The position numbers and the translations under genes are program-made. The notes under the pieces were generated by a model. That model was not told where the DNA came from and did not search any database. It saw only the letters and a list, made by a program, of their open reading frames with translations. From Eubacteriales bacterium (GTDB lineage Bacteria > Bacillota > Clostridia > Lachnospirales > Lachnospiraceae), in the NCBI GenBank assembly GCA_030524545.1, contig JAUNGM010000016.1, forward strand, positions 32,300 through 96,299: a stretch of DNA of 64,000 nt, read 5' to 3'. Positions 1 to 64,000 of the stretch are shown in pieces (position 1 is the stretch's first letter; each line of letters starts with the position of its first letter).

Positions 1-1393
1 TCATATCATGCTGATACTGTCCCACGCCGATGGCTTTCGGCTCAATCTTCACAAGCTCAGCCAGCGGATCCTGAAGACGCCTTGCAATGGAGGCGGCACT
101 TCTTTGTCCCACATCAAAATTCGGGAATTCCTCCGTTGCCAGCTTACTTGCGGAATATACGGAGGCTCCGGCCTCATTGGTGATCACATACCGGACTTTT
201 TCCGGAATCTCCTTCAGAAGTTCTACGATGATCTGTTCCGACTCTCTGGAAGCCGTGCCGTTTCCCACGGAGATCAGGGTGATGTCGTATTTGCGGATCA
301 ACTTTTTCAGGGTCTCTTTGGCTGCTTTGATCTTGGCATCCGTAGTAGGAGCAGTCGGATAAATGACCGTCGTGTCAAGGACCTTGCCTGTCGCATCCAC
401 AACTGCCAGCTTACAGCCTGTACGGAACGCAGGGTCCCATCCCAGAACGACCTGATCTACGATCGGAGGCTGCATCAGAAGCTGTTCCAGATTCTTGCCG
501 AACACGCGGATGGCTCCGTCCTCTGCCTTTTCTGTCAGGTCACTTCGGATCTCACGCTCAATGGCAGGGCCGATCAGACGTTTGTAACTGTCCTCTACCG
601 CTTCCTTTAGTGCCGGTGTCGTATGGGGATTCTCTCTGGTGATCACCTGCCGCTCCAGATAACGCAGAATATCTTCCTCAGGCGCATTGACTTTTACTGT
701 CAGAATCTTTTCTTTTTCTCCGCGGTTCAGCGCAAGAACCCGGTGTCCTGCCAGCTTTTTGACAGGCTCTTCAAACTCATAGTACATTTCATACACAGAC
801 GGCTCGTCCGGATTTTTGGCAGCGGAGCTTACACTTCCCTTCCGGGCTGTCAGGTCACGGATATGCATACGGTAGTCCGCTTCATCGGAGATATGCTCTG
901 CAATAATATCTTTGGCACCTGCCAGAGCCTCCTCCACCGTTTTCACTTCTTTTTCCTCAGACAAAAAGGCTTCCGCCTCCTGCTCCAGCGGCTTGCCTGT
1001 CATCTGAAGCATAATGATATTTGCCAGCGGCTCCAGCCCTTTCTCCTTTGCAATCGTTGCACGGGTACGGCGCTTCGGACGATAGGGACGGTACAAATCC
1101 TCTACGATCACAAGAGTCCGGGCATCCAGAATCTGTTTCTTCAGTTCCGGCGTCATTTTGCCCTGCTCCTCAATACTGCTGATCACCTGGGTTTTTTTAT
1201 CCTCCAGGTTCCGCAGGTAAGTCAGACGTTCAAAAAGATTACGAAGCTGTTCATCATTCAGCGAACCTGTGGCCTCTTTTCTGTATCGCGAAATAAACGG
1301 GATGGTGTTGCCTTCGTCAATCAGCTTGACCGCGGCTTCCACCTGCCATTTCTTTACATTCAATTCCTGTGTGATTACTTGTATAATATCCAT
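1..1393 (-). CDS. tex: Tex-family S1 RNA-binding protein (3' end cut by window)
   Basis: This is the N-terminal 464 codons of a Tex/YhgF-type protein, a nucleic-acid-binding factor linked to transcription. The reading frame runs off the left edge, so the C-terminal helix-hairpin-helix and S1 domains are outside the window. It starts MDIIQVITQELN at 1393, preceded by AGAGGAGATAA. Visible landmarks are the N-terminal helical Tex domain with the pattern PFISRYRKEATGSL, the RRTRA stretch, a YqgF/RNase H-like fold (LGWDPAFRTGCKLAVVD), and AIGVGQYQHDM at the cut end. It follows the DUF975 gene on the same strand, with a 71-base gap. The family call is very secure; the precise role in this organism is not known. 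Confidence 0.95.
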   Translation of the reverse strand, partial: MDIIQVITQELNVKKWQVEAAVKLIDEGNTIPFISRYRKEATGSLNDEQLRNLFERLTYLRNLEDKKTQVISSIEEQGKMTPELKKQILDARTLVIVEDLYRPYRPKRRTRATIAKEKGLEPLANIIMLQMTGKPLEQEAEAFLSEEKEVKTVEEALAGAKDIIAEHISDEADYRMHIRDLTARKGSVSSAAKNPDEPSVYEMYYEFEEPVKKLAGHRVLALNRGEKEKILTVKVNAPEEDILRYLERQVITRENPHTTPALKEAVEDSYKRLIGPAIEREIRSDLTEKAEDGAIRVFGKNLEQLLMQPPIVDQVVLGWDPAFRTGCKLAVVDATGKVLDTTVIYPTAPTTDAKIKAAKETLKKLIRKYDITLISVGNGTASRESEQIIVELLKEIPEKVRYVITNEAGASVYSASKLATEEFPNFDVGQRSAASIARRLQDPLAELVKIEPKAIGVGQYQHDM

Positions 1394-1464
1394 TTTCGTT
1401 TATCTCCTCTGCGAAAATCCGGCCCCTGACAGGAAATCCTTCCCGTCCGGTGCCGGCATCTTCG

Positions 1465-2199
1465 TTAAAATGTACTATTCTCATCCAATTCATCAAGCAG
1501 GGCTCTGTAAAACTCTGCGGTTGCCATTTCCATGTAGGGAATGATCCAGATCAATGCAATATACAGGGTAAAAACGGAAAGCAGCATCATGGGGATAAAG
1601 CTGATCTTCAGAAGAAGAAGCCTGCCCGTTTTTCCTTTCAGCATGCGGACGCTGCTCTTCAGGGCATCTGTGCCGCCCATTTCCGGATGATCTGCCATCA
1701 GATAATAGGTCATCTCAAAAGGCAGGGTCAGCAGCTCGCTCACAGCCATGGCGGCCAGCATCAGTACCAGGGTGGTGACTGCCCAATCAAGCTGTGCCTC
1801 AAGAGAAGTTCCTATCTCCATATTATAGAGGTAAATATTTACCGGAAGAGATACTGCAAGGCTGATCAGGCACAGGACAAAAGTAGCCACGATCACTTTA
1901 TCCGGATCGTTTCTGAAAAAATAGATCAGATCCTCCATTGAGTATGCACGGCCTCTGGCAACATTCAGGTACAGGTATCTGACACCCGCATAAAAGATGC
2001 CGAATACCAGTGTCAGGATGAACAAAAACACTTCGCTTATGATAATATCCGGAATTCCCGTTCCCGGAAAAAACATGGTGGTCAGCATATTCCCTGCAAA
2101 ACCAAGTGCCGTATATGCAAGCATTGCCATGATCAGCAATCCGGTTCTGCCCCTCATTGCCTGTTTTGCAGATAGCTTCAGGTCGCGTATACTTCTCAT
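1465..2199 (-). CDS. DUF975 family integral membrane protein
   Basis: A 244-residue multi-pass membrane protein of the DUF975 type common in Firmicutes. It begins with the family-like head MRSIRDLKLSAKQAMRGR, followed by about five hydrophobic segments (roughly residues 20-42, 52-75, 100-122, 138-165 and 195-222). The start at 2199 has AAGAGGAGAAATGC before it. It sits 45 bases downstream of lysC and may be the tail of the aspartate-family operon or an unrelated rider. No enzymatic motif is visible and no biochemical function is established for the family, so none is assigned. Confidence 0.85.
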   Translation of the reverse strand: MRSIRDLKLSAKQAMRGRTGLLIMAMLAYTALGFAGNMLTTMFFPGTGIPDIIISEVFLFILTLVFGIFYAGVRYLYLNVARGRAYSMEDLIYFFRNDPDKVIVATFVLCLISLAVSLPVNIYLYNMEIGTSLEAQLDWAVTTLVLMLAAMAVSELLTLPFEMTYYLMADHPEMGGTDALKSSVRMLKGKTGRLLLLKISFIPMMLLSVFTLYIALIWIIPYMEMATAEFYRALLDELDENSTF

Positions 2200-2244
2200 G
2201 CATTTCTCCTCTTATCGTTCCAATACCTCATTGCGGCAGATGCT

Positions 2245-3453
2245 CTAGTCTGCCAGGTTAAATGCGTCATGTACCGCATTCATGGCTCGGATACCGTCTT
2301 TTTCATTGATCAGGACGGTCACGCGGATTTCGGAAGTGGAAATCATATTGATATTCACGCCTTCATTATACAGGCTCTCGAACATCTTTGCAGCCACGCC
2401 CGGATTGCTCATCATGCCTGCTCCTACGATAGAAAGCTTCGCAATATTTCTCTCGGAATGCAGTTCCTTATATCCTAAGCGCGCCCGGTTTGCCTCCAGG
2501 ACGGCTACTGCATCCTCCATATCTTTCCCGTCTACGGTAAAGGAGATATCCTTGGTTCCGGCGCGTCCGATAGACTGCAGGATTACATCTACGTTGATAT
2601 TTTTCTTAGCGAGAGTATCAAATACCTTGAATGCGGTACCCGGTACGTCCTTCAGGCCGAGAATCGCGATCCGCACAGCCTCCGTATCCAGCGCAACGCC
2701 GCTGATTAACATTCTTTCCACTGTAACTTCCTCCTTTACGACAGTTCCTTCACTATTATTCAGACTGGAGCGTACCACCAGCGGCACGCCGTATTTTTTC
2801 GCCATTTCCACGGAACGGTTGTGAAGTACGCCCGCTCCAAGTGTGGCCAGATCCAGCATCTCATCATAGGTGATTTCCTTCAGCTTCCTTGCATTCGGAA
2901 CCTTCCGCGGATCAGCGGTATAAACACCATCCACATCCGTATAAATTTCACAGGCATCCGCATGAAGGGCGGCCGCAAGAGCAACCGCTGTGGTATCGGA
3001 ACCGCCCCTTCCAAGGGTGGTATAGTCGTCATATTTATTAATTCCCTGGAAGCCTGTTACGATCACAATCTTACGATTTTCCAGCTCACGGCGGATACGC
3101 TCCGTATCGATCCGCTTCAAACGGGCATTTCCGTGGACGCTGGTCGTATGCATGGCAACCTGAAACGCATTCAGGGATACGGCCGGAACTCCCAGCTTAT
3201 TCATAGCCATAGCCATCAAAGCCACAGACATCTGCTCTCCGATAGTAAAGAGCATATCCATTTCTCTTTTGGGCGGTTTTTCGTTAATATCCCGGGCCAT
3301 GGCGATCAGCTCGTCCGTGTATTTGCCCATTGCAGACAAAACCACCACCACATCATTGCCTTTCTGATATTCTTCAATGCATCTGTTGGCTACATTGTAG
3401 ATTCTCTCCTTGTTTGCCACAGAAGTGCCGCCGAATTTTTTTACAATTAACAT
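2245..3453 (-). CDS. lysC: aspartate kinase
   Basis: Monofunctional aspartate kinase, 402 residues, catalysing ATP-dependent phosphorylation of aspartate, the entry step to lysine, diaminopimelate, threonine and methionine. The N-terminal kinase motif KFGGTSVANKER, the GRGGSDTTAVALAAAL loop and EIYTDVDGVYTADPR are intact. The C-terminal ~140 residues form two ACT domains, the usual site of feedback inhibition by lysine and/or threonine. The start at 3453 follows GGGAGGAAGCT. It lies 23 bases after the ApgM-like gene in the ACT-hom-apgM-lysC operon, so expression is probably tied to threonine/homoserine synthesis. Which amino acid inhibits this isozyme cannot be read from the sequence. Confidence 0.97.
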   Translation of the reverse strand: MLIVKKFGGTSVANKERIYNVANRCIEEYQKGNDVVVVLSAMGKYTDELIAMARDINEKPPKREMDMLFTIGEQMSVALMAMAMNKLGVPAVSLNAFQVAMHTTSVHGNARLKRIDTERIRRELENRKIVIVTGFQGINKYDDYTTLGRGGSDTTAVALAAALHADACEIYTDVDGVYTADPRKVPNARKLKEITYDEMLDLATLGAGVLHNRSVEMAKKYGVPLVVRSSLNNSEGTVVKEEVTVERMLISGVALDTEAVRIAILGLKDVPGTAFKVFDTLAKKNINVDVILQSIGRAGTKDISFTVDGKDMEDAVAVLEANRARLGYKELHSERNIAKLSIVGAGMMSNPGVAAKMFESLYNEGVNINMISTSEIRVTVLINEKDGIRAMNAVHDAFNLAD

Positions 3454-3476
3454 AGCTTCCTCCCGGTGTAAGCGCT

Positions 3477-4679
3477 TTATTTGGAAAATAAATATCCCAT
3501 CAGATCCCAGCCGTGGGCAACGGTCATGCCGCCTTTGGCTGCTTCTTCTTCATTATAATGCCAGGTATGCACCTGCGGGGCGGTGCTGTCGTACAGAAGG
3601 TACGGAACAGGCTCAGCCACATGGGTACGCACTTTGATCGGGGTGGGATGATCCGGAAGGATCAGCATACGGTAGTCTTCTCCGGAAGCATCCAGCCCTT
3701 CTTTTATAAGGCGGATCAGACGTCCGTCCAGGTACTCGATGGCTTTGATCTTTTTCTCCGTGCTTCCCTGATGGCCCATTTCATCCGGTGCCTCCACATG
3801 GATATAGGCAAAATCATAGCCGTCTTCTGTCAAAGCCTTTACGGCTGCATTGGCCTTGCCCTCATAGTTGGTATTCAGGCCGCCGTTAGCACCTTCTACA
3901 ATAATGCGGTCCATCTCTGCCCCTATTGCGATTCCTTTCAGAAGGTCTACGGCAGAGATCATGACACCTTTTTTATGGTAGGCCTCCCAAAAGGAGGTAA
4001 GAACCGGTTTGGTGCCTGCACCCCAGAACCAGAAGCTGTTGGCCGGATTTAATCCTTTGGCCTTACGTTCCAGATTAATGGGATGATTCTTCAAAATCTC
4101 GTAGCTGCGCTCCTGCATATGGCGGAGCACCGGATCTGCAGGCAGATACTGTCCGATTTTCCGGGTCAGCACATCATGGGGCGGAGTCAGCTCCAGCACC
4201 TGGCCTTTGTCCCAGATCATGCAGTGGCGATAGCTGGTTCCTGTATAAAAGCTGTATGTCTCATTGGCAAGCTCCTTCGCCACGTCCTTCAGCAGTACAT
4301 CCGCTTCCTCCGTGCTGATCTCATCGGAGCTGTGATCCAGAATGGTCTGTTCCTCATAAGGAACCTCTTCTTCCGTCAAAGTAACAATATTGCAGCGATA
4401 AACCACATCGCTGTCCTTCATATCCACGCCGATGCTCAAAGCTTCCAGCGGAGAACGTCCTGTGTAATATTTCTTAGGATCATATCCCATAACAGACAGA
4501 TTGGCCGTGTCACTGCCCGGCGCCATTCCTTCCGGAATCGTCGGCACGGTACCGATTTCCGATACGGCAGCAAGGGCATCCATTACCGGTGTCTCTGCAA
4601 AAGAAAGCGGCGTCTGTCCCTGAAGCTCTTCCAAAGGCCAGTCCGCCATTCCGTCGCCTAAAACCACAACATATTTCAT
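3477..4679 (-). CDS. ApgM-like alkaline-phosphatase-superfamily enzyme, probable homoserine kinase
   Basis: A 400-residue member of the archaeal-type cofactor-independent phosphoglycerate mutase family (alkaline phosphatase superfamily). Metal-binding patterns are visible at the N terminus (VLGDGMADW), at APGSDTANLSVMGYDP, and near the C terminus (ILPDHPTP and TVAHGWDLMGY). A bacterial subgroup of this family, found next to hom and lysC, has been proposed to act as the missing homoserine kinase. Here it lies between hom and lysC, and no GHMP-type thrB is in the window. The start at 4679 follows AGAGGAGAAAATATT. The family call is firm. The homoserine kinase role is inference from context, and a phosphoglycerate mutase role is the alternative. 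Confidence 0.85.
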   Translation of the reverse strand: MKYVVVLGDGMADWPLEELQGQTPLSFAETPVMDALAAVSEIGTVPTIPEGMAPGSDTANLSVMGYDPKKYYTGRSPLEALSIGVDMKDSDVVYRCNIVTLTEEEVPYEEQTILDHSSDEISTEEADVLLKDVAKELANETYSFYTGTSYRHCMIWDKGQVLELTPPHDVLTRKIGQYLPADPVLRHMQERSYEILKNHPINLERKAKGLNPANSFWFWGAGTKPVLTSFWEAYHKKGVMISAVDLLKGIAIGAEMDRIIVEGANGGLNTNYEGKANAAVKALTEDGYDFAYIHVEAPDEMGHQGSTEKKIKAIEYLDGRLIRLIKEGLDASGEDYRMLILPDHPTPIKVRTHVAEPVPYLLYDSTAPQVHTWHYNEEEAAKGGMTVAHGWDLMGYLFSK

Positions 4680-4761
4680 AATATTTTCTCCTCTAATCTA
4701 TCCCCGGCCCGCCAGGACCGGGCAAGACAGGAGCCGCAATCCGGCCCCTGTCTGATTCCTG

Positions 4762-5976
4762 TCAGTCTTTTACGCGGATCATGGTCAGAACGCTGTCGCC
4801 CAGAGCCCTGACTTTCTCTTTGTATTCTCCCTGTTTCATGGACCGGGTAATAAATGCAAATTCACCCGGCAGTTTTTTCAGATTGACGATTTCCACCTTG
4901 CCGAAAGCAGCTTCTACTTTATCCACGGTAGAGCCTCCGACTCTCACGAAAAATCTGCCTTCCACTTCGTCCATATCCATCAGGCACAGCGGACGGCTGC
5001 TCCAGTTAGTCATAATGTTCCTGTGAAGATGCTTGGCCTCGTCCACTACATCCGCCACAACTGCGCTCGCCGTAGGAAGCTTGCCTGCGCCGCTTCCGTA
5101 GAACATGGCATCGCCCAGTACATTACCATGGACAAAAACACCGTTAAACACGTCATTTACGCTGTAAAGGGGGCTGTTCTGTCCGAGAAGGAACGGTGCT
5201 ACCATCGCATAGAAAGAGCCGTCTCCCACCTTGCGGCTGGTTGCCAGAAGCTTAATGGTCATGCCAAGCTCCTTCGCATATTCCATATCCTCAGGAGTGA
5301 TTCTGGTGATTCCCTCCGTATAAATATCTTCATAATTGAGAAATCGGCCGTATGCCAGTGAGGAAAGAATCGCAATCTTGCGGCAGGCATCATAGCCTTC
5401 CACATCTGCGGTAGGATCTGCCTCCGCATATCCCTTCGCCTGTGCTTCCTTCAATACGGTATCGAATTCGCATCCTTCCGTACTCATCTTGTACAGCATA
5501 TAGTTGGTCGTTCCGTTGAGAATGCCTGTAATCTCGTCGATCTCATCTGCCGTAAGGGAGGAGTTCAGCGCACGGATAATGGGGATTCCGCCTCCGCAGC
5601 TTGCTTCAAATAAGAAATTGATATCTCTTTCCCTTGCGATTTCCATCAGCTCCGGGCCATGCTTGGCTACCAGAGCCTTATTGGATGTGCAGACGCTTTT
5701 GCCTGCCAGAAGCGCTCTTTTGACAAAAGTATACGCAGGCTCGATTCCGCCCATGACCTCTACCACAATATCTACTTCCGGATCATTGGCAATCACTTCA
5801 TAGTCATGCACCAGCACATCCTGTACCGGGTCTCCCGGAAAATCACGCAGATCCAGGACATATTTGATATTGATTTCCACTCCTGCGCGCTTATTGATAC
5901 TCTTATGATTCGTGTTGATAACTTCTACCACACCGCTTCCTACGGTGCCGTATCCTAATACTGCTATATTGACCAT
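4762..5976 (-). CDS. hom: homoserine dehydrogenase
   Basis: NAD(P)-dependent homoserine dehydrogenase, 404 residues, reducing aspartate semialdehyde to homoserine. It has an N-terminal Rossmann motif (VLGYGTVGSGVVEV), the family signature GILNGTTNYML and the region ADPTADVEGYDACRKIAIL, which carries catalytic residues. The last ~80 residues form a C-terminal ACT domain, the usual threonine-sensing module of the long form. The start at 5976 follows GGGAGGACAGC. It is preceded by the ACT-domain gene (35-base gap) and followed by the ApgM-like gene (82-base gap), all on the same strand and probably on one transcript. Confidence 0.97.
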   Translation of the reverse strand: MVNIAVLGYGTVGSGVVEVINTNHKSINKRAGVEINIKYVLDLRDFPGDPVQDVLVHDYEVIANDPEVDIVVEVMGGIEPAYTFVKRALLAGKSVCTSNKALVAKHGPELMEIARERDINFLFEASCGGGIPIIRALNSSLTADEIDEITGILNGTTNYMLYKMSTEGCEFDTVLKEAQAKGYAEADPTADVEGYDACRKIAILSSLAYGRFLNYEDIYTEGITRITPEDMEYAKELGMTIKLLATSRKVGDGSFYAMVAPFLLGQNSPLYSVNDVFNGVFVHGNVLGDAMFYGSGAGKLPTASAVVADVVDEAKHLHRNIMTNWSSRPLCLMDMDEVEGRFFVRVGGSTVDKVEAAFGKVEIVNLKKLPGEFAFITRSMKQGEYKEKVRALGDSVLTMIRVKD

Positions 5977-6011
5977 GCTGTCCTCCCTATGTGCTTATTC
6001 TGCGGTTCCTT

Positions 6012-6464
6012 CTATTCCCTGCCCAAAATCTTCAGATAATGGATACCTTCACTCTGTTCGATCATTTCTACCATAGCCTCTGCATCTCCCTTGCCGGGAA
6101 GAATATCCACACTCAGCGTCAGAGTAGCAACACCATTGATCGGGATACTCTGATGAATGGTAAGGATATTGCCGTGAAAACGTGCAATGGTCTGAAGCAC
6201 GTTTGACAAAAGGCCCGGCTCATCATCCATCTGAATGATGAATGTGATCGTTTTTCCTTTTGCTTCTTCGTGAAAGGGAAAAATATCGTCCTTATATTTA
6301 TAGAAGGAACTGCGGCTGATTCCCGTCTGCTCGGCCGCCTCCTGGACAGTGCGGACCTTCTCCGTATCCAGCAGCCGCTTGGCTTCCACAACTTTCAGGA
6401 GCACTTCCGGAACAGCACGTTCTCTCACTACGAAGTATTTCTTTTTTTCTACTGGTTTCTGCAT
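6012..6464 (-). CDS. ACT domain-containing protein (PheB/UPF0735-like)
   Basis: A 150-residue protein with an N-terminal helix-turn-helix-like segment (TVQEAAEQTGISRSSFYKYK) and a C-terminal ACT domain (TFIIQMDDEPGLLSNVLQTI), the architecture of the UPF0735/PheB-like family. I chose the ATG at 6464 because AGGAAGG lies five bases upstream. An in-frame upstream ATG at 6554 lacks such a site and lies inside the probable promoter. It is the first gene of the operon with hom, so it may sense an amino acid of the pathway and regulate it. This is inference; no ligand is known from the sequence. Confidence 0.85.
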   Translation of the reverse strand: MQKPVEKKKYFVVRERAVPEVLLKVVEAKRLLDTEKVRTVQEAAEQTGISRSSFYKYKDDIFPFHEEAKGKTITFIIQMDDEPGLLSNVLQTIARFHGNILTIHQSIPINGVATLTLSVDILPGKGDAEAMVEMIEQSEGIHYLKILGRE

Positions 6465-6485
6465 TTCGACCTTCCTATTTATCAG

Positions 6486-6506
6486 ATGTCCGTTTTTTAC
6501 AGACAT
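6486..6506 (-). promoter_or_regulatory. inverted repeat in the leader of the ACT-hom operon
   Basis: ATGTCCGT (6486-6493) and ACAGACAT (6499-6506) form an eight-base near-perfect inverted repeat with a five-base loop. It lies between the probable promoter and the ribosome binding site of the ACT gene. It could be an operator or a leader hairpin; no T-run or alternative pairing was seen that would make it an attenuator. Confidence 0.4.
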
Positions 6507-6525
6507 TTGTTTTTCCACGAAAGAT

Positions 6526-6554
6526 ATCTTATCACACTGCTCCAAACTCTGCAA
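6526..6554 (-). promoter_or_regulatory. probable promoter of the aspartate-family operon
   Basis: On the minus strand, TTGCAG (6554-6549) and TAAGAT (6531-6526) are separated by exactly 17 bases, a good sigma-A match. Transcription would start about 55 bases before the ACT gene, reading on through hom, the ApgM-like gene and lysC. Confidence 0.6.
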
Positions 6555-6592
6555 GACATTTTTTTGCGTCTGTTTTACTCTTTTATGCTTTT

Positions 6593-6625
6593 GTTCCTGT
6601 TCACGCCTTCGGCATAAACAGGAAC
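6593..6625 (-). terminator. prfB: hairpin after prfB
   Basis: GTTCCTGTT (6593-6601) and AACAGGAAC (6617-6625) form a nine-base perfect stem with further inner pairing (CGCC/GGC), starting five bases after the prfB stop codon. It is a likely transcription end for prfB, but the minus-strand sequence after it is A-rich rather than U-rich, so it is not a textbook intrinsic terminator. Confidence 0.45.
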
Positions 6626-6629
6626 GAAT

Positions 6630-7758
6630 TCATTCTGCTGACTCCGGCCTTTTGGACAAGGCAATCCACTTCAGATATGCATTAATGAAAAGGTCGATCC
6701 CTCCGTCCATAACTGCGTCTACATTACCGGTTTCTTCACTGGTACGGTGATCTTTGACCATGGTATAGGGCTGCATAACATAAGAACGGATCTGGTTGCC
6801 CCAGCCGATGTCCGTTACTTCCCCGCGGATACCGGAGAGCTTGGCTTCCGCTTCCTGTTGTTTCAGGAGATACAGCTTGGCTTTCAGCATCTGCATGGCC
6901 TTGTCCTTATTCATATGCTGGGAACGTTCGTTCTGACACTGTACCACAATTCCGGTCGGGAAGTGGGTAATTCGGATGGCAGAGGATGTTTTGTTGATAT
7001 GCTGTCCGCCTGCGCCGCTGCTTCGGTAGGTATCAATACGGATGTCTTCGTCATTGATCTCTACATCAAGATCTTTTTCGATATCCGGCATGACATCACA
7101 GGAAACAAAGGAAGTCTGACGCTTGCCTGCCGCATTGAAAGGAGAAATCCGCACAAGACGATGGACTCCTTTCTCGGATTTCAGATAGCCATACGCATTC
7201 TGCCCGTTGACCTGGAAAGTGACGGATTTAATGCCCGCCTCATCGCCGTCCAGATAATCCAGAATTTCCAGGGTAAAGCCCTTGCGGTCCGCCCAGCGGG
7301 TGTACATGCGGTAAAGCATGCTGCACCAGTCACAGGCTTCGGTTCCGCCGGCTCCGGCGTTCAGCTTGATGATCGCGTTTTCCGTGTCGTATTCTCCGGA
7401 TAAGAGTGTTTTTATCCTGATCGTATCAAAGTCCTTCTCAAACTGATCCAGCATTTCCTGAATCTCCGGAATCAGATCCGGATCGTTTTCTTCGTAGCCC
7501 ATCTCGATCATGGTTTCCATGTCTTCCATCTGGGTGACAAGACTCCGGTACGTCTCCATGTCATCTTTCAGACTTTTTAATTCTTTCATTTTCATCTGGG
7601 ACTTTTCTGCATCATCCCAGAAATCAGGCGCTTCCATTTCGCGCTCTAATTCTTCAACCCGCTGCTCTTTATTAGCCAGGTCAAAGTGAATCCCTCACTT
7701 CCACTAATGGTTCTGTATAGGCGGCAAGAACTGTCTTGAACTGATCTAATTCAACCAT
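6630..7758 (-). CDS. prfB: peptide chain release factor 2, programmed +1 frameshift
   Basis: Release factor 2 recognises UGA and UAA stop codons and triggers peptide release. The gene is in two frames. Codons 1-25 (MVELDQ to RDSL, from the ATG at 7758 with AAGGTG upstream) end at an in-frame TGA at 7683-7681. A +1 slip at CTT-TGA-C lets translation continue as DLANKEQ to the stop at 6630, giving about 375 residues. AGGGAT lies just before the slip, playing the internal Shine-Dalgarno role known from E. coli prfB. The peptidyl-hydrolysis motif GAGGQH and the RF2 stop-codon-reading motif SPF (in RISPFNAAG) are intact. This is the conserved autoregulatory frameshift, not a broken gene. Confidence 0.97.
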
Positions 7759-7783
7759 AGCTTCACCTTCTTTCTTTTACTTA

Positions 7784-7813
7784 GGGAATGTCTGCATCCG
7801 CAGGCATTCTCCC
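7784..7813 (-). promoter_or_regulatory. leader hairpin upstream of prfB
   Basis: GGGAATGtCTGC (7784-7795) pairs with GCAGgCATTCtCCC (7800-7813), an imperfect but strong stem-loop about 26 bases upstream of the prfB start. Its role is unknown; it may stabilise the mRNA or act as an operator. Confidence 0.35.
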
Positions 7814-7992
7814 CTGGTTGGATTTCATTCCGGTTGAAATTTTTTTGCCGTTTTGCATCCTGCCATCTGTTTATGTACAGGCGACAGGTTGTCAATGTAT
7901 ACAATAGCATATTAGGAAGGAAAAGGCAATTAGGGATTTTCGGGAGATGTTCGGGGAAGGAATTCCCGGAGTAAAATGCCGGAGATTTAAAA

Positions 7993-8020
7993 CCCCTCTA
8001 CTGGATGTGCAATAGAGGGG
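7993..8020 (-). terminator. dapF: intrinsic terminator of dapF
   Basis: CCCCTCTA (7993-8000) and TAGAGGGG (8013-8020) form a perfect eight-base stem. On the minus strand it is followed by TTTTAAAT, so it is a good rho-independent terminator 13 bases past the dapF stop. Confidence 0.85.
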
Positions 8021-8033
8021 ATTCTGATATTCT

Positions 8034-8882
8034 TTATGAAAAGAAGCTTTCTGCAATACTTACATCTGCAATATAGCCGACGCTGCCGGTCATGTAAATG
8101 GTGCCGTCTTCCTTGATGTCAATCTGGATCATGCCGCCTGGCTGGTTGACGTTGATACGGTCTTCTACAAGGCCAAGGCGGTGGGCTGCAATGGCTGCTG
8201 CGCAGCTTCCTGTTCCGGAGGCTTTGGTGTAGCCGCTTCCGCGCTCCCAGATTTCGATATCCAGGTTTCCTTTGTCAATCTGGTGACAGATCTGAAGATT
8301 CATGCGCTCAGGGAACTGGTCTGCGTTTTCGACGTAGGGGCCGAGTTCCTTTGCCATCTCCGAAGTTACTTTATCTGCAAAGATAATGCAATGCGGGTTT
8401 CCTACAGTGAGACAGGTTGCTTTGTATTCTTTGCTGTTGAATGTGAAAGGCTCGTTGATGACCTCACGGACTTCACCTGTCACAGGAATTTCCCGGGAAA
8501 TAAAGGAGGCTTTCCCCATGTTTACACGAAACTCCGTGGCACGGCTGTTCAGACATTCCACTTCGATCGAGCCGGACAGGGTTTCTATGGAAAACTTCTG
8601 CTCACTTACATATTCCTGATCCATAAGATATTTGGCAAAAATACGTACGCCGTTGCCGCTGATGGCAGACTCGCTTCCGTCAGAATTGTAAATGTGTACG
8701 CCCATTTTTCCATTAATCTCCACAGGGCCGTAAAGCACACCGTCCGCACCAAGGCCGAAACCGCGCTGGCACATCAGTGCAATTTTCTTTCCCTGGAGCT
8801 GTATACGGTTTTTATTCGGATCCAGAATCAGGTAATCATTCCCCAAACCCTGGTATTTCATCATCGTAATACAATCCTTCAT
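8034..8882 (-). CDS. dapF: diaminopimelate epimerase family protein with Ser/Ser active site
   Basis: A 282-residue DapF homologue. DapF converts LL- to meso-diaminopimelate with two catalytic cysteines, one per half of a pseudo-symmetric fold. The fold markers are all present (GLGNDYLIL, GFGLGADGVL, NSDGSE, GNPHCIIF, WERGSG). However, the first catalytic motif reads AISGNG instead of xxCGNG (Ser75, codon AGC at 8660-8658), and the second reads KASGTGSC instead of xACGTGxC (Ser222, codon TCC at 8219-8217). The ATG at 8882 was chosen for its AGAGGA site; the frame is open further upstream. It lies 112 bases after metY. It may be a divergent racemase/epimerase or a weak DapF; the family call is certain and the substrate is not. 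Confidence 0.85.
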   Translation of the reverse strand: MKDCITMMKYQGLGNDYLILDPNKNRIQLQGKKIALMCQRGFGLGADGVLYGPVEINGKMGVHIYNSDGSESAISGNGVRIFAKYLMDQEYVSEQKFSIETLSGSIEVECLNSRATEFRVNMGKASFISREIPVTGEVREVINEPFTFNSKEYKATCLTVGNPHCIIFADKVTSEMAKELGPYVENADQFPERMNLQICHQIDKGNLDIEIWERGSGYTKASGTGSCAAAIAAHRLGLVEDRINVNQPGGMIQIDIKEDGTIYMTGSVGYIADVSIAESFFS

Positions 8883-8994
8883 GGCAATTTCCTCTCTTTC
8901 CCAAAGCAATCCGTAGTTGTTTAGTATTATTATACATTTTATTTTTACCATGTATATAGAAGAAATTGCTTGTTACCTTGCAAAAAATGTGGTT

Positions 8995-10284
8995 TTATTT
9001 GATTTTATCAAATGCCTGCTCCAGATCTTCGATGATATCATCAATATGCTCCGTACCAATGGAGAGACGGATGGTATTCGGCTTGATTCCCGCTGCAAGC
9101 TGGGCCTCGGTGCTGAGCTGGGCGTGAGTGGTGGTTGCAGGATGAATCACCAGAGATTTCACATCCGCTACATTGGCAAGGAGGGAAAACAGCTCCAGGT
9201 TGTCGATAAACTTCTGCGCTTCTTCCACACCGCCCTTGATCTCAAAGGTAAAGATGGATGCACCTCCGTTCGGGAAGTATCTCTCATACAGAGCATGCTG
9301 CGGATGATCCTGAAGGGACGGATGGTTCACCTTCTCTACAAGCGGATGATCTTTCAGGTAGTCTACAGCTTTCCGTGCATTCTCTGCGTGACGATCCAGA
9401 CGAAGGGAAAGTGTTTCCAGCCCCTGGAGAAGAATGAAGGCATTGAACGGGGAAATCGTAGCGCCTGTGTCACGGAGGAGAATTGCCCGGATATAGGTTA
9501 CAAATGCTGCTGCTCCCACGGCCTTTGTAAAAGAAACACCATGGTAACTCGGGTTCGGCTCTGTAAACTGCGGGAATTTCCCGGAAGCTTCCCAGTCAAA
9601 CTTACCGCTGTCTACAATGACACCGCCGAGAGATGTTCCGTGGCCGCCGATAAATTTGGTTGCGGAATGTACCACAACATCAGCGCCGTGCTCAATCGGA
9701 CGGATCAGGTACGGAGTACCAAAGGTATTGTCAATTACCAGCGGGATCTGATGGCTGTGTGCAATTTCTGCCAGAGCATCAATATCCGGAATATCGGAGT
9801 TTGGATTTCCCAACGTCTCCACATACAGAATCTTTGTATTCGGTAAAATCGCTGCCTTTACTTCTTCCAGATTATGAATATCTACAAACGTTGTGCTGAT
9901 TCCATAATCACGAAGCGTAGCGTCCAGAAGATTATAGCTGCCGCCGTAGATGGTATTCTGTGCTACCACATGATCACCGGCTTTGGCCAGTGCCTGAATC
10001 GTGTAGGTAATGGCTGCCGCTCCGGAAGCTACCGCAAGACCTGCCACACCGCCTTCCAAAGCGGCTACACGATCCTCAAAAACACCCTGGGTAGAGTTTG
10101 TCAGACGTCCGTAAATGTTACCGCCCTCTGCCAGCCCGAAACGTGCTGCTGCCTGTGCGCAGTCTTTAAATACATAAGAAGTTGTCTGATAGATCGGTAC
10201 TGCGCGTGCATCTGTTGCCACATCCGGCTGTTCCTGTCCTACATGAAGCTGTAATGTCTCAAATCTGTAATTTTTCTTTGCCAT
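8995..10284 (-). CDS. metY: O-acetylhomoserine aminocarboxypropyltransferase (sulfhydrylase)
   Basis: A PLP-dependent Cys/Met metabolism enzyme of 429 residues, the usual length for the MetY group. It makes homocysteine from O-acetylhomoserine and sulfide. Landmarks are [15 protein letters not shown], the aspartate that holds the PLP ring nitrogen in [12 protein letters not shown], and the PLP lysine in [16 protein letters not shown]. The [13 protein letters not shown]-terminal motif is complete. The ATG at 10284 follows AGGAT with about nine bases of spacing. It stands behind a leader of about 310 bases with a structured RNA and a poly-cysteine upstream ORF, which suggests control by sulfur amino acid supply. 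A divergent AraC regulator is upstream. Confidence 0.93.
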
Positions 10285-10302
10285 AATTTATATCCTGTGA
10301 TC

Positions 10303-10400
10303 ATCCGGAATGTTCCATAAGCCCGGCAGAGTATCTGCTGCCGGATAATCACTTATCCTTTCTATTATTATATATGATCATGAATGTCATTGACTGCCGG
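10303..10400 (-). promoter_or_regulatory. candidate attenuator between the Cys-rich leader ORF and metY
   Basis: On the minus strand CCGGCAG occurs twice (10400-10394 and 10344-10338), followed by a single complement CTGCCGG (10329-10323), so either copy could pair with it but not both. A competing longer stem pairs 10352-10342 (containing ATCCGG) with 10308-10298 (containing CCGGAT), ending just before the metY ribosome binding site. The first copy lies three bases after the leader ORF stop, where a stalled ribosome would mask it. The pairings are visible; the switch itself is inference. No U-run follows, so control of translation is more likely than termination. Confidence 0.5.
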
Positions 10401-10402
10401 TA

Positions 10403-10471
10403 TTATCTGCAGCAGCACATTCGTCCATTCCGAAAATTTTCTCTCAGCAGTTCTTGAAATAAGTGATTCAT
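10403..10471 (-). CDS. 22-residue poly-cysteine leader peptide upstream of metY
   Basis: A short ORF with a perfect ribosome binding site (AGGAGG, five bases before ATG at 10471). The peptide starts MNHLFQELL and ends GRMCCCR; three consecutive TGC codons (10417-10409) lie one codon before the stop TAA at 10405-10403. It is in the 5' leader of metY, 118 bases before the metY start and downstream of a consensus promoter. Tandem codons for a pathway amino acid just before the stop are the hallmark of ribosome-mediated attenuation leaders; poly-cysteine upstream ORFs controlling cysteine genes are known in actinobacteria. Here the peptide probably measures charged tRNA-Cys. It may have no function as a protein. 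Confidence 0.75.
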   Translation of the reverse strand: MNHLFQELLRENFRNGRMCCCR

Positions 10472-10474
10472 GTT

Positions 10475-10598
10475 ATCCTCCTGTGACGGCAATTCCACCT
10501 TACCGGCCCATAGCCTTGCAGCCGGTGCAAGGTTTGGGAGTGAACAGCAACCCTGCGGCTACTCTCTTGCCCTTTATTCATACTTGTTTAGTAGGTAT
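10475..10598 (-). promoter_or_regulatory. structured leader RNA upstream of the Cys-rich leader ORF
   Basis: On the minus strand the RNA can form an outer stem GGCAA (10571-10567)/UUGCC (10492-10488). It also has an inner hairpin CCUUGCA/UGCAAGG, whose loop residues (10525-10521) are complementary to 10507-10503 and could form a pseudoknot, and a partial stem GAGU/ACUC. It ends at the AGGAGG of the leader ORF (10481-10476). I compared it by eye with SAM-I, T-box, cobalamin, FMN, THF and TPP consensus cores and it does not fit any. A ~35-base part recurs at 63905-63940. It looks like a riboswitch-type element, but the class is unidentified. Confidence 0.5.
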
Positions 10599-10604
10599 AT
10601 TGGA

Positions 10605-10633
10605 ATATTACCACTTATTCCCTACTTTGTCAA
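10605..10633 (-). promoter_or_regulatory. promoter of the metY leader
   Basis: TTGACA (10633-10628), a 17-base spacer and TAATAT (10610-10605) on the minus strand give a near-consensus sigma-A promoter. The transcript would begin about 10598 and read the structured element, the leader ORF and metY. Confidence 0.85.
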
Positions 10634-10730
10634 TAGGTATTCTAAAAAGAAAAACTGAATTTTCGGTTGAGAAAATCACCGCATTCCGTTATATTTAATA
10701 CAGATCATGTGGTGCACAGGAGGAAGCCCT

Positions 10731-11558
10731 ATGGAACATTCTTTAGAACCAATGGAAAAGTCCGGATATCTCAATGAGGAATACCGTCTCTTCCACATCA
10801 AAGACCAGACAGAACGCGAATACCATCCCCATTACCACGACTTTCACAAGATCATTGTCTTTCTTTCCGGCAAAGTCACCTATCATATTGAGGGAAAAGC
10901 CTACCACCTGAAGCCCTGGGATATTCTTCTGGTCAACCAGGGAGCCATCCACAAGCCGGAGATCGACACCAGCCTTCCCTATGAGCGCTTTATCCTGTGG
11001 ATCCGGAGTGACATTCACGACCATGAACTGACCACCTGCTTCCAAAAGGCCCGTGACCGCAGCTTCAATCTGATCCGTCTGGACTCCCAGGTACAGGAAC
11101 GCCTGAAAGATATCCTGTCGGAACTGGAAAGCTCTCTCCGGAGCGACGCTTTCTGTTCGGATTTATTAAGCTATGCCCTGTTTTCCCAGCTTATGGTCTA
11201 TGTCAATAGAATTTTTCTGGAGGAAAGCTATATTCTTGACCAGAAATCCTACACCTTCGATTCTCAGATAGAAAGCCTTGTGCGCTACATCAACCATCAC
11301 CTGGACAGAGATTTGTCCATCGACCACCTGGCCCGGAAATATTTTCTCAGCAAATATCATATGATGAGAAAGTTCAAAGAAGAGACCGGTTATACCATGC
11401 ATAATTACATTACCAGCAAGCGTCTGCTTAACGCCCGAGACCTCATCTCTCATGGTACCCCTGTGATGAAAGCAGCTCAGCAGAGCGGATTCAAAGATTA
11501 CACGACCTTTGTACGTGCCTATAAAAAACAATTCGGCGCATCTCCCACCAAAGGGTGA
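10731..11558 (+). CDS. AraC family transcriptional regulator (cupin sensor)
   Basis: A 275-residue regulator. The N-terminal cupin-like arm has a HxHxxxH-like cluster (YHPHYHDFHKI) and SGKVTYHIEGKAYHLKPWDILL. The C-terminal ~95 residues are two AraC helix-turn-helix units (LDRDLSIDHLARKYFLSKYH and AAQQSGFKDYTTFVRAYKKQ). I chose the ATG at 10731 because AGGAGG sits seven bases upstream; an earlier ATG at 10707 lacks a site. It is divergent from metY and could control it or an unlinked pathway. The ligand cannot be predicted. Confidence 0.9.
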   Translation: MEHSLEPMEKSGYLNEEYRLFHIKDQTEREYHPHYHDFHKIIVFLSGKVTYHIEGKAYHLKPWDILLVNQGAIHKPEIDTSLPYERFILWIRSDIHDHELTTCFQKARDRSFNLIRLDSQVQERLKDILSELESSLRSDAFCSDLLSYALFSQLMVYVNRIFLEESYILDQKSYTFDSQIESLVRYINHHLDRDLSIDHLARKYFLSKYHMMRKFKEETGYTMHNYITSKRLLNARDLISHGTPVMKAAQQSGFKDYTTFVRAYKKQFGASPTKG

Positions 11559-11579
11559 GGGATACGCCGATTTTCTTTT
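11534..11579 (+). terminator. intrinsic terminator of the AraC gene
   Basis: CGGCG (11534-11538) and CGCCG (11565-11569) close an interrupted stem containing TCCCaCC/GGgTGAGGGA-type pairing, followed by ATTTTCTTTTC. The stem includes the AraC stop codon, so coding and terminator sequence overlap. secA converges from the other side. Confidence 0.75.
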
Positions 11580-11593
11580 CGTTTATTCTGTTA

Positions 11594-14170
11594 TCAGGCC
11601 TTTGCCGCTTTGCGTCCGCAGCACTGCTTATATTTCTTGCCGCTTCCGCACGGACACGGATCGTTCGGGTATACTTTGATCTCTTTTCTCTGAACAGGCT
11701 TCTTGGCAACGCTGTCATCCTTATTGGTTCCGGTTACTTTTGCTACCTGTTCACGCTCAATCTTCTGCTCTACATGAACATGATAAAGCATCCGGAGAGT
11801 ATCCTCCTGAATGACATTCGTCATGTTATTGAACATCTCATAAGCGCTCATCTTATATTCCACAACCGGGTCACGCTGACCGTAAGCTGCCAGACCGATA
11901 CCCTGACGAAGGATTTCCATATCATCGATATGATCCATCCACTTGCTGTCAATACATTTCAGGAGTACAACCCGCTCCAGCTCACGAAGCTGTTCTGCTT
12001 CCGGGAATTCGGATTCTTTTGCTTCATAAAGCTTCACTGCTTCTTCCTTCAGTACGTGCTTCATCTCGTTCCTGCGTTTGCCCTTCACCTTGTCAGGAGT
12101 AAGCGGCTCTACCGGGATGATCGGCAGGAATGTGGTATTAAATTCATTCAGATCCCATTCTTCCGCATCTACATCATCAGAGAAGCACATATCAACGGTA
12201 CTGTCCACAATATCGGTGATCATCTTATAGATAGCATCACGCATATTCTCTCCGTCCAGTACCTGACGGCGCTCTTTATAAATGATCTCACGCTGTTCAT
12301 TATTTACCTGGTCATAATCCAGCAGGTTCTTACGGATACCAAAGTTGTTAAACTCAATCTTCTCCTGTGCCTTCTCAATGGCGCTGGAAAGCATCTTATG
12401 CTCGATCTGCTCGTTCTCTGCAACGCCCAGTGAGGTGAATACCTTCATCAGACGCTCGGAGCCGAACAGACGCATCAGGTCGTCCTCCAGGGAAATATAG
12501 AAACGGGATTCACCCGGGTCGCCCTGTCGTCCGGAACGTCCGCGGAGCTGGTTGTCAATACGTCTGGATTCGTGGCGCTCCGTACCGATGATCTTCAGGC
12601 CGCCGGCCTCTCTTGCCACATCATCCAGCTTAATATCCGTACCACGGCCGGCCATATTGGTAGCGATGGTGACTGCACCGGCCTGTCCTGCCTGTGCAAC
12701 GATCTCTGCCTCAAGCTCATGGAATTTCGCATTCAAAACATTGTGCTGGATGCCCTCTCTGCGGAGCATCTTGCTGATCAGCTCGGAAGTTTCGATGGTG
12801 ATGGTACCAACCAGAACCGGCTGCTGCTTATCATGTGCTTCCTTAACTGCACGGACAACCGCATTGAATTTCTCTTTCTTTGTCATATATACGGCATCAT
12901 CCAGATCCTTACGCTGAACAGGCCTGTTCGTCGGAATCTCTACAACGTCCATGCCGTAGATATCACGGAACTCTTTTTCTTCGGTAAGGGCTGTACCGGT
13001 CATACCGCCTTTTTTATCGTATTTATTAAAGAAGTTCTGGAAGGTGATGGTTGCAAGGGTCTTGCTCTCACGTTTTACCTTCACATGCTCCTTCGCCTCG
13101 ATTGCCTGATGAAGTCCGTCAGAATAACGGCGGCCCGGCATGATACGTCCGGTAAATTCATCGACGATCAGGATCTCGTCATCTTTTACCACGTAGTCCT
13201 GATCCTTATGCATCAGGTTGTGGGCACGCAGAGCCAGGATGATATTGTGCTGGATCTCCAGATTCTCCGGGTCTGCCAGATTCTCAATACTGAAGAATTT
13301 CTCAACCTTATGAACACCCTGTTCTGTCAGATTGACGATCTTATCCTTCTCATTTACAACAAAGTCACCTGTCTCAATGACTTCTTCTCCCATAATGGCG
13401 GCCATCTTGGTCATCTCATGGCTGGCTTCTCCGCGCTCAAGCTGCTGTGCAAGAATGTCACACACTTCATAAAGCTTGGTGGATTTGCCGCTCTGTCCGG
13501 AAATGATCAGAGGAGTACGCGCCTCGTCGATCAGAACAGAGTCAACCTCATCAATGATGCAGTAATGCAGGTCTCTCTGCACAAGCTGCTCTTTATAAAT
13601 AACCATGTTATCACGAAGATAGTCGAAACCAAGTTCATTATTGGTAACATATGTGATGTCGCAATTGTATGCTGCGCGGCGTTCTTCCGACTTCATGTCG
13701 TTCAGAACAACACCTACGGTAAGGCCCAGGAATTCATGTACCTTGCCCATCCACTCAGCATCTCGCTTTGCCAGGTAATCGTTGACGGTAACGATGTGTA
13801 CGCCTCTGCCCTCCAGGGCGTTCAGGTATGCCGGAAGGGTGGATACGAGGGTCTTTCCTTCACCGGTCTTCATCTCAGCGATTCGCCCCTGATGAAGGAT
13901 AATGCCGCCGATGATCTGTACACGGTAATGCTCCATGCCGAGTACACGCTTGGCAGCTTCACGTACGGTCGCAAAAGCTTCCGGGAGAAGGGAATCCAGC
14001 GTAGCGCCTTCTTCCAGACGTTTCTTGTATTCTCTTGTTTTATCCCGAAGCTGTTCATCTGTCAGTTTCTGCATTTCCGGACGCAGGGCTTCTGTCTTCT
14101 CCACCAGCGGCATGATTCTCTTTACCTCACGCTGGCTGTGCGTTCCGAATACTTTTGAAAAAACATTCAT
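11594..14170 (-). CDS. secA: preprotein translocase ATPase SecA
   Basis: SecA, 858 residues, the ATPase motor that drives unfolded secretory proteins through SecYEG. The Walker A motif [17 protein letters not shown], the DEAD-type box ([17 protein letters not shown]), the second nucleotide-binding fold ([11 protein letters not shown]) and the [19 protein letters not shown] arginine-finger region are intact. The C terminus carries the Zn-binding [13 protein letters not shown] motif that contacts SecB or ribosomes. The start at 14170 follows CAGGAGTAAACCT. It is a single full-length gene, separated from hpf by about 260 bases that include a terminator. Confidence 0.98.
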
Positions 14171-14350
14171 AGGTTTACTCCTGTCGGTTTTATTTTATAA
14201 TATTTGTATTTGATATAATTTTGTTTTTATTGACCATTATAAACAGTGTTTATGGCTCAAAACTGCACTATTATACGAAGTATATTCTAACACTTTCCGG
14301 ACTGGAAGACAATAAATTTTTAGTGAATAAAATATGTACACGTGATAATC

Positions 14351-14393
14351 ACTAAAAATGCTCCCCGGAATATGCAAGCACATTCCAGGGAGC
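14351..14393 (-). terminator. hpf: intrinsic terminator of hpf
   Basis: The minus strand reads GCTCCCTGGAAT ... ATTCCGGGGAGC (14393-14360), a 12-pair stem with one mismatch, followed by ATTTTTAGT. This is a classic rho-independent terminator 35 bases beyond the hpf stop. Confidence 0.85.
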
Positions 14394-14428
14394 AAAGCTT
14401 CACTTTCATCTGCAATTCTTAATATTGA

Positions 14429-14956
14429 TCATACCTCCGGCTCGATCAATCCATAGGTATTTCCTTTACGCTTATAAACCACATTCACCTGATCTGTTTC
14501 CGCATTTACAAAAACAAAGAAATTGTGTCCGAGAAGCTCCATCTGTACACAGGCATCTTCCGGATACATAGGCTTGATGTCGAATTTCTTGGTTCTGATG
14601 ATCTTAACCTCTTCATCTTCCTCGTAATCCCTGTCCAGATATTCCTTCTGGAAGTTGCCGGGGGCCTGTTTCTTATCTACGATTTTATTTTTGTATTTGC
14701 GGAGCTGGCGCTCAATTACCTCTTCTACCAGGTCAATGGATACATACATATCATTGCTTACCTGCTCAGAACGGATGATATTGCCTTTCATCGGGATTGT
14801 GACTTCAATCTTCTGTCTTTCTTTTTCCACACTTAAAGTTACTACAACTTCGGTGTCAGGAGTGAAATACCTTTCCAGCTTCCCAAGCTTGTCTTCAACG
14901 GCTGTACGAAGCCCTTCAGAAACTGTAATATTTTTTCCGCTAATAATAAATTTCAT
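14429..14956 (-). CDS. hpf: long-form ribosome hibernation promoting factor
   Basis: A 175-residue long-form HPF. The N-terminal domain (about 1-100, MKFIISGKNITVSEGLRTAV) binds the 30S decoding region. The C-terminal domain (about 118-175, KKFDIKPMYPEDACVQMELLGHNFFVF) dimerises and so makes 100S disomes in stationary phase. Length and both domains are typical of Firmicutes. The start at 14956 follows AAAGGGGATGGAAGC. It is a single gene with its own terminator. Confidence 0.95.
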   Translation of the reverse strand: MKFIISGKNITVSEGLRTAVEDKLGKLERYFTPDTEVVVTLSVEKERQKIEVTIPMKGNIIRSEQVSNDMYVSIDLVEEVIERQLRKYKNKIVDKKQAPGNFQKEYLDRDYEEDEEVKIIRTKKFDIKPMYPEDACVQMELLGHNFFVFVNAETDQVNVVYKRKGNTYGLIEPEV

Positions 14957-15064
14957 GCTTCCATCCCCTTTGCTGTTTGATAAGCCTATTATATCACATC
15001 AGGGACAATTTTAACATCACTTTACAAAAAATTTATATTTAATCTGAATCTTTTTACGAAAATA

Positions 15065-15397
15065 CTAAAAAATCCTGTCACCGTTTTTCACGTTCTCTGT
15101 GGGAACCAGAAGGACAACTCCCTGCTCTGACTCACTGCCGAGAATACGTACTTCACTCTTCACGCTGCCGATACGCATAGGTTCCAGGTTAATGCAGCAT
15201 ACCACCTGTCTTCCCACAAGCTCCTCCGGAGTATAAACCTCCGTGATCTGTGCGGATGAGGTCTTCGTACCAATCTCCTCCCCGAAATCAATCGTCAGCT
15301 TATACGCCGGCTTTCTGGCCCTTTTGTTGATGCCGGCTTCAATGATCGTACCCACGCGCACGTCTACTTTGTCAAAATCATCTACTGTAATGCTCAT
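15065..15397 (-). CDS. csaA: CsaA-type tRNA-binding domain protein
   Basis: A 110-residue stand-alone tRNA-binding (EMAP II-like) OB-fold. The pattern DVRVGTIIEAGINKRARKPAYKL near the N terminus (residues ~12-34) and CCINLEPMRIGSVKSEVRIL identify the CsaA group, which has been described as a secretion-related chaperone in Bacillus. It starts at 15397 with GGAAGAACGTAAG before it. Length matches the family exactly. Its proximity to secA and hpf is suggestive but they are not one operon. Confidence 0.9.
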   Translation of the reverse strand: MSITVDDFDKVDVRVGTIIEAGINKRARKPAYKLTIDFGEEIGTKTSSAQITEVYTPEELVGRQVVCCINLEPMRIGSVKSEVRILGSESEQGVVLLVPTENVKNGDRIF

Positions 15398-15478
15398 CTT
15401 ACGTTCTTCCTTTCCAAAAACTTCATCTTTTCTATTTTACTATAAGCAGACCGGAAAGGGAAGACTCCTGTTTGCATC

Positions 15479-16843
15479 TCATTTTTTCTTTTCAGCCCAC
15501 AGCTCTTCTGCTGCCTCAGCCCATTTGGCCGCATACTGTTCACATTTGCCGCAGAGATGTTCTGCAGATTCCGGTGACTGAAGGTCTGTGGAATGGGCAC
15601 CGGTTTCCTTTACAAGGCGCTGCAGGATTTCCGGGTTTTCCAGCATCGGGCATGGACGCAGATGATTCTCATTAAACGGCTGGTTATCATGATAAGCCAT
15701 AAACAGCGGCTGTTTCAGGATCTCCAGAACCGTATTTTCCCGAATATTCCCGTTGGAATAATGGATGAAAACACACGGCTCCGCATCACCGTTGGCATTG
15801 ATGTGGAAGTAGTTTCTGCCTCCTGCAATACATCCGCCTACAAACTCTCCGTCGTTCTGGAAGTCCATGGTAAAAATACCGGGGCCTTTCTTCATGTTCC
15901 GGATCTCTCTTACCCGGTCATGCATGTAAAGACGCTGTTCCACAGAAGGAAGCAGTTCCACGGACGCATCGTTTCCGACAGGCATGTAGTGGAAATACAG
16001 GGAATAACGGCAGCCCTTTTCGATGATCATCTGAATAAATTCATCGCTGGTGACACTTTCGATATTCTGGCTTGTATAACAGATGGAGGTACCGAAAACA
16101 AGCCCATAGGACTTCAGCAGATCCATCGCATGCATGACTTTGCCGTAAACGCCCTCTCCTCTGCGCAGGTCATTGACTTCCGGCCTGCCCTCCAGGCTGA
16201 TTGCCAGAAACAGATTGCCGACCTCCTGCATCTGTCTGCAAAGCTCCTCATCCACCAGCGTGCCGTTGGTATATGCCAGGAATACACAATCATGATGCTT
16301 CCGGCAAAGCTCAATGACATCCTTTTTGCGGACAAGCGGTTCGCCGCCCGTCAGCATATAGAAATAAACACCCAGTTCTTTTCCCTGGCGGATGACGGAG
16401 TCCATCTCATCAAGGGTCAGGTTCAGCTTGTTGCCGTATTCCGCAGCCCAGCATCCCGTACAATGAAGATTGCAGGCACTGGTCGGATCCATCAGAATAA
16501 TCCAGGGAATGTTGCAGTTATGGATCTTGCGCATTTCACGGATCATCTTTGTTCCATGGAACAGTGCTTCATATCCGAGATTCAGGATCGTTGTCTTCAG
16601 AACATGAGGATGAATCTCATCTACGATGGAATTCACGTAGCGGTTCAGTGTATATTCCGGATTGCAGGCCATATCCCGCAGATAGTCCCAGTTTACTCCC
16701 AGATCCTCATCTGCCATATATTTCTCCGCAGTGTCCAAAAACTGTTTATAAGCATCCTCGCGTTTTTTGTCAGCTCTGTTTACAACATAATCTGCTATCC
16801 CGGAAAATACTTTACGTCCTGCAGCATGTGTGATTTTACCCAT
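15479..16843 (-). CDS. radical SAM protein, unassigned function
   Basis: A 454-residue radical SAM enzyme. The cluster-binding motif CNLHCTGC (Cys124, Cys128, Cys131) and the SAM-binding TGGEPLVRKKD are intact. The C-terminal half has extra cysteines (GGCIAGGRNYFHINANGDAEPC, PCPMLE, CGKCEQYAAKW) in a SPASM-like arrangement that could bind further iron-sulfur clusters. The N-terminal ~110 residues are helical and not shared with peptide-maturase enzymes. No precursor peptide was seen beside it. It follows a TetR regulator on the same strand, with a palindrome in the gap, so that regulator probably controls it. The reaction is unknown. Confidence 0.88.
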   Translation of the reverse strand: MGKITHAAGRKVFSGIADYVVNRADKKREDAYKQFLDTAEKYMADEDLGVNWDYLRDMACNPEYTLNRYVNSIVDEIHPHVLKTTILNLGYEALFHGTKMIREMRKIHNCNIPWIILMDPTSACNLHCTGCWAAEYGNKLNLTLDEMDSVIRQGKELGVYFYMLTGGEPLVRKKDVIELCRKHHDCVFLAYTNGTLVDEELCRQMQEVGNLFLAISLEGRPEVNDLRRGEGVYGKVMHAMDLLKSYGLVFGTSICYTSQNIESVTSDEFIQMIIEKGCRYSLYFHYMPVGNDASVELLPSVEQRLYMHDRVREIRNMKKGPGIFTMDFQNDGEFVGGCIAGGRNYFHINANGDAEPCVFIHYSNGNIRENTVLEILKQPLFMAYHDNQPFNENHLRPCPMLENPEILQRLVKETGAHSTDLQSPESAEHLCGKCEQYAAKWAEAAEELWAEKKK

Positions 16844-17067
16844 TGTTACTCCTCCTTTGTCAAACAGCTGTCTGTTCTCGTCTTTCTATCCTATTAAGAC
16901 AAAAAACCTATCATTACAAAAATCATTCTATTTGCGCTAATTATGGTATTCCCTTATGGGTATTACAATTATACTGCGCATACAGTTTTTCTGATATGAC
17001 CAAAAAAGTAACAATGGTTAAATTTTTATCATTCTTTCAAATTTGACTAAATTTGTCACAAAATGCC

Positions 17068-17094
17068 GAAAGTGTCCAATTTTCGGACACTTTC
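17068..17094. promoter_or_regulatory. perfect 10-bp palindrome, likely TetR operator
   Basis: GAAAGTGTCC (17068-17077) and GGACACTTTC (17085-17094) form a perfect inverted repeat with a seven-base spacer. It touches the tetR stop codon and lies 225 bases upstream of the radical SAM gene. Neither side carries a good T-run, so an operator is favoured over a terminator. Confidence 0.5.
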
Positions 17095-17651
17095 TAATTA
17101 TCTGCAAAACGCCGGAGCATAGCTTTGCCTTCCCCCTGTATCAGGGCACAGATCATATCTATGAGTTCATCCGGTTCCTGCCGCATATCTTTTTCTATCC
17201 AGTCCATGACAATCCCGCCCAATCCATGGGTGTAAAACATTGCCACAAACTCTTTCTTCTCCTCGGATATCTCTATATCCTGCGATTCCATTTCCACTAC
17301 ATTCCGAATAAGAATGAAAATCTGCCGGATCATAAATTTTGTAAGATGCTCTTTGCTTGTAGAACGGAAGGTACCCATGATAAATTTTTTATTGTCAAGG
17401 GCATAGTCAAACAGAAACTTCATTCCCTGCTCCCAGGATTTTTCTGCCCTGGTCTTCTCCAGCACAGATTCCGTCTCACTTACAAAAATCCACTGTACCA
17501 GATCATAAATGTCCCTGAAATGATAGTAAAACGTATGGCGGTTAATTCCGCATTCCTGTGCCAGATCCGTGACTGTGATTTTGGACAGAGGCTTTTTTTC
17601 CATCATTTTTTTCAGGGAGGCAGCCAGTGCCCTTTTGGTTATCTGCGACAT
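17094..17651 (-). CDS. TetR/AcrR family transcriptional regulator
   Basis: A 185-residue regulator with an N-terminal TetR helix-turn-helix (KITVTDLAQECGINRHTFYY, residues ~24-43) and a helical ligand-binding C-terminal domain. It resembles the family in which the C-terminal domain takes diverse ligands (as in dihydroxyacetone kinase regulators). I chose the ATG at 17651 because GAGGTG precedes it by seven bases; a GTG nine bases upstream overlaps that site. Downstream on the same strand lies the radical SAM gene, its probable target. Confidence 0.88.
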   Translation of the reverse strand: MSQITKRALAASLKKMMEKKPLSKITVTDLAQECGINRHTFYYHFRDIYDLVQWIFVSETESVLEKTRAEKSWEQGMKFLFDYALDNKKFIMGTFRSTSKEHLTKFMIRQIFILIRNVVEMESQDIEISEEKKEFVAMFYTHGLGGIVMDWIEKDMRQEPDELIDMICALIQGEGKAMLRRFADN

Positions 17652-17695
17652 ATGTATCACCTCAAATTCTTATCCTGTGCAGAACAAACAATCGC

Positions 17696-18631
17696 TCATC
17701 GAACATTTTTCAGAGTAAACGCTCTGGCATTTTCAAAGAAGATCTTATCTGTCAGAACTCTGCCAAAGCCTTCCCGTTCCATTGCCTCACGAATCAGGGG
17801 GATAGATTCTACTCCATAAAACCCTTTTGGAAAACGGTCGCTGCTTCCGTCCAGATCACCGCCGAAAGCCAGCACATCTTCTCCTCCCATCTCCAGGATC
17901 ACATCCATATGGCGAAGCACATCCGTAATCTCAGGCTTCTCCCCCACAAACTCCGAAAACAGATTCATTCCAATCAGACCTTTTCTCCGGATCAGCTCCC
18001 GGATCTGTTCCTTCCGCAGGTTGCGCGGCTGGTCACACACAGCTCTTACATTCGAATGGGATGCCATTACCGGACGGTCTGTCATGCTGAAAATCTCCTC
18101 AGCTCCCGCATCGGACAGGTGGGAGATATCCAAAACGATATTCTGCTCAAGAAGCATCCGGACAGTATTCCTCCCCTGTTCCGTAAGCCCTTTGGACTGG
18201 TCTGTCGGAGAACCGCAGGCATACTGGTTTTCATAGTTCCAGGTGAGCATGGCAAAACGGATTCCAAAATCCCGGATCTGTTCCGCAAGATTTCCCATAA
18301 TGGACAGATCCTCTATGGATAAAAAGGCAGCGGCCTTTCCGGCTTTATGCGCCAGTTCCATTTCTTCCCCGCTCCTGCACCAGGTTAGCCTGTCCGCCTC
18401 TGCCTGAAGAAGCGAAACGGCCCTGTCATACAGACGGCGGAAGTTCTCCTCCGGTTCCCTTCCCATTTCCTGATAATCCTTCCATATAGCAAATATCTGG
18501 GTATACCTCTCTGCGAAACCGCTGACTCTCTTCAGATCCACATTGCACCGGTTTTCCCCAAGCGTCCCCTGGCCTTCTTTCATATTGGTCAGTGTATCCG
18601 CATGGCAGTCAAAATAATGAAATCTATCCAT
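17696..18631 (-). CDS. membrane dipeptidase, peptidase family M19
   Basis: A 311-residue zinc dipeptidase of family M19 (renal dipeptidase type). Metal-binding and catalytic motifs are visible: FDCHADTLTNM at the N terminus, FLSIEDLS (the bridging Glu region), ISHLSDAGAEEIF, ASHSNVRAVCDQPRNL and FGGDLDGSSD. There is no signal peptide, so it is probably cytoplasmic and cleaves dipeptides. I chose the ATG at 18631, preceded by AAGGGATTGAT, over an upstream GTG overlapping the HisA stop codon. The spacing to hisA (35 bases) suggests cotranscription, an unusual pairing. Confidence 0.9.
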   Translation of the reverse strand: MDRFHYFDCHADTLTNMKEGQGTLGENRCNVDLKRVSGFAERYTQIFAIWKDYQEMGREPEENFRRLYDRAVSLLQAEADRLTWCRSGEEMELAHKAGKAAAFLSIEDLSIMGNLAEQIRDFGIRFAMLTWNYENQYACGSPTDQSKGLTEQGRNTVRMLLEQNIVLDISHLSDAGAEEIFSMTDRPVMASHSNVRAVCDQPRNLRKEQIRELIRRKGLIGMNLFSEFVGEKPEITDVLRHMDVILEMGGEDVLAFGGDLDGSSDRFPKGFYGVESIPLIREAMEREGFGRVLTDKIFFENARAFTLKNVR

Positions 18632-18666
18632 ATCAATCCCTTCTTCACTGTCCGCAGGGCATAAAA

Positions 18667-19437
18667 TCACTGCAGCCTTTTTAAAGTTTCAAACGGAATG
18701 GTTCCCCCGAACAGATCCAGGGCGCTTCCTACTGTGACATCCAGGCGGGACTGCCCTGCACGCCGGAGGATTTCAATATCCTCCATGCTGCCGACTCCTC
18801 CTGCGTATGTGATCGGGCAATCATGATACTTCGCAAGCAGTTCGGCAAGTTCCGTCTCAATGCCGCGCGCTTTGCCCTCTACGTCTACGGCATGTACCAG
18901 AAATTCATCGCAGTAACTTCCAAGCGTCTTCATATTCTCCAAAGTTACCGGGACTTCCGTAAATTTCTGCCAACGGTCAGTTACAATATAATACCGCCCG
19001 TCCTTTTTGCGGCAGCTTAGATCCAGTACCAGATGCCTGCGGCCCACAGCCGCTTTCATCTTTTCAAGATTCTCCCAGGAGATCTTTCCGTTTTTAAATA
19101 CATAGGAAGTGACGATCACATGGCTGGCTCCTGCATCCAGATAAACGGACGCATTCTCCGGGCAGACACCGCCGCCAAGCTGGAGTCCGCCCGGATATGT
19201 ACGGAGTGCCAGGAGTGCCTGCTCTTTTGTCGCTTCAAAATAAGGGGAATCACTGCTGTTTAAGAGGATCACATGCCCTCCCCGGATTCCTGCATCTCTG
19301 TAAAGAGCTGCATAAAAAGAAGCATCCTGCTCCGATACAAAATTCTCCGTGGCCCGGTCCCCGGAATCCTTCAGGCTGCCTCCCACAATCTGCTTCACTT
19401 TTCCATTATGTATATCAATACATGGCCGAAATCTCAT
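18667..19437 (-). CDS. hisA: eukaryotic-type HisA isomerase
   Basis: A 256-residue TIM-barrel enzyme of the eukaryotic HIS6-like HisA group, which isomerises the ProFAR intermediate of histidine synthesis. Signatures are FRPCIDIHNGKVKQIVGGSL at the N terminus (catalytic Asp in CIDIHNGK), LQLGGGVCPENA, HAVDVEGKARGIETEL and ITYAGGVGSMEDIEIL. Bacterial HisA normally lies with hisF and hisH; here no other his gene is present and the next gene is a dipeptidase. I chose the ATG at 19437 because GGAGG lies five bases upstream. Confidence 0.85.
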   Translation of the reverse strand: MRFRPCIDIHNGKVKQIVGGSLKDSGDRATENFVSEQDASFYAALYRDAGIRGGHVILLNSSDSPYFEATKEQALLALRTYPGGLQLGGGVCPENASVYLDAGASHVIVTSYVFKNGKISWENLEKMKAAVGRRHLVLDLSCRKKDGRYYIVTDRWQKFTEVPVTLENMKTLGSYCDEFLVHAVDVEGKARGIETELAELLAKYHDCPITYAGGVGSMEDIEILRRAGQSRLDVTVGSALDLFGGTIPFETLKRLQ

Positions 19438-19523
19438 CTTTACCTCCGAAATCATTCATGTATTGATAATAACATTAAATCATCAGGCGCGCAATACTCA
19501 TGCTCCTCTGCATAACGGATCCA

Positions 19524-19991
19524 TTATCTTCCGTTTGCGGCATTATCTACTGCGTCACCTACATCTTCTACTGCATCGCCTACACCATCACCCAGATCCT
19601 TTACGCTGTTGCCAAGCTCACCGGATACGGTTCCGTCGTTGGTTGTGTCATCATTTACGCCATCTGTAGTATTATCGTCTACTGCATCATTGTTGTCTGC
19701 CATATTATCCTCGACCGCATTATCATCAACAGCCGTATTGCCGGCAGCAGTACCGTTATTATCATTTACAGCATTATTATTCGTGTTTGTTCCATTGCCT
19801 GTATTATTGGTATCGTCGTTTACCGTATTATCCTCTGATACATCATCATTTGTATTATCATTCGCATTATCCTCAGCTGCTGTACCGGATTCATCCGCGG
19901 CATTGTTTCCATTATCGGTTCCGCAGGCTGTCAGCATGCACAAAGCCAGCACCATCAGGGTGCTCATCAGAATTTTTTTCATTTTTTTCAT
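19524..19991 (-). CDS. Asn/Asp-rich lipoprotein
   Basis: A 155-residue predicted lipoprotein. The N terminus MKKMKKILMSTLMVLALCML leads to a lipobox LTAC, with the lipid-bearing cysteine near residue 24. The mature part is extremely rich in Asn, Asp, Thr, Ala and Gly, with runs such as NTNNNAVNDNNG and DDNAVEDNMADNND, and ends in repeats of GDxVGDAVEDVGDAVDN. No hydrophobic core or known domain is visible, so it is probably disordered and surface-exposed. The ATG at 19991 follows AAGGAGATAAACAG. It lies downstream of dapB beyond a terminator, so it is probably independent. The function is unknown. Confidence 0.75.
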   Translation of the reverse strand: MKKMKKILMSTLMVLALCMLTACGTDNGNNAADESGTAAEDNANDNTNDDVSEDNTVNDDTNNTGNGTNTNNNAVNDNNGTAAGNTAVDDNAVEDNMADNNDAVDDNTTDGVNDDTTNDGTVSGELGNSVKDLGDGVGDAVEDVGDAVDNAANGR

Positions 19992-20086
19992 TCTGTTTAT
20001 CTCCTTTTCCTTGGATTTAAAATTTCTTGTAATGGTAATATGCACACTTTACAAAAATCCTATTCTGGAAGAAAAAGGAAATAAAA

Positions 20087-20110
20087 TACCCCGCTGCAAG
20101 CAACGGGGTA
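20087..20110 (-). terminator. dapB: intrinsic terminator of dapB
   Basis: TACCCCG (20087-20093) and CGGGGTA (20104-20110) form a perfect seven-base stem; on the minus strand it is followed by TTTTATTTCC. It ends the cobA-dapA-dapB transcript. Confidence 0.85.
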
Positions 20111-20140
20111 TGCCTTTCTTTATTCTTTTAATGATTTCTT

Positions 20141-20899
20141 TTATCCGTTAATGACATCGCTCATGTCATATCTTCCGGCTGGTTTTCCTGCAAGGAATTT
20201 CGCAGCCTCAATGGCACCCTTGCCAAAAACAGCTTTGGAATGTGCCGTATGCTTGAATTCGATCACTTCATCCGGGCCGGCAAAAATAACCTCGTGTTCA
20301 CCTACGATTGTGCCACCGCGCACTGCAGACAGGCCGATTTCTTTGCTGTCACGCAGTTCTCTTCTCTGGCTGCGGTCATATACATAATGATATGCGCCGT
20401 CCATTGCCTCATTCAGGCTGTCTGCCAGAGCTAATGCCGTACCGCTCGGAGCGTCTAACTTCAGTTTATGATGGCGCTCTACGATCTCCATGTCAAAACC
20501 TGCTGCTGCCAGAACTTTTGCAGCATCCTGGATCAGTTTCATCAAAGTGTTGATACCAAGAGACATGTTGGCGGATTTCAGCACTGCCACCTTTCCTGCT
20601 GTCTCTTCAATCTTCGCAAGCTGAGCATCGCTTAAGCCCGTTGTACAGACAACCACCGGAATCCGGCGCTCCACGCTGTAATCCAGAAGGGCATCCACTG
20701 CTTTTGCTGAAGAAAAGTCAATGATCGCATCTGCTTCTACCTGACATGCATGAATATCTGTAAATACAGGATAGCTGTTCTTCCCCTGATCTGCAATATC
20801 AATTCCTGCCACAATCTCTACATCCGCATCCTGCTCTGCAAGACCCGAAATCACCTGGCCCATGTGGCCGTTGCAGCCGTGCATGATAATTCTAACCAT
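20141..20899 (-). CDS. dapB: 4-hydroxy-tetrahydrodipicolinate reductase
   Basis: DapB, 252 residues, which reduces 4-hydroxy-tetrahydrodipicolinate with NAD(P)H in the diaminopimelate/lysine pathway. The NAD(P)-binding N terminus VRIIMHGCNGHMGQVISGL and the substrate-site motif EIVERHHKLKLDAPSGTAL (with the catalytic HH/K) are intact. The start at 20899 follows AGAGGAGATGGAAC. It is the last gene of cobA-dapA-dapB, separated from dapA by an AT-rich tandem-repeat spacer of 138 bases. Confidence 0.97.
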   Translation of the reverse strand: MVRIIMHGCNGHMGQVISGLAEQDADVEIVAGIDIADQGKNSYPVFTDIHACQVEADAIIDFSSAKAVDALLDYSVERRIPVVVCTTGLSDAQLAKIEETAGKVAVLKSANMSLGINTLMKLIQDAAKVLAAAGFDMEIVERHHKLKLDAPSGTALALADSLNEAMDGAYHYVYDRSQRRELRDSKEIGLSAVRGGTIVGEHEVIFAGPDEVIEFKHTAHSKAVFGKGAIEAAKFLAGKPAGRYDMSDVING

Positions 20900-20952
20900 G
20901 TTCCATCTCCTCTTCCTTATCTATAGTAAAACAAATCTCTGAAGCAAACTAT

Positions 20953-21010
20953 TGGCTTCTATTGTTTGGCTTCTATTATTTTGCTTCTATTGTTTTGCTT
21001 ATTTGCTTTT
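20953..21010. repeat. imperfect tandem repeat between dapA and dapB
   Basis: Three to four copies of a 14-15 base unit GGCTTCTATTGTTTT (variants with GCTTCTATTATTTT) fill the spacer between dapA and dapB. On the transcribed strand the unit reads AATAGAAGCAAA and is purine-rich, so it could affect translation or stability of dapB. It may also simply be slippage. Confidence 0.5.
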
Positions 21011-21037
21011 ATTTGTTTTTGTATGCTTACTTCTGCT

Positions 21038-21931
21038 TTATGCAAGCTTAATGCCGAAATCTTTCATGGCTGCAGCCAGTTTTTCTTTATTGGCTTCTTC
21101 CATCTCACAAAGCGGCATACGAAGAGGGCCGACTTCCATTCCCATCAGATTCAGGGCAGTCTTTACAGGAATCGGGTTTACTTCGCAGAACAGTGCATTG
21201 ATCAGCGGAATCGCATCAAGCTGGATCTTAGCTGCACCTGCGGTATCTCCTTCCAGGAACTTCATGACCATATCATGTGTTTCCTTAGGAGCAACGTTGG
21301 ATAATACGGAAATAACACCAAGTCCGCCCAGGGAAAGAATCGGAACTACCTGGTCATCATTGCCGGAGTATAACTCCAGACATCCGTCAGCCATAGACAT
21401 GGTCTTGGCAATCTGGGACAGATCTCCGCTGGCGGCTTTCAGACCGACAATATTCTTCACATTCTTAGCCAGTGCGACTGCTGTTGCAGGCTGAATGTTG
21501 CATCCTGTACGGCTCGGAACATTGTACATAATGATCGGAGTCTCCGGTACTGCATTGGCAATTGCGTTATAATGTGCGATCAGCCCTTTCTGGGTTGCCT
21601 TATTGTAGTATGGAGTTACGATCAGAAGAGCATCCGCACCATAGGAAGCGGCTTCCTTAGACATCATGATTGCAGTTTCCGTACAGTTAGAGCCGGTTCC
21701 CGCAATAACAGGAACACGCTTAGCAACTTTATCGATTGCATACTTAATTGTCTGGAGATGCTCTCCATGAGTCATCGTAGAAGATTCTCCTGTTGTTCCG
21801 CAGATAATAATCGCATCAGTGCTGTTCGCAATCTGAAATTCGATCAATTCTCCAAGTTTATCATAATTCACCTTACCATCATCATACATCGGTGTCACGA
21901 TTGCGACGCCTGCGCCTTTAAAAACTGCCAT
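21038..21931 (-). CDS. dapA: 4-hydroxy-tetrahydrodipicolinate synthase
   Basis: DapA, 297 residues, a TIM-barrel lyase condensing pyruvate with aspartate semialdehyde. The motifs CGTTGESSTMTHGEH, VIAGTGSN and IIMYNVPSRTGCN are present, and the Schiff-base lysine lies in VGLKAASGDL (around residue 165). I chose the ATG at 21931: GGAGG is seven bases upstream, and an ATG two codons earlier is too close to it. It follows the adenosyltransferase gene by only 13 bases, so they are cotranscribed. Confidence 0.97.
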   Translation of the reverse strand: MAVFKGAGVAIVTPMYDDGKVNYDKLGELIEFQIANSTDAIIICGTTGESSTMTHGEHLQTIKYAIDKVAKRVPVIAGTGSNCTETAIMMSKEAASYGADALLIVTPYYNKATQKGLIAHYNAIANAVPETPIIMYNVPSRTGCNIQPATAVALAKNVKNIVGLKAASGDLSQIAKTMSMADGCLELYSGNDDQVVPILSLGGLGVISVLSNVAPKETHDMVMKFLEGDTAGAAKIQLDAIPLINALFCEVNPIPVKTALNLMGMEVGPLRMPLCEMEEANKEKLAAAMKDFGIKLA

Positions 21932-21944
21932 TTGCATTCCTCCT

Positions 21945-22484
21945 TTATTCTTCCGTAAAACTTTTATTGGAATTTTCACATTCCGGGGTCTCCATTGGGG
22001 TTTCCATTGTCAGAGTTGTCACACAGTCAACATAGCTTCTCAGTGTCTCCGGCAGTTCCCGCCCCGTCATAATAATGTGCATGGGTTCCCTTTTCAGTTT
22101 CAGAATATCCGCCATAGTGTCTACCTCGGCGATTCCGCTGTCCAAAAGTCCAAGTATCTCATCCAGCACCAGAACATCACATTCCTGCGTAGCCACGACC
22201 TTCCTGGCAAAGTTCAGTCCATTGAGGATATTCTGCTTCTCTTCCGCCTTCTCCTGGTCATCAAGCTCATCATAGCAGATATCGCGCTTCTCAAAGCGGA
22301 AAATCTTAATATCCAGATCCTCCAGATTCTGCAGAAAATCCATTGCCTGCCGCTCTTTGCCTTTCATGAACTGAATGATGATCACACTCTGTCCTTCTGT
22401 CGCAGCCCTGAGACTCTGTCCCATAGCAAGGGTGGTTTTCCCTTTTGCGGTGCCGCAGTATACTTCTGTTAATCCTTTTTCCAT
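21945..22484 (-). CDS. cobA: cob(I)alamin adenosyltransferase, CobA/BtuR type
   Basis: A 179-residue corrinoid adenosyltransferase of the CobA/CobO/BtuR fold (P-loop ATPase-like), which attaches the adenosyl group to corrinoids. The P-loop is CGTAKGKTTLAMGQ (residues 10-23), close to the usual GNGKGKTT. IIIQFMKGKERQAMDF and VLVLDEILGLLDSGI (Walker B-like) also match the family. There is no other B12 gene nearby; instead it overlaps the dapA transcript. The start at 22484 follows AAGAGGAATTTTT. An EutT or PduO-type enzyme is excluded by the P-loop fold. Confidence 0.9.
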   Translation of the reverse strand: MEKGLTEVYCGTAKGKTTLAMGQSLRAATEGQSVIIIQFMKGKERQAMDFLQNLEDLDIKIFRFEKRDICYDELDDQEKAEEKQNILNGLNFARKVVATQECDVLVLDEILGLLDSGIAEVDTMADILKLKREPMHIIMTGRELPETLRSYVDCVTTLTMETPMETPECENSNKSFTEE

Positions 22485-22740
22485 AAAAATTCCTCTTATT
22501 GTTTATACCCATTCGGGCATCCCATTATTGGCGCACCAAATGCGCCGGACAAAATGTAACGCCTTACGCCGGAATCTCACGATTCCGCTATAGATTATCC
22601 ATTGAAACCAAAGGCTCTCTTCGTTCGTGCCCGGTTTCCTTCCGATAATTCATATTACCTCAGATTGGCCGGAATTGCAAGCCCGGTGTTTATTTCCCGG
22701 AATTATTTTTTATCACTTTACCAGGAAAAAGTCTTTTAGG
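22485..22740. other. intergenic region with inverted repeats
   Basis: No gene was recognised. Short inverted repeats are visible: GGCGC/GCGCC (about 22532-22548) and CGGAATC/GATTCCG (about 22570-22588). They could be the terminator of the SSB-like gene or upstream control of cobA. Confidence 0.4.
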
Positions 22741-23367
22741 CTACTCAATATACTCCAGTTTACTGACGGAAACCTCATATGCCGTACGCTTTTCTGTCTC
22801 ATTATCTCCGATCTTTTTCATGTATTCCCTGCTCTGGATACGTCCCCACAGCAGAACATGTCCCCCAACACTGAATGCGGATGCATATCGGGCATTTCGT
22901 CCCCAGCAGATGCACGGTATGTAATCGGATTTGCCATACGGCCGGTTTACTGCCAGAAGCAGGTCAGCAATTTCTCTGCCAAGAGGTGTCTTGCGGTATA
23001 CGGGCGGCTTACAGATATATCCGTCCAGAAAAATCTGGTTCACAGTAATGGAATCATCCTCTTCTTCCACAAATTTCAGTTCCCGTGCAAACACAGAAAG
23101 CACCAGCCGGTTCCTCTTTTCCTCATGCCGGTTATAGGAGCGGAATTGCCCGTGAATCTCAATATACTCCCCTATATAATCCTGTGTCACATCCACCAGA
23201 CGCTCCGATACCATGACCGGAATCCTGTCTTCGGAATCGCTCAGCCGCTTTACCAGAAGCTCCATCGTATAGAAGCCCTCCCCAAATACCTGGTGACTGA
23301 ACGTAAAGCCTGTATCAATTCTCCCCATGATTGATACCTGATTGTTTTCAATGATTTTGTCTGCCAT
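22741..23367 (-). CDS. SSB-like protein with two OB folds
   Basis: A 208-residue protein with two single-stranded-DNA-binding-like OB segments. The first (about 8-100) carries NQVSIMGRIDTGF and IEIHGQFRSYNRHEEKRN. The second (about 108-208) carries NQIFLDGYICKPPVYR, TPLGREIADLLLAVNRPYGK and YIPCICWGRNA, very like canonical SSB. The acidic C-terminal tail of true SSB is absent. So it is probably an accessory SSB paralogue, not the essential gene. It starts at 23367 behind AAGGAAGGAGAACTGTATT and is divergent from typA. Confidence 0.82.
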   Translation of the reverse strand: MADKIIENNQVSIMGRIDTGFTFSHQVFGEGFYTMELLVKRLSDSEDRIPVMVSERLVDVTQDYIGEYIEIHGQFRSYNRHEEKRNRLVLSVFARELKFVEEEDDSITVNQIFLDGYICKPPVYRKTPLGREIADLLLAVNRPYGKSDYIPCICWGRNARYASAFSVGGHVLLWGRIQSREYMKKIGDNETEKRTAYEVSVSKLEYIE

Positions 23368-23585
23368 AATACAGTTCTCCTTCCTCTTTGGGTATTTTGT
23401 CTATACTATGTTTATGAGTACATGCCTGTATTTATGACTGAAATTAAAAAAAATTTTTCCAATGCCTTGTAATCTGCGAAAATTGTGGTAAACTGGATTG
23501 TCGTATCATGTTTGCTTAAAAACCATTAATATAGAAGAAACTGAAATTAGCGAAAGAAATTTAATTTAGAAAGGATTGCGATTTT

Positions 23586-25418
23586 ATGAAAATCAAACGC
23601 GAAGACGTACGCAACGTAGCCATTATCGCCCACGTAGACCACGGCAAAACCACTCTTGTAGACCAGCTTCTGAAGCAAAGCGGTGTATTCCGTGAGAACC
23701 AGGAAGTACAGGAACGTGTCATGGACTCCAATGATATTGAACGTGAAAGAGGCATTACGATTCTCTCCAAAAATACAGCCGTTCATTACAACGGCGTTAA
23801 GATCAATATCATCGACACCCCGGGACATGCGGATTTCGGCGGTGAGGTAGAGCGTGTACTGAAAATGGTAGACGGCGTAATCCTTCTGGTAGATGCCTTT
23901 GAAGGAGCAATGCCCCAGACTAAATTTGTTCTGAAAAAAGCCCTGGAACTGGATCTTCATGTTATTGTCTGTATCAATAAGATTGACCGTCCGGAAGCAC
24001 GACCGGATGAGGTCATTGACGAGGTACTGGAACTTCTCATGGATCTGGAGGCTTCCGACGAACAGCTCGACTGCCCGTTCCTCTATGCTTCCGCAAAAGC
24101 AGGCCATGCGGTTCTGGATCTGAAGGACACTCCTGAAAACATGGCTCCGCTGTTTGAAACAATTCTGAAATATATCCCGGCCCCGGAAGGTGACCCGGAA
24201 GCAGATACCCAGGTACTGATCAGCACCATTGATTATAACGAATATGTCGGCCGTATCGGTGTCGGCAAAGTAGAAAACGGCAAGATTGCCGTGAATCAGG
24301 AGCTTACCCTCCTCAATCACCACGATATAGACAAGCGCCAGAAAGTAAAGATCAGCAAGCTATACGAATTTGACGGACTGAATAAAATTGAAGTAAAGGA
24401 AGCTTCCGTAGGCTCTATTGTTGCGATTTCCGGTATTTCCGAAATTCATATCGGAGATACGCTCTGCGGCGGTGAAAATCCGGAAGCCATACCGTTCCAG
24501 AAAATTTCCGAACCTACCATTGCCATGAATTTCATTGTCAATGACAGCCCTCTGGCAGGCCAGGAAGGTAAATATATCACCTCCCGCCACCTGCGCGACC
24601 GTCTTTACAGGGAATTAAATACGGATGTCAGCCTTCGAGTAGAGGATACGGACAGCACCGAATGCTTCAAGGTTTCCGGCCGCGGAGAGCTTCATCTGTC
24701 CGTACTTATCGAAAATATGCGGCGTGAAGGCTACGAGTTTGCAGTCAGCAAACCCGAGGTTCTCTTCCGTTTTGACGAAAGAGGCAAAAAACTGGAGCCC
24801 ATGGAAATCGCCTATGTAGATGTTCCGGAGGAATTTTCCGGTACAGTCATCCAGAAACTCAGTGAGCGCAAGGGCGAGCTGCAGGGCATGAGTACCGCAA
24901 GCGATGGCTCTGTTCGTCTGGAATTCCACATTCCATCCAGGGGACTGATCGGATTCCGCGGAGAATTCCTGACCTCCACTAAGGGAACTGGTATCCTGAA
25001 TACCATTTTTGACGGCTACTCTCCGTATAAAGGAGATTTCCAGTACCGCAAGCAGGGTTCCCTGATTGCATTCGAGGCAGGCGAAGCCGTTACCTACGGC
25101 CTGTTTTCCGCCCAGGAGCGAGGCACCCTCTTTATCGGACCCGGGGAAAAGGTTTACAGCGGCATGGTCATCGGCCAGAACGGCAAGGCAGAGGATATCG
25201 AGCTGAATGTCTGCAAGACTAAGCATCTGACCAACACCCGTTCCTCTTCCGCTGACGAAGCCCTGAAGCTGACTCCGCCTAAAGTATTAAGCCTGGAACA
25301 GGCCATCGAATTCATCGACCGTGACGAGCTTCTGGAGGTAACACCCAAGAGCCTCCGTATCCGTAAGAGAATTCTGGATGCAAGAGACAGAAAGAGAGCG
25401 GCTTTCCGTAAAGAATAA
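23586..25418 (+). CDS. typA: ribosome-associated GTPase TypA/BipA
   Basis: A 610-residue translational GTPase with the standard elements: [19 protein letters not shown] (P-loop), [13 protein letters not shown] (switch I), [16 protein letters not shown] (switch II), [15 protein letters not shown] and the typical TypA C-terminal domain ([27 protein letters not shown]). It helps 50S assembly and stress adaptation. The start at 23586 follows AGAAAGGATTGCGATTTT. Monocistronic, with a hairpin after the stop. Confidence 0.98.
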
Positions 25419-25428
25419 ACCACATGGC

Positions 25429-25464
25429 AATTCCCCGCAAAGATGTTGATCTATGCGGGGAATT
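25429..25464 (+). terminator. typA: hairpin after typA
   Basis: AATTCCCCGCA (25429-25439) and TGCGGGGAATT (25454-25464) form an 11-base perfect stem between typA and the convergent nuclease-like gene. The base after it is not a strong T-run (CGTATATATATTC), so it may terminate both directions by structure. Confidence 0.6.
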
Positions 25465-25509
25465 CGTATATATATTCAACAGATTTTTTCATTTGTCTGT
25501 TCAGGCTTT

Positions 25510-26421
25510 TTACTCCTGTAAATTCTTCTTTGCTTTAATTTCTTTATACTTTTCCACCGTCAGCCCCAGCGTTTCACAGGCATTGTCCAAAGAAATGCCC
25601 ATTTTCTCCACAATACGATCCACTGCATTTACCTGCACAGTTTCTGTATTTTCTTCTACGGCTGCACTCACCGCAGCATTTACTGCTTCTTTTACTGCAG
25701 CAGTTACTTCTGCATCAATTTCTGGTTTCATTAATTTTCGGAGTTCTTCGAACATCGGCTCATCCTCCTTAATTTTATCAAATACCTTTTCGTTAGCGTT
25801 CATCGCCAAATTCAATACTGCACTGGCATTGATCTTGTCATCTTTTTCAGTCAGGTTTTGGATTTTATATACCAGAGTCTCTGCTGTGGATTTTTCCATA
25901 TTTCGGGTCAACGCCATTAGCCAAATATGAAGATCCTTATTCAATTTTCCGGAAACAATTACCTGCGCAGGAAAGAATCCTGCCTTTGTTACATAATAAA
26001 TCCCCGGATACTCCTCTTCTATTATAAATCCTTTTTGCCGAAAATATTTCATAAGCTCTCTTGGGTATTCCTCTCTGACAAAAGAAAGTGTAACATCATT
26101 CTCTTTTATGCAATCCAGAGTTTCACCATTGGACTTATAGAAACATGCGTAACCCAATACTTTATAATATGTATCCACATTCAGTGCATCTCCTGGTGAT
26201 TTATACTCCATAATATTATGTCCCCGGAAGATTTTGCCTATTTCATTATTAATCGAAACATCTTCCGTTTTCTTTATCACCAGCAGATCAATCTGCAAAG
26301 GTTTGGAATTGAGATTGTATTCTCTTTGAAAATCCACATCACCTTTATTCTCTACCAATTCTAATCTTACTGCCGAACAAAATGGTCCATGCCACTGTTT
26401 CTTTACTTCACTGTTCTCCAC
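25510..26421 (-). CDS. PD-(D/E)XK nuclease-like hypothetical protein
   Basis: A ~303-residue protein with a PD-(D/E)XK-type core: LQIDLLVIKK (Asp) followed by GHNIMEYKSPGDAL (E-x-K). Its coiled C-terminal part (ETVQVNAVDRIVEKMG, EVTAAVKEAVNAAVSAAVEE) is Ala/Val/Glu-rich. It resembles a group of Lachnospiraceae proteins of Rpn/transposase-like nuclease type. I chose the GTG at 26421 because AGAGGAG lies ten bases upstream and the family starts there; an in-frame ATG at 26505 has no site. Whether it cuts DNA is unknown. Confidence 0.68.
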   Translation of the reverse strand: MENSEVKKQWHGPFCSAVRLELVENKGDVDFQREYNLNSKPLQIDLLVIKKTEDVSINNEIGKIFRGHNIMEYKSPGDALNVDTYYKVLGYACFYKSNGETLDCIKENDVTLSFVREEYPRELMKYFRQKGFIIEEEYPGIYYVTKAGFFPAQVIVSGKLNKDLHIWLMALTRNMEKSTAETLVYKIQNLTEKDDKINASAVLNLAMNANEKVFDKIKEDEPMFEELRKLMKPEIDAEVTAAVKEAVNAAVSAAVEENTETVQVNAVDRIVEKMGISLDNACETLGLTVEKYKEIKAKKNLQE

Positions 26422-26717
26422 TTCAAATCTTCTCCTCTTATTGTTGTCTCGTTCTTTGGTATTTTTATAATCAGGGAAGATTCTTATTTTACCGAAATAT
26501 TCCATAAAGGACGGTTATAAAAAATTAACTTTAGAACCCGTGAATATATTTATCTTTCGGCACTTTAACTGCTCTAAATAATCAATCAACTTAACTGAAT
26601 CATTTTACTGGCAGCGCAGTTTTTTCTTTCGTATTCATAAACTGTTGAATATATTTATATTGTATCAAATTGCTGGTATGATGGCCAGTGTAAACACTTA
26701 TTTCCGTCCGCTTTTCT

Positions 26718-27368
26718 CTAAATCTTATCAATCTTTTTCCTGATCTCCAGCATTTTCCGATCGAGATTTCCGATCACCTCAGCGCACTGGCGAAGTTCTT
26801 CGTCAATCAGCTCTGCCTCCTTCTTTCCCTTTTTATAACGAAGCTGATGATCCAGATTCGCCCAGTAATCCATTGCGGCTGTTCGGAGCTGGAGCTCCAT
26901 CTTAATCCATTGAGTTCCGTTCTGAAATGCGATAGCAATCTCAAGAATCAGATGAAGACTCTGATATCCGGACTTCTTAGGCTCTTTAATATAATCCTTC
27001 TCTTTGATAATCCGAATATCTTTTTGCTTTTCCACCAGCTCAGCCACCCGGTAGATATCATCCACATAAGCGCATATCGCCCGTACGCCGATCAAATCAT
27101 TCAGCTTCTCCACTGCTGTCTCAAAATTCAGCTCCAGACCTTTTTTCTGCATCTTTTTACAGACACTCTCATAGCTCTTCATCCGCCCGTTCTTCATCTG
27201 TATTACATTTCTTCCCGAATCGATCAGCAAAACCGTATTGATAATATCCAGTTTTGTCAGCAGAAGACTGATGGCACATTGCCCTTTGATACTGAATTCG
27301 CTGTCCGCCAGCATATCCCTTAAGCGTTCTTTTTCGTTTTTCTTTTTTTTCATTTCATCCTGCCCCAA
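26718..27368 (-). CDS. small alarmone synthetase (RelA/SpoT synthetase domain)
   Basis: A 216-residue protein with only the (p)ppGpp synthetase domain, lacking the hydrolase domain of RelA/SpoT. Conserved elements are RMKSYESVCKKMQKKG, DLIGVRAICAYVDDIY, DYIKEPKKSGYQSLHLIL and the KMELQLRTAAMDYWANLDHQ block. It makes ppGpp or pppGpp from GTP/GDP and ATP. I kept the TTG at 27368, which follows AAGGTGG by seven bases. An ATG at 27353 with weak CAGGAT is the alternative. The gene is monocistronic. Confidence 0.92.
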   Translation of the reverse strand: MGQDEMKKKKNEKERLRDMLADSEFSIKGQCAISLLLTKLDIINTVLLIDSGRNVIQMKNGRMKSYESVCKKMQKKGLELNFETAVEKLNDLIGVRAICAYVDDIYRVAELVEKQKDIRIIKEKDYIKEPKKSGYQSLHLILEIAIAFQNGTQWIKMELQLRTAAMDYWANLDHQLRYKKGKKEAELIDEELRQCAEVIGNLDRKMLEIRKKIDKI

Positions 27369-27720
27369 TTCTTACCCACCTTCTTATACTCATCCGGCAA
27401 TTCCCTTATGCATCGCTATATGGGTTCCTCCCATGATGCACCTCTGAAGCAGGTGCCTGTGCAATACATTCGAATATACCACAATGAATACGCAATTACT
27501 TTGTCAGATATAAATTATATTATTCTACTATCCATATTATACCAGTATATGTGCTATAAAATTATTTTATTATTCACTTTCAACAACAAATCTTCTATCT
27601 TTTCCCTGTTAATTTTTCGTTAAAAACAGCCGTTTTTCTCCTTATTCCCGCATTGCAGAATCTCTTTATGCAAAACAGATAATTTCCTGTCTATAATCCC
27701 TTTATTTTTTGTTATTTTTT
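27369..27720. other. intergenic sequence, nothing recognised
   Basis: This AT-rich stretch lies between the alarmone synthetase gene and the adhE control region. I found no ORF with a ribosome binding site and no long inverted repeat. Confidence 0.5.
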
Positions 27721-27782
27721 TATCAATCTTTTAATTGACAAATGATTAACAAAGGAATATAATAAAACCATCAAGATTGATA
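27721..27782. promoter_or_regulatory. 10-bp inverted repeat flanking the adhE promoter
   Basis: TATCAATCTT (27721-27730) and AAGATTGATA (27773-27782) are exact reverse complements separated by 42 bases, i.e. one arm on each side of the -35/-10 pair. They look like paired half-sites for a regulator bound across the promoter, distinct from the Rex-type sites. Confidence 0.45.
27735..27763 (+). promoter_or_regulatory. adhE promoter with overlapping Rex-type operator
   Basis: TTGACA (27735-27740), a 17-base spacer and TATAAT (27758-27763) form a perfect sigma-A promoter. Within it, TTGACAAATGATTAACAA (27735-27752) matches the Rex consensus TTGTTAAnnnnTTAACAA at nearly every base, so Rex bound here would block RNA polymerase when NADH is low. 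Confidence 0.85.
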
Positions 27783-27790
27783 AATAATTA

Positions 27791-27808
27791 ACGTTAATTG
27801 ATTAACAA
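27791..27808 (+). promoter_or_regulatory. second Rex-type operator in the adhE leader
   Basis: ACGTTAATTGATTAACAA contains GTTAA-4-TTAACAA, another close Rex match, 27 bases downstream of the -10 box. It would act as a roadblock. Two sites suggest cooperative repression of adhE by Rex, released by a high NADH/NAD+ ratio. Confidence 0.7.
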
Positions 27809-27875
27809 TTCATTCCATGTACCCAATTATCATACCACATAAAAAAAATAAAAAAAGAAGCAGGAGGATTTCCCA

Positions 27876-30503
27876 ATGGCAAAAACAGAAACACAGATTC
27901 CAACCATCATTGACACAGCGGAAGCTCTGGAAGCCAAGATGGCTGCGATGAAAGAAGCACAGAAACTTTTCGCCACCTACACACAGGAGCAGGTAGATAA
28001 GATTTTCAAGGCTGCCGCTACTGCTGCAGACAAAGCCCGTATCCCGCTTGCAAAAATGGCAGTTCAGGAAACAGGCATGGGTATTGTAGAAGATAAGGTT
28101 ATCAAAAACCACTACGCATCCGAGTACATCTACAATGCTTACAAGAACACCAAAACCTGCGGTGTGATCGAAGAAGATACCGTATACGGCATCAAAAAAG
28201 TTGCTGAACCGATTGGTCTGATCGCAGCAGTTATCCCGACCACCAACCCGACCTCCACTGCAATCTTCAAGACCCTGATTGCCCTGAAGACCAGAAATGC
28301 CATCATCATCAGCCCGCATCCGCGTGCAAAAGCTTCTACCATCGAGGCAGCAAGAATCGTTCTGGAAGCAGCCGTTAAAGCAGGCGCACCGGAAGGCATC
28401 ATTGGCTGGATCGATGTTCCAAGCCTTGAGCTGACCAACCTTGTTATGAAAGAAGCAGATATCATCCTTGCAACCGGCGGCCCCGGCATGGTAAAAGCAG
28501 CTTACTCCTCCGGAAAACCGGCACTTGGCGTAGGCGCTGGAAATACCCCTGTTATCATTGACGATACTGCTGACATCCGTCTTGCAGTAAACTCCATCAT
28601 CCATTCCAAGACCTTTGACAATGGTATGATCTGTGCTTCCGAACAGTCCGTAACCGTTCTGGAAAGCGTTTATGAAGAAGTGAAGAAAGAATTCCTTTAC
28701 AGAGGATGCTACTTCCTGAAGGAAGACGAAATCGAAAAAGTTAGAAAGACCATCATCATCAACGGCGCCCTGAATGCCAAGATCGTAGGCCAGAAGGCAG
28801 CTACCATCGCAGCAATGGCAGGTGTTACCGTTCCGGAAGAAACCAAGATCCTGATTGGTGAAGTAGAGTCCGTTGACATCAGCGAAGAATTTGCACACGA
28901 GAAACTTTCTCCTGTACTTGCTATGTACAAGGCTGCAACCTTTGACGAGGCAATCGCAAAAGCAGAACGTCTTGTAGCAGACGGCGGATACGGCCACACC
29001 TCTTCCCTTTACATCAACACCAATGAAAAAGAGAAAATGGCAAAACACGCTGCTGCAATGAAGACCTGCCGTATTCTGGTAAATACACCGTCTTCCCAGG
29101 GTGGTATCGGTGACTTATACAACTTTAAATTAGCTCCTTCTCTTACCCTTGGCTGCGGTTCCTGGGGCGGCAACTCTGTTTCCGAAAACGTAGGAGTAAA
29201 ACACCTGATCAATATTAAAACCGTTGCAGAGAGGAGAGAGAACATGCTCTGGATGAGAACACCTGAAAAAGTTTACTTCAAGAAAGGCTGTACACCGGTT
29301 GCTCTGGATGAGCTTGGAACGATCATGGGCAAGAAACGCTGCTTTATCGTAACTGACTCCTTCCTTTACAGAAACGGCTACACCAAACCGATCGAAGACA
29401 AACTGGATCAGATGGGCATCGTTCACACCTGTTTCTCTGATGTAGAACCGGACCCGTCTCTGGCATCCGCAAAAGCAGGCGCTGCTGCTATGACAGCATT
29501 CCAGCCGGACTGCATCATCGCTCTTGGCGGCGGTTCCGCAATGGATGCAGGTAAGGTTATGTGGGTTCTTTATGAAAACCCGGATGCAGACTTCGATGAT
29601 ATGGCTATGGACTTCATGGACATCCGCAAGAGAATCTACACCTTCCCGAAAATGGGCAAAAAAGCTTACTTTGTAGCAATCCCGACCTCCTCCGGTACAG
29701 GTTCCGAGGTAACACCGTTCGCTATCATTACCGATAAAGAGACCGGTATCAAATGGCCTCTGGCAGATTATGAACTGATGCCGAACATGGCCATCGTAGA
29801 CACTGACAACATGATGAGCGCACCGAAAGGACTGACCTGTGCTTCCGGTATCGACGTTATGACTCATGCAATCGAAGCATACGTTTCCATCATGGCTTCC
29901 GATTACACAGACAGCCTTGCTCTGAAAGCAATCAAGCTGGTATTTGACTATCTGCCGCGTGCATACAAAGACGGAAACGATGTAGAAGCAAGAGATCATA
30001 TGGCAAACGCATCCTGCATGGCTGGTATGGCATTTGCAAACGCATTCCTTGGACTGAACCACTCCATGGCTCACAAACTTGGCGCTTTCCATCACCTGCC
30101 GCACGGTATCGCAAATGCAGTTGTGCTGACAGATGTGATCCGTTACAACAGCGCAGAAGTACCGACTAAGATGGGTACCTTCCCGCAGTATCAGTATCCG
30201 CATGCACTGGCTCGTTATGCTGAAATCGGCCGTTTTGTAGGCCTGACCGGCAAAGATGACCAGGAAGTTATGGAAAAACTGATCGGCAAACTGGAACAGC
30301 TTAAGAAAGATATTGAAATCAAGGATTCCATCAAAGCTTACGGCGTAGATGAAAAATACTTCCTGGAAACTCTGGACGACATGGTAGAGCAGGCATTCAA
30401 TGACCAGTGTACAGGTGCAAACCCAAGATACCCGTTAATGTCCGAAATGAAAGAAATTTACCTGAATTGCTACTATGGCAAAGAAGGCAAAGAAGAGGCT
30501 TAA
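27876..30503 (+). CDS. adhE: bifunctional acetaldehyde-CoA/alcohol dehydrogenase
   Basis: AdhE, 875 residues: an N-terminal acylating aldehyde dehydrogenase (about 1-450; catalytic Cys253 in FDNGMICASEQS) and a C-terminal iron-dependent alcohol dehydrogenase (about 455-875; ALGGGSAMDAGKVMW and the metal-binding LNHSMAHKLGAFHHLPHG). It converts acetyl-CoA to ethanol and re-oxidises two NADH. AGGAGG sits eight bases before the ATG at 27876. Codon use is strongly biased (many GCA, AAA, ATC), as in highly expressed genes. The promoter carries Rex-type operators. The next gene is a small kinase on the same strand. Confidence 0.98.
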   Translation: MAKTETQIPTIIDTAEALEAKMAAMKEAQKLFATYTQEQVDKIFKAAATAADKARIPLAKMAVQETGMGIVEDKVIKNHYASEYIYNAYKNTKTCGVIEEDTVYGIKKVAEPIGLIAAVIPTTNPTSTAIFKTLIALKTRNAIIISPHPRAKASTIEAARIVLEAAVKAGAPEGIIGWIDVPSLELTNLVMKEADIILATGGPGMVKAAYSSGKPALGVGAGNTPVIIDDTADIRLAVNSIIHSKTFDNGMICASEQSVTVLESVYEEVKKEFLYRGCYFLKEDEIEKVRKTIIINGALNAKIVGQKAATIAAMAGVTVPEETKILIGEVESVDISEEFAHEKLSPVLAMYKAATFDEAIAKAERLVADGGYGHTSSLYINTNEKEKMAKHAAAMKTCRILVNTPSSQGGIGDLYNFKLAPSLTLGCGSWGGNSVSENVGVKHLINIKTVAERRENMLWMRTPEKVYFKKGCTPVALDELGTIMGKKRCFIVTDSFLYRNGYTKPIEDKLDQMGIVHTCFSDVEPDPSLASAKAGAAAMTAFQPDCIIALGGGSAMDAGKVMWVLYENPDADFDDMAMDFMDIRKRIYTFPKMGKKAYFVAIPTSSGTGSEVTPFAIITDKETGIKWPLADYELMPNMAIVDTDNMMSAPKGLTCASGIDVMTHAIEAYVSIMASDYTDSLALKAIKLVFDYLPRAYKDGNDVEARDHMANASCMAGMAFANAFLGLNHSMAHKLGAFHHLPHGIANAVVLTDVIRYNSAEVPTKMGTFPQYQYPHALARYAEIGRFVGLTGKDDQEVMEKLIGKLEQLKKDIEIKDSIKAYGVDEKYFLETLDDMVEQAFNDQCTGANPRYPLMSEMKEIYLNCYYGKEGKEEA

Positions 30504-30565
30504 ATCTGGCCAGAAAGCCTGAATGATGCTAAAATAAGTTTAGAGAAACTGTGTTTCTCACCTTT

Positions 30566-30598
30566 GCAGGAGGCAGACTTTCGCTGCTGTCCTCCTGC
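30566..30598 (+). terminator. hairpin between adhE and the kinase gene
   Basis: GCAGGAGG (30566-30573) and CCTCCTGC (30591-30598) form a perfect eight-base stem extended by inner CAG/CTG pairing. It follows adhE by about 60 bases but no T-run follows, so it may be a partial terminator or a processing/stability hairpin that separates adhE from the kinase. Confidence 0.45.
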
Positions 30599-30649
30599 AT
30601 GGTGAACTTATCGGACAAGGATTCATTAGTTATAGAAAGGATGTCTACC

Positions 30650-31408
30650 ATGAATTTAAAAGATAAAAAAGTATTTCTTACCCGCCCGTATAAAGTTGTT
30701 TATAAAGATGGCGATCGTATCATTAAAGTATTCACCAACGAACACGGCAAAGCAAATGTATTTAATGAAGCTCTGTGTCAGGCACGCGTAGAAGAAAGCG
30801 GGCTGGATATCCCGGCAGTTCTGGAAGTAAGCCAGATTGACGGGGAATGGGCTCTTGCTATCGAATATGTAGAGGGCAAGACTCTTGAGCAGATCATGAA
30901 TGAGGATCCTGCCAACCTGGAAAAATATATGGAGCAGTTCGTAGACCTGCAGCTTTCCATGCATTCCAAAAAGGCTCCCCGCCTGACTCTTCAGAAGGAC
31001 AAATTTGCCCGCAAGATTTCCAGCCTGAAGGATGATGTGGATGCAACCACCCGTTATGAGCTTCACACAAGACTGGATTCCATGCCGAACCACACCAAGC
31101 TCTGCCACGGCGACTTTAACCCGAGCAATGTGATCGTAAGAGAAGACGGAACCATGACAATCGTTGACTGGGCACATGCAACTCAGGGCAATGCCAGCGG
31201 TGATGCTGCAATCACATATCTGGAATTTGCACTGAAAGACCAGAAGAAGGCAGATCTGTACCTGGATCTCTTCTGCAGGAAGAGCGATACTGCAAAACAG
31301 TACGTACAGAAATGGCTTCCGATCGCTGCAGCAGCACAGCTTACCAAAGGCGTTGAGGAAGAAAAAGAATTCCTCTCCCGCTGGATTGATATCATTGACT
31401 TCCAGTAA
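30650..31408 (+). CDS. phosphotransferase of the aminoglycoside/choline kinase fold
   Basis: A 252-residue small-molecule kinase of the APH/choline-kinase superfamily. The ATP site region is RPYKVVYKDGDRIIKVF; the catalytic loop is LCHGDFNPSNVIV (HGDxxxxN) followed by MTIVDWAHATQGN (metal-binding Asp). I chose the ATG at 30650 because AAAGGAT precedes it with suitable spacing; the frame is open further upstream. Although the fold resembles aminoglycoside resistance kinases, the chromosomal position 146 bases after adhE suggests a housekeeping substrate. The substrate is unknown. Confidence 0.82.
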   Translation: MNLKDKKVFLTRPYKVVYKDGDRIIKVFTNEHGKANVFNEALCQARVEESGLDIPAVLEVSQIDGEWALAIEYVEGKTLEQIMNEDPANLEKYMEQFVDLQLSMHSKKAPRLTLQKDKFARKISSLKDDVDATTRYELHTRLDSMPNHTKLCHGDFNPSNVIVREDGTMTIVDWAHATQGNASGDAAITYLEFALKDQKKADLYLDLFCRKSDTAKQYVQKWLPIAAAAQLTKGVEEEKEFLSRWIDIIDFQ

Positions 31409-31439
31409 AGCTTTGTTACAGATACATCCATAAAACACG

Positions 31440-31514
31440 ATCCCCCTGACGAACATTGGATTCCCGCTTCTGCGAAGCAGACAGCAGGCAGTTCCTATCG
31501 TAAATCAGGGGGAT
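31440..31514 (+). terminator. terminator of the adhE-kinase transcript
   Basis: ATCCCCCTGA (31440-31449) and TCAGGGGGAT (31505-31514) form a ten-base perfect stem closing a long internal region, followed by TGTGTTTGGTTTTTATGG. It is probably a rho-independent terminator. Confidence 0.7.
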
Positions 31515-31584
31515 TGTGTTTGGTTTTTATGGTTTTTATGGTTTTTGTGGCTTTCTCGTATTAGATAAATTAGAAAAACATCTA

Positions 31585-31613
31585 TTGAGTTTATTTGCTG
31601 ACTATGCTATATT
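31585..31613 (+). promoter_or_regulatory. promoter of the antitoxin RNA
   Basis: TTGAGT (31585-31590), 17 bases and TATATT (31608-31613) on the plus strand. A transcript starting near 31620 would run towards and into the 3' end of the toxin mRNA. Confidence 0.7.
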
Positions 31614-31619
31614 ATAAAC

Positions 31620-31710
31620 ATAAAAGGAGTAACTGCCCACAAAGTGGTTAGCCTCCCTGGTTTGACTATAAGCCTACTTGTACCGGCCAAGTAACAAGGT
31701 AGGCTTATTT
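31620..31710 (+). ncRNA. candidate antisense antitoxin RNA (RatA/SR4-like)
   Basis: A short plus-strand transcript is predicted between the TTGAGT/TATATT promoter and a hairpin AAGCCTAC...GTAGGCTT followed by ATTTATTTT (about 31670-31715). It overlaps the 3' end and terminator of the toxin mRNA on the other strand, the arrangement of txpA/RatA and bsrG/SR4 in Bacillus. A second stem with a T5 run at 31936-31973 would end a longer read-through form covering the whole toxin gene. The boundaries are estimates. Confidence 0.6.
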
Positions 31711-31804
31711 ATTTTCGCTTATTCATCCTATTAATATAGGTAAGCAATGCAATGAGAAAAGAACCGCCCAAAAACATCAGGCTCAATACTTCGTATGTAC
31801 TCAT
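31709..31804 (-). CDS. 31-residue Hol-Tox-like type I toxin peptide
   Basis: A very short hydrophobic peptide with a strong ribosome binding site (GGGAGGTGG before ATG at 31804). It starts MSTYEVLSLMFLGG, has a single membrane segment of about 16 residues, then a basic tail ending NRMNKRK. This matches the putative holin-like toxin (Hol-Tox) family related to TxpA/BsrG/BsrE toxins. Its mRNA has its own promoter (31873-31901). A stem CTCCCT/AGGGAG (31814-31819/31832-31837) would hide the ribosome binding site, a common toxin safeguard. Too short for automated gene calling. It would act at the cell membrane. Confidence 0.8.
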   Translation of the reverse strand: MSTYEVLSLMFLGGSFLIALLTYINRMNKRK

Positions 31805-31872
31805 TTGCACCACCTCCCTTCTTTTTAAGTTAGGGAGATTTACCACCTTGCAACGCAATTACTCGTATAAAC

Positions 31873-31901
31873 AATATAGAATCTTTTGTTCTAAAAGTCA
31901 A
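31873..31901 (-). promoter_or_regulatory. promoter of the toxin mRNA
   Basis: On the minus strand TTGACT (31901-31896), 17 bases and TATATT (31878-31873). It gives a leader of about 60 bases that contains the hairpin hiding the toxin ribosome binding site. Confidence 0.75.
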
Positions 31902-31935
31902 TCCATATTATTCGACAATTCCTGCACTCTTAAGC

Positions 31936-31973
31936 AAACAGGGGCTCTGCATCTCACATACATACCCCTGTTT
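31936..31973. terminator. bidirectional terminator between toxin locus and aminotransferase
   Basis: AAACAGGGG (31936-31944) and CCCCTGTTT (31965-31973) form a nine-base perfect stem. The plus strand continues TTACTG after five Ts; on the minus strand it follows the aminotransferase stop by about 35 bases. It can isolate the aminotransferase operon from the toxin locus. Confidence 0.7.
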
Positions 31974-32007
31974 TTACTGTTCTTATGTTTTTTATGGATT
32001 CTATTTT

Positions 32008-33195
32008 TTATAATCCATATTCCGCTGCCAGCTTCTTAAATTCCGGCAGAGAATTTACGATGGTTTCGTAGGAAACACAGTAAGCAAGCCTTACATACCC
32101 CGGGCAGGCAAAGGAGCTTCCCGGTACCATGAGGATATTATATTTCTTACCTGCTTCGCAGAACTCTTTTTCATTGGCTACAGGAGATTTTACAAAGAGG
32201 TAAAAGGCTCCCTGGGGCTTGATGCACTCAAAGCCGCATTCTTTCAGGCCGTTATACAGAGTCGTACGGTTTTTGTCATAGGCTGCCACATCCACTTCTG
32301 CATCCACACACTTCATGATGACCTTCTGCATCAAAGACGGAGCATTGACGCTTCCCAGGATACGGTTGGCAATGGAAGCCGCTGTGATCACGGTTTCACT
32401 GTCCTCAAGCTCGTCCGGAATCACCAGATATCCAATACGTTCTCCCGGAAGAGAGAGGGACTTGCTGTAGGAATATCCCACTACCGTATTCTTATAATAT
32501 TTCGTCAGATATGGAACCTCAACGCCGTCATAAGCCAGCTCTCTGTATGGTTCGTCGGAGATCAGATAGATTACGCTGCCAAATTCCTCCTGCTTCTTTT
32601 CCAGGATGACTGCCAGCTTTTGGATAGTTTCCTCAGAATAAACGACACCTGTCGGGTTGTGCGGTGTATTTACGATCACTGCCCTTGTATTGGCTGTGAT
32701 CTTCTCTTCCAGTTCAGACAGATTTGGCTGGAAGGTTGCGGTATCCGGAGAGATTTCCACAAGTTTGCCGTCGTAATTCTTCACATATGCACCATATTCC
32801 AGGAAGTACGGTGCAAAAACGATCACTTCTTCTCCCGGATTCAGGATGGTTTTTAAAATGACATTCAGGCCGCTGGCCGCACCTACGGTCATGATCAGGT
32901 TTTTCGCTGCAAAAGCAGTGCCGAAACGGCGGTTCAGGGACTCTGCAATGGTCTGGCGCACATCCTCGAACCCTGCATTGCTCATATATCCGTGAAGGAC
33001 AGTCGGTTCTTCTTCATTTACAAGGTCGATGATTGCTTCCCTTACGCAATCCGGTGCAGGAACGCTGGGGTTTCCAAGGCTGAAATCAAACACCTTATCC
33101 GCACCGTAAATGGACCGAAGGCGATTGCCTTCCTCAAACATCATACGGATGGCGGAATTGTTCTGCACAAAAGGTTTCATTTTTTCTGAAATCAT
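32008..33195 (-). CDS. class I/II PLP-dependent aminotransferase
   Basis: A 395-residue fold-type I aminotransferase. Landmarks are the substrate/PLP region VNTPHNPTGVVYSEETI, LISDEPYRELAYDGV and the PLP lysine in YSYSKSLSLPGERIGYLV. It is the last gene of iorA-iorB-NSS-aminotransferase, so it probably moves amino groups of aromatic or branched amino acids to give the 2-oxoacid used by Ior. I chose the ATG at 33195, preceded by AGAGGAG. The specificity is inference. Confidence 0.9.
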   Translation of the reverse strand: MISEKMKPFVQNNSAIRMMFEEGNRLRSIYGADKVFDFSLGNPSVPAPDCVREAIIDLVNEEEPTVLHGYMSNAGFEDVRQTIAESLNRRFGTAFAAKNLIMTVGAASGLNVILKTILNPGEEVIVFAPYFLEYGAYVKNYDGKLVEISPDTATFQPNLSELEEKITANTRAVIVNTPHNPTGVVYSEETIQKLAVILEKKQEEFGSVIYLISDEPYRELAYDGVEVPYLTKYYKNTVVGYSYSKSLSLPGERIGYLVIPDELEDSETVITAASIANRILGSVNAPSLMQKVIMKCVDAEVDVAAYDKNRTTLYNGLKECGFECIKPQGAFYLFVKSPVANEKEFCEAGKKYNILMVPGSSFACPGYVRLAYCVSYETIVNSLPEFKKLAAEYGL

Positions 33196-33276
33196 AATTC
33201 TCACTCCTCTTCTGCCGGTCCGGGCTGTATCCCGGACAGCCTTTTTTCATTTTAAGCTGCTTTTGCAGCAGTTCAC

Positions 33277-34740
33277 CTATTTCTTCTTTTTTCCGAAGCA
33301 GATCCATCCTACCAGTGCCAGCATCAGGACACCCACGATCATCCAGGGGATAAAGTAATTCATTCCCTTCGGGCGGAACATATCATAGTAACCCTTCAGA
33401 TAGATTACCGCAACCACCAGCGGGATGACCGCAAACATGTACATCCGGATACCTGCCGGGAATTTCAGGCCGGATCCCGTATTGGCTTCCTTCAGGAAGT
33501 TCTTCCAGCCCCATCCGCGCTTTGAGGCACAAAACAGGACAAAGATTACGGAACCAAGAGGCAGGATATTATTGGATACAATAAAATCTTCCAGATCCAT
33601 AATATTCGTTCCCTCTCCCAGCGGCTGGAAACCGGACCATACATTAAAGCCCAGCACCGCCGGCATGGAAAGAAGTATCACCAATACGATATTTACCATG
33701 ACAGCTTTTCTACGCTCCCATCCCCATAAATCCATAGCGAAGGAAAGGATATTTTCAAATACGGCAATGACCGTAGACAATGCGGCAAAGGACATAAAGA
33801 GGAAGAACAGGGCGCCCCAGACTCTTCCACCCGCCATCTGGTTAAACACATTCGGCAGAGTGATAAATACCAGGCCGGGGCCTGCTCCCGGCTCCACACC
33901 AAAAGCAAAACATGCAGGAATGATGATAAGCCCCGCCATCAGAGCTACAAAGGTATCCAGAATCAAAATATTCAGGGATTCTCCTGCCAGAGAGCGTTCT
34001 TTTCCCAGGTAGCTGCCGAAAATCGTCATAGCACCGATTCCGATACTCAGGGTAAAAAATGCCTGAGACATAGCGCCAAAAATTACGTTTCCGATTCCCG
34101 CTTCTTTCATATTGCCGAGGTTGGGAATCAGGTAAAATTTTACGCCCTCCAAAGCGCCCTCCAGACGGACAGAATGCACGGCCAGAACGATGATCAGTGC
34201 CAGAAGACAGATCATCATCACCTTGGTGATCCGTTCCACACCCTTCTGAAGCCCAAGGGAACAGATACCGAAGGCCAGAATCACGGCTGCGATCATCCAG
34301 AATGTCATTGTCCCGGGAGATGTCTGAAGCTTTCCAAAAAACTCTGTCACCTGATCGGAGGATGCACCCTCAAGCTTGCCTGCTGCGGTAGCGTAGCAGT
34401 AATACATCATCCAGCCCGCTACCATAGTATAAAACATCATCAGCATATAGTTTCCGATCATGCCCATATAGCTGTAATTATGGAAATTGGATCCTTCCGG
34501 CTCCAGTGTATGAAAGGCCCGCGCCGTACTCTGGCGGCTGGCACGTCCGACAGAAAACTCACATACAAGGATCGGCAGGCCCAATACGATCAGGAACACC
34601 AGATAAATCAAAATAAATGCCGCTCCGCCGTATTTTCCGGTCATGTATGGAAATTTCCATACATTTCCCAATCCGATGGCACAGCCTGCGGAAACCAGGA
34701 TAAATCCCAGCCGCGAGCCAAATTTTTCACGTTCTTTCAA
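33277..34740 (-). CDS. Na+-dependent amino acid transporter, NSS family
   Basis: A 487-residue, 12-helix neurotransmitter:sodium symporter-like protein (LeuT/TnaT/MhsT fold). The N-terminal signature GFILVSAGCAIGLGNVWKFP holds the unwound first helix with Na+ sites, and GGAAFILIYLVFLIVLGLPI follows. The start is a TTG at 34740 with GGAGG ten bases upstream. Bacterial members import aromatic or other hydrophobic amino acids. Position between iorB and an aminotransferase fits uptake of an aromatic amino acid that is then transaminated and oxidised by Ior. Confidence 0.93.
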   Translation of the reverse strand: MKEREKFGSRLGFILVSAGCAIGLGNVWKFPYMTGKYGGAAFILIYLVFLIVLGLPILVCEFSVGRASRQSTARAFHTLEPEGSNFHNYSYMGMIGNYMLMMFYTMVAGWMMYYCYATAAGKLEGASSDQVTEFFGKLQTSPGTMTFWMIAAVILAFGICSLGLQKGVERITKVMMICLLALIIVLAVHSVRLEGALEGVKFYLIPNLGNMKEAGIGNVIFGAMSQAFFTLSIGIGAMTIFGSYLGKERSLAGESLNILILDTFVALMAGLIIIPACFAFGVEPGAGPGLVFITLPNVFNQMAGGRVWGALFFLFMSFAALSTVIAVFENILSFAMDLWGWERRKAVMVNIVLVILLSMPAVLGFNVWSGFQPLGEGTNIMDLEDFIVSNNILPLGSVIFVLFCASKRGWGWKNFLKEANTGSGLKFPAGIRMYMFAVIPLVVAVIYLKGYYDMFRPKGMNYFIPWMIVGVLMLALVGWICFGKKKK

Positions 34741-34825
34741 AACTCTTGTTCCTCCCCTTTAACAGAATGGGAGCAGCTTCCGGCTGAAGAATCTCCGGTC
34801 AGAAGCTGCGCCTTTTCCGGCCGTT

Positions 34826-35398
34826 TCAGGCAACGGCCTCCATTCCTGTTTTTAAAGCTTTTTTGTTCAGTTCCAGGAACTGCGGTTTGATGTTGGCCTC
34901 AAGGATGGCTTCCCAGTTGATGTGCTCCAGGCCCATTGCTTTAATAATTGTTCCCAGAAGAATGATGTTGGCAGCCTTTTCGTTGCCAAGCTCTCTTGCA
35001 AGGCGGGTTGCATCTACCACCTTGGCTTTGACATGTTTTTCGATTTCCTCCAGTACGTCATCCGGGTAAGTTTCTTCTCCGGTGATGACAGACATGGACG
35101 GGATCTCCTCGTTGTTTACTACAAGGGTTCCGTCTTCCTTCAGGTAGTCCAGCGCGCGCAGGGCTTCCATTTTCTCAAAGGATACGATAATATCTGCTTT
35201 GCCCTTCTCGATCACAGGGGACATGACCTTTTCGCCGTAGCGCACCTGTGAAGAAACACTTCCTCCGCGCTGGGACATGCCGTGAATCTCGCTCATTTTT
35301 ACATCATAGCCTGCTTCCATCAGGCCGTTTGTTAAGATCTTGCTGGCAAGGATGGTACCCTGACCGCCCACACCTACCAATAAAATGCTTTTTGTCAT
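34826..35398 (-). CDS. iorB: indolepyruvate ferredoxin oxidoreductase beta subunit
   Basis: A 190-residue gamma/beta-type subunit of a 2-oxoacid:ferredoxin oxidoreductase. N-terminal ILLVGVGGQGTILASKIL is the signature of this subunit, and SEIHGMSQRGGSV is typical of IorB. With IorA it oxidises arylpyruvates to aryl-CoA and CO2, reducing ferredoxin. The reverse carboxylation of aryl acetates is also possible. It lies four bases after the iorA stop (35403), with GGAGGATTGATCCC before the ATG at 35398. Confidence 0.95.
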   Translation of the reverse strand: MTKSILLVGVGGQGTILASKILTNGLMEAGYDVKMSEIHGMSQRGGSVSSQVRYGEKVMSPVIEKGKADIIVSFEKMEALRALDYLKEDGTLVVNNEEIPSMSVITGEETYPDDVLEEIEKHVKAKVVDATRLARELGNEKAANIILLGTIIKAMGLEHINWEAILEANIKPQFLELNKKALKTGMEAVA

Positions 35399-35402
35399 GG
35401 GA

Positions 35403-37178
<1,776 letters not shown>

Positions 37179-37211
37179 AGGTTACCTCCTCATAGGTTTT
37201 GCTAATACTTT

Positions 37212-37241
37212 ATTGTAACCCTTATCAGGTTGGTGTGTCAA
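37212..37241 (-). promoter_or_regulatory. promoter of the iorA operon
   Basis: On the minus strand TTGACA (37241-37236), 18 bases and TACAAT (37217-37212), about 30 bases before the iorA ribosome binding site. Confidence 0.75.
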
Positions 37242-37243
37242 CG

Positions 37244-37300
37244 CATTTATGCGGTGAAGCCCAAATGCAACAAACCATTTATGGGGTAAAGCCCAAATGC
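37244..37300. repeat. two tandem 25-bp repeats upstream of the iorA promoter
   Basis: The copies lie at 37244-37268 and 37276-37300 with a period of 32 bases, three helical turns. Both start CATTTATG and end GCCCAAATGC; only two internal bases differ. Each has ends CATTT/AAATG that are mutually complementary. They lie two bases upstream of the -35 box, the position for a transcription factor. Confidence 0.65.
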
Positions 37301-37313
37301 CTATAAGTCAAAT

Positions 37314-37338
37314 GCCGCAGGAGCCAGGCCCCTGCGGC
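37314..37338 (-). terminator. hairpin after the CPBP gene
   Basis: GCCGCAGG (37314-37321) and CCTGCGGC (37331-37338) form an eight-base GC-rich perfect stem, six bases after the CPBP stop codon on the minus strand. The minus strand then reads ATTTGACTT, only a weak T-run. Confidence 0.55.
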
Positions 37339-37343
37339 AAAAA

Positions 37344-38384
37344 TTAATCGGTTCTTTTTTCCCTGTTCTTTTCTGAGAAGACTCCTGATAAAAGAAATCC
37401 TCCAAACAAAATCCCATTGACAAGCAAAGCCGGAATCAGAGCCGCCCAGGTAATTTCCTGATTTTCAAGCACGGAAGCGGTATAATTTCCTGTAATCACC
37501 GGAATCAGATTGTTATTTATGTAATGAAGAATTACCGGAACCCAGATATTATTTGTCTTCATATAGGCATAAGCAAAGAAGATTCCAAGGGTGATACAGG
37601 TAATCTGCTGTGATACGGCAGCCTGCAGGCCGCTTCCCGGACTATAATAAAAGAAATCCACCGGAAGGTGCCACAATCCCCAGACAATGCCAAGGATGAG
37701 CACGCCGCCGCGAAGTCCGAACCGCTTCTGAAGAAGAGGCTGCAGATAATACCGCCATCCATACTCCTCCCCAAAGAACGGAGCCATCACAAGAAAGAAA
37801 TTTACAGGCATCACAGCAAGATAGATCCACGAATCCGGCTGAGCCATGATTTTAAAAAATGTCCTTGCCTCCCCTTCGCCAATATAAGACAGGAAGGTTC
37901 GGAAAAAATACAGAGCTACAAATAATAGAATCATCAGAATGGAAGTTTTCCATTGAGATCCAAAAAGCCCATACGCCCTTCGCCTCTCTTTGCCTGAGGC
38001 CAAAAGCAAAATCCAGTATAAAATACTGCCCGCCATCATTGCGATCTGCACGACATATGTCCATAATGGAACCATTGTCATTCCCACCATCATGATTTCA
38101 TCCGGCATAACTATGGACAAAACAGCGCAGACAATCATCAATACTGTCAGGATAAGATAACCGACATAAAAAGCCCTGGGCATTTTTTTATCTCTGCCTG
38201 CTGTCAAAAGATAGGCAAACATTACGCCTGCTGCCGGATACATCATCTGCGCATTCGGAAATGCACTGACATCCAGCCCTTTTTTCTGACCGTACCACAT
38301 AAAAATTCCCAGCACATAAGTGACGCCAAATGCAATGATGCAATATAAAAGTAACTGTTTCTTTTCTGTTTTATCCCATTCCAT
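37344..38384 (-). CDS. CPBP family intramembrane glutamic protease
   Basis: A 346-residue, multi-pass CPBP (Abi-like) protein. The conserved catalytic motifs are FFGEEYGWRYYLQPLLQ (EExxxR-like) and IVWGLWHLPVDFFYY (HxxxD-like), with a third conserved Asn motif HYINNNLIPV. Members process peptides or play roles in immunity and bacteriocin self-protection. The gene starts the CPBP-DUF3887-GHKL neighbourhood; the start at 38384 follows AGGAGGATAAGC. It may be regulated by the adjacent LytTR system. The substrate is unknown. Confidence 0.9.
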   Translation of the reverse strand: MEWDKTEKKQLLLYCIIAFGVTYVLGIFMWYGQKKGLDVSAFPNAQMMYPAAGVMFAYLLTAGRDKKMPRAFYVGYLILTVLMIVCAVLSIVMPDEIMMVGMTMVPLWTYVVQIAMMAGSILYWILLLASGKERRRAYGLFGSQWKTSILMILLFVALYFFRTFLSYIGEGEARTFFKIMAQPDSWIYLAVMPVNFFLVMAPFFGEEYGWRYYLQPLLQKRFGLRGGVLILGIVWGLWHLPVDFFYYSPGSGLQAAVSQQITCITLGIFFAYAYMKTNNIWVPVILHYINNNLIPVITGNYTASVLENQEITWAALIPALLVNGILFGGFLLSGVFSEKNREKRTD

Positions 38385-38418
38385 GCTTATCCTCCTGACT
38401 CCTTTGTCATCCTTCCGG

Positions 38419-38865
38419 TTACTTAATCAGAAACTGCACCAGCTCCATCCTCTCATCAAAGGCAATGGTAAATTGGATTTTGCCTTCTTCATATTCTCCT
38501 ACCATCACCACGCCGCCGTAAGCTGCTCCTGTTTTGCTGTCCGTATTTCCCGCAAATACTTCTTTTACAATCTTCTGAAACTCCCCTCTTGTATCAAGAA
38601 AAGGATCTCCTGCCTCAGCAAACTGTTCCTCTGTAATAGATTTTTTTAGTTCTTCGCTTCCCATAGCAATGATGCTCTTATAATCCCTGTTATTAAAATA
38701 TCCGATGGATTCCATGGCACTTTCCCGGATTTTCTCCTCATCAAAGCCTTCCGGAAGACCCGTCTGTCCGCACCCTGCAAGACAGGCTGCCAAAGCCAGG
38801 ACTGCCAGGACTTTTGCAAATTTTGCAAAAATAATGTCTCTTTTCTTAATTCTCTTTCTTTCCAT
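38419..38865 (-). CDS. DUF3887-like lipoprotein
   Basis: A 148-residue lipoprotein. The N terminus has a positively charged start (MERKRIKKRD) and a lipobox ACLAGCGQ, with the lipid Cys around residue 31. The mature part (SMESIGYFNNRDYKSIIAM, MVGEYEEGKIQFTIAFDERM) resembles the DUF3887 fold, a small cystatin-like domain often found beside peptidases. I chose the second ATG at 38865, six bases after GGAGG; an ATG at 38868 is too close. The gene is just downstream of GHKL and upstream of CPBP in one strand run. Confidence 0.7.
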   Translation of the reverse strand: MERKRIKKRDIIFAKFAKVLAVLALAACLAGCGQTGLPEGFDEEKIRESAMESIGYFNNRDYKSIIAMGSEELKKSITEEQFAEAGDPFLDTRGEFQKIVKEVFAGNTDSKTGAAYGGVVMVGEYEEGKIQFTIAFDERMELVQFLIK

Positions 38866-38905
38866 CATATTCCTCCCGCTTCATAGCTGTTCTCCTGTTT
38901 CTCTG

Positions 38906-40159
38906 TCATCCTCCAGGAAAAACCATAGTCACGGCAAATTCCTGATCTTCACATGCAATCTTTAATTCCCCATGATATTTTTCCACTGCTCCCTTTACAT
39001 TCTGAAGCCCTATTCCTTCATGGCCTTTTTTCTCCGATTTTCCCGGCTGGTAATTTCCCCTGAAGGAGTTTCGGATTTTTACTACTGTAAAATCCTGAAT
39101 CTGCTCTCCCCGGATTTTGATCCAGAATCCAGGATACGCCTCTGCTGCTTCTGCCGCATTATCCAGCAGATTGGCAAAAATAGTGGTAATGTCCACATCC
39201 GCCATAAAATCCAGGCTGATTCCTCCAAGATTGCATTCCACCTTATCCTGGGGTATACCTTTGAGCTTATCATTCAGAACAATATTCAGCATTTTGTTTT
39301 CGGAATAGAATTTAAGCCCAAGGGAATTCAGCATTCCGTGCAGGTCACAGAAATATTGCTTTTCATTCATTTTCCCGGACTCTTCCAGGACATGGAGATG
39401 ATTTCTGATATCATGGATGATTTTTCTGGACGCGTTATAATTCTGTTCCATTTCCTCATAATACTGATGCGTAAGTACTGATTGCTGCTGCATAAGCTCC
39501 AGCCTGTGCTTCAATTCCTGATTCGCAGCCACATCATACCAGAAATAAAGGCAGTACACATTTATGACTATCAAAAGTACGCAGAAAAGAATAATCCACT
39601 CATACCCATACCGCACAAAGAAAACATCTCCGGAACATAGATAAAGAAACACCAGAACCATACTGAATACCGGAACCAGTACCATTCCCCGAAGCTTCAG
39701 CTTTTTGCAGTCCTGTACATACCGTCTGCGGATTACCGCAGAAATCATGATGGCAACGATTAGTGTCAGGGATTCTTTTGCCATTTCCAGCATATACCGG
39801 ATGATCTGCGGTTCCAGGTCTGTTGCCTGAAAAAGCAGAAGCCCAATGATAATTCCAATCACCTGCGCCCCATACATTGCCATACAGTAAATTAGCTGGT
39901 AAAAAAGCCCGGTCCTGCTTCTGTGGTAGAGCACCCCTCCAATGAGCAGATAATAAAGGCTTGTAACAATCATGGTGATGACGTCATTCCAAAACAAATT
40001 TGGCAGAAGAAAACCAAGTCCGGCATAAATCACCCATGCCGCCATCCTTACCCATCGCGGAGACGCAGTCTCACAGGGAAGAGCACGAACTACCAGATAT
40101 GCACTGAACGCATAAACCACCGCCAGCAGAATTGCAAAAAATACATCCACCACTGTCAT
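38906..40159 (-). CDS. GHKL-domain sensor histidine kinase (AgrC/VirS type)
   Basis: A 417-residue kinase with six to seven N-terminal membrane helices (residues ~1-210), a dimerisation/phosphoacceptor helix with IIHDIRNHLHVLEES and a GHKL ATPase domain (NLLDNAAEAAEAYP N-box, GIGLQNVKGAVEK G-box). This is the architecture of peptide-sensing kinases such as AgrC. It overlaps the response regulator by four bases (ATGA), so they are translationally coupled. No AgrD-type pheromone was found nearby, so the signal is unknown. Confidence 0.93.
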   Translation of the reverse strand: MTVVDVFFAILLAVVYAFSAYLVVRALPCETASPRWVRMAAWVIYAGLGFLLPNLFWNDVITMIVTSLYYLLIGGVLYHRSRTGLFYQLIYCMAMYGAQVIGIIIGLLLFQATDLEPQIIRYMLEMAKESLTLIVAIMISAVIRRRYVQDCKKLKLRGMVLVPVFSMVLVFLYLCSGDVFFVRYGYEWIILFCVLLIVINVYCLYFWYDVAANQELKHRLELMQQQSVLTHQYYEEMEQNYNASRKIIHDIRNHLHVLEESGKMNEKQYFCDLHGMLNSLGLKFYSENKMLNIVLNDKLKGIPQDKVECNLGGISLDFMADVDITTIFANLLDNAAEAAEAYPGFWIKIRGEQIQDFTVVKIRNSFRGNYQPGKSEKKGHEGIGLQNVKGAVEKYHGELKIACEDQEFAVTMVFPGG

Positions 40160-40881
40160 AGCCTGCTCTCCTCTCCCTGCTGCTCAAGCCTTGCTGATAA
40201 ATAGCCAAGCAGCTCCTGCTTCCATGCTTTCTGTTTCTTTTGGGACAATGGCACCTCCATCCCATTATCCATGATAATCTGCTGGCCTTTTACATTTTTC
40301 ACATGGCGCATATTCACTACAAAACTCTGGTGAGGCATGGAAAATCCGAATTTCCGCAGATTTTTTTCAACGTTTCCTATTTTATCCGCCATATAATATA
40401 CTTCTCTGGCAGTCAGAATTCGGATTCTTCTGTTTTCATATTCAAAAAAATAAATCTCGTTTACCGGAAGACATACAATCCCGTCCACCGTCTTAAAGCT
40501 CAAAACAACACTCTCCTCTGTCCGTCTCGTATATCGGAAGATTTCCTTCAGAACATCCCAAACAGCCTTTTTACTTACAGGCTTCAAAAGATATTGAAAA
40601 GCATGGACGCCAAAAGCCCCAGCCACATAATCTCTGTATGCAGTGAGATAGACAATTTTTGTCTCCATATCCATGCCTCGGATTTTTTTACCTGTTTCAA
40701 TGCCATTCATTCCTGTCATATCAATATCCAGAAAAACCGCCTCATAGGAAATATAATGCTCTGTAAGGTCTTCCCCTGATGAAAAACAGTCTACCTGGAT
40801 TTCGCTGTTCCATTCCCTGATCAGGGATTCGACTTCCTGCAAAGTATAGTCATCATCATCACAAACAGCAATTTTGTACAT
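40156..40881 (-). CDS. LytTR-family response regulator
   Basis: A 241-residue response regulator. The receiver domain (1-~120) has the acidic pocket CDDDDYTL and the phosphoacceptor Asp in AVFLDIDMTGMNG (near residue 53). The C-terminal LytTR DNA-binding domain starts near 140 (GIVCLPVNEIYFFEYENR, FSMPHQSFVVNMRHVKNV). It is the partner of the overlapping GHKL kinase. The start at 40881 follows GGAAAGGAAAACAACC. Its targets probably include the CPBP and DUF3887 genes, but no LytTR direct repeat was located with confidence. Confidence 0.94.
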   Translation of the reverse strand: MYKIAVCDDDDYTLQEVESLIREWNSEIQVDCFSSGEDLTEHYISYEAVFLDIDMTGMNGIETGKKIRGMDMETKIVYLTAYRDYVAGAFGVHAFQYLLKPVSKKAVWDVLKEIFRYTRRTEESVVLSFKTVDGIVCLPVNEIYFFEYENRRIRILTAREVYYMADKIGNVEKNLRKFGFSMPHQSFVVNMRHVKNVKGQQIIMDNGMEVPLSQKKQKAWKQELLGYLSARLEQQGEESRL

Positions 40882-40981
40882 GGTTGTTTTCCTTTCCTAT
40901 TATGTCTCTCATTATAATCTTCGGCTGAAAAAAGTAAACTGCTTCGGTATAAGAGACAGTTTTTATGTATTAACAGACAAA

Positions 40982-41013
40982 ACCCCCGCCAGTTTCTGTT
41001 ACACGGCGGGGGT
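40982..41013 (-). terminator. mgsA: intrinsic terminator of mgsA
   Basis: ACCCCCGCC (40982-40990) and GGCGGGGGT (41005-41013) form a nine-base GC-rich perfect stem. On the minus strand it is followed by TTTTGTCTG, a rho-independent terminator. Confidence 0.85.
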
Positions 41014-41019
41014 AAGGAT

Positions 41020-41493
41020 TTACTTCATGGATTTTACACGATTCTCAATATTCTGCTTAAAGTTCAGGACTTCATGTACATATTCTGTATTCATGTAGGA
41101 AGATGTAATGATAAAGTCCGCTGTGGACTTGTTGTTCGCCATTGGGATATCGTATACCTGAGCGATACGGAGAAGCGCCTTTACATCCGGGTCATGGGGC
41201 TGGGCTTCCAGGGGATCGGAGAAGAATACGACCAGGTCGATTCCTCCTTCTACGATCTTGGCTCCGATCTGCTGATCTCCGCCAAGCGGGCCGCTGTTAT
41301 AGCCCTTTACCGGAAGTCCGGTGCATTCTGCGATCAGTCTGGCTGTGGTTCCTGTGCCGCAGAGGAAATGCTTCTGCAGGATTTCTTTATTCTTATCACA
41401 CCAGTCGATCAGATCCTGCTTCTTGCCGTCATGGGCAATCAGCGCGATACGTTTCTGCTTTCCGATAGTAAATGGAATATATTCGTTATTCAT
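41020..41493 (-). CDS. mgsA: methylglyoxal synthase
   Basis: MgsA, 157 residues, converting dihydroxyacetone phosphate to methylglyoxal and phosphate, a bypass when phosphosugars accumulate. The key motifs are IALIAHDGKKQDLI, LCGTGTTARLI (phosphate loop) and SGPLGGDQQIGAKIVEG, plus FFSDPLEAQPHDPDVKAL with the catalytic Asp/His. Length is near the usual 150. The start at 41493 follows AAGGAGGCAAGAATATTT. The gene is monocistronic with its own terminator. Confidence 0.97.
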   Translation of the reverse strand: MNNEYIPFTIGKQKRIALIAHDGKKQDLIDWCDKNKEILQKHFLCGTGTTARLIAECTGLPVKGYNSGPLGGDQQIGAKIVEGGIDLVVFFSDPLEAQPHDPDVKALLRIAQVYDIPMANNKSTADFIITSSYMNTEYVHEVLNFKQNIENRVKSMK

Positions 41494-41690
41494 AAATATT
41501 CTTGCCTCCTTATTTCATGATATTGCTGTTTTATTGTTTCATCCAATTTCTTATGTCCTGTCAATTAGCCTGTCTTCCTTTAAGACTATACCATATCTTT
41601 GACGAGTAGAACACCTTTTTCCAATTATTTCACATAACTTTAACGTTTGCTTTATGCTTATCCTGTCATTTATCGTTATTTATTTAACCC
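41494..41690. other. intergenic region between divergent mgsA and the Uma2 gene
   Basis: An AT-rich gap that holds the mgsA upstream region on the minus side and leads to the Uma2 promoter. No ORF or repeat was recognised. Confidence 0.5.
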
Positions 41691-41718
41691 TTGCGTTTTA
41701 TGTAGAGTAGTGTATGAT
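41691..41718 (+). promoter_or_regulatory. probable promoter of the Uma2 gene
   Basis: TTGCGT (41691-41696), a 16-base spacer and TATGAT (41713-41718) form a fair promoter. The leader is about 115 bases with no recognised structure. Confidence 0.5.
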
Positions 41719-41838
41719 ACCTATAATCAATTATTTCTCAAGGCTATTCGCCATATTCTCCCATTTTTTGTAATAATTTTTTATTCACTAATTGCCACTA
41801 TTCACAGATTCATATATAATAAGAAAGGAGAAACCTAT

Positions 41839-42468
41839 ATGAAATCCGTAAAGGATACCACTATGGCCATCCGGCCAAATCTAAAGAAAGAAGTGTATGG
41901 AACTATGGCATTAGATACCAAAAGACTTTACACTACAAAAGATATCATGGAGCTGCCTGAAGGAGTGCGGGCAGAGCTCATTGACGGAGAAATTTTTTAC
42001 ATGGCCACTCCGAACACGATTCACCAGGCACTGCTTAGGGAACTCAGCTATACATTTGTGACCTATCAAAAACAGAACAAAGGACGCTGCCAGACATTTT
42101 TTGCCCCCTATGCCGTATTCATCAACCGTGACGAATACAACTACCTGGAACCAGACCTTTTGATCATCTGCCCTCATGGCGAAGGGGATGACCGCCACCA
42201 GAAGGACGGCTGCCACGGCGGGCCGGATTTCGTACTGGAAATCGTATCTCCCTCCTCCAAACGGATGGATTACCTGAAAAAGCTGGAAAAATATGAAGCA
42301 GCCGGGGTAAGGGAATACTGGATTGTTGATCCCCAGACAGAACGTGTTCTGGTCTATGATTTTGAGAAGGACAACCTCCTCACCCAGTACACCTTTGAAG
42401 ATACGATTCCCGTAGGAATCTACGGCGATTTCTCCATCGACTTCACGGAACTGGATTTCCGGATGTAA
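41839..42468 (+). CDS. Uma2 family endonuclease-fold protein
   Basis: A 209-residue protein of the Uma2 (DUF820) family, a PD-(D/E)XK nuclease-like fold of unknown cellular job. Family features are LYTTKDIMELPEGVRAELID, HQALLRELSYTFVTY, NYLEPDLLIICPHG (metal-binding Asp), PDFVLEIVSPSSKRMDY (Glu) and KLEKYEAAGVREYWIVDP. The start at 41839 follows AAAGGAGAAACCTAT; the frame extends upstream but without such a site. It stands alone, convergent with the alpha-galactosidase gene. Confidence 0.88.
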   Translation: MKSVKDTTMAIRPNLKKEVYGTMALDTKRLYTTKDIMELPEGVRAELIDGEIFYMATPNTIHQALLRELSYTFVTYQKQNKGRCQTFFAPYAVFINRDEYNYLEPDLLIICPHGEGDDRHQKDGCHGGPDFVLEIVSPSSKRMDYLKKLEKYEAAGVREYWIVDPQTERVLVYDFEKDNLLTQYTFEDTIPVGIYGDFSIDFTELDFRM

Positions 42469-42562
42469 TCCACTCTTATGTACAAAAGATAAAAAACACC
42501 TAAGATACATATACGAAAAGAAGCCTCCACCGGAGCTTCCTTTCGTATGATAGCAACATAAA

Positions 42563-42599
42563 CGTTTAAGAGCAGCCCCGCAGGGCTGCCCTTAAACGC
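42563..42599. repeat. near-perfect 37-bp palindromic hairpin
   Basis: CGTTTAAGagCAGCCC (42563-42578) and GGGCTGCcCTTAAACG (42583-42598/9) form an almost perfect stem of about 15 pairs with a four-base loop, in the gap between the convergent Uma2 and alpha-galactosidase genes. It has no T-run. It may be a bidirectional terminator or a dispersed extragenic palindrome. Confidence 0.6.
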
Positions 42600-42690
42600 A
42601 TAAACTATATTCTAATATAACTTAGTTTTACCTTATCTTTTATACAAATATATCTTAATACACTTTTCATTTAACAGCACACCGGCATTT

Positions 42691-44856
42691 TCAGCATTCC
42701 GTAAAATGCATCTGCCATGCTTTATATTCACCCATTACAACCGGAATCGGTACTCCTATTTCCATCAGAGCATTCCCGCTGTACACCCGGGTACTTCCTT
42801 CCCGGCAGTATTTTCCGTCCGCTTTCAGCCCTTTACATTTGATATAGGTCACAGGACTGTTGCAATGTGTATCAAGCGAAACCACGTTCAAAAGTACCTC
42901 CCTCTGATCTTCTGATGTAAAGTTCCAGGCTGCCATCTCCGTATCCTTTCCGGGGGTATGCAGACGATAATACTTTCCGTTATGAATCAGATTCCAATAT
43001 TTTTTATAATCCCGAATCTGTTTTTTGACTTCCTTTTTCTCATCCTCTGATATCTTATTCAAATCCAATTCATATCCGAAGCTGCCAGCCATCGCAACGA
43101 CACTTCTCGTATGAATATCTGTGATTCTTCCTGTCTGGTGGTTTGGCACTGCAGACACATGCGAACCTACTGCGGAGATAGGATACCCAAAGGAAGTTCC
43201 ATGCTGGATCCGGATGCGCTCAATAGCATCCGTATTATCACTGCACCAGATCTGAGGTGTATAATAAAGCATTCCCGCATCAAATCTTCCGCCGCCACCT
43301 GCACATCCTTCGATTAACAATTTCGGATATCGTTTCAGCAGACGATCCAGAAACTCGTACACACCAAGAACATATTCATGCATGATCTTCCCGAAATTCT
43401 GCTGTCCTTCCACTGCACTGTAGACATCACAGATTCCCCTGTTCATATCCATCTTGATATATTCAATCTGTGCGGAGTCGATTACTTTAGTGATCTGGTC
43501 AAAAATACCACCCACCACTTCTTTTCTGGAAAAGTCAAGAACAAGCTGATTTCTTCCCCTGACCGGCAGCCGACCCGGTATGACAAATGCCCAATCCGGA
43601 TGTTTCTCATACAGACGGCTGTTTTCATTTACCATCTCCGGCTCGATCCAAAGTCCAAACTTCATTCCCAAAGAATGAATCTTGTCTGAAAGTGCCGCCA
43701 ATGAACCTCCCAGCTTCTTCTCGTTAACAGTCCAGTCGCCAAGCCCTCTGAAATCATCATTTCTTTCCCCAAACCATCCATCATCCAGAACAAGCATTTC
43801 CACACCCAGATCAGCAGCCTGTTTCGCAATATCCACAATTTTTTCCCCGGTAAAGTCAAGGTACGTAGCTTCCCAGTTGTTTATAAGAATCGGACGCCGC
43901 ACTTCCTTATAGGCCCCTCTGCATACATGATACCGGATAAGCCGGTGGTAAGTCTGAGACAGGGCGGTCAGTCCATCCCGAGAATATACGAGGGCAGCCT
44001 CCGGTGTATAAAACTCTTCACCCGGCTTCAGAGGATACGCAAACATTTCATTATTAATACCGATTGCCATACGGATCTGGTTAAACTGATCCTTTTCAAT
44101 TTCACAGTTAAAGTTACCGCTGTACAAAAGAGAAACGCCATAGCATGTACCATGATCCTCATTCGTCTCCGAATCTGCCAGAATAAAAAATGGATTATGC
44201 TGGTGACTGGACATTCCTCTCTTACTTCCATAGCTCTGAATACCGTGTACCACCGAATGCCGCTCCATATTTCTCTCCATACCATGTCTGCCGTAAAAAT
44301 GCAGAACATCATAGTCTCCCTGCAGAAAATCAAGAGAGGCACTATATACTTTGTCGAGCACAATTTCTTCGTTACCCGTATTTTTTATTACCGCACTTCT
44401 GGTAATCACGTCAAGATCAGCAAGAATCCCGTATTTCAGCACTACTTCCACACCAACGGCACGATCTTCCAGAGTAATCTCTATCGTTTCTGCACGCCCT
44501 TTTTCCGCATAAACGGCCGGAAGCCCCGGAATCTGATACTTTTCTTCACTTCTGGAAAGGCTTCTGAAGCGCAGGTCACATCCATACACTCCCTGGCTGT
44601 TCTTTACATTGACGGCAGCCGTCCTGAAATCTCCGGTTCCATAACACGGATACTCCTGCGGAAGCACATCCAGTGAAAAAGTTCTGTCATTTCCTGCCTC
44701 ATACGGATTCATTGCAAATCCCCTGTCATAGGCAGTCAGCAGGTACTCCATATTGCAATCTACTTTTTTTCCATAATACAGGTGGAGCAGAAAGCCATTT
44801 GGAGTAACCCCCATCTGATAAGTCGTATTCTTTGTCTGTAATGAAATGGTTTCCAT
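42691..44856 (-). CDS. alpha-galactosidase, glycoside hydrolase family 36
   Basis: A 721-residue GH36 alpha-galactosidase hydrolysing alpha-1,6-galactosides such as melibiose, raffinose and stachyose. The catalytic nucleophile lies in IEYIKMDMNRGI, the pocket motif is LVLDDGWFGERNDD, and the acid/base region is WCSDNTDAIERIRIQHGTS; CAGGGGRFDAGML is also family-typical. No signal peptide is present, so it is intracellular and fits import of intact oligosaccharides by the transporter next to it. It is last of the operon, 54 bases after the second permease, with GAGGAAAGTGAGAAAAT before the ATG. Confidence 0.96.
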   Translation of the reverse strand: METISLQTKNTTYQMGVTPNGFLLHLYYGKKVDCNMEYLLTAYDRGFAMNPYEAGNDRTFSLDVLPQEYPCYGTGDFRTAAVNVKNSQGVYGCDLRFRSLSRSEEKYQIPGLPAVYAEKGRAETIEITLEDRAVGVEVVLKYGILADLDVITRSAVIKNTGNEEIVLDKVYSASLDFLQGDYDVLHFYGRHGMERNMERHSVVHGIQSYGSKRGMSSHQHNPFFILADSETNEDHGTCYGVSLLYSGNFNCEIEKDQFNQIRMAIGINNEMFAYPLKPGEEFYTPEAALVYSRDGLTALSQTYHRLIRYHVCRGAYKEVRRPILINNWEATYLDFTGEKIVDIAKQAADLGVEMLVLDDGWFGERNDDFRGLGDWTVNEKKLGGSLAALSDKIHSLGMKFGLWIEPEMVNENSRLYEKHPDWAFVIPGRLPVRGRNQLVLDFSRKEVVGGIFDQITKVIDSAQIEYIKMDMNRGICDVYSAVEGQQNFGKIMHEYVLGVYEFLDRLLKRYPKLLIEGCAGGGGRFDAGMLYYTPQIWCSDNTDAIERIRIQHGTSFGYPISAVGSHVSAVPNHQTGRITDIHTRSVVAMAGSFGYELDLNKISEDEKKEVKKQIRDYKKYWNLIHNGKYYRLHTPGKDTEMAAWNFTSEDQREVLLNVVSLDTHCNSPVTYIKCKGLKADGKYCREGSTRVYSGNALMEIGVPIPVVMGEYKAWQMHFTEC

Positions 44857-44910
44857 ATTTTCTCACTTTCCTCAGCCAGAGGACAGCCGGTAAGCTATCC
44901 TCTGCATTTT

Positions 44911-45735
44911 TTATTTTCCGCCGGTCATTGCCACACCTTCGATGAACTGTTTCTGGAAGAACAGATACAGAACTACCATCGGAAGCATTGCAAGCAGGGA
45001 GCCTGCCATAAGTACCGGGTAATTTGTACTGAACTGTCCGTTTAAACTGGATAAGCCTGCCGATAATGTGGTGGAATTGATATTTGTATTTGCCACCAAC
45101 GGCCACATCAGGTCTGTATAAGCAAACACTGCCGTAAATACTGCCAATGCCGCAACAGATGCTTTTGTCAGCGGAAACATTACCTTTGTGAAGGTCTGCC
45201 AGCGATTGCAGCCATCCAGATAAGCGGCCTCCCCGATTTCATCCGGAATACCCATGTAAGCCTGTCTTAAAAAGAAGGTTCCGAAAGCGCTCACAACACC
45301 CGGAAATACCAGAGAAAACATGGTGTCTGTCATTCCAAGCTTCGCAACCATCTGATACTGCGGAATGATGAAAATCTGTCCCGGAATCATCTGCTGTACA
45401 ATGATTAGCAGGAATAATGCATTTTTGCCCTTAAAATTCAATTTTGCAAATGCATAGCCTGCCATGGAGCAAAACAGAACCGCACATAATACACGCAGAA
45501 GTATCATAACTGCAGTATTGAAATAAAGATTTCCAAACGGCAGAAGATCCAATGCTTTTGTAAAAGAGCTGAAATTCCAGTTGGACGGAAGAATCGTCGG
45601 AGGTATCTGCATAACTTCCGCATTTGTCTTAAAAGATGTGAGCAGCATCCACACAAATGGGAAGATCATGATAACAGAGCCAAGGATCAATGCAATATAA
45701 ATCAGTATCGTCGATATGTTCTTTTTCTGTTTCAT
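44911..45735 (-). CDS. carbohydrate ABC transporter permease (MsmG/RafG-like)
   Basis: A 274-residue inner-membrane permease with six helices and the EAA loop EIGEAAYLDGCNRWQTFTKV that contacts the ATPase. It belongs to the CUT1 family (MalG/MsmG group). I chose the ATG at 45735 because GGGGTG precedes it; a GTG at 45744 lies within that site. No ATPase gene is in the cluster, so a shared MsmK-like ATPase elsewhere is expected. It lies 11 bases from the preceding permease. Confidence 0.94.
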   Translation of the reverse strand: MKQKKNISTILIYIALILGSVIMIFPFVWMLLTSFKTNAEVMQIPPTILPSNWNFSSFTKALDLLPFGNLYFNTAVMILLRVLCAVLFCSMAGYAFAKLNFKGKNALFLLIIVQQMIPGQIFIIPQYQMVAKLGMTDTMFSLVFPGVVSAFGTFFLRQAYMGIPDEIGEAAYLDGCNRWQTFTKVMFPLTKASVAALAVFTAVFAYTDLMWPLVANTNINSTTLSAGLSSLNGQFSTNYPVLMAGSLLAMLPMVVLYLFFQKQFIEGVAMTGGK

Positions 45736-45746
45736 TTTCTTCACCC

Positions 45747-46628
45747 CTACACTTCGTAATTAACCCACTTCTTCTGGCCAACGAACTGAATGGCCGTAAC
45801 AACACCGATAATCAAAACAGTCCAGATAACAATTGCAGACGCATATCCTCTGTTGCCGGAAATAAACGATTCACGGTAAAACAGATAAATCAGGGACTGT
45901 GCCTTGCTCAGTGCAGGATTTCCTTCGCCTACCATCATATACAGCAGATCGTACACTTTCAGAGATGCCATCAAACGCATGATCAGTACAACAAATAGTG
46001 TCGGAGATACCATCGGAAGCGTGATATAACGGAACTGCTGAAGTTTCGTACATCCGTCCAGACTGGCTGCCTCGTAGTAACTTTTTGAGATATTCTGGAT
46101 ACCGGAAAGAAGAAGTACCGCATCATATCCTAAAGCACTCCAGATTGCTACGATTGCCACTGTAATGATGACGATGTTCGGATTTGTGATCCAGTTCACA
46201 TTCAGGTGAAAGATCGTATTGATGATTCCGTATTCAGAGTTGAACATCCATTTCCAAACCATTGCCACTGCGGCAGGAGCAACTACCATCGGCAGGAAAA
46301 AAATCGCACGAAATGCTGTTTTGCCCTTAATCTTTGCATTCAAAAGGATTGCTATCACCAATGCCAGCAAAACGCCCAGCGGTACAGTCAGGATACAGAA
46401 CAGGATGGTATTCCAGGTTGCTCTCCAAAACTCCGCATCAGAAAACATCTTTATGTAATTTTTTAATCCCACAAATTCATATCCGCCAAACACTTTGGTA
46501 GATGAAAAACTCAGAACAATCGTGTTAATAAAAGGATACACGTTCAGGACGAGAAGTCCTATAATTGTCGGGGCTACCATTAAATAGCCCCATTTGTGAT
46601 CCTGGTCAAATCTTGCTTTTTTCTTCAT
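45747..46628 (-). CDS. carbohydrate ABC transporter permease (MsmF/RafF-like)
   Basis: A 293-residue CUT1-type permease with six transmembrane helices and the EAA loop YYEAASLDGCTKLQQFRYI. It pairs with the downstream permease to form the channel. I chose the ATG at 46628 by similarity to the family start MKKKARFDQ; GGGGGAA lies eight bases upstream. It is 25 bases after the binding-protein gene. Confidence 0.93.
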   Translation of the reverse strand: MKKKARFDQDHKWGYLMVAPTIIGLLVLNVYPFINTIVLSFSSTKVFGGYEFVGLKNYIKMFSDAEFWRATWNTILFCILTVPLGVLLALVIAILLNAKIKGKTAFRAIFFLPMVVAPAAVAMVWKWMFNSEYGIINTIFHLNVNWITNPNIVIITVAIVAIWSALGYDAVLLLSGIQNISKSYYEAASLDGCTKLQQFRYITLPMVSPTLFVVLIMRLMASLKVYDLLYMMVGEGNPALSKAQSLIYLFYRESFISGNRGYASAIVIWTVLIIGVVTAIQFVGQKKWVNYEV

Positions 46629-46653
46629 CAAGAGTTCCCCCATTCACATAATT

Positions 46654-47934
46654 CTAATTGTCCGCAATCGCTTCCGTAACAATATCCTGCATCTTCTGGA
46701 TACCTTCATCTACTGTTACGTTACCTCCGTAAATATCCAGCATAGTCTGTTCCACCTTTGGCTCCCAGGCAGATCTGGATGGATTATTTACATATTTCAC
46801 ACTGTAATCAAACATATCTACCACATTCTGCAGAGTCAGCTCATACCCCTGATCTGCGAAGGTCTGTACCCAGGTATCTTCCAATCCGTTATAGGCCGGA
46901 ATTGCCGCACCGGATTCTCCCTGAATCTTCTGTCCTTCTTCAGAAGCGAGGAATTCCAGGAATTTCATCGCCAGTTCTTTATTCTTTCCTTCTGCTGCAG
47001 TCGCATAAGATACACTATTGGAAATAGAAGCACGGCCTTCTCCCTCTGCTGGATCCGGGCATTTCGGAAGCATGGCAACATCCCATTTTCCATTCATATC
47101 TGTATATGTGGTACACAGATTGACAAGCTCATAATTTCCTGCCAGATACATCGCACCCTCACCGGAGAAGAACATTTCGGAGGCTCCTGTATTTGCAAAC
47201 TGTTCCTGTGTCGGGCACCAGTCATTATCCTGAATGCCTACATAATGCTTAATTGCATCTGCGGTTGCAGGCTCTGTATAGGCAGCTTCTGTACCATCCT
47301 CGTTCAGAATTCTTCCGCCATTCTGGTATACAAAGTTCCAGTATCCCAACTGATCATGGGAATAAGCCATGTATCCGTATTTTCCTGTTTTGTCATAAAT
47401 CTCCGCGGATGCACTCTCCATATCGTCCCATGTCCAGTTCTCATCCGGATACGCAATACCGGCCGCATCAAAAAGCTCTTTATTGTAAAGAAGTACGATG
47501 ATATCTTTATCCTTCGGTACACCGTATATTTTTCCATCGCTTCCTTTTGCATTTTCTACTGCAATTTCCGAATAATTTTTCTCGTCTACGATTTCTGAAC
47601 AATCTGCTAGGATTCCATTGTCTGCATACTTATAAATCTGATTGGAATGCATCCAGAAAATATCCGGCATTGAGTTGCTGGTAGCGGCAGCCTCCAGCTT
47701 GGTCCAATATTCATCCCAGCCTGTGGCCTGTACTTCAATCGTCACATCCGGATTTTTCTCCATATACGCTTTTGCCATTGCTTCCATTCCGGCCTTCTGC
47801 CCCTGATCCCAGATCTGGAATACAAGATGTCCTTTGTCCGATGAACCATTTGACGATGAGCCGCATGCCGCAAGTCCCAAAGCCATTACTCCTGCCAGGG
47901 AAACAGCAAAGCCCCTCTTTACCCATTTGTTCAT
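46654..47934 (-). CDS. sugar-binding lipoprotein of an alpha-galactoside ABC transporter
   Basis: A 426-residue extracellular solute-binding protein (family 1). The signal peptide ends in a lipobox GLAACGSSS (lipid Cys near residue 24). The mature fold shows LVFQIWDQGQKAGMEAMAKA and KYADNGILADCSEIVDEKNY. It captures an oligosaccharide, by context an alpha-galactoside such as raffinose. I chose the ATG at 47934 because GGAGG lies seven bases upstream; it is first of the operon. Confidence 0.94.
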   Translation of the reverse strand: MNKWVKRGFAVSLAGVMALGLAACGSSSNGSSDKGHLVFQIWDQGQKAGMEAMAKAYMEKNPDVTIEVQATGWDEYWTKLEAAATSNSMPDIFWMHSNQIYKYADNGILADCSEIVDEKNYSEIAVENAKGSDGKIYGVPKDKDIIVLLYNKELFDAAGIAYPDENWTWDDMESASAEIYDKTGKYGYMAYSHDQLGYWNFVYQNGGRILNEDGTEAAYTEPATADAIKHYVGIQDNDWCPTQEQFANTGASEMFFSGEGAMYLAGNYELVNLCTTYTDMNGKWDVAMLPKCPDPAEGEGRASISNSVSYATAAEGKNKELAMKFLEFLASEEGQKIQGESGAAIPAYNGLEDTWVQTFADQGYELTLQNVVDMFDYSVKYVNNPSRSAWEPKVEQTMLDIYGGNVTVDEGIQKMQDIVTEAIADN

Positions 47935-48034
47935 ATTTCTTCCTCCCATTCATAAACGCAGTTTTAAAATATACCAAAATCACACATCTACATCTCTTGC
48001 ATATCTATGTATGATTTTTGTGGTTCTCTCAAAA

Positions 48035-48288
48035 GAATCGGCCGAATTCCATTGAATTTTTGCCATTTCTTAGTCAATAGTGACAAAAAAACGGCATCTT
48101 TTTATCCATTCTGCTTGGATTAGTTAAAATTATATTTCGAAATGCACTTTATTGAAATATCCTGTATAATCCTCTTATATGGATAAATGCAACATTTTTT
48201 TCATTTTTATGCACTTTTGGTTGCATTTTGGTATATAATGTATCTGCAGTCCAAAAACTATCAGGTTTTTCTCTGAATCGGCCGGATT
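48035..48288. promoter_or_regulatory. pair of GAATCGGCCG sites between divergent sugar operon and AraC gene
   Basis: GAATCGGCCGAATT (48035-48048) and GAATCGGCCGGATT (48275-48288) differ by one base and contain the palindrome CGGCCG. One lies about 100 bases upstream of the binding-protein gene, the other about 40 bases upstream of the AraC gene. Short repeats of ATGCA(A/C) and T-runs also lie between (48185-48235). They may be operators of the AraC regulator. The rest of the ~395-base gap is AT-rich. Confidence 0.45.
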
Positions 48289-48329
48289 ATATCCGCCCTT
48301 ATTTCGTAAATCTGCAAAGGAGAAAACAT

Positions 48330-49226
48330 ATGAATGATTTGTTTAATGTTTTACAGAACCAGAATTTTATCGACCTTTGTATGTATCAATTCGGTTATGC
48401 ACAGAATGATCCTCTTTCATCCTATGGACCACATGTACGTACCCACTATCTTTTTCACTATGTAATTTCCGGTGCCGGAATCCTGCAAGCCACGGATTCT
48501 AAGGGAGTGGATCATACCTACCATATTCACACAGGCCAGGGCTTTCTTATTGTCCCGGGACAGATCACGACCTATGCCGCTGATGAGCACCATCCCTGGG
48601 AATATACATGGATTGAATTCGACGGAATGCATGTAAAAGAATCTCTGATGTTGGCAGGCCTTTCCGCTAATAACCCTGTATATCGATCCATAGATAAATT
48701 CTATTCCGCCAAAATGAAAGACACCATGCTCTATATTGCCCACCATCCGGAAGAAACTACCTTTAATCTGATGTCTCACTTATATATGTTCATGGACTGC
48801 TTGATGCGTTCCAGCGCTTCCAGAACAGTTCCCACAAGCGGAGGAATGAGTAAATATTATCTGGAATGGGCATTTTCCTATATAGACCAGAATTTCCACA
48901 ATGACATCACTGTAGCTGACATTGCTGAATCCTGTAAAATCCACCGGAACTATCTGGGAAAAATCTTCCGGGAATATCTCGGTACCAGTCCTCAGGAATT
49001 TTTAATCAATTACCGCATGAAAAAAGCCGTTCAGCTTATGCGTACGACCAAGTTGTCTATCAAGGATATCGGAAATGCAGTCGGTTATCCCAACCAGCTC
49101 CACTTTTCCAGGGCATTTAAAAAAGTATATGGCTCTTCCCCCACGCAATGGAGGAAGGAAAATATTGAGATTATCTCTACAGTCTTTTCTGACGCGGAAA
49201 TACAGGATGAGCCTTTCCGAAAGTAA
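48330..49226 (+). CDS. AraC family regulator of the alpha-galactoside cluster
   Basis: A 298-residue AraC/MsmR-like regulator. An N-terminal cupin arm (YVISGAGILQAT, HTGQGFLIVPGQITTYAAD) binds the sugar, and the C-terminal ~100 residues form two helix-turn-helix units (DITVADIAESCKIHRNYLGK and IKDIGNAVGYPNQLHFSRAF). I chose the ATG at 48330, preceded by AAAGGAGAAAACAT. Being divergent from the transport operon, it is its probable activator, as in msm/raf systems of streptococci. Confidence 0.93.
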   Translation: MNDLFNVLQNQNFIDLCMYQFGYAQNDPLSSYGPHVRTHYLFHYVISGAGILQATDSKGVDHTYHIHTGQGFLIVPGQITTYAADEHHPWEYTWIEFDGMHVKESLMLAGLSANNPVYRSIDKFYSAKMKDTMLYIAHHPEETTFNLMSHLYMFMDCLMRSSASRTVPTSGGMSKYYLEWAFSYIDQNFHNDITVADIAESCKIHRNYLGKIFREYLGTSPQEFLINYRMKKAVQLMRTTKLSIKDIGNAVGYPNQLHFSRAFKKVYGSSPTQWRKENIEIISTVFSDAEIQDEPFRK

Positions 49227-49250
49227 ATATCTCCCTTTTTCAAGGCAAAA

Positions 49251-49283
49251 AAACAGCGCTGCCATCAACTGACTGCGCTGTTT
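49251..49283. terminator. bidirectional terminator of AraC and the atp operon
   Basis: AAACAGCGC (49251-49259) and GCGCTGTTT (49275-49283) form a nine-base stem. Plus-strand T5 follows for the AraC gene; the opposite strand also has a T-run for atpC. Confidence 0.85.
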
Positions 49284-49311
49284 TTATTACGCTTATTTTT
49301 CCAACTATCTT

Positions 49312-49713
49312 TTATTCTTTTACACTCAACCGAACCAGCGCTCTGTGGAGCTTGGCTTCTGCAATCTTGTATTCACGGTCGGTAAGTCCGCCTTTCGCAA
49401 GGAGGGCTTCCGCACGTTCTTTGGCTTTGGAAGCACGTTCCTCATCAATTTCTTCTTTCCACTCCCAGGTCGTTGCAAGCAGGCTGCACTCCCCGTCCAT
49501 CATGGAAAGCATTCCTCCGATACAGGCGGCATGACGCCTGGTACCGTCCGCCATCACCACATGGGCTTCTCCCATGCCGAGGGCAGTACAGAAATTACAG
49601 TGTCCGGCTAAGATTGCCATATCTCCCGTAATGCTCCTGCATACAATACGCTCCACGTCACCCTCATACAGCAGGCCGTCCGGTGTTCCGATTCGTAATG
49701 GGAAGGTCCTCAT
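49312..49713 (-). CDS. atpC: F-type ATP synthase epsilon subunit
   Basis: A 133-residue epsilon subunit of the F1 central stalk, the regulatory part that can inhibit ATP hydrolysis. The N-terminal beta-sandwich (MRTFPLRIGTPDGLLYEGDV) and the C-terminal helices (EERASKAKERAEALLAKGGL) are both present. It is the last gene of the operon; the start at 49713 follows GGAGGCTGTCT. Low-level ATP inhibition cannot be judged from sequence. Confidence 0.95.
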   Translation of the reverse strand: MRTFPLRIGTPDGLLYEGDVERIVCRSITGDMAILAGHCNFCTALGMGEAHVVMADGTRRHAACIGGMLSMMDGECSLLATTWEWKEEIDEERASKAKERAEALLAKGGLTDREYKIAEAKLHRALVRLSVKE

Positions 49714-49725
49714 AGACAGCCTCCT

Positions 49726-51147
<1,422 letters not shown>

Positions 51148-51154
51148 CTAATTC

Positions 51155-52015
51155 TTACAGACCTTCTGCACCTCCGACAATTTCTGTGATTTCCTGCGTT
51201 ATGCTGGCCTGACGCGCCCTGTTGTAATACAGGTTCAGCTTCTCGATCATCTCTTCCGCATTGCTGGTCGCTGCTTCCATGGCAGTCCTTCTGGCAGCAA
51301 GCTCACTGGCTACCGCCTCGCAGACACCGCCGTAAACAAGTCCCGCCAGATACTCCGGAACGATCGCGTCAAAGACTTCCATACTGTTCGGTTCATAGAG
51401 GATCAGATTACGGACCGCTTTCTTCTCATCCGTTTCTTCTTTTGCCAGATCACTCAGCGGCAGCATGGAAAATACATCCGGCTGCTGAGACAGCATGGAA
51501 ATAAATCTTGTATAACATAACTCAATGTGGCCGAAACTGCCTTTCTTAAATTCCTCACACAGCAGATTGGACATTTCAAAGCAATCAGCCACGGAAATAT
51601 CCGCTATTTCCGCGAACTGTTCCGTTATGCAGGGAATGCCCTTGCGGCGTGCATACTCCACAGCCTTCTTGCCAATGGGAAGAACCATGAAATCCTGTCC
51701 CGCGCTGGCAGCTTCCAGGCATTTGAAAAGATTTGCATTATAACCGCCTGCCAGACCTCTGTCTCCGGCAATCATTACATAACAGTATTTTTCGCTATTG
51801 GCTTCTTTGGCATATACGGAGGAAAAATCCGTATTTCCCTCTGCAATGTCCTGAAGTGTCCCGTGAAGTGTCTGGAAATAAGGGCGGCATGTTTCTGCAC
51901 GTTCTTTGGCTTTACGCAGTTTGGAGGATGCTACAAGTTCCATTGCCTTGGTAATCTGCATGGTGCTCTGGACACTCTTAATACGCAGCTTTACCGATTT
52001 CATGTTTGCAGCCAT
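51155..52015 (-). CDS. atpG: F-type ATP synthase gamma subunit
   Basis: A 286-residue central stalk subunit. N-terminal KLRIKSVQSTMQITKAMELV and the C-terminal AMEAATSNAEEMIEKLNLYYN/RARQASITQEITEI coiled-coil are the two halves of the rotor shaft. The start at 52015 follows GGAGGGCGCAAT. It couples rotation of the c-ring to the beta subunits. Confidence 0.97.
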   Translation of the reverse strand: MAANMKSVKLRIKSVQSTMQITKAMELVASSKLRKAKERAETCRPYFQTLHGTLQDIAEGNTDFSSVYAKEANSEKYCYVMIAGDRGLAGGYNANLFKCLEAASAGQDFMVLPIGKKAVEYARRKGIPCITEQFAEIADISVADCFEMSNLLCEEFKKGSFGHIELCYTRFISMLSQQPDVFSMLPLSDLAKEETDEKKAVRNLILYEPNSMEVFDAIVPEYLAGLVYGGVCEAVASELAARRTAMEAATSNAEEMIEKLNLYYNRARQASITQEITEIVGGAEGL

Positions 52016-52035
52016 ATTGCGCCCTCCTAATCACT

Positions 52036-53565
52036 TTATTTCTCAGGTCTTGTATTCAGAAAATTCTCTGTATAATGATCCAGTACCTGTTTCAGTTTTT
52101 CTTCCGCAGCGGCTTCCAGTTTGCCTGTAGTACGGATTTCCTGCATCACTGCAGCACCTTCGGAATCGGTATCCAGGTGCGTAAACAATCCGGATTCATA
52201 TGCACGGACATCTTCAACCGCAACGCGGGAAAGAATCCCCTTGGTAACTGCATAAAGAATCGCTACCTGCTTTTCTACAGGAACCGGGGCGTTCTGATTC
52301 TGCTTCAGAACCTCCACGATACGCGCACCCTGCTCCAGACGTGCCTTGGTATCGGCATCCAGGTCGGAGCCGAACTGTGCAAAGCTCTGCAGCTCGCGGT
52401 ACTGGGAATAGATCAGCTTCAAAGTACCGGCAACCTTTTTCATTGCCTTAATCTGTGCATTACCGCCAACTCGGGATACGGAAATACCCGGGTTAACAGC
52501 CGGCATAACGCCGGAGTGGAAAAGCTCCGTTTCCAGGAAGATCTGACCGTCCGTAATGGAAATTACGTTGGTCGGGATATATGCGGAAACGTCACCCGCC
52601 TGTGTCTCAATGACAGGCAGAGCGGTCAGGGAACCGCCGCCGTGCTCATCATCCAGCTTGGCCGCACGCTCCAGAAGTCTGGAATGGAGATAGAAAACAT
52701 CTCCCGGATACGCCTCACGTCCCGGCGGACGGCGGATCAGCAGGGAAAGTGCACGGTAAGCAACTGCATGCTTACTTAAATCATCATAGATGATCAGCAC
52801 ATGTTTGCCTTTGTACATAAAATATTCGCCCATTGCACATCCGGAATACGGTGCAATGTACTGCAGCGGGCTGGCTTCGGAAGCAGTTGCCGCTACAACG
52901 ATGGTATAATCCATAGCGCCGTTTTTGGCAAGAGTTTCTACCAGCGTCGCTACGGTAGAACGCTTCTGGCCGATTGCCACATAAATACAGATTACATCCT
53001 GGCCTTTCTGGTTAATGATCGTATCCGCAGCCAGGGTGGTCTTACCGGTCTGGCGGTCACCGATAATCAGTTCTCGCTGGCCCCTTCCGATGGGTACCAT
53101 GGAGTCGATGGCCTTGATACCGGTCTGCAGCGGCTCGTGTACGGATTTTCTTTCACAGATTCCCGGTGCCGGGCTTTCGATTGCCCTGTATTCGTCCGTT
53201 GCAATCGGTCCTGCACCGTCGATCGGCTGGCCAAGGGCATTGACAACACGTCCGATCATGGCCTCGCCTACCGGCACGGATACGACCTTGCCGGTACGTT
53301 TTACGGTCTGTCCTTCACCGATGTTCTCATCGGAACCAAATAATACGATAGATACGCTGTTTTCTTCCAGGTTCTGTGCCATACCGAAGCTGCCGTCCTC
53401 AAATTCCAGCAGCTCGCCTGCCATACAGTTCACAAGACCGCTGGCTCTGGCAATACCGTCACCTACCATTAAAACCGTACCTGTTTCATTCTGCTGAATT
53501 GCGTTGTCGTAATATTTGATCTGGCTGCGGATGACCTTGGATATTTCTTCAGGTTTTAATTGCAT
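52036..53565 (-). CDS. atpA: F-type ATP synthase alpha subunit
   Basis: A 509-residue non-catalytic nucleotide-binding subunit of F1. The P-loop [15 protein letters not shown], the arginine-finger-bearing region ([37 protein letters not shown]) and the N-terminal [11 protein letters not shown]-like start are normal. It begins at 53565 after GGAGGAAATC, downstream of atpH by about 100 bases. Confidence 0.98.
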
Positions 53566-53668
53566 GATTTCCTCCAGCAGCGCATTTTCTGCGCAATTTA
53601 TTCAGGTTCAGAGATGAATGAACTCATGGCTGCCCCAGGCAATTCTGCGGACAGCAATAAAACATCCA

Positions 53669-54208
53669 TCAGACAATGATTTCATTAAGTTTCCTGGAAA
53701 TACCGGACAGACGGCTCTGCACCGTTCCGTCAAGCTGTTTTCCTTCTATTTCCACACGCAGACCTGCCACAACGGAAGGATCTGTCTTCTGTACCAGAGA
53801 GACCTGTTTGCCGCTCAGTTTCTCAAGGCGTGCTTTCAGGGCTTCCATCTGGCTGCTGCTTAAAGCAACGGCACTTGTCACCACTGCTTCCGCAATATTA
53901 TGGTCTGCATTGTAACGCCGTGTGAATTCCTCGCAGCATCCTGCGTATTCCCCTAAGAGATTCCTCTCACACAGCAGTTTTATAAAATTCACTAAATACC
54001 GCTCCGCCTGGGCACCAAAGGCATCTTCGATGAGCTTCGTCCGCTCTTCTTTCGGAATGGACGGCTCGCCAAGAAGCCGGAGATAATCCGGATTGTCCCG
54101 GAAAAGCTGCCGTACTTCCGTCATCTGCTCCATCACGGTACCCGTAAGCTGTTCTTCGGCAGCAAGATCATAAAGGCTGCCGCCATACAGTCTGGCAGTC
54201 TGTGTCAT
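53669..54208 (-). CDS. atpH: F-type ATP synthase delta subunit
   Basis: A 179-residue OSCP/delta subunit, part of the peripheral stalk, joining F1 to subunit b. The N-terminal six-helix domain (MTQTARLYGGSLYDLAAEE) and the C-terminal hairpin (VQKTDPSVVAGLRVEIEGK, GTVQSRLSGISRKLNEI) fit the family. Its ATG overlaps the stop of atpF by four bases (54205-54208), so translation is coupled. Confidence 0.95.
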   Translation of the reverse strand: MTQTARLYGGSLYDLAAEEQLTGTVMEQMTEVRQLFRDNPDYLRLLGEPSIPKEERTKLIEDAFGAQAERYLVNFIKLLCERNLLGEYAGCCEEFTRRYNADHNIAEAVVTSAVALSSSQMEALKARLEKLSGKQVSLVQKTDPSVVAGLRVEIEGKQLDGTVQSRLSGISRKLNEIIV

Positions 54209-54708
54209 GATGCCTCACCTACATTCGAAATAAACTCGTCAATCAGTTTCGTATGGTCTTCCTCACAGATTTCCCTCTCGATCACTTTGCCGGCAATCTC
54301 AACTGCCATGCCGCCGATCTCATCTTTGATCTCATTGACAGCCTTTCTCTTCTCCTGAGCAATATCGTTCTCTGCCTTGGCCTTCATAGCCGCAGCCTGA
54401 GTGGAAGCTTCCAGAAGCATCTGCTCGCTCTGTGCAGCCGCAGTCTTCTGGGCTGTCATTACGATCTCATTGGCTTTTGTCTTCGCTTCCAGCATATTCT
54501 GCTCATATTCGGATTTGATGGCATTTGCTTCATCCTTGGCCTGGATGGCCTGCCGGATTTCCGCATCCGCCATGGCTCTGCGTTTTTCAAGCATCTCATT
54601 GACCGGCTTGAACAGAAAACGCTTCACAAGATAAACCTGAAGAAAAAGGTTGCAAATCTGTGCAATGAAGGTCCATGGTACAATACCAACTAACTGCTGT
54701 ACATCCAT
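54205..54708 (-). CDS. atpF: F-type ATP synthase subunit b
   Basis: A 167-residue subunit b: one N-terminal membrane helix (VPWTFIAQICNLFLQVYLV) followed by a long charged coiled coil (FLFKPVNEMLEKRRAMADAE onward) reaching F1. I chose the ATG at 54708, preceded by AGGAGGTTACAGAC. The frame is open 29 codons upstream but without a site. It is part of the stator. Confidence 0.95.
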   Translation of the reverse strand: MDVQQLVGIVPWTFIAQICNLFLQVYLVKRFLFKPVNEMLEKRRAMADAEIRQAIQAKDEANAIKSEYEQNMLEAKTKANEIVMTAQKTAAAQSEQMLLEASTQAAAMKAKAENDIAQEKRKAVNEIKDEIGGMAVEIAGKVIEREICEEDHTKLIDEFISNVGEAS

Positions 54709-54828
54709 GTCTGTAACCTCCTGTTCTCTTCTTATGCAGCCTGCGGTGATATACGCTGCCTTATCAGGCATACCATTACGTAAAAACCGCCTCACCGCAT
54801 CCGTTTACTCTGACTACCGCTCAGGTCA

Positions 54829-55197
<369 letters not shown>

Positions 55198-55959
55198 CTA
55201 TCCCTCTTCTGCCGCATTGGCAATGTACATGGTCGTCAGCATACAGAAAATAAATGCCTGCATAAATCCTGAGAACCAGTCAAAGTAGACAGACAGCACT
55301 GCCGGAATACCGACATCGAGAATCGGTATCTGGGACAGCAGATCGCCTACAACGCCGGGAATCAGTCCCAGCAGCGCCGAACTGGCAACAGCCAGTGCTC
55401 CGTAGAGCAGCGCATTGATTACGACACCTGAAAGGATATTTCCGAAATGACGGCATGCCATACTGATCGGCGTTGCCAGTTCCGAAAGGACATTAAACGG
55501 TGTCAAAATCGGAATCGGCTGTGTAAAGCCCTTCAAATAGCCGCCGACACCTCCTGCCTTGATCTTCTGATAAGTGATCATAATAAAGACCACTACTGCC
55601 CAGGCAGCCTCTGTAGACAAGTCCGCTGTCGGGCTTCGAAGCCCTATCAGGCTGATCAGATTCGACACTACGCTGGTAACAAAAAGCGCCGCTACAAATG
55701 GAATAAAATAACGGAACTTCTCGCCCATATTGCCTATTACAAAACTGTTGGCCTTTTCTACCAGAAGCTCTGCCACTGCCTGGCGCTTGGAAATATTCTC
55801 CACCTTCAGGTCATGGGTCAGCCAGATGCACAATCCTGTGATCAAAATCATGACGATCCAGCTTACAACTATGGTCTCACTTAGCTGAAACTTCCCCAAT
55901 AAAGGAAAATCAAACGGAAAGGTAAAAAAGACCTTAGCTCCTGAAATATCTACCTCCAT
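55198..55959 (-). CDS. atpB: F-type ATP synthase subunit a
   Basis: A 253-residue membrane subunit with about five helices, forming the ion half-channels with the c-ring. The conserved arginine-bearing helix is FNVLSELATPISMACRHFGN (essential Arg in the ACRHFGN segment). The N terminus TFPFDFPLLGKFQLSETIVV and the C-terminal FSGFMQAFIFCMLTTMYIAN match the family. The start at 55959 follows GGTGGAAACATAG. It lies 90 bases before atpE. Confidence 0.95.
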   Translation of the reverse strand: MEVDISGAKVFFTFPFDFPLLGKFQLSETIVVSWIVMILITGLCIWLTHDLKVENISKRQAVAELLVEKANSFVIGNMGEKFRYFIPFVAALFVTSVVSNLISLIGLRSPTADLSTEAAWAVVVFIMITYQKIKAGGVGGYLKGFTQPIPILTPFNVLSELATPISMACRHFGNILSGVVINALLYGALAVASSALLGLIPGVVGDLLSQIPILDVGIPAVLSVYFDWFSGFMQAFIFCMLTTMYIANAAEEG

Positions 55960-55998
55960 CTATGTTTCCACCTCCCATCCGAAGATTTAAAAAATCTT

Positions 55999-56412
55999 TT
56001 ATTTTTTTATAATTCCCATTATCTTGATACCCATTCCCGGAAAAAGAAGCGGTACGATCCCTGCCACAAAATGAAAGCACGGTGCAACGATCGCTGCCAC
56101 TATCCACAGCATCTGGATCATCATCCTCTGGGAGTAGCTTGCCTTCATCCTGGACCTGGCTGCATCTTCATTCTCCGTCGCTGCTACCTTCTGGACTGTA
56201 AGCCCCATCAGGAAAAAGTTCAGCACGGTAATGATTCCGCCGCAGATTCCGCCAAGAAATACCGTATAATCCAGCGGTACCTTACCCGGCATCATTCCAT
56301 GAAGGACTGCATAGACAATCCACATAATGACAACACCGGTCACGGTACTGGCTGCAACTTTTTTTGTTTCTTTCTTTACAGCCGGCTGGACATTGTTCCA
56401 AAAACTGCTCAT
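55999..56412 (-). CDS. atpI: ATP synthase subunit I-like membrane protein
   Basis: A 137-residue, four-helix protein in the AtpI position (helices roughly at 22-40, 50-72, 95-112 and 115-133). AtpI proteins aid c-ring assembly. Homology is weak in general, so the call rests on position between atpZ and atpB plus the membrane topology. I chose the ATG at 56412, six bases after AGGA; an ATG at 56418 is immediately next to that site. Confidence 0.75.
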   Translation of the reverse strand: MSSFWNNVQPAVKKETKKVAASTVTGVVIMWIVYAVLHGMMPGKVPLDYTVFLGGICGGIITVLNFFLMGLTVQKVAATENEDAARSRMKASYSQRMMIQMLWIVAAIVAPCFHFVAGIVPLLFPGMGIKIMGIIKK

Positions 56413-56439
56413 GTTCATTCCTTTCTGTCTCGTTGTATC

Positions 56440-56703
56440 TTAAGAATGTCTGTTGAAAGATACCCTGGACTTTTTCTTCTCTTTCTTCTGCCGGTTGGTG
56501 ATGGACAGGTAGAATTTATAAGCAACCATCCCGGAACCGCCCATGCCGAAGAAAAACCCCAAAATAAAGACCCAGCCGCCTAATCCCATATGGGAATACA
56601 GCCACCAGCAGACTCCAAGGCAGACCAGAAGAGGAGTAATAAAGGAAAGCCCGAGCTGCGTCAGCATAGTGATATTCTTAATAATATCCGCCCAGTTTTT
56701 CAA
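56440..56703 (-). CDS. atpZ: AtpZ/AtpI-family small membrane protein
   Basis: An 87-residue protein with two hydrophobic helices (TMLTQLGLSFITPLLVCLGV and WVFILGFFFGMGGSGMVAY) and a basic tail (KKEKKKSRVSF). It is first in the atp operon and fits the AtpZ/AtpI family described as a Mg2+ or Ca2+ transporter subunit. I chose a TTG start at 56703, eight bases after AAGGAG; a GTG at 56712 overlaps that site. The promoter is 60 bases upstream. Confidence 0.72.
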   Translation of the reverse strand: MKNWADIIKNITMLTQLGLSFITPLLVCLGVCWWLYSHMGLGGWVFILGFFFGMGGSGMVAYKFYLSITNRQKKEKKKSRVSFNRHS

Positions 56704-56764
56704 TCTTCTCACTCCTTCTCAGATTCTGTGAAAGTCTCCGTGCGGTCTTTTACAACATAGACAG

Positions 56765-56793
56765 ATTTTACCATATGACACCCAAAAATACAA
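56765..56793 (-). promoter_or_regulatory. promoter of the atp operon
   Basis: TTGTAT (56793-56788), 17 bases and TAAAAT (56770-56765) on the minus strand, about 60 bases before atpZ. Confidence 0.7.
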
Positions 56794-57032
56794 TATATCT
56801 GTACAAAATGTTTAAAAAATCTTTAGGTGGCACTATTCATTTTTGTTGATTTTGACTTTTTTTTCACATATTATCCCTCATTAGAATGTTTCATTCCAAC
56901 CTTTTTTATACATGCAGCACAGCCTTCTGCTGATTTCCTATGGCGTATTTTATTTCACAGGGACGTATCTTTAACAAAAAACAATACGGAGTACCGACCC
57001 ATGAAATGCCTGTTTTCCTATATAAACTAAAA
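56794..57032. other. intergenic region, nothing recognised
   Basis: AT-rich sequence between the atp promoter and the binding-protein terminator. A 67-codon frame at 56827 on the plus strand has no ribosome binding site and odd composition, so I do not annotate it. Confidence 0.5.
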
Positions 57033-57075
57033 AGCGCATAGCAACAACCGGATTTACCGCAGTTCTGCTACACGC
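57033..57075 (-). terminator. terminator of the binding-protein gene
   Basis: The minus strand has GCGTGTAGCA (57075-57066) and TGCTATGCGC (57042-57033), which pair with a two-base internal mismatch, followed by TTTTTAG. It terminates the substrate-binding protein gene. Confidence 0.75.
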
Positions 57076-57091
57076 TGTTTTGTAAATATAC

Positions 57092-58195
57092 TTAATTATA
57101 TATGTAATTACTGTATTCTTCCTTCTCCAGACTGTCCAGAGTCAGCCATACCGGTTTCAGCAGCACTTCCTTCTCAATCTCAACCTCTGCTTCCTTCGGC
57201 GCTGTGGCCATCAATGCGGTCCAGATGGTCTGGTATCCCATTGTGCGCGGATCCTGCGAAATCACACCGATCTCCTCACCATCCGAAATCGCCTCCTGCT
57301 GCCGTGTGGTACAATCCACGCCAACCATCGCGATCCTGCCGTTCTCTTCGTTCTTATCCATATCCAGATACAGCTCCGCAACATCCGCATTGGTACAGAA
57401 GACACCGTCCAGATTCGGATACTTCTCCAGAACCTCCTGCATGGCTGTTTCCATGTCCTCCACCTGATCCTGATAAATCACTTCCACAACTTTAATATCT
57501 GAATAATTTGCAATAAATTCCAGGAAGCCCTCTACACGGTTCTTGGCACTCTCGGTCTTCTCCTGTGCGGAAAAAACCGCTATATTGCCCATTTTCCCAA
57601 TCGCCCTGCCAAGACGGTAGGCGGCCATTTTTCCAACCTGCACATTATCTGTGGCACGAAATGCACTGATCAGCTTCGTATCCGTTACATTAGAGTCGAA
57701 TACGACAACCGGAATCCCATTCTCCCGCGCCGCTTCAAGCTGAGCCTGGCAGGAGTCCATATCTCCGACAGAAAGGCAAAGAACATCCGGATTCTCAGCA
57801 ATCACCGCATCCAGAATATTGATCTGCTCTTCCACGTTCTGCTCATCATCCGGGCCTTCAAAGGTCATTGTAATCTTATCCTCTTTTTCAAAACCGTATG
57901 CTTCATTTACCGCTTCTACGGCCTCTTCCATTCCTGCATGAATCAGGTCCCAGAATTCTCCTTTGGTATTCTTGCTCACTACAGCAATCCTGGCGCCTGC
58001 ATGAATGGGGATCTCGGTATCAATTTCTGAAAGGAGCTGCTCAGGCTCCACCTCTTCTGCTGATTCTGTCTCTTCTTTCTCAAGCACCTCTGCCACAAGC
58101 GGCTGAATCGCCTCTTCCACCTCTTCTTTGCGGCATCCGGACAATACTGCAGAAACTGCCAAAATTCCCGCCGCGGCAACTGCTGCTCTTCTCAT
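57092..58195 (-). CDS. sugar-type substrate-binding lipoprotein (RbsB/LuxP fold)
   Basis: A 367-residue periplasmic-binding-protein-like lipoprotein (type 1, RbsB family). The signal peptide ends in a lipobox VLSGCRK (lipid Cys near residue 21). An acidic linker with many Glu (residues ~22-55) precedes the domain: ARIAVVSKNTKGEFWDLIHA, VVFDSNVTDT, AMVGVDCTTRQQEAI. No permease or ATPase gene is adjacent, so it may feed a remote transporter or act as a sensor partner. The start at 58195 follows AGAGGAGAATGCGAG. Confidence 0.85.
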   Translation of the reverse strand: MRRAAVAAAGILAVSAVLSGCRKEEVEEAIQPLVAEVLEKEETESAEEVEPEQLLSEIDTEIPIHAGARIAVVSKNTKGEFWDLIHAGMEEAVEAVNEAYGFEKEDKITMTFEGPDDEQNVEEQINILDAVIAENPDVLCLSVGDMDSCQAQLEAARENGIPVVVFDSNVTDTKLISAFRATDNVQVGKMAAYRLGRAIGKMGNIAVFSAQEKTESAKNRVEGFLEFIANYSDIKVVEVIYQDQVEDMETAMQEVLEKYPNLDGVFCTNADVAELYLDMDKNEENGRIAMVGVDCTTRQQEAISDGEEIGVISQDPRTMGYQTIWTALMATAPKEAEVEIEKEVLLKPVWLTLDSLEKEEYSNYIYN

Positions 58196-58314
58196 CTCGC
58201 ATTCTCCTCTTCCATTAACATAGAATTAACCTGAACTTAACATGAACCCTTTGCTTTTTTACATTATACACTTTTTGTGCGTTCCGTCCATAGATTTCAT
58301 AATTTTTTCATTTT

Positions 58315-59358
58315 TTAATCCCAAATATCCCACTCTTTTCCAATTTCATAGACCGTAGAAAATGCCAATGGTCCCAAAATCACTCCCCATCCGCCATAAA
58401 GCAATACGCCAAGATAAACTGCTGCCACAACTGCGATCGGTGATATGCCGAGCTTTTCTCCCAAAAGTCTCGGTTCCAGAACTTCCCGCAGAATACTCGT
58501 GATAATATCAAGCAGGACACAACCCACTGCAATCCCGGCCTGTCCGCGAATCAGAAAAACAACTGCTGCAGGATACAAAAAGGTCCCTGTCCCAATCAAC
58601 GGGATTGCATCCAATACCCCCAATGCAATTCCAAGAATGAGAAAGTACGGACTTTTCATCATCCAAAAGCCTGCGGCACAGACTGCGGCCACCAATGCCA
58701 TAAGAATCACCTGTGCCTTTAAATAAGTAACTGTTGTTTTCTGCAGTCTGCGCACCACACGCCTGATTCCCACCAGCCAGGAATAGTCCCAGATTTTCTT
58801 CTGAATATTTTCCATATCACTTATGATGAGGATTACTGAAATCAGGGTCACAATAACCGCTGACAAAAGAAGCAGCATATTCTCCGCACCATGGAACAAC
58901 GCGGTCATTGTTCCCGGGCTTAATGCCGCAAGAACCTGCTCCTGCATTCCTTCGAAGCTTTGCAGCAGATACGCTCTGCTTTTGGCCGCTTGAATTCCTG
59001 TTATCTCCTCAAGTGTTCCGCAGCACCGGTCAAGAAGCACAGCACACCATTCCTGCAGTACCTGATAATGGGAAACCGCTGTTTTTATCTGAGAAAACAG
59101 TTCCAGAACACCTTTATACAGAAGGAATCCGGCAATACCGCAAAGAACGGCCAAAAGTACAGTACCCGTAATTGTCTTTTTTATTTTTGTTTTCTTTTCA
59201 ATTTTCATAGAGATCGGATACAGCCATACGGCCAGTATCCAGGCTGTCAAAAAGGGAAGAACCGCCGGCAGCAGATACCTGTATCCCAGATAGACACCCA
59301 CTGCAATTCCTGCGATCATTCCCCGTCTTTTCCATTCTATATGCAAAAATCCCACCAC
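58315..59358 (-). CDS. AI-2E family (YtvI-like) integral membrane protein
   Basis: A 347-residue, seven- to eight-helix protein of the AI-2E/PerM family, most like the sporulation-linked YtvI branch. The conserved C-terminal region ALGVLDAIPLIGTGTFLYP, LREVLEPRLLGEKLGISPIA and LYGGWGVILGPLAF is intact. The start at 59358 is a GTG preceded by AAAGGGAAAAAA. It lies 33 bases after the rluA-like gene. Members have been linked to quorum signal export or Na+/H+ transport; which applies here is unknown. Confidence 0.83.
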   Translation of the reverse strand: MVGFLHIEWKRRGMIAGIAVGVYLGYRYLLPAVLPFLTAWILAVWLYPISMKIEKKTKIKKTITGTVLLAVLCGIAGFLLYKGVLELFSQIKTAVSHYQVLQEWCAVLLDRCCGTLEEITGIQAAKSRAYLLQSFEGMQEQVLAALSPGTMTALFHGAENMLLLLSAVIVTLISVILIISDMENIQKKIWDYSWLVGIRRVVRRLQKTTVTYLKAQVILMALVAAVCAAGFWMMKSPYFLILGIALGVLDAIPLIGTGTFLYPAAVVFLIRGQAGIAVGCVLLDIITSILREVLEPRLLGEKLGISPIAVVAAVYLGVLLYGGWGVILGPLAFSTVYEIGKEWDIWD

Positions 59359-59390
59359 ACTTTTTTCCCTTTAGTATGGCAGGATTCCGG

Positions 59391-60194
59391 TTAATTATGC
59401 ATAGCTGATTCCCGGGGTACAAATCCCCGGAAAGTTTCTCCCTTTGGGAAAATTTCAAATTTCATTTTTTTCTTTTTATCCGGATGGATAAAGGCCAGTA
59501 CACAGGAGCAAAGGCCAAGCGGCAGATCTGTCTTCTCTCCGGAATGATACTTCCGGTCTCCCAGAAGCGGCATTCCCGCATGAGCCATTTGTACACGAAT
59601 CTGATGATGCCTTCCTGTATCCAGGTGGATTTCCAGAAGATAACGCTTCCCGCTCACCGTCCTGTCATCTATTATCTCCTGAAGAATCCTGTAGGTCAGC
59701 CTTGCCTCCTTACTGCCCGGTGTTCCTTTGGGAACTACGGCCGAAGTATTGGTTTTACTTTCTTTTTTTAGATAGTCTGTCAAATCCCTTTCCTTCATAT
59801 CCCAGAAAACAGGAAGGGCTTCGGCAAAACCCTCCCCGGCATCATGCAGAGATTTCTGTTCCTGCTCTGTTTTCAGCTCTTGCGGTATCTGCGAAGTTAC
59901 TGCCAGGTATCTCTTATCCATTTCTCCGCCTGATATCTGACGGTTCAATTCTTTTGCAGCACCAGGTGTTTTGGCGAATACAATGGCACCTTCCACAGGC
60001 TGATCCAATCTGTGGATGACAGCAAGATAGGGAATCTTCCCTGGTCTTTTTGCTGCCAGATAGTTCTTCAGCGCACTCTCCAGATCCATGCTGCCGCATC
60101 TGGCATTCTGTACTGCAATCCCTGCAGGCTTGTGACATACCAGAATCTCTTTATCCTCATATAAAATCGTATCTTCTATTCTGAAATTACGCAT
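59391..60194 (-). CDS. RluA-family RNA pseudouridine synthase
   Basis: A 267-residue pseudouridine synthase modifying uridines in rRNA or tRNA. The catalytic motif is AVIHRLDQPVEGAIVFAKT (Asp in HRLD), and HPDKKKKMKFE-like C terminus and RHHQIRVQMAHAGMPLLGD (RQIR-like) are present. An N-terminal S4 domain is absent. I chose the ATG at 60194 because AGGAAGGGAG precedes it. The frame extends 41 codons upstream with no second site. Its target site is unknown. Confidence 0.9.
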   Translation of the reverse strand: MRNFRIEDTILYEDKEILVCHKPAGIAVQNARCGSMDLESALKNYLAAKRPGKIPYLAVIHRLDQPVEGAIVFAKTPGAAKELNRQISGGEMDKRYLAVTSQIPQELKTEQEQKSLHDAGEGFAEALPVFWDMKERDLTDYLKKESKTNTSAVVPKGTPGSKEARLTYRILQEIIDDRTVSGKRYLLEIHLDTGRHHQIRVQMAHAGMPLLGDRKYHSGEKTDLPLGLCSCVLAFIHPDKKKKMKFEIFPKGETFRGFVPRESAMHN

Positions 60195-60304
60195 AAAAAA
60201 AACTCCCTTCCTATGGGAGAAGTATATCGTAAAATGATTTTTCTGGCAATATAGGACTACTAATAAAGTACACTCTAAGCGGGATATTACCTGTGAACAG
60301 TAAC

Positions 60305-60349
60305 AGACGGTCATCACTTTTTACTTATTTTCAAAAATGATGACCGTCT
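60305..60349. terminator. 12-bp perfect hairpin at the end of the 60.3-61.3 kb region
   Basis: AGACGGTCATCA (60305-60316) and TGATGACCGTCT (60338-60349) form a perfect stem with a 21-base loop that can pair further (TTTTT/AAAAA). It lies upstream of rluA and could mark the 3' end of the minus-strand RNA starting near 61257, although no clean U-run follows on that strand. Confidence 0.5.
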
Positions 60350-61257
60350 TAAAATTCTTCATTATTCAATTTTTTAATCCTCTTTATTCTTTATAAAGGT
60401 ATTTTTACTGTTCTTTTGAATTTTCTCGTTAAATGTAGTTTCGAATTCTCTATATTCAGTTTTTTGTTTTGTATCTTATATATTTACATATCTTTTATTA
60501 TTTCCTGCTCATAACCGATATGATTTTATTATCATTCGATATACTTAGAAAGTTTATAGAATTTTGAATTATAATTTCACGGCTTATAATTCTTTTTCTT
60601 TAAAGAAATAACGGATATACGTTTCCTATTATATATAATCTGTATTTCTATAGAGGATATATATGGTATATAAACAATCCTGAACTTAACTTCTTAAATT
60701 TAAAATTGCTTATGCGTTTTAGGAAAAGTTCTTAGTTTATTTCTTTTCTTAATAATACCTTTTGTAAGAAGATATTATTCTGATGCAAAGCTTCAATTCA
60801 TATTCTAATGGATCAATATGGATTTCAAAATATTCTTTTCTGCTTATCTATGATCGGAATACTTCAAATCTCTTCTTCTGAACGAATTCCTAAGATAAGG
60901 AAGATATTCTTTTTAAAAATGTTTCTTTACACATTTTTAAAAATCTTTGTATCAGGTTCGTGATAGTTATTCAATATGAGAAATCGTTTCTATACCTTGG
61001 ATACTTTCTCTTATTTACCGGTGTTCTTTTAAAAATTGCTTCCGGATAAATCTGCTTTTCTTTTATACGTATGTATCAGGTCTTTCTTGCAGGAAATACG
61101 ATTCCTATCACTGACTCATATTGATGATTGTCAGGTTACGTTCCCACTGGAATCACCTTATCCTTTCTTTCTTATTTCATCCTTTTCATGTAACATTTAT
61201 ACTATGAATTGAATGATTTTCTTAATTGTGTTTGTTTCTGTCGTTCTTTGTTTTGAT
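60350..61257 (-). ncRNA. candidate long structured non-coding RNA
   Basis: About 900 bases without an ORF, very AT-rich, strongly purine-biased on the minus strand, behind a consensus promoter. Many hairpins are visible: TTTTTAAAAATGT (60910-60922)/ACATTTTTAAAAA (60931-60943), 13 perfect pairs; GAATTATAA (60566-60574)/TTATAATTC (60584-60592), nine pairs; TTTACCGG (61014-61021)/CCGGATAAA (61042-61050); CTGAC (61111-61115)/GTCAG (61130-61134); AGGAA/TTCCT (61091-61106). It ends near a 12-pair hairpin at 60305-60349. I could not match it to a known RNA class. A degenerate region or a rRNA-leader-like transcript are alternatives. Confidence 0.45.
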
Positions 61258-61263
61258 GAATTT

Positions 61264-61292
61264 ATAATACCACTAAGGTTTTGTTTTGTCAA
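61264..61292 (-). promoter_or_regulatory. promoter of the candidate long RNA
   Basis: TTGACA (61292-61287), 17 bases and TATTAT (61269-61264) on the minus strand, near-consensus. No protein gene starts within 1 kb downstream. Confidence 0.75.
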
Positions 61293-61437
61293 CACATTTT
61301 TGAAATATTTTTAAAATTAATTATTTATTGTTCTATATTCTTGTTTTAAAACTGTTATTTATTTGAATATTTTATAAATTTCTGACTATTTAATCTTTAT
61401 AAACAAAAGCAGCCGTATCGCATTCCGGGACTTTGCA

Positions 61438-61503
61438 GTAAATGCAGCAGAGCAGCACATAAGCCTGCCGGCTCCGTGCTGCTCTGCGCTCTCTGCAATT
61501 TAC
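61438..61503 (-). terminator. long hairpin after the hydratase gene
   Basis: GCAGAGCAGCAC (61447-61458) and GTGCTGCTCTGC (61476-61487) form 12 perfect pairs. They are flanked by GTAAATGCA/TGCAATTTAC that extend the stem to the start of the intergenic region. It lies 35 bases past the hydratase stop, a likely terminator or RNA-end structure, though without a T-run. Confidence 0.6.
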
Positions 61504-61538
61504 AACTGCTGCAGGATCCCATCTTCTGCTGCAGTATC

Positions 61539-63797
61539 TTATCTTCTGTTGTAGTTGATCAAACATCCTTTCAGGATGATTTCCCGTTCATCATCTGTCA
61601 GTTCGCCCAGAGTTACCTCAAATTCTTTCAGGCCGTCCTCTTTTACAACATAACCCTTGATGATGTCAGCCTTCTCTTCCACGGCTCTGCGGATTTCCGG
61701 GAAGAAAAGATAATCGTCATTGTGGAACGGAAGCTCACCCTCCTGAATCAGGAATGGAAGCATTCCCCAGTTGATCAGGTTAGAACGGTAACGCTTTGTA
61801 GCATACTCATTTGCAATATTGGCCCATCCGCCCAGAACCTTCTGACAGGATGCGGCCTGCTCACGGGCTGAACCATCACCTGGCTTTACTGCAAAAATAG
61901 TGCTTCCGACACCAAGATTTCCTTCTCCTGCGTCCGGGAACTGTGTATGGATCACATCCATGACCGGTTTCAGTTCTGCCAGAGCATCCAGCGGACATTT
62001 GCCGTCCTGGATCGCCTGCTGTGCTTTCTGTACTTCCTTGGCACGTCCCACATATGCAGGATCCTTTCTGGAAAGCGTGAATTCTGCAAGCCCAAGCGGG
62101 TTGGAACGATAGGAAGACGTCTCACCGGAAGGAATCAGTTCATCTGTAGTGGTAACCGGGTCATGAATTTCGGAAACCACCTTCAGAACCAGATTCTCTG
62201 CCAGAGGTGCCATCTTTGGCCAGTCCTTGATATTCGGGCCAAAATGAATCTCCACATCAGGATCTGCCACACCTTTACTGTCAAATACACGGTTATCGTA
62301 AATCGTTTTGTCAAAGTAATATTTCTGGTTCGTGTAAGAACCGGTATACTCCTCTGCGGAAGTCAGGAAGCCCTTATTCGCTGCTGTTGCTGCAATAGAG
62401 CGGGCATCCATCAGCGCTACGGAAGAAATCTGGCCGTTCTGGATCTTGGAGCCTTCACGGTTCGGGAAGTTTCTGGTAGTATGACGGATACTGAATGCTT
62501 TATTAGCCGGAGTATCGCCTGCACCGAAGCACGGTCCGCAGAATGCGGTCTTCACAACTGCGCCTGTTGCCAGAAGATCAGCCAGAACTCCATTCTTAGC
62601 AAGCTCCATATAAATCGGCGTACTTGCCGGATAGACACTTAACGTAAACGCATCTGCTCCAATGCTGGTTCCCTTTAAAATATCTGCTGCCGCACAAATA
62701 TTCTCAAAGCCGCCGCCCGCACAGCCTGCGATAATTCCCTGGTCAACATAAAAACGGCCGTCTACCACTTTTTCTCTTAAGGAGAACGGAATCTTGCCAT
62801 CCAGGCTTACCTGTGCCTTTTTCTCAACGTCAGCCAGGATGTCATCCAGATTTGCCTTTAATTCGTCAATTGTGTAAGTATTGCTTGGGTGGAACGGCAT
62901 CGCGATCATTGGCTTGATCTCGCTGAGGTCAATTTCCACACAACCGTCATAATATGCTACCGCCCCCGGCTTCAGAGCTTTGTATTCTTCGCTTCTGCCG
63001 TGGATTGTATAGAATTCTTCAATCTTGTCATCTGTCTGCCAGATGGAGGACAGACATGTTGTTTCCGTAGTCATAACATCTACGCCGATACGGAAATCAG
63101 CGCTTAAGGATGCAACGCCGGGACCGACAAATTCCATTACTTTATTCTTCACATAGCCGTTTGCAAAAACCTTGCCGATGATGGCAAGTGCAACGTCCTG
63201 AGGACCAACACCAGGACGCGGTTCGCCTTTCAGATAAATTGCCACAACACCCGGCATGTTAATATCATATGTCTGGGAAAGAAGCTGTTTTACCAGCTCC
63301 GGTCCGCCTTCGCCCATAGCCATGGTGCCAAGCGCACCGTAACGTGTATGGCTGTCGGAACCAAGGATCATCTTGCCGCCTCCCGCAAGCATCTCGCGGG
63401 CAAACTGGTGAATGACTGCCTGATGAGGCGGTACATAGACACCGCCGTATTTTTTGGCACAGGTCAGGCCAAACATGTGGTCATCTTCATTGATAGTACC
63501 GCCTACTGCGCAAAGAGAGTTATGGCAGTTAGTCAGTACATAAGGTACAGGAAACTTTTCCAGTCCTGAAGCGCGGGCTGTCTGGATAATGCCTACAAAA
63601 GTAATATCATGGGATGTCAGCTTGTCAAATTTAATCTGCAGCTTTTCCATATTTCCGGAAGTATTGTGCGCTTCCAGAATCCCATAAGCAATCGTATTCT
63701 TCGCTGCCTCTGCCTTAGACACCGGCAGATCTGCATGCGCTTCTTCCACGATATCATGGCCATTTACCAGAAAAATACCACTGTCGTACAGTTTCAT
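61539..63797 (-). CDS. aconitase-family hydratase (aconitate hydratase-like)
   Basis: A 752-residue enzyme of the aconitase/isopropylmalate isomerase superfamily. The 4Fe-4S ligands are visible as Cys in [14 protein letters not shown] and in [15 protein letters not shown]. The active-site region is [20 protein letters not shown], and swivel-domain signature is [13 protein letters not shown]. The fold order is consistent with catalytic domains followed by the swivel domain. The start at 63797 follows GGAGGAGATTATT; upstream frame extension has no site. It is monocistronic, with a TTGCGT/TATAAT promoter 45 bases upstream. Aconitase is most likely, but related hydratases are possible. Confidence 0.85.
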
Positions 63798-63840
63798 AAT
63801 AATCTCCTCCATTCTGTGATACACAAAATTTTTGTATTTT

Positions 63841-63869
63841 ATTATAGTCGGTTTCACCAAAATACGCAA
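63841..63869 (-). promoter_or_regulatory. promoter of the hydratase gene
   Basis: TTGCGT (63869-63864), 17 bases and TATAAT (63846-63841) on the minus strand, about 45 bases before the ATG at 63797. Confidence 0.7.
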
Positions 63870-63904
63870 TGATAAATAATTTTGTCTGCATAAAAATGCA
63901 TTTT

Positions 63905-63940
63905 GCAGGTTACTACTCACTCCCAGGCCTTGCACCCGGG
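63905..63940 (+). repeat. second copy of the metY-leader motif
   Basis: A 36-base stretch reading GCAGG-TT-CT ... TCACTCCCA ... CCTTGCACC-CGG matches the metY leader (minus strand 10555-10520 region) at about 28 of 34 positions. The orientation here is plus, i.e. opposite in window terms but same in RNA sense to the metY leader if transcribed rightwards; a gene downstream would lie outside the window. The function is unknown; see findings. Confidence 0.55.
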
Positions 63941-64000
63941 ACTTTATGTTGATGCTCTTTTAAAATAACATATTTTAGATCTTGTTGCCTGTCGTCAAAT

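Follow-up and report, generated by a model that had tools for sequence, protein, structure and literature searches.

The window analysed here, a stretch of 64,000 nt from a Lachnospiraceae genome draft, carries on its minus strand the gene metY, whose product scores 629 bits against TIGR01326 (cut-off 495). A short upstream open reading frame (uORF) precedes metY, with AGGAGG followed by the ATG start codon at 10482-10469 (minus strand) and with CGA ATG TGC TGC TGC AGA TAA as closing codons, giving the peptide end CCCR. This 22-codon ORF with its AGGAGG had been predicted from the sequence and was confirmed, as was the promoter TTGACA-17-TAATAT. The promoter is conserved at L090 (genome G051), whose metY is 93% identical to that of the window and ranks first among the leader-bearing loci compared. 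Two copies of CCGGCAG and one CTGCCGG, said to lie past the uORF stop, were likewise located there (Table 1). The spacer between uORF and metY measures 118 nt and contains a hairpin. The metY leader gave no match to Rfam at gathering score, T-box RF00230 included, and at E<=10 the window gave a single snoRNA match, which was taken as chance.

Table 1. Positions of the elements of the metY leader region in the window
Feature	Position	Strand	Basis or remark
Promoter TTGACA-17-TAATAT	10605..10633	-	read from sequence; kept in L090
CCTATTGACAAAGTAGG, imperfect palindrome resembling an operator, across the -35 box	10621..10637	-	similar by eye in L214, L215, L217
Dispersed repeat between promoter and uORF	10488..10553 (approx.)	-	13 more matches elsewhere in the genome
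Shine-Dalgarno AGGAGG of the uORF	10477..10482	-	read from sequence
Leader peptide uORF MNHLFQELLRENFRNGRMCCCR, 22 codons	10403..10471	-	conserved family
uORF stretch UUUCGGAAUG, codons 13-16, able to pair with 10312-10304	10426..10435	-	
CGA-ATG (Arg17-Met18), proposed pause site	10418..10423	-	CGA near-invariant across leaders
Cys codons TGC TGC TGC, variable tail	10409..10417	-	tail statistics
CCGGCAG, two copies	10400-10394, 10344-10338	-	
CTGCCGG	10329-10323	-	
Partner CAUUCCGGA, 5' of the metY Shine-Dalgarno	10304..10312	-	
metY, O-acetylhomoserine sulfhydrylase	8995..10284	-	TIGR01326 and PF01053

The uORF belongs to a family of conserved leader peptides with the consensus MxxxFxxL[LV]RxN[FYW]RxGRM and the core RxN[FYW]RxGRM, and because its peptide is conserved the uORF stands far beyond chance. 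The first leaders met in the genus were MNRLFEKLLRENFRNGRMC, MNILFRKLLRENFRNGRMCC and MNFLFRKLLRENFRNGRMCNCDRNCCCEES. An exact DNA pattern for ENFRNGRMC proved too strict, its single match in 397 genomes of the family being the window itself, and a profile built from 35 leader peptides was used instead. Named genome records supplied 80 metY loci, the best 80 among the matches listed. Of these, 33 have an RxN[FYW]RxGRM-like leader upstream, seven have a second leader type, M[CW]C..RMxxSRA, and at 40 neither type was recognised.

The profile identified 21 places in 299 Lachnospiraceae genomes at E<=2e-4, with metY as target in 19, a MetQ/NlpA lipoprotein in one (L121) and a nitrogenase-component-1-like protein in one (L116). 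From 391 Clostridia genomes came 39 places in 37 genomes (E<=0.001), comprising the window, 37 leaders and a match in G085 (L131) that sits within a long ORF and was dropped as a leader. The 37 leaders, which include one duplicate (L184 is identical in sequence to the named locus L051), precede metY in 33 cases (called from the gene start, by eye and with tblastn), MetQ/NlpA in two, a sulfate-binding protein in one and a sulfonate-binding protein of the SsuA family in one. Within the genus, nine of 64 genomes had a match at E<=0.01; the confirmed leaders amount to seven places in six genomes, and in the matches L218-L220 the leader motif was not found. Weaker Lachnospiraceae matches start at E 3.9e-4. 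Of the 23 that were read among those listed, L133 (E 0.0019) is a metY leader without the Met codon, and the other 22 were judged by eye to be chance; L135, L136 and L138-L141 were checked by motif pattern only. Three Treponema-titled loci (L046, L080, L086) also carry the leader and a fourth, L061, lacks it; as these loci come from metagenome bins, their host is uncertain. An SD-like site precedes the uORF in 80 of 91 leaders, and the uORF starts exactly nine codons before R10 in 73 of the 91, a set that includes one duplicate.

The conserved positions of the peptide differ in how they are encoded. Across 91 aligned type-A rows, i.e. leaders of the kind found in the window (including the duplicate pair L184/L051), R10 is specified by AGA (39), CGC (15), CGT (14), CGG (12), AGG (6) and CGA (3), with AAA in two rows; all six Arg codons are in use for R14, both Asn codons for N12 and all four Gly codons for G16. 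Judged from this alignment, R10, N12, R14 and G16 are held as amino acids with free codons, which is peptide-level selection. R17, in turn, is under selection as a codon: CGA encodes it in 56 of the 58 first-set leaders, the only count that includes L116, and in all 40 of the second set, where one row is a duplicate. Both exceptions are Treponema-titled loci with CGC. Without the duplicate, CGA occupies R17 in 95 of 97 leaders, and without near-identical leaders in 88 of 90, although these codon counts are not independent events since the leaders are related. With cores less than 70% identical, CGA was found at R17 in 74/74, at R14 in 8/74 and at R10 in 2/74, and it makes up 13 of the 505 Arg codons (2.6%) of metY itself at 40 leader loci. 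Because the searches were made by peptide (three leaders of the genus were first found by DNA), CGA was not selected by the search.

A slow codon at this position would fit a site of ribosomal pausing. The tRNA-Arg genes seen in the draft genome of the window (ARAGORN, 25 of 30 loci, a partial tRNA list) have the anticodons ACG, CCG and CCT, and TCG was not among them. The inosine form of the ACG anticodon reads CGA, and since no TCG was seen, CGA is probably decoded by this form in the genome of the window. A his-leader assay places CGA among the slow Arg codons (PMC4046918). With a near-invariant rare synonymous codon within a conserved peptide, the leader is a clear example from nature of a signal that seems to lie in the choice of codon itself.

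Behind Met18 the leaders vary. In 90 distinct leaders the next codon is TGT (27), TGA (27), TGC (16), CGC (6), TAA (4) or another, so that Cys follows in 43 and a stop in 31. Cys occurs somewhere in the tail of 57 leaders, two have a tail without Cys, and 31 stop immediately without any Cys codon; at least two Cys are found among the first six tail residues in 38 of the 90. Tail positions 1 to 6 hold 117 Cys among 273 residues, and the 16 positions that end with Met18 hold 13 among 1456, both counts including the duplicate row L184/L051. Even within the genus seven different places show the tails CCCR, C, CC, CNCDRNCCCEES, CS, W and C. Due to the 31 immediate stops together with the enrichment in the tails, the Cys run is a real and enriched but optional element of the leader. 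The original prediction had described a poly-Cys leader of metY; the conserved uORF and its Cys-enriched tail bear this out, while the Cys run does not define the leader.

Cys-responsive attenuation by poly-Cys uORFs in mycobacteria was reportedly described by Canestrari in 2020. A 2005 paper describes Cys-run leader peptides without terminators before actinobacterial cys operons (PMC1262725), and another text cites Cys-responsive attenuation via poly-Cys uORFs in mycobacteria (PMC13236596). The leader of the window resembles these uORFs in being short and in having Cys codons near the stop, a sulfur gene downstream and no obvious terminator. The present family differs from them by the RxN[FYW]RxGRM core, the near-invariant CGA, the possibility of Cys-free tails, the metY/metQ-like targets and its occurrence in Clostridia. 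The uORFC-8-2 motif of cysS in Rhodobacterales has tandem Cys codons, as has the window uORF, and is thought to sense tRNA-Cys (PMC8632094); that motif, however, combines an intrinsic terminator with cysS in alphaproteobacteria, whereas the window leader precedes metY and lacks a terminator. The likeness to the actinobacterial leaders, the Cys enrichment given above and the presence of Cys in 57 of the 59 leaders that have a tail would suit a classical Cys-codon sensor, in which the poly-Cys tail stalls ribosomes only on uncharged tRNA-Cys and the upstream peptide is irrelevant. We consider this rather unlikely, as the 31 of 90 leaders that stop directly after Met18 show the same downstream pairing as the others (see below), and as the peptide before the tail is conserved as amino acids and CGA as a codon.

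What recurs downstream of the peptide is a pairing between the uORF mRNA and the ribosome binding site (RBS) of the following gene. It was assessed by a swapped-partner test, comparing the pairing of a leader with its own downstream RBS to that with the RBSs of other leaders. The footprint was set to +6..+45 from R10, so that it starts at N12 and reaches roughly six codons past Met18, and the RBS to -21..+3. For 74 leaders (pairs less than 70% identical, ungapped) the pairing energy was -8.90 kcal/mol with the own RBS and -6.62 kcal/mol after swapping (z -10.2, 0/20,000 permutations), a test that like the later ones was not blind because the footprint had been fixed after inspection of a scan over 208 pairs of windows. 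Harder thinning gave z -8.1 at less than 60% identity (n=42) and z -5.2 at less than 55% (n=27). At the 70, 60 and 55% limits, codons 1-11 against the RBS gave z -0.2, -1.2 and -0.3, and the footprint against metY +6..+30 gave z +1.3, +0.2 and -0.7. The footprint against the spacer at -45..-21 gave z -3.9 at 70%, falling to -1.0 and -0.5 at the stricter limits. The first collection alone yielded z -7.2 (n=47). The second collection, minus leaders matching the first at 70% or more, yielded z -5.7 (n=27, 0/20,000), and its three controls z -0.3, +0.9 and -0.4. Left out of the pairing tests were the terminator-type leaders L014, L034, L044, L117, L123 and L142, L193 with its misplaced gene start, and leaders exceeding the identity limits given above. 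A narrower version with codons 12-16 alone, for which 66 pairs of windows had been scanned, was rejected, since its z of -4.2 in the first set failed to replicate in the second (z -0.5, -1.4).

A scan in 12-nt steps located the strongest signal at +24..+42 (z -5.2, -6.0) and a weaker one at +6..+24 (z -2.6, -3.0), with z values from -1.4 to +1.1 at the remaining positions. A ribosome covers about 15 nt on either side of the P codon, and by this rule the paired stretch corresponds to the footprint of a ribosome on Met18. Pairing was found in both tail classes, with z -6.0 for stop tails (n=23) and z -8.6 for Cys tails (n=50). It is a property of the family and not of every member: the own partner ranked within the best 10% of swaps in 32 of 90 leaders and was worse than the median swap in 24 of 90. 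L057, L210 and L213 are leaders in which the helix is clear. Model folding with the footprint masked raised the unpaired fraction of the RBS modestly, from 0.450 to 0.548 (n=74), compared to 0.471 with codons 1-10 masked and 0.511 with the spacer masked. In most type-A rows 52-118 nt separate Met18 from the start codon, and no terminator was seen in the type-A spacers read. With regard to the conservation in relatives that the original prediction had called for, the peptide family is kept; the Cys run, however, is variable, and the pairing that recurs is that of footprint and RBS.

We propose that the uORF controls metY by translation attenuation, as one member of a clostridial family, and that stalling turns metY on. 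On the basis of the comparisons we regard this as probable, though with modest confidence. A leader ORF with its own RBS is present, and the footprint pairs with the downstream RBS family-wide. The leader mRNA of many members would fold onto the RBS of the gene with a segment that begins near codon 12 and ends some six codons past Met18. A ribosome paused with CGA-AUG in its decoding sites would cover this anti-RBS stretch; the RBS, no longer sequestered by it, would be free, and the gene would be switched on. The rare CGA and the nascent peptide RxN[FYW]RxGR may jointly cause the pause, and a shortage of sulfur amino acids may prolong it. In leaders with a Cys tail, prolongation would result from a lack of charged tRNA-Cys; in those with a stop tail, from slow Met incorporation, slow UGA release or a ligand-dependent arrest. 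While the conserved peptide, the near-invariant CGA, the Cys-rich tails, the self-specific pairing and the sulfur neighbourhood are features read from comparison, we infer the pause, its sign and its signal. Candidates for the signal are tRNA-Cys, Met and peptide arrest, and a response to charged tRNA-Cys is possible. If the model is true, homocysteine synthesis and the uptake of methionine, sulfate and sulfonate are under widespread control of this kind in Clostridia.

For the window itself the support is weaker. Its best footprint pairing lies 5' of the Shine-Dalgarno, at -45 to -18, where UUCGGAAUG meets CAUUCCGGA with -22.4 kcal/mol. With 77 other partners this value was never reached, with 77 other footprints once, and by mononucleotide shuffling in 37 of 2000 cases. 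With the RBS proper the pairing of the window footprint is ordinary (as good in 22/77 and 34/77 swaps), and masking of the footprint leaves the RBS unopened both in the window (0.651 to 0.636) and at L090 (0.451 to 0.451). A repeat lies between promoter and uORF at about 10488-10553. At E<=0.001 it matches 13 additional places of this genome and 11 of G039, another species of the genus, in both orientations, but is absent from L090, where promoter and uORF are as in the window. Being dispersed and missing there, it looks from these comparisons like an insertion and not like a part of the family-wide switch. In the window, the switch may have been changed by the repeat and by the greater length of the spacer.

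The same repeat accounts for the 'structured leader' of the original prediction, which did not hold: this 5' part folds no better than its shuffles (z -0.23, 79/200). The whole leader folds somewhat better than shuffles (z -1.78, 3/100). A T-box or riboswitch in this part, first read from GGUGGAAUUGCCG, was rejected, as Rfam was empty and the stretch is the dispersed repeat. The two CCGGCAG copies and the CTGCCGG had been interpreted as alternative arms of an attenuator-like switch. Such arms could choose between terminator and read-through in a transcription attenuator. Besides the presence of the segments, the folding of 10475-10290, from the uORF onward, which is better than that of most shuffles (z -2.74, 2/200), and the existence elsewhere of relatives with CTCCCGGGCA/TGCCCGGGAG and a U-run would agree with this. 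We nevertheless give it very little probability for the window. The hairpin is not followed by a U-run and is therefore not an intrinsic terminator; L090 has another hairpin at that place, and in L091 and L092, with 55 and 53 nt between uORF and metY, no such hairpin was found by eye. The pairing is thus not conserved.

Leaders of the second type do carry terminators. They retain CGAATG, which follows Cys, Met or Trp codons and is itself followed by CTCCCGGGCA, encoding SRA. Of 299 Lachnospiraceae genomes, 14 contain the pattern CGAATGNNNNNCTCCCGGGCA, and its reversal, run as a control, gave none among the matches listed. A complementary segment GCCCGGGAG lies downstream in 13 of the 14 (L175 has a variant) and is followed by a second CCGG-containing arm and a U-rich run. 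Since CGAATGNNNNNCTCCCGGGCA itself contains CGAATG, the codon is tested only by the seven second-type leaders of the metY set that were found by peptide, all of which have CGAATG (7/7). The genes behind the 14 leaders, named by eye unless family-tested, are metY in nine; amino-acid binding proteins in L163, L170 and L172 (families were run for L163 and L170), with a MetQ/NlpA domain joined to that of L170; in L164 an enzyme similar to O-acetylhomoserine sulfhydrylase but below the TIGR01326 cut-off; and in L175 a short-chain dehydrogenase, with the next frame read by eye as cysteine synthase. CCCGGG-rich segments allow several alternative pairings in these leaders. A ribosome on CGA-AUG may here hide the antiterminator, which would predict a sign opposite to that of the type-A model and speaks against it. 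Terminator-type sulfur attenuators with CGAATG, CTCCCGGGCA and TGCCCGGGAG were recorded at L162-L175, L012, L018, L032, L050, L063, L077 and L082. Hybrids with an NFRC-GRM peptide and a terminator also occur. One of them, L116, precedes the nitrogenase-component-1-like protein (PF00148), possibly a sulfur-related nitrogenase-like reductase.

Taking both types together, we tentatively suggest that the leader is a ribosome arrest peptide devoted to sulfur metabolism: RxN[FYW]RxGR plus CGA before AUG may form an intrinsic pause responsive to sulfur amino acids or to a small molecule related to them, the Cys codons being an optional second sensor. Across Clostridia, the same CGA-AUG module would act on an RBS in type A, to which the window belongs, and on a terminator in type B. 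As in arrest peptides, residues near the last codons are conserved with free codons (R10, N12, R14, G16), R17 being the near-fixed CGA. TnaC, SpeFL and SecM have conserved residues beside the peptidyl-transferase centre, some with a stop codon next; the leader family shares such a placement, with a putative arrest, and we know of no motif that it has in common with them. In erm-type translation attenuators a ribosome stalled on the leader peptide releases a sequestered downstream RBS, as is proposed for the metY leader. Unlike those, the present family involves sulfur genes, no antibiotic, a CGA-AUG site and a variable anti-RBS sequence.

Conservation at the amino-acid level could also reflect a peptide that works in trans, with the pairing incidental, and six such peptides gave no family in Pfam or NCBIfam. 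This appears most improbable, as the leader always lies just 5' of a gene, as the target is sulfur-related in 20 of the 21 clear Lachnospiraceae places and in all 37 Clostridia places, and as CGA and the self-specific pairing indicate a role in cis. Searches of Rfam, Pfam and NCBIfam returned no entry for this control of sulfur genes by a leader. No report of the family was found in the literature searched, a collection without most subscription papers, and the strings NFRFGRM, RENFRNGRM, NFRNGRM and LVRANFRFGRM were absent from its papers.

Some further elements were observed around metY leaders. Upstream of the type-A leaders of L030 and L045 there is another short ORF, in which Met and Cys codons alternate; it could be no more than a simple repeat. 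In L084, a locus of an Erysipelotrichaceae-titled bin, metY is served differently, by a T-box (2203-2437) immediately 5' of it. In the window, a second operator-like palindrome, ACCTACTAAACAAGTATG at 10596-10579, flanks the promoter together with CCTATTGACAAAGTAGG, and similar ones were seen by eye in relatives; the two palindromes suggest a candidate repressor of sulfur genes. The gene at 10734-11558 (+), named by eye as an AraC-like regulator, is transcribed away from metY, and L091 has a similar gene start at the matching position.
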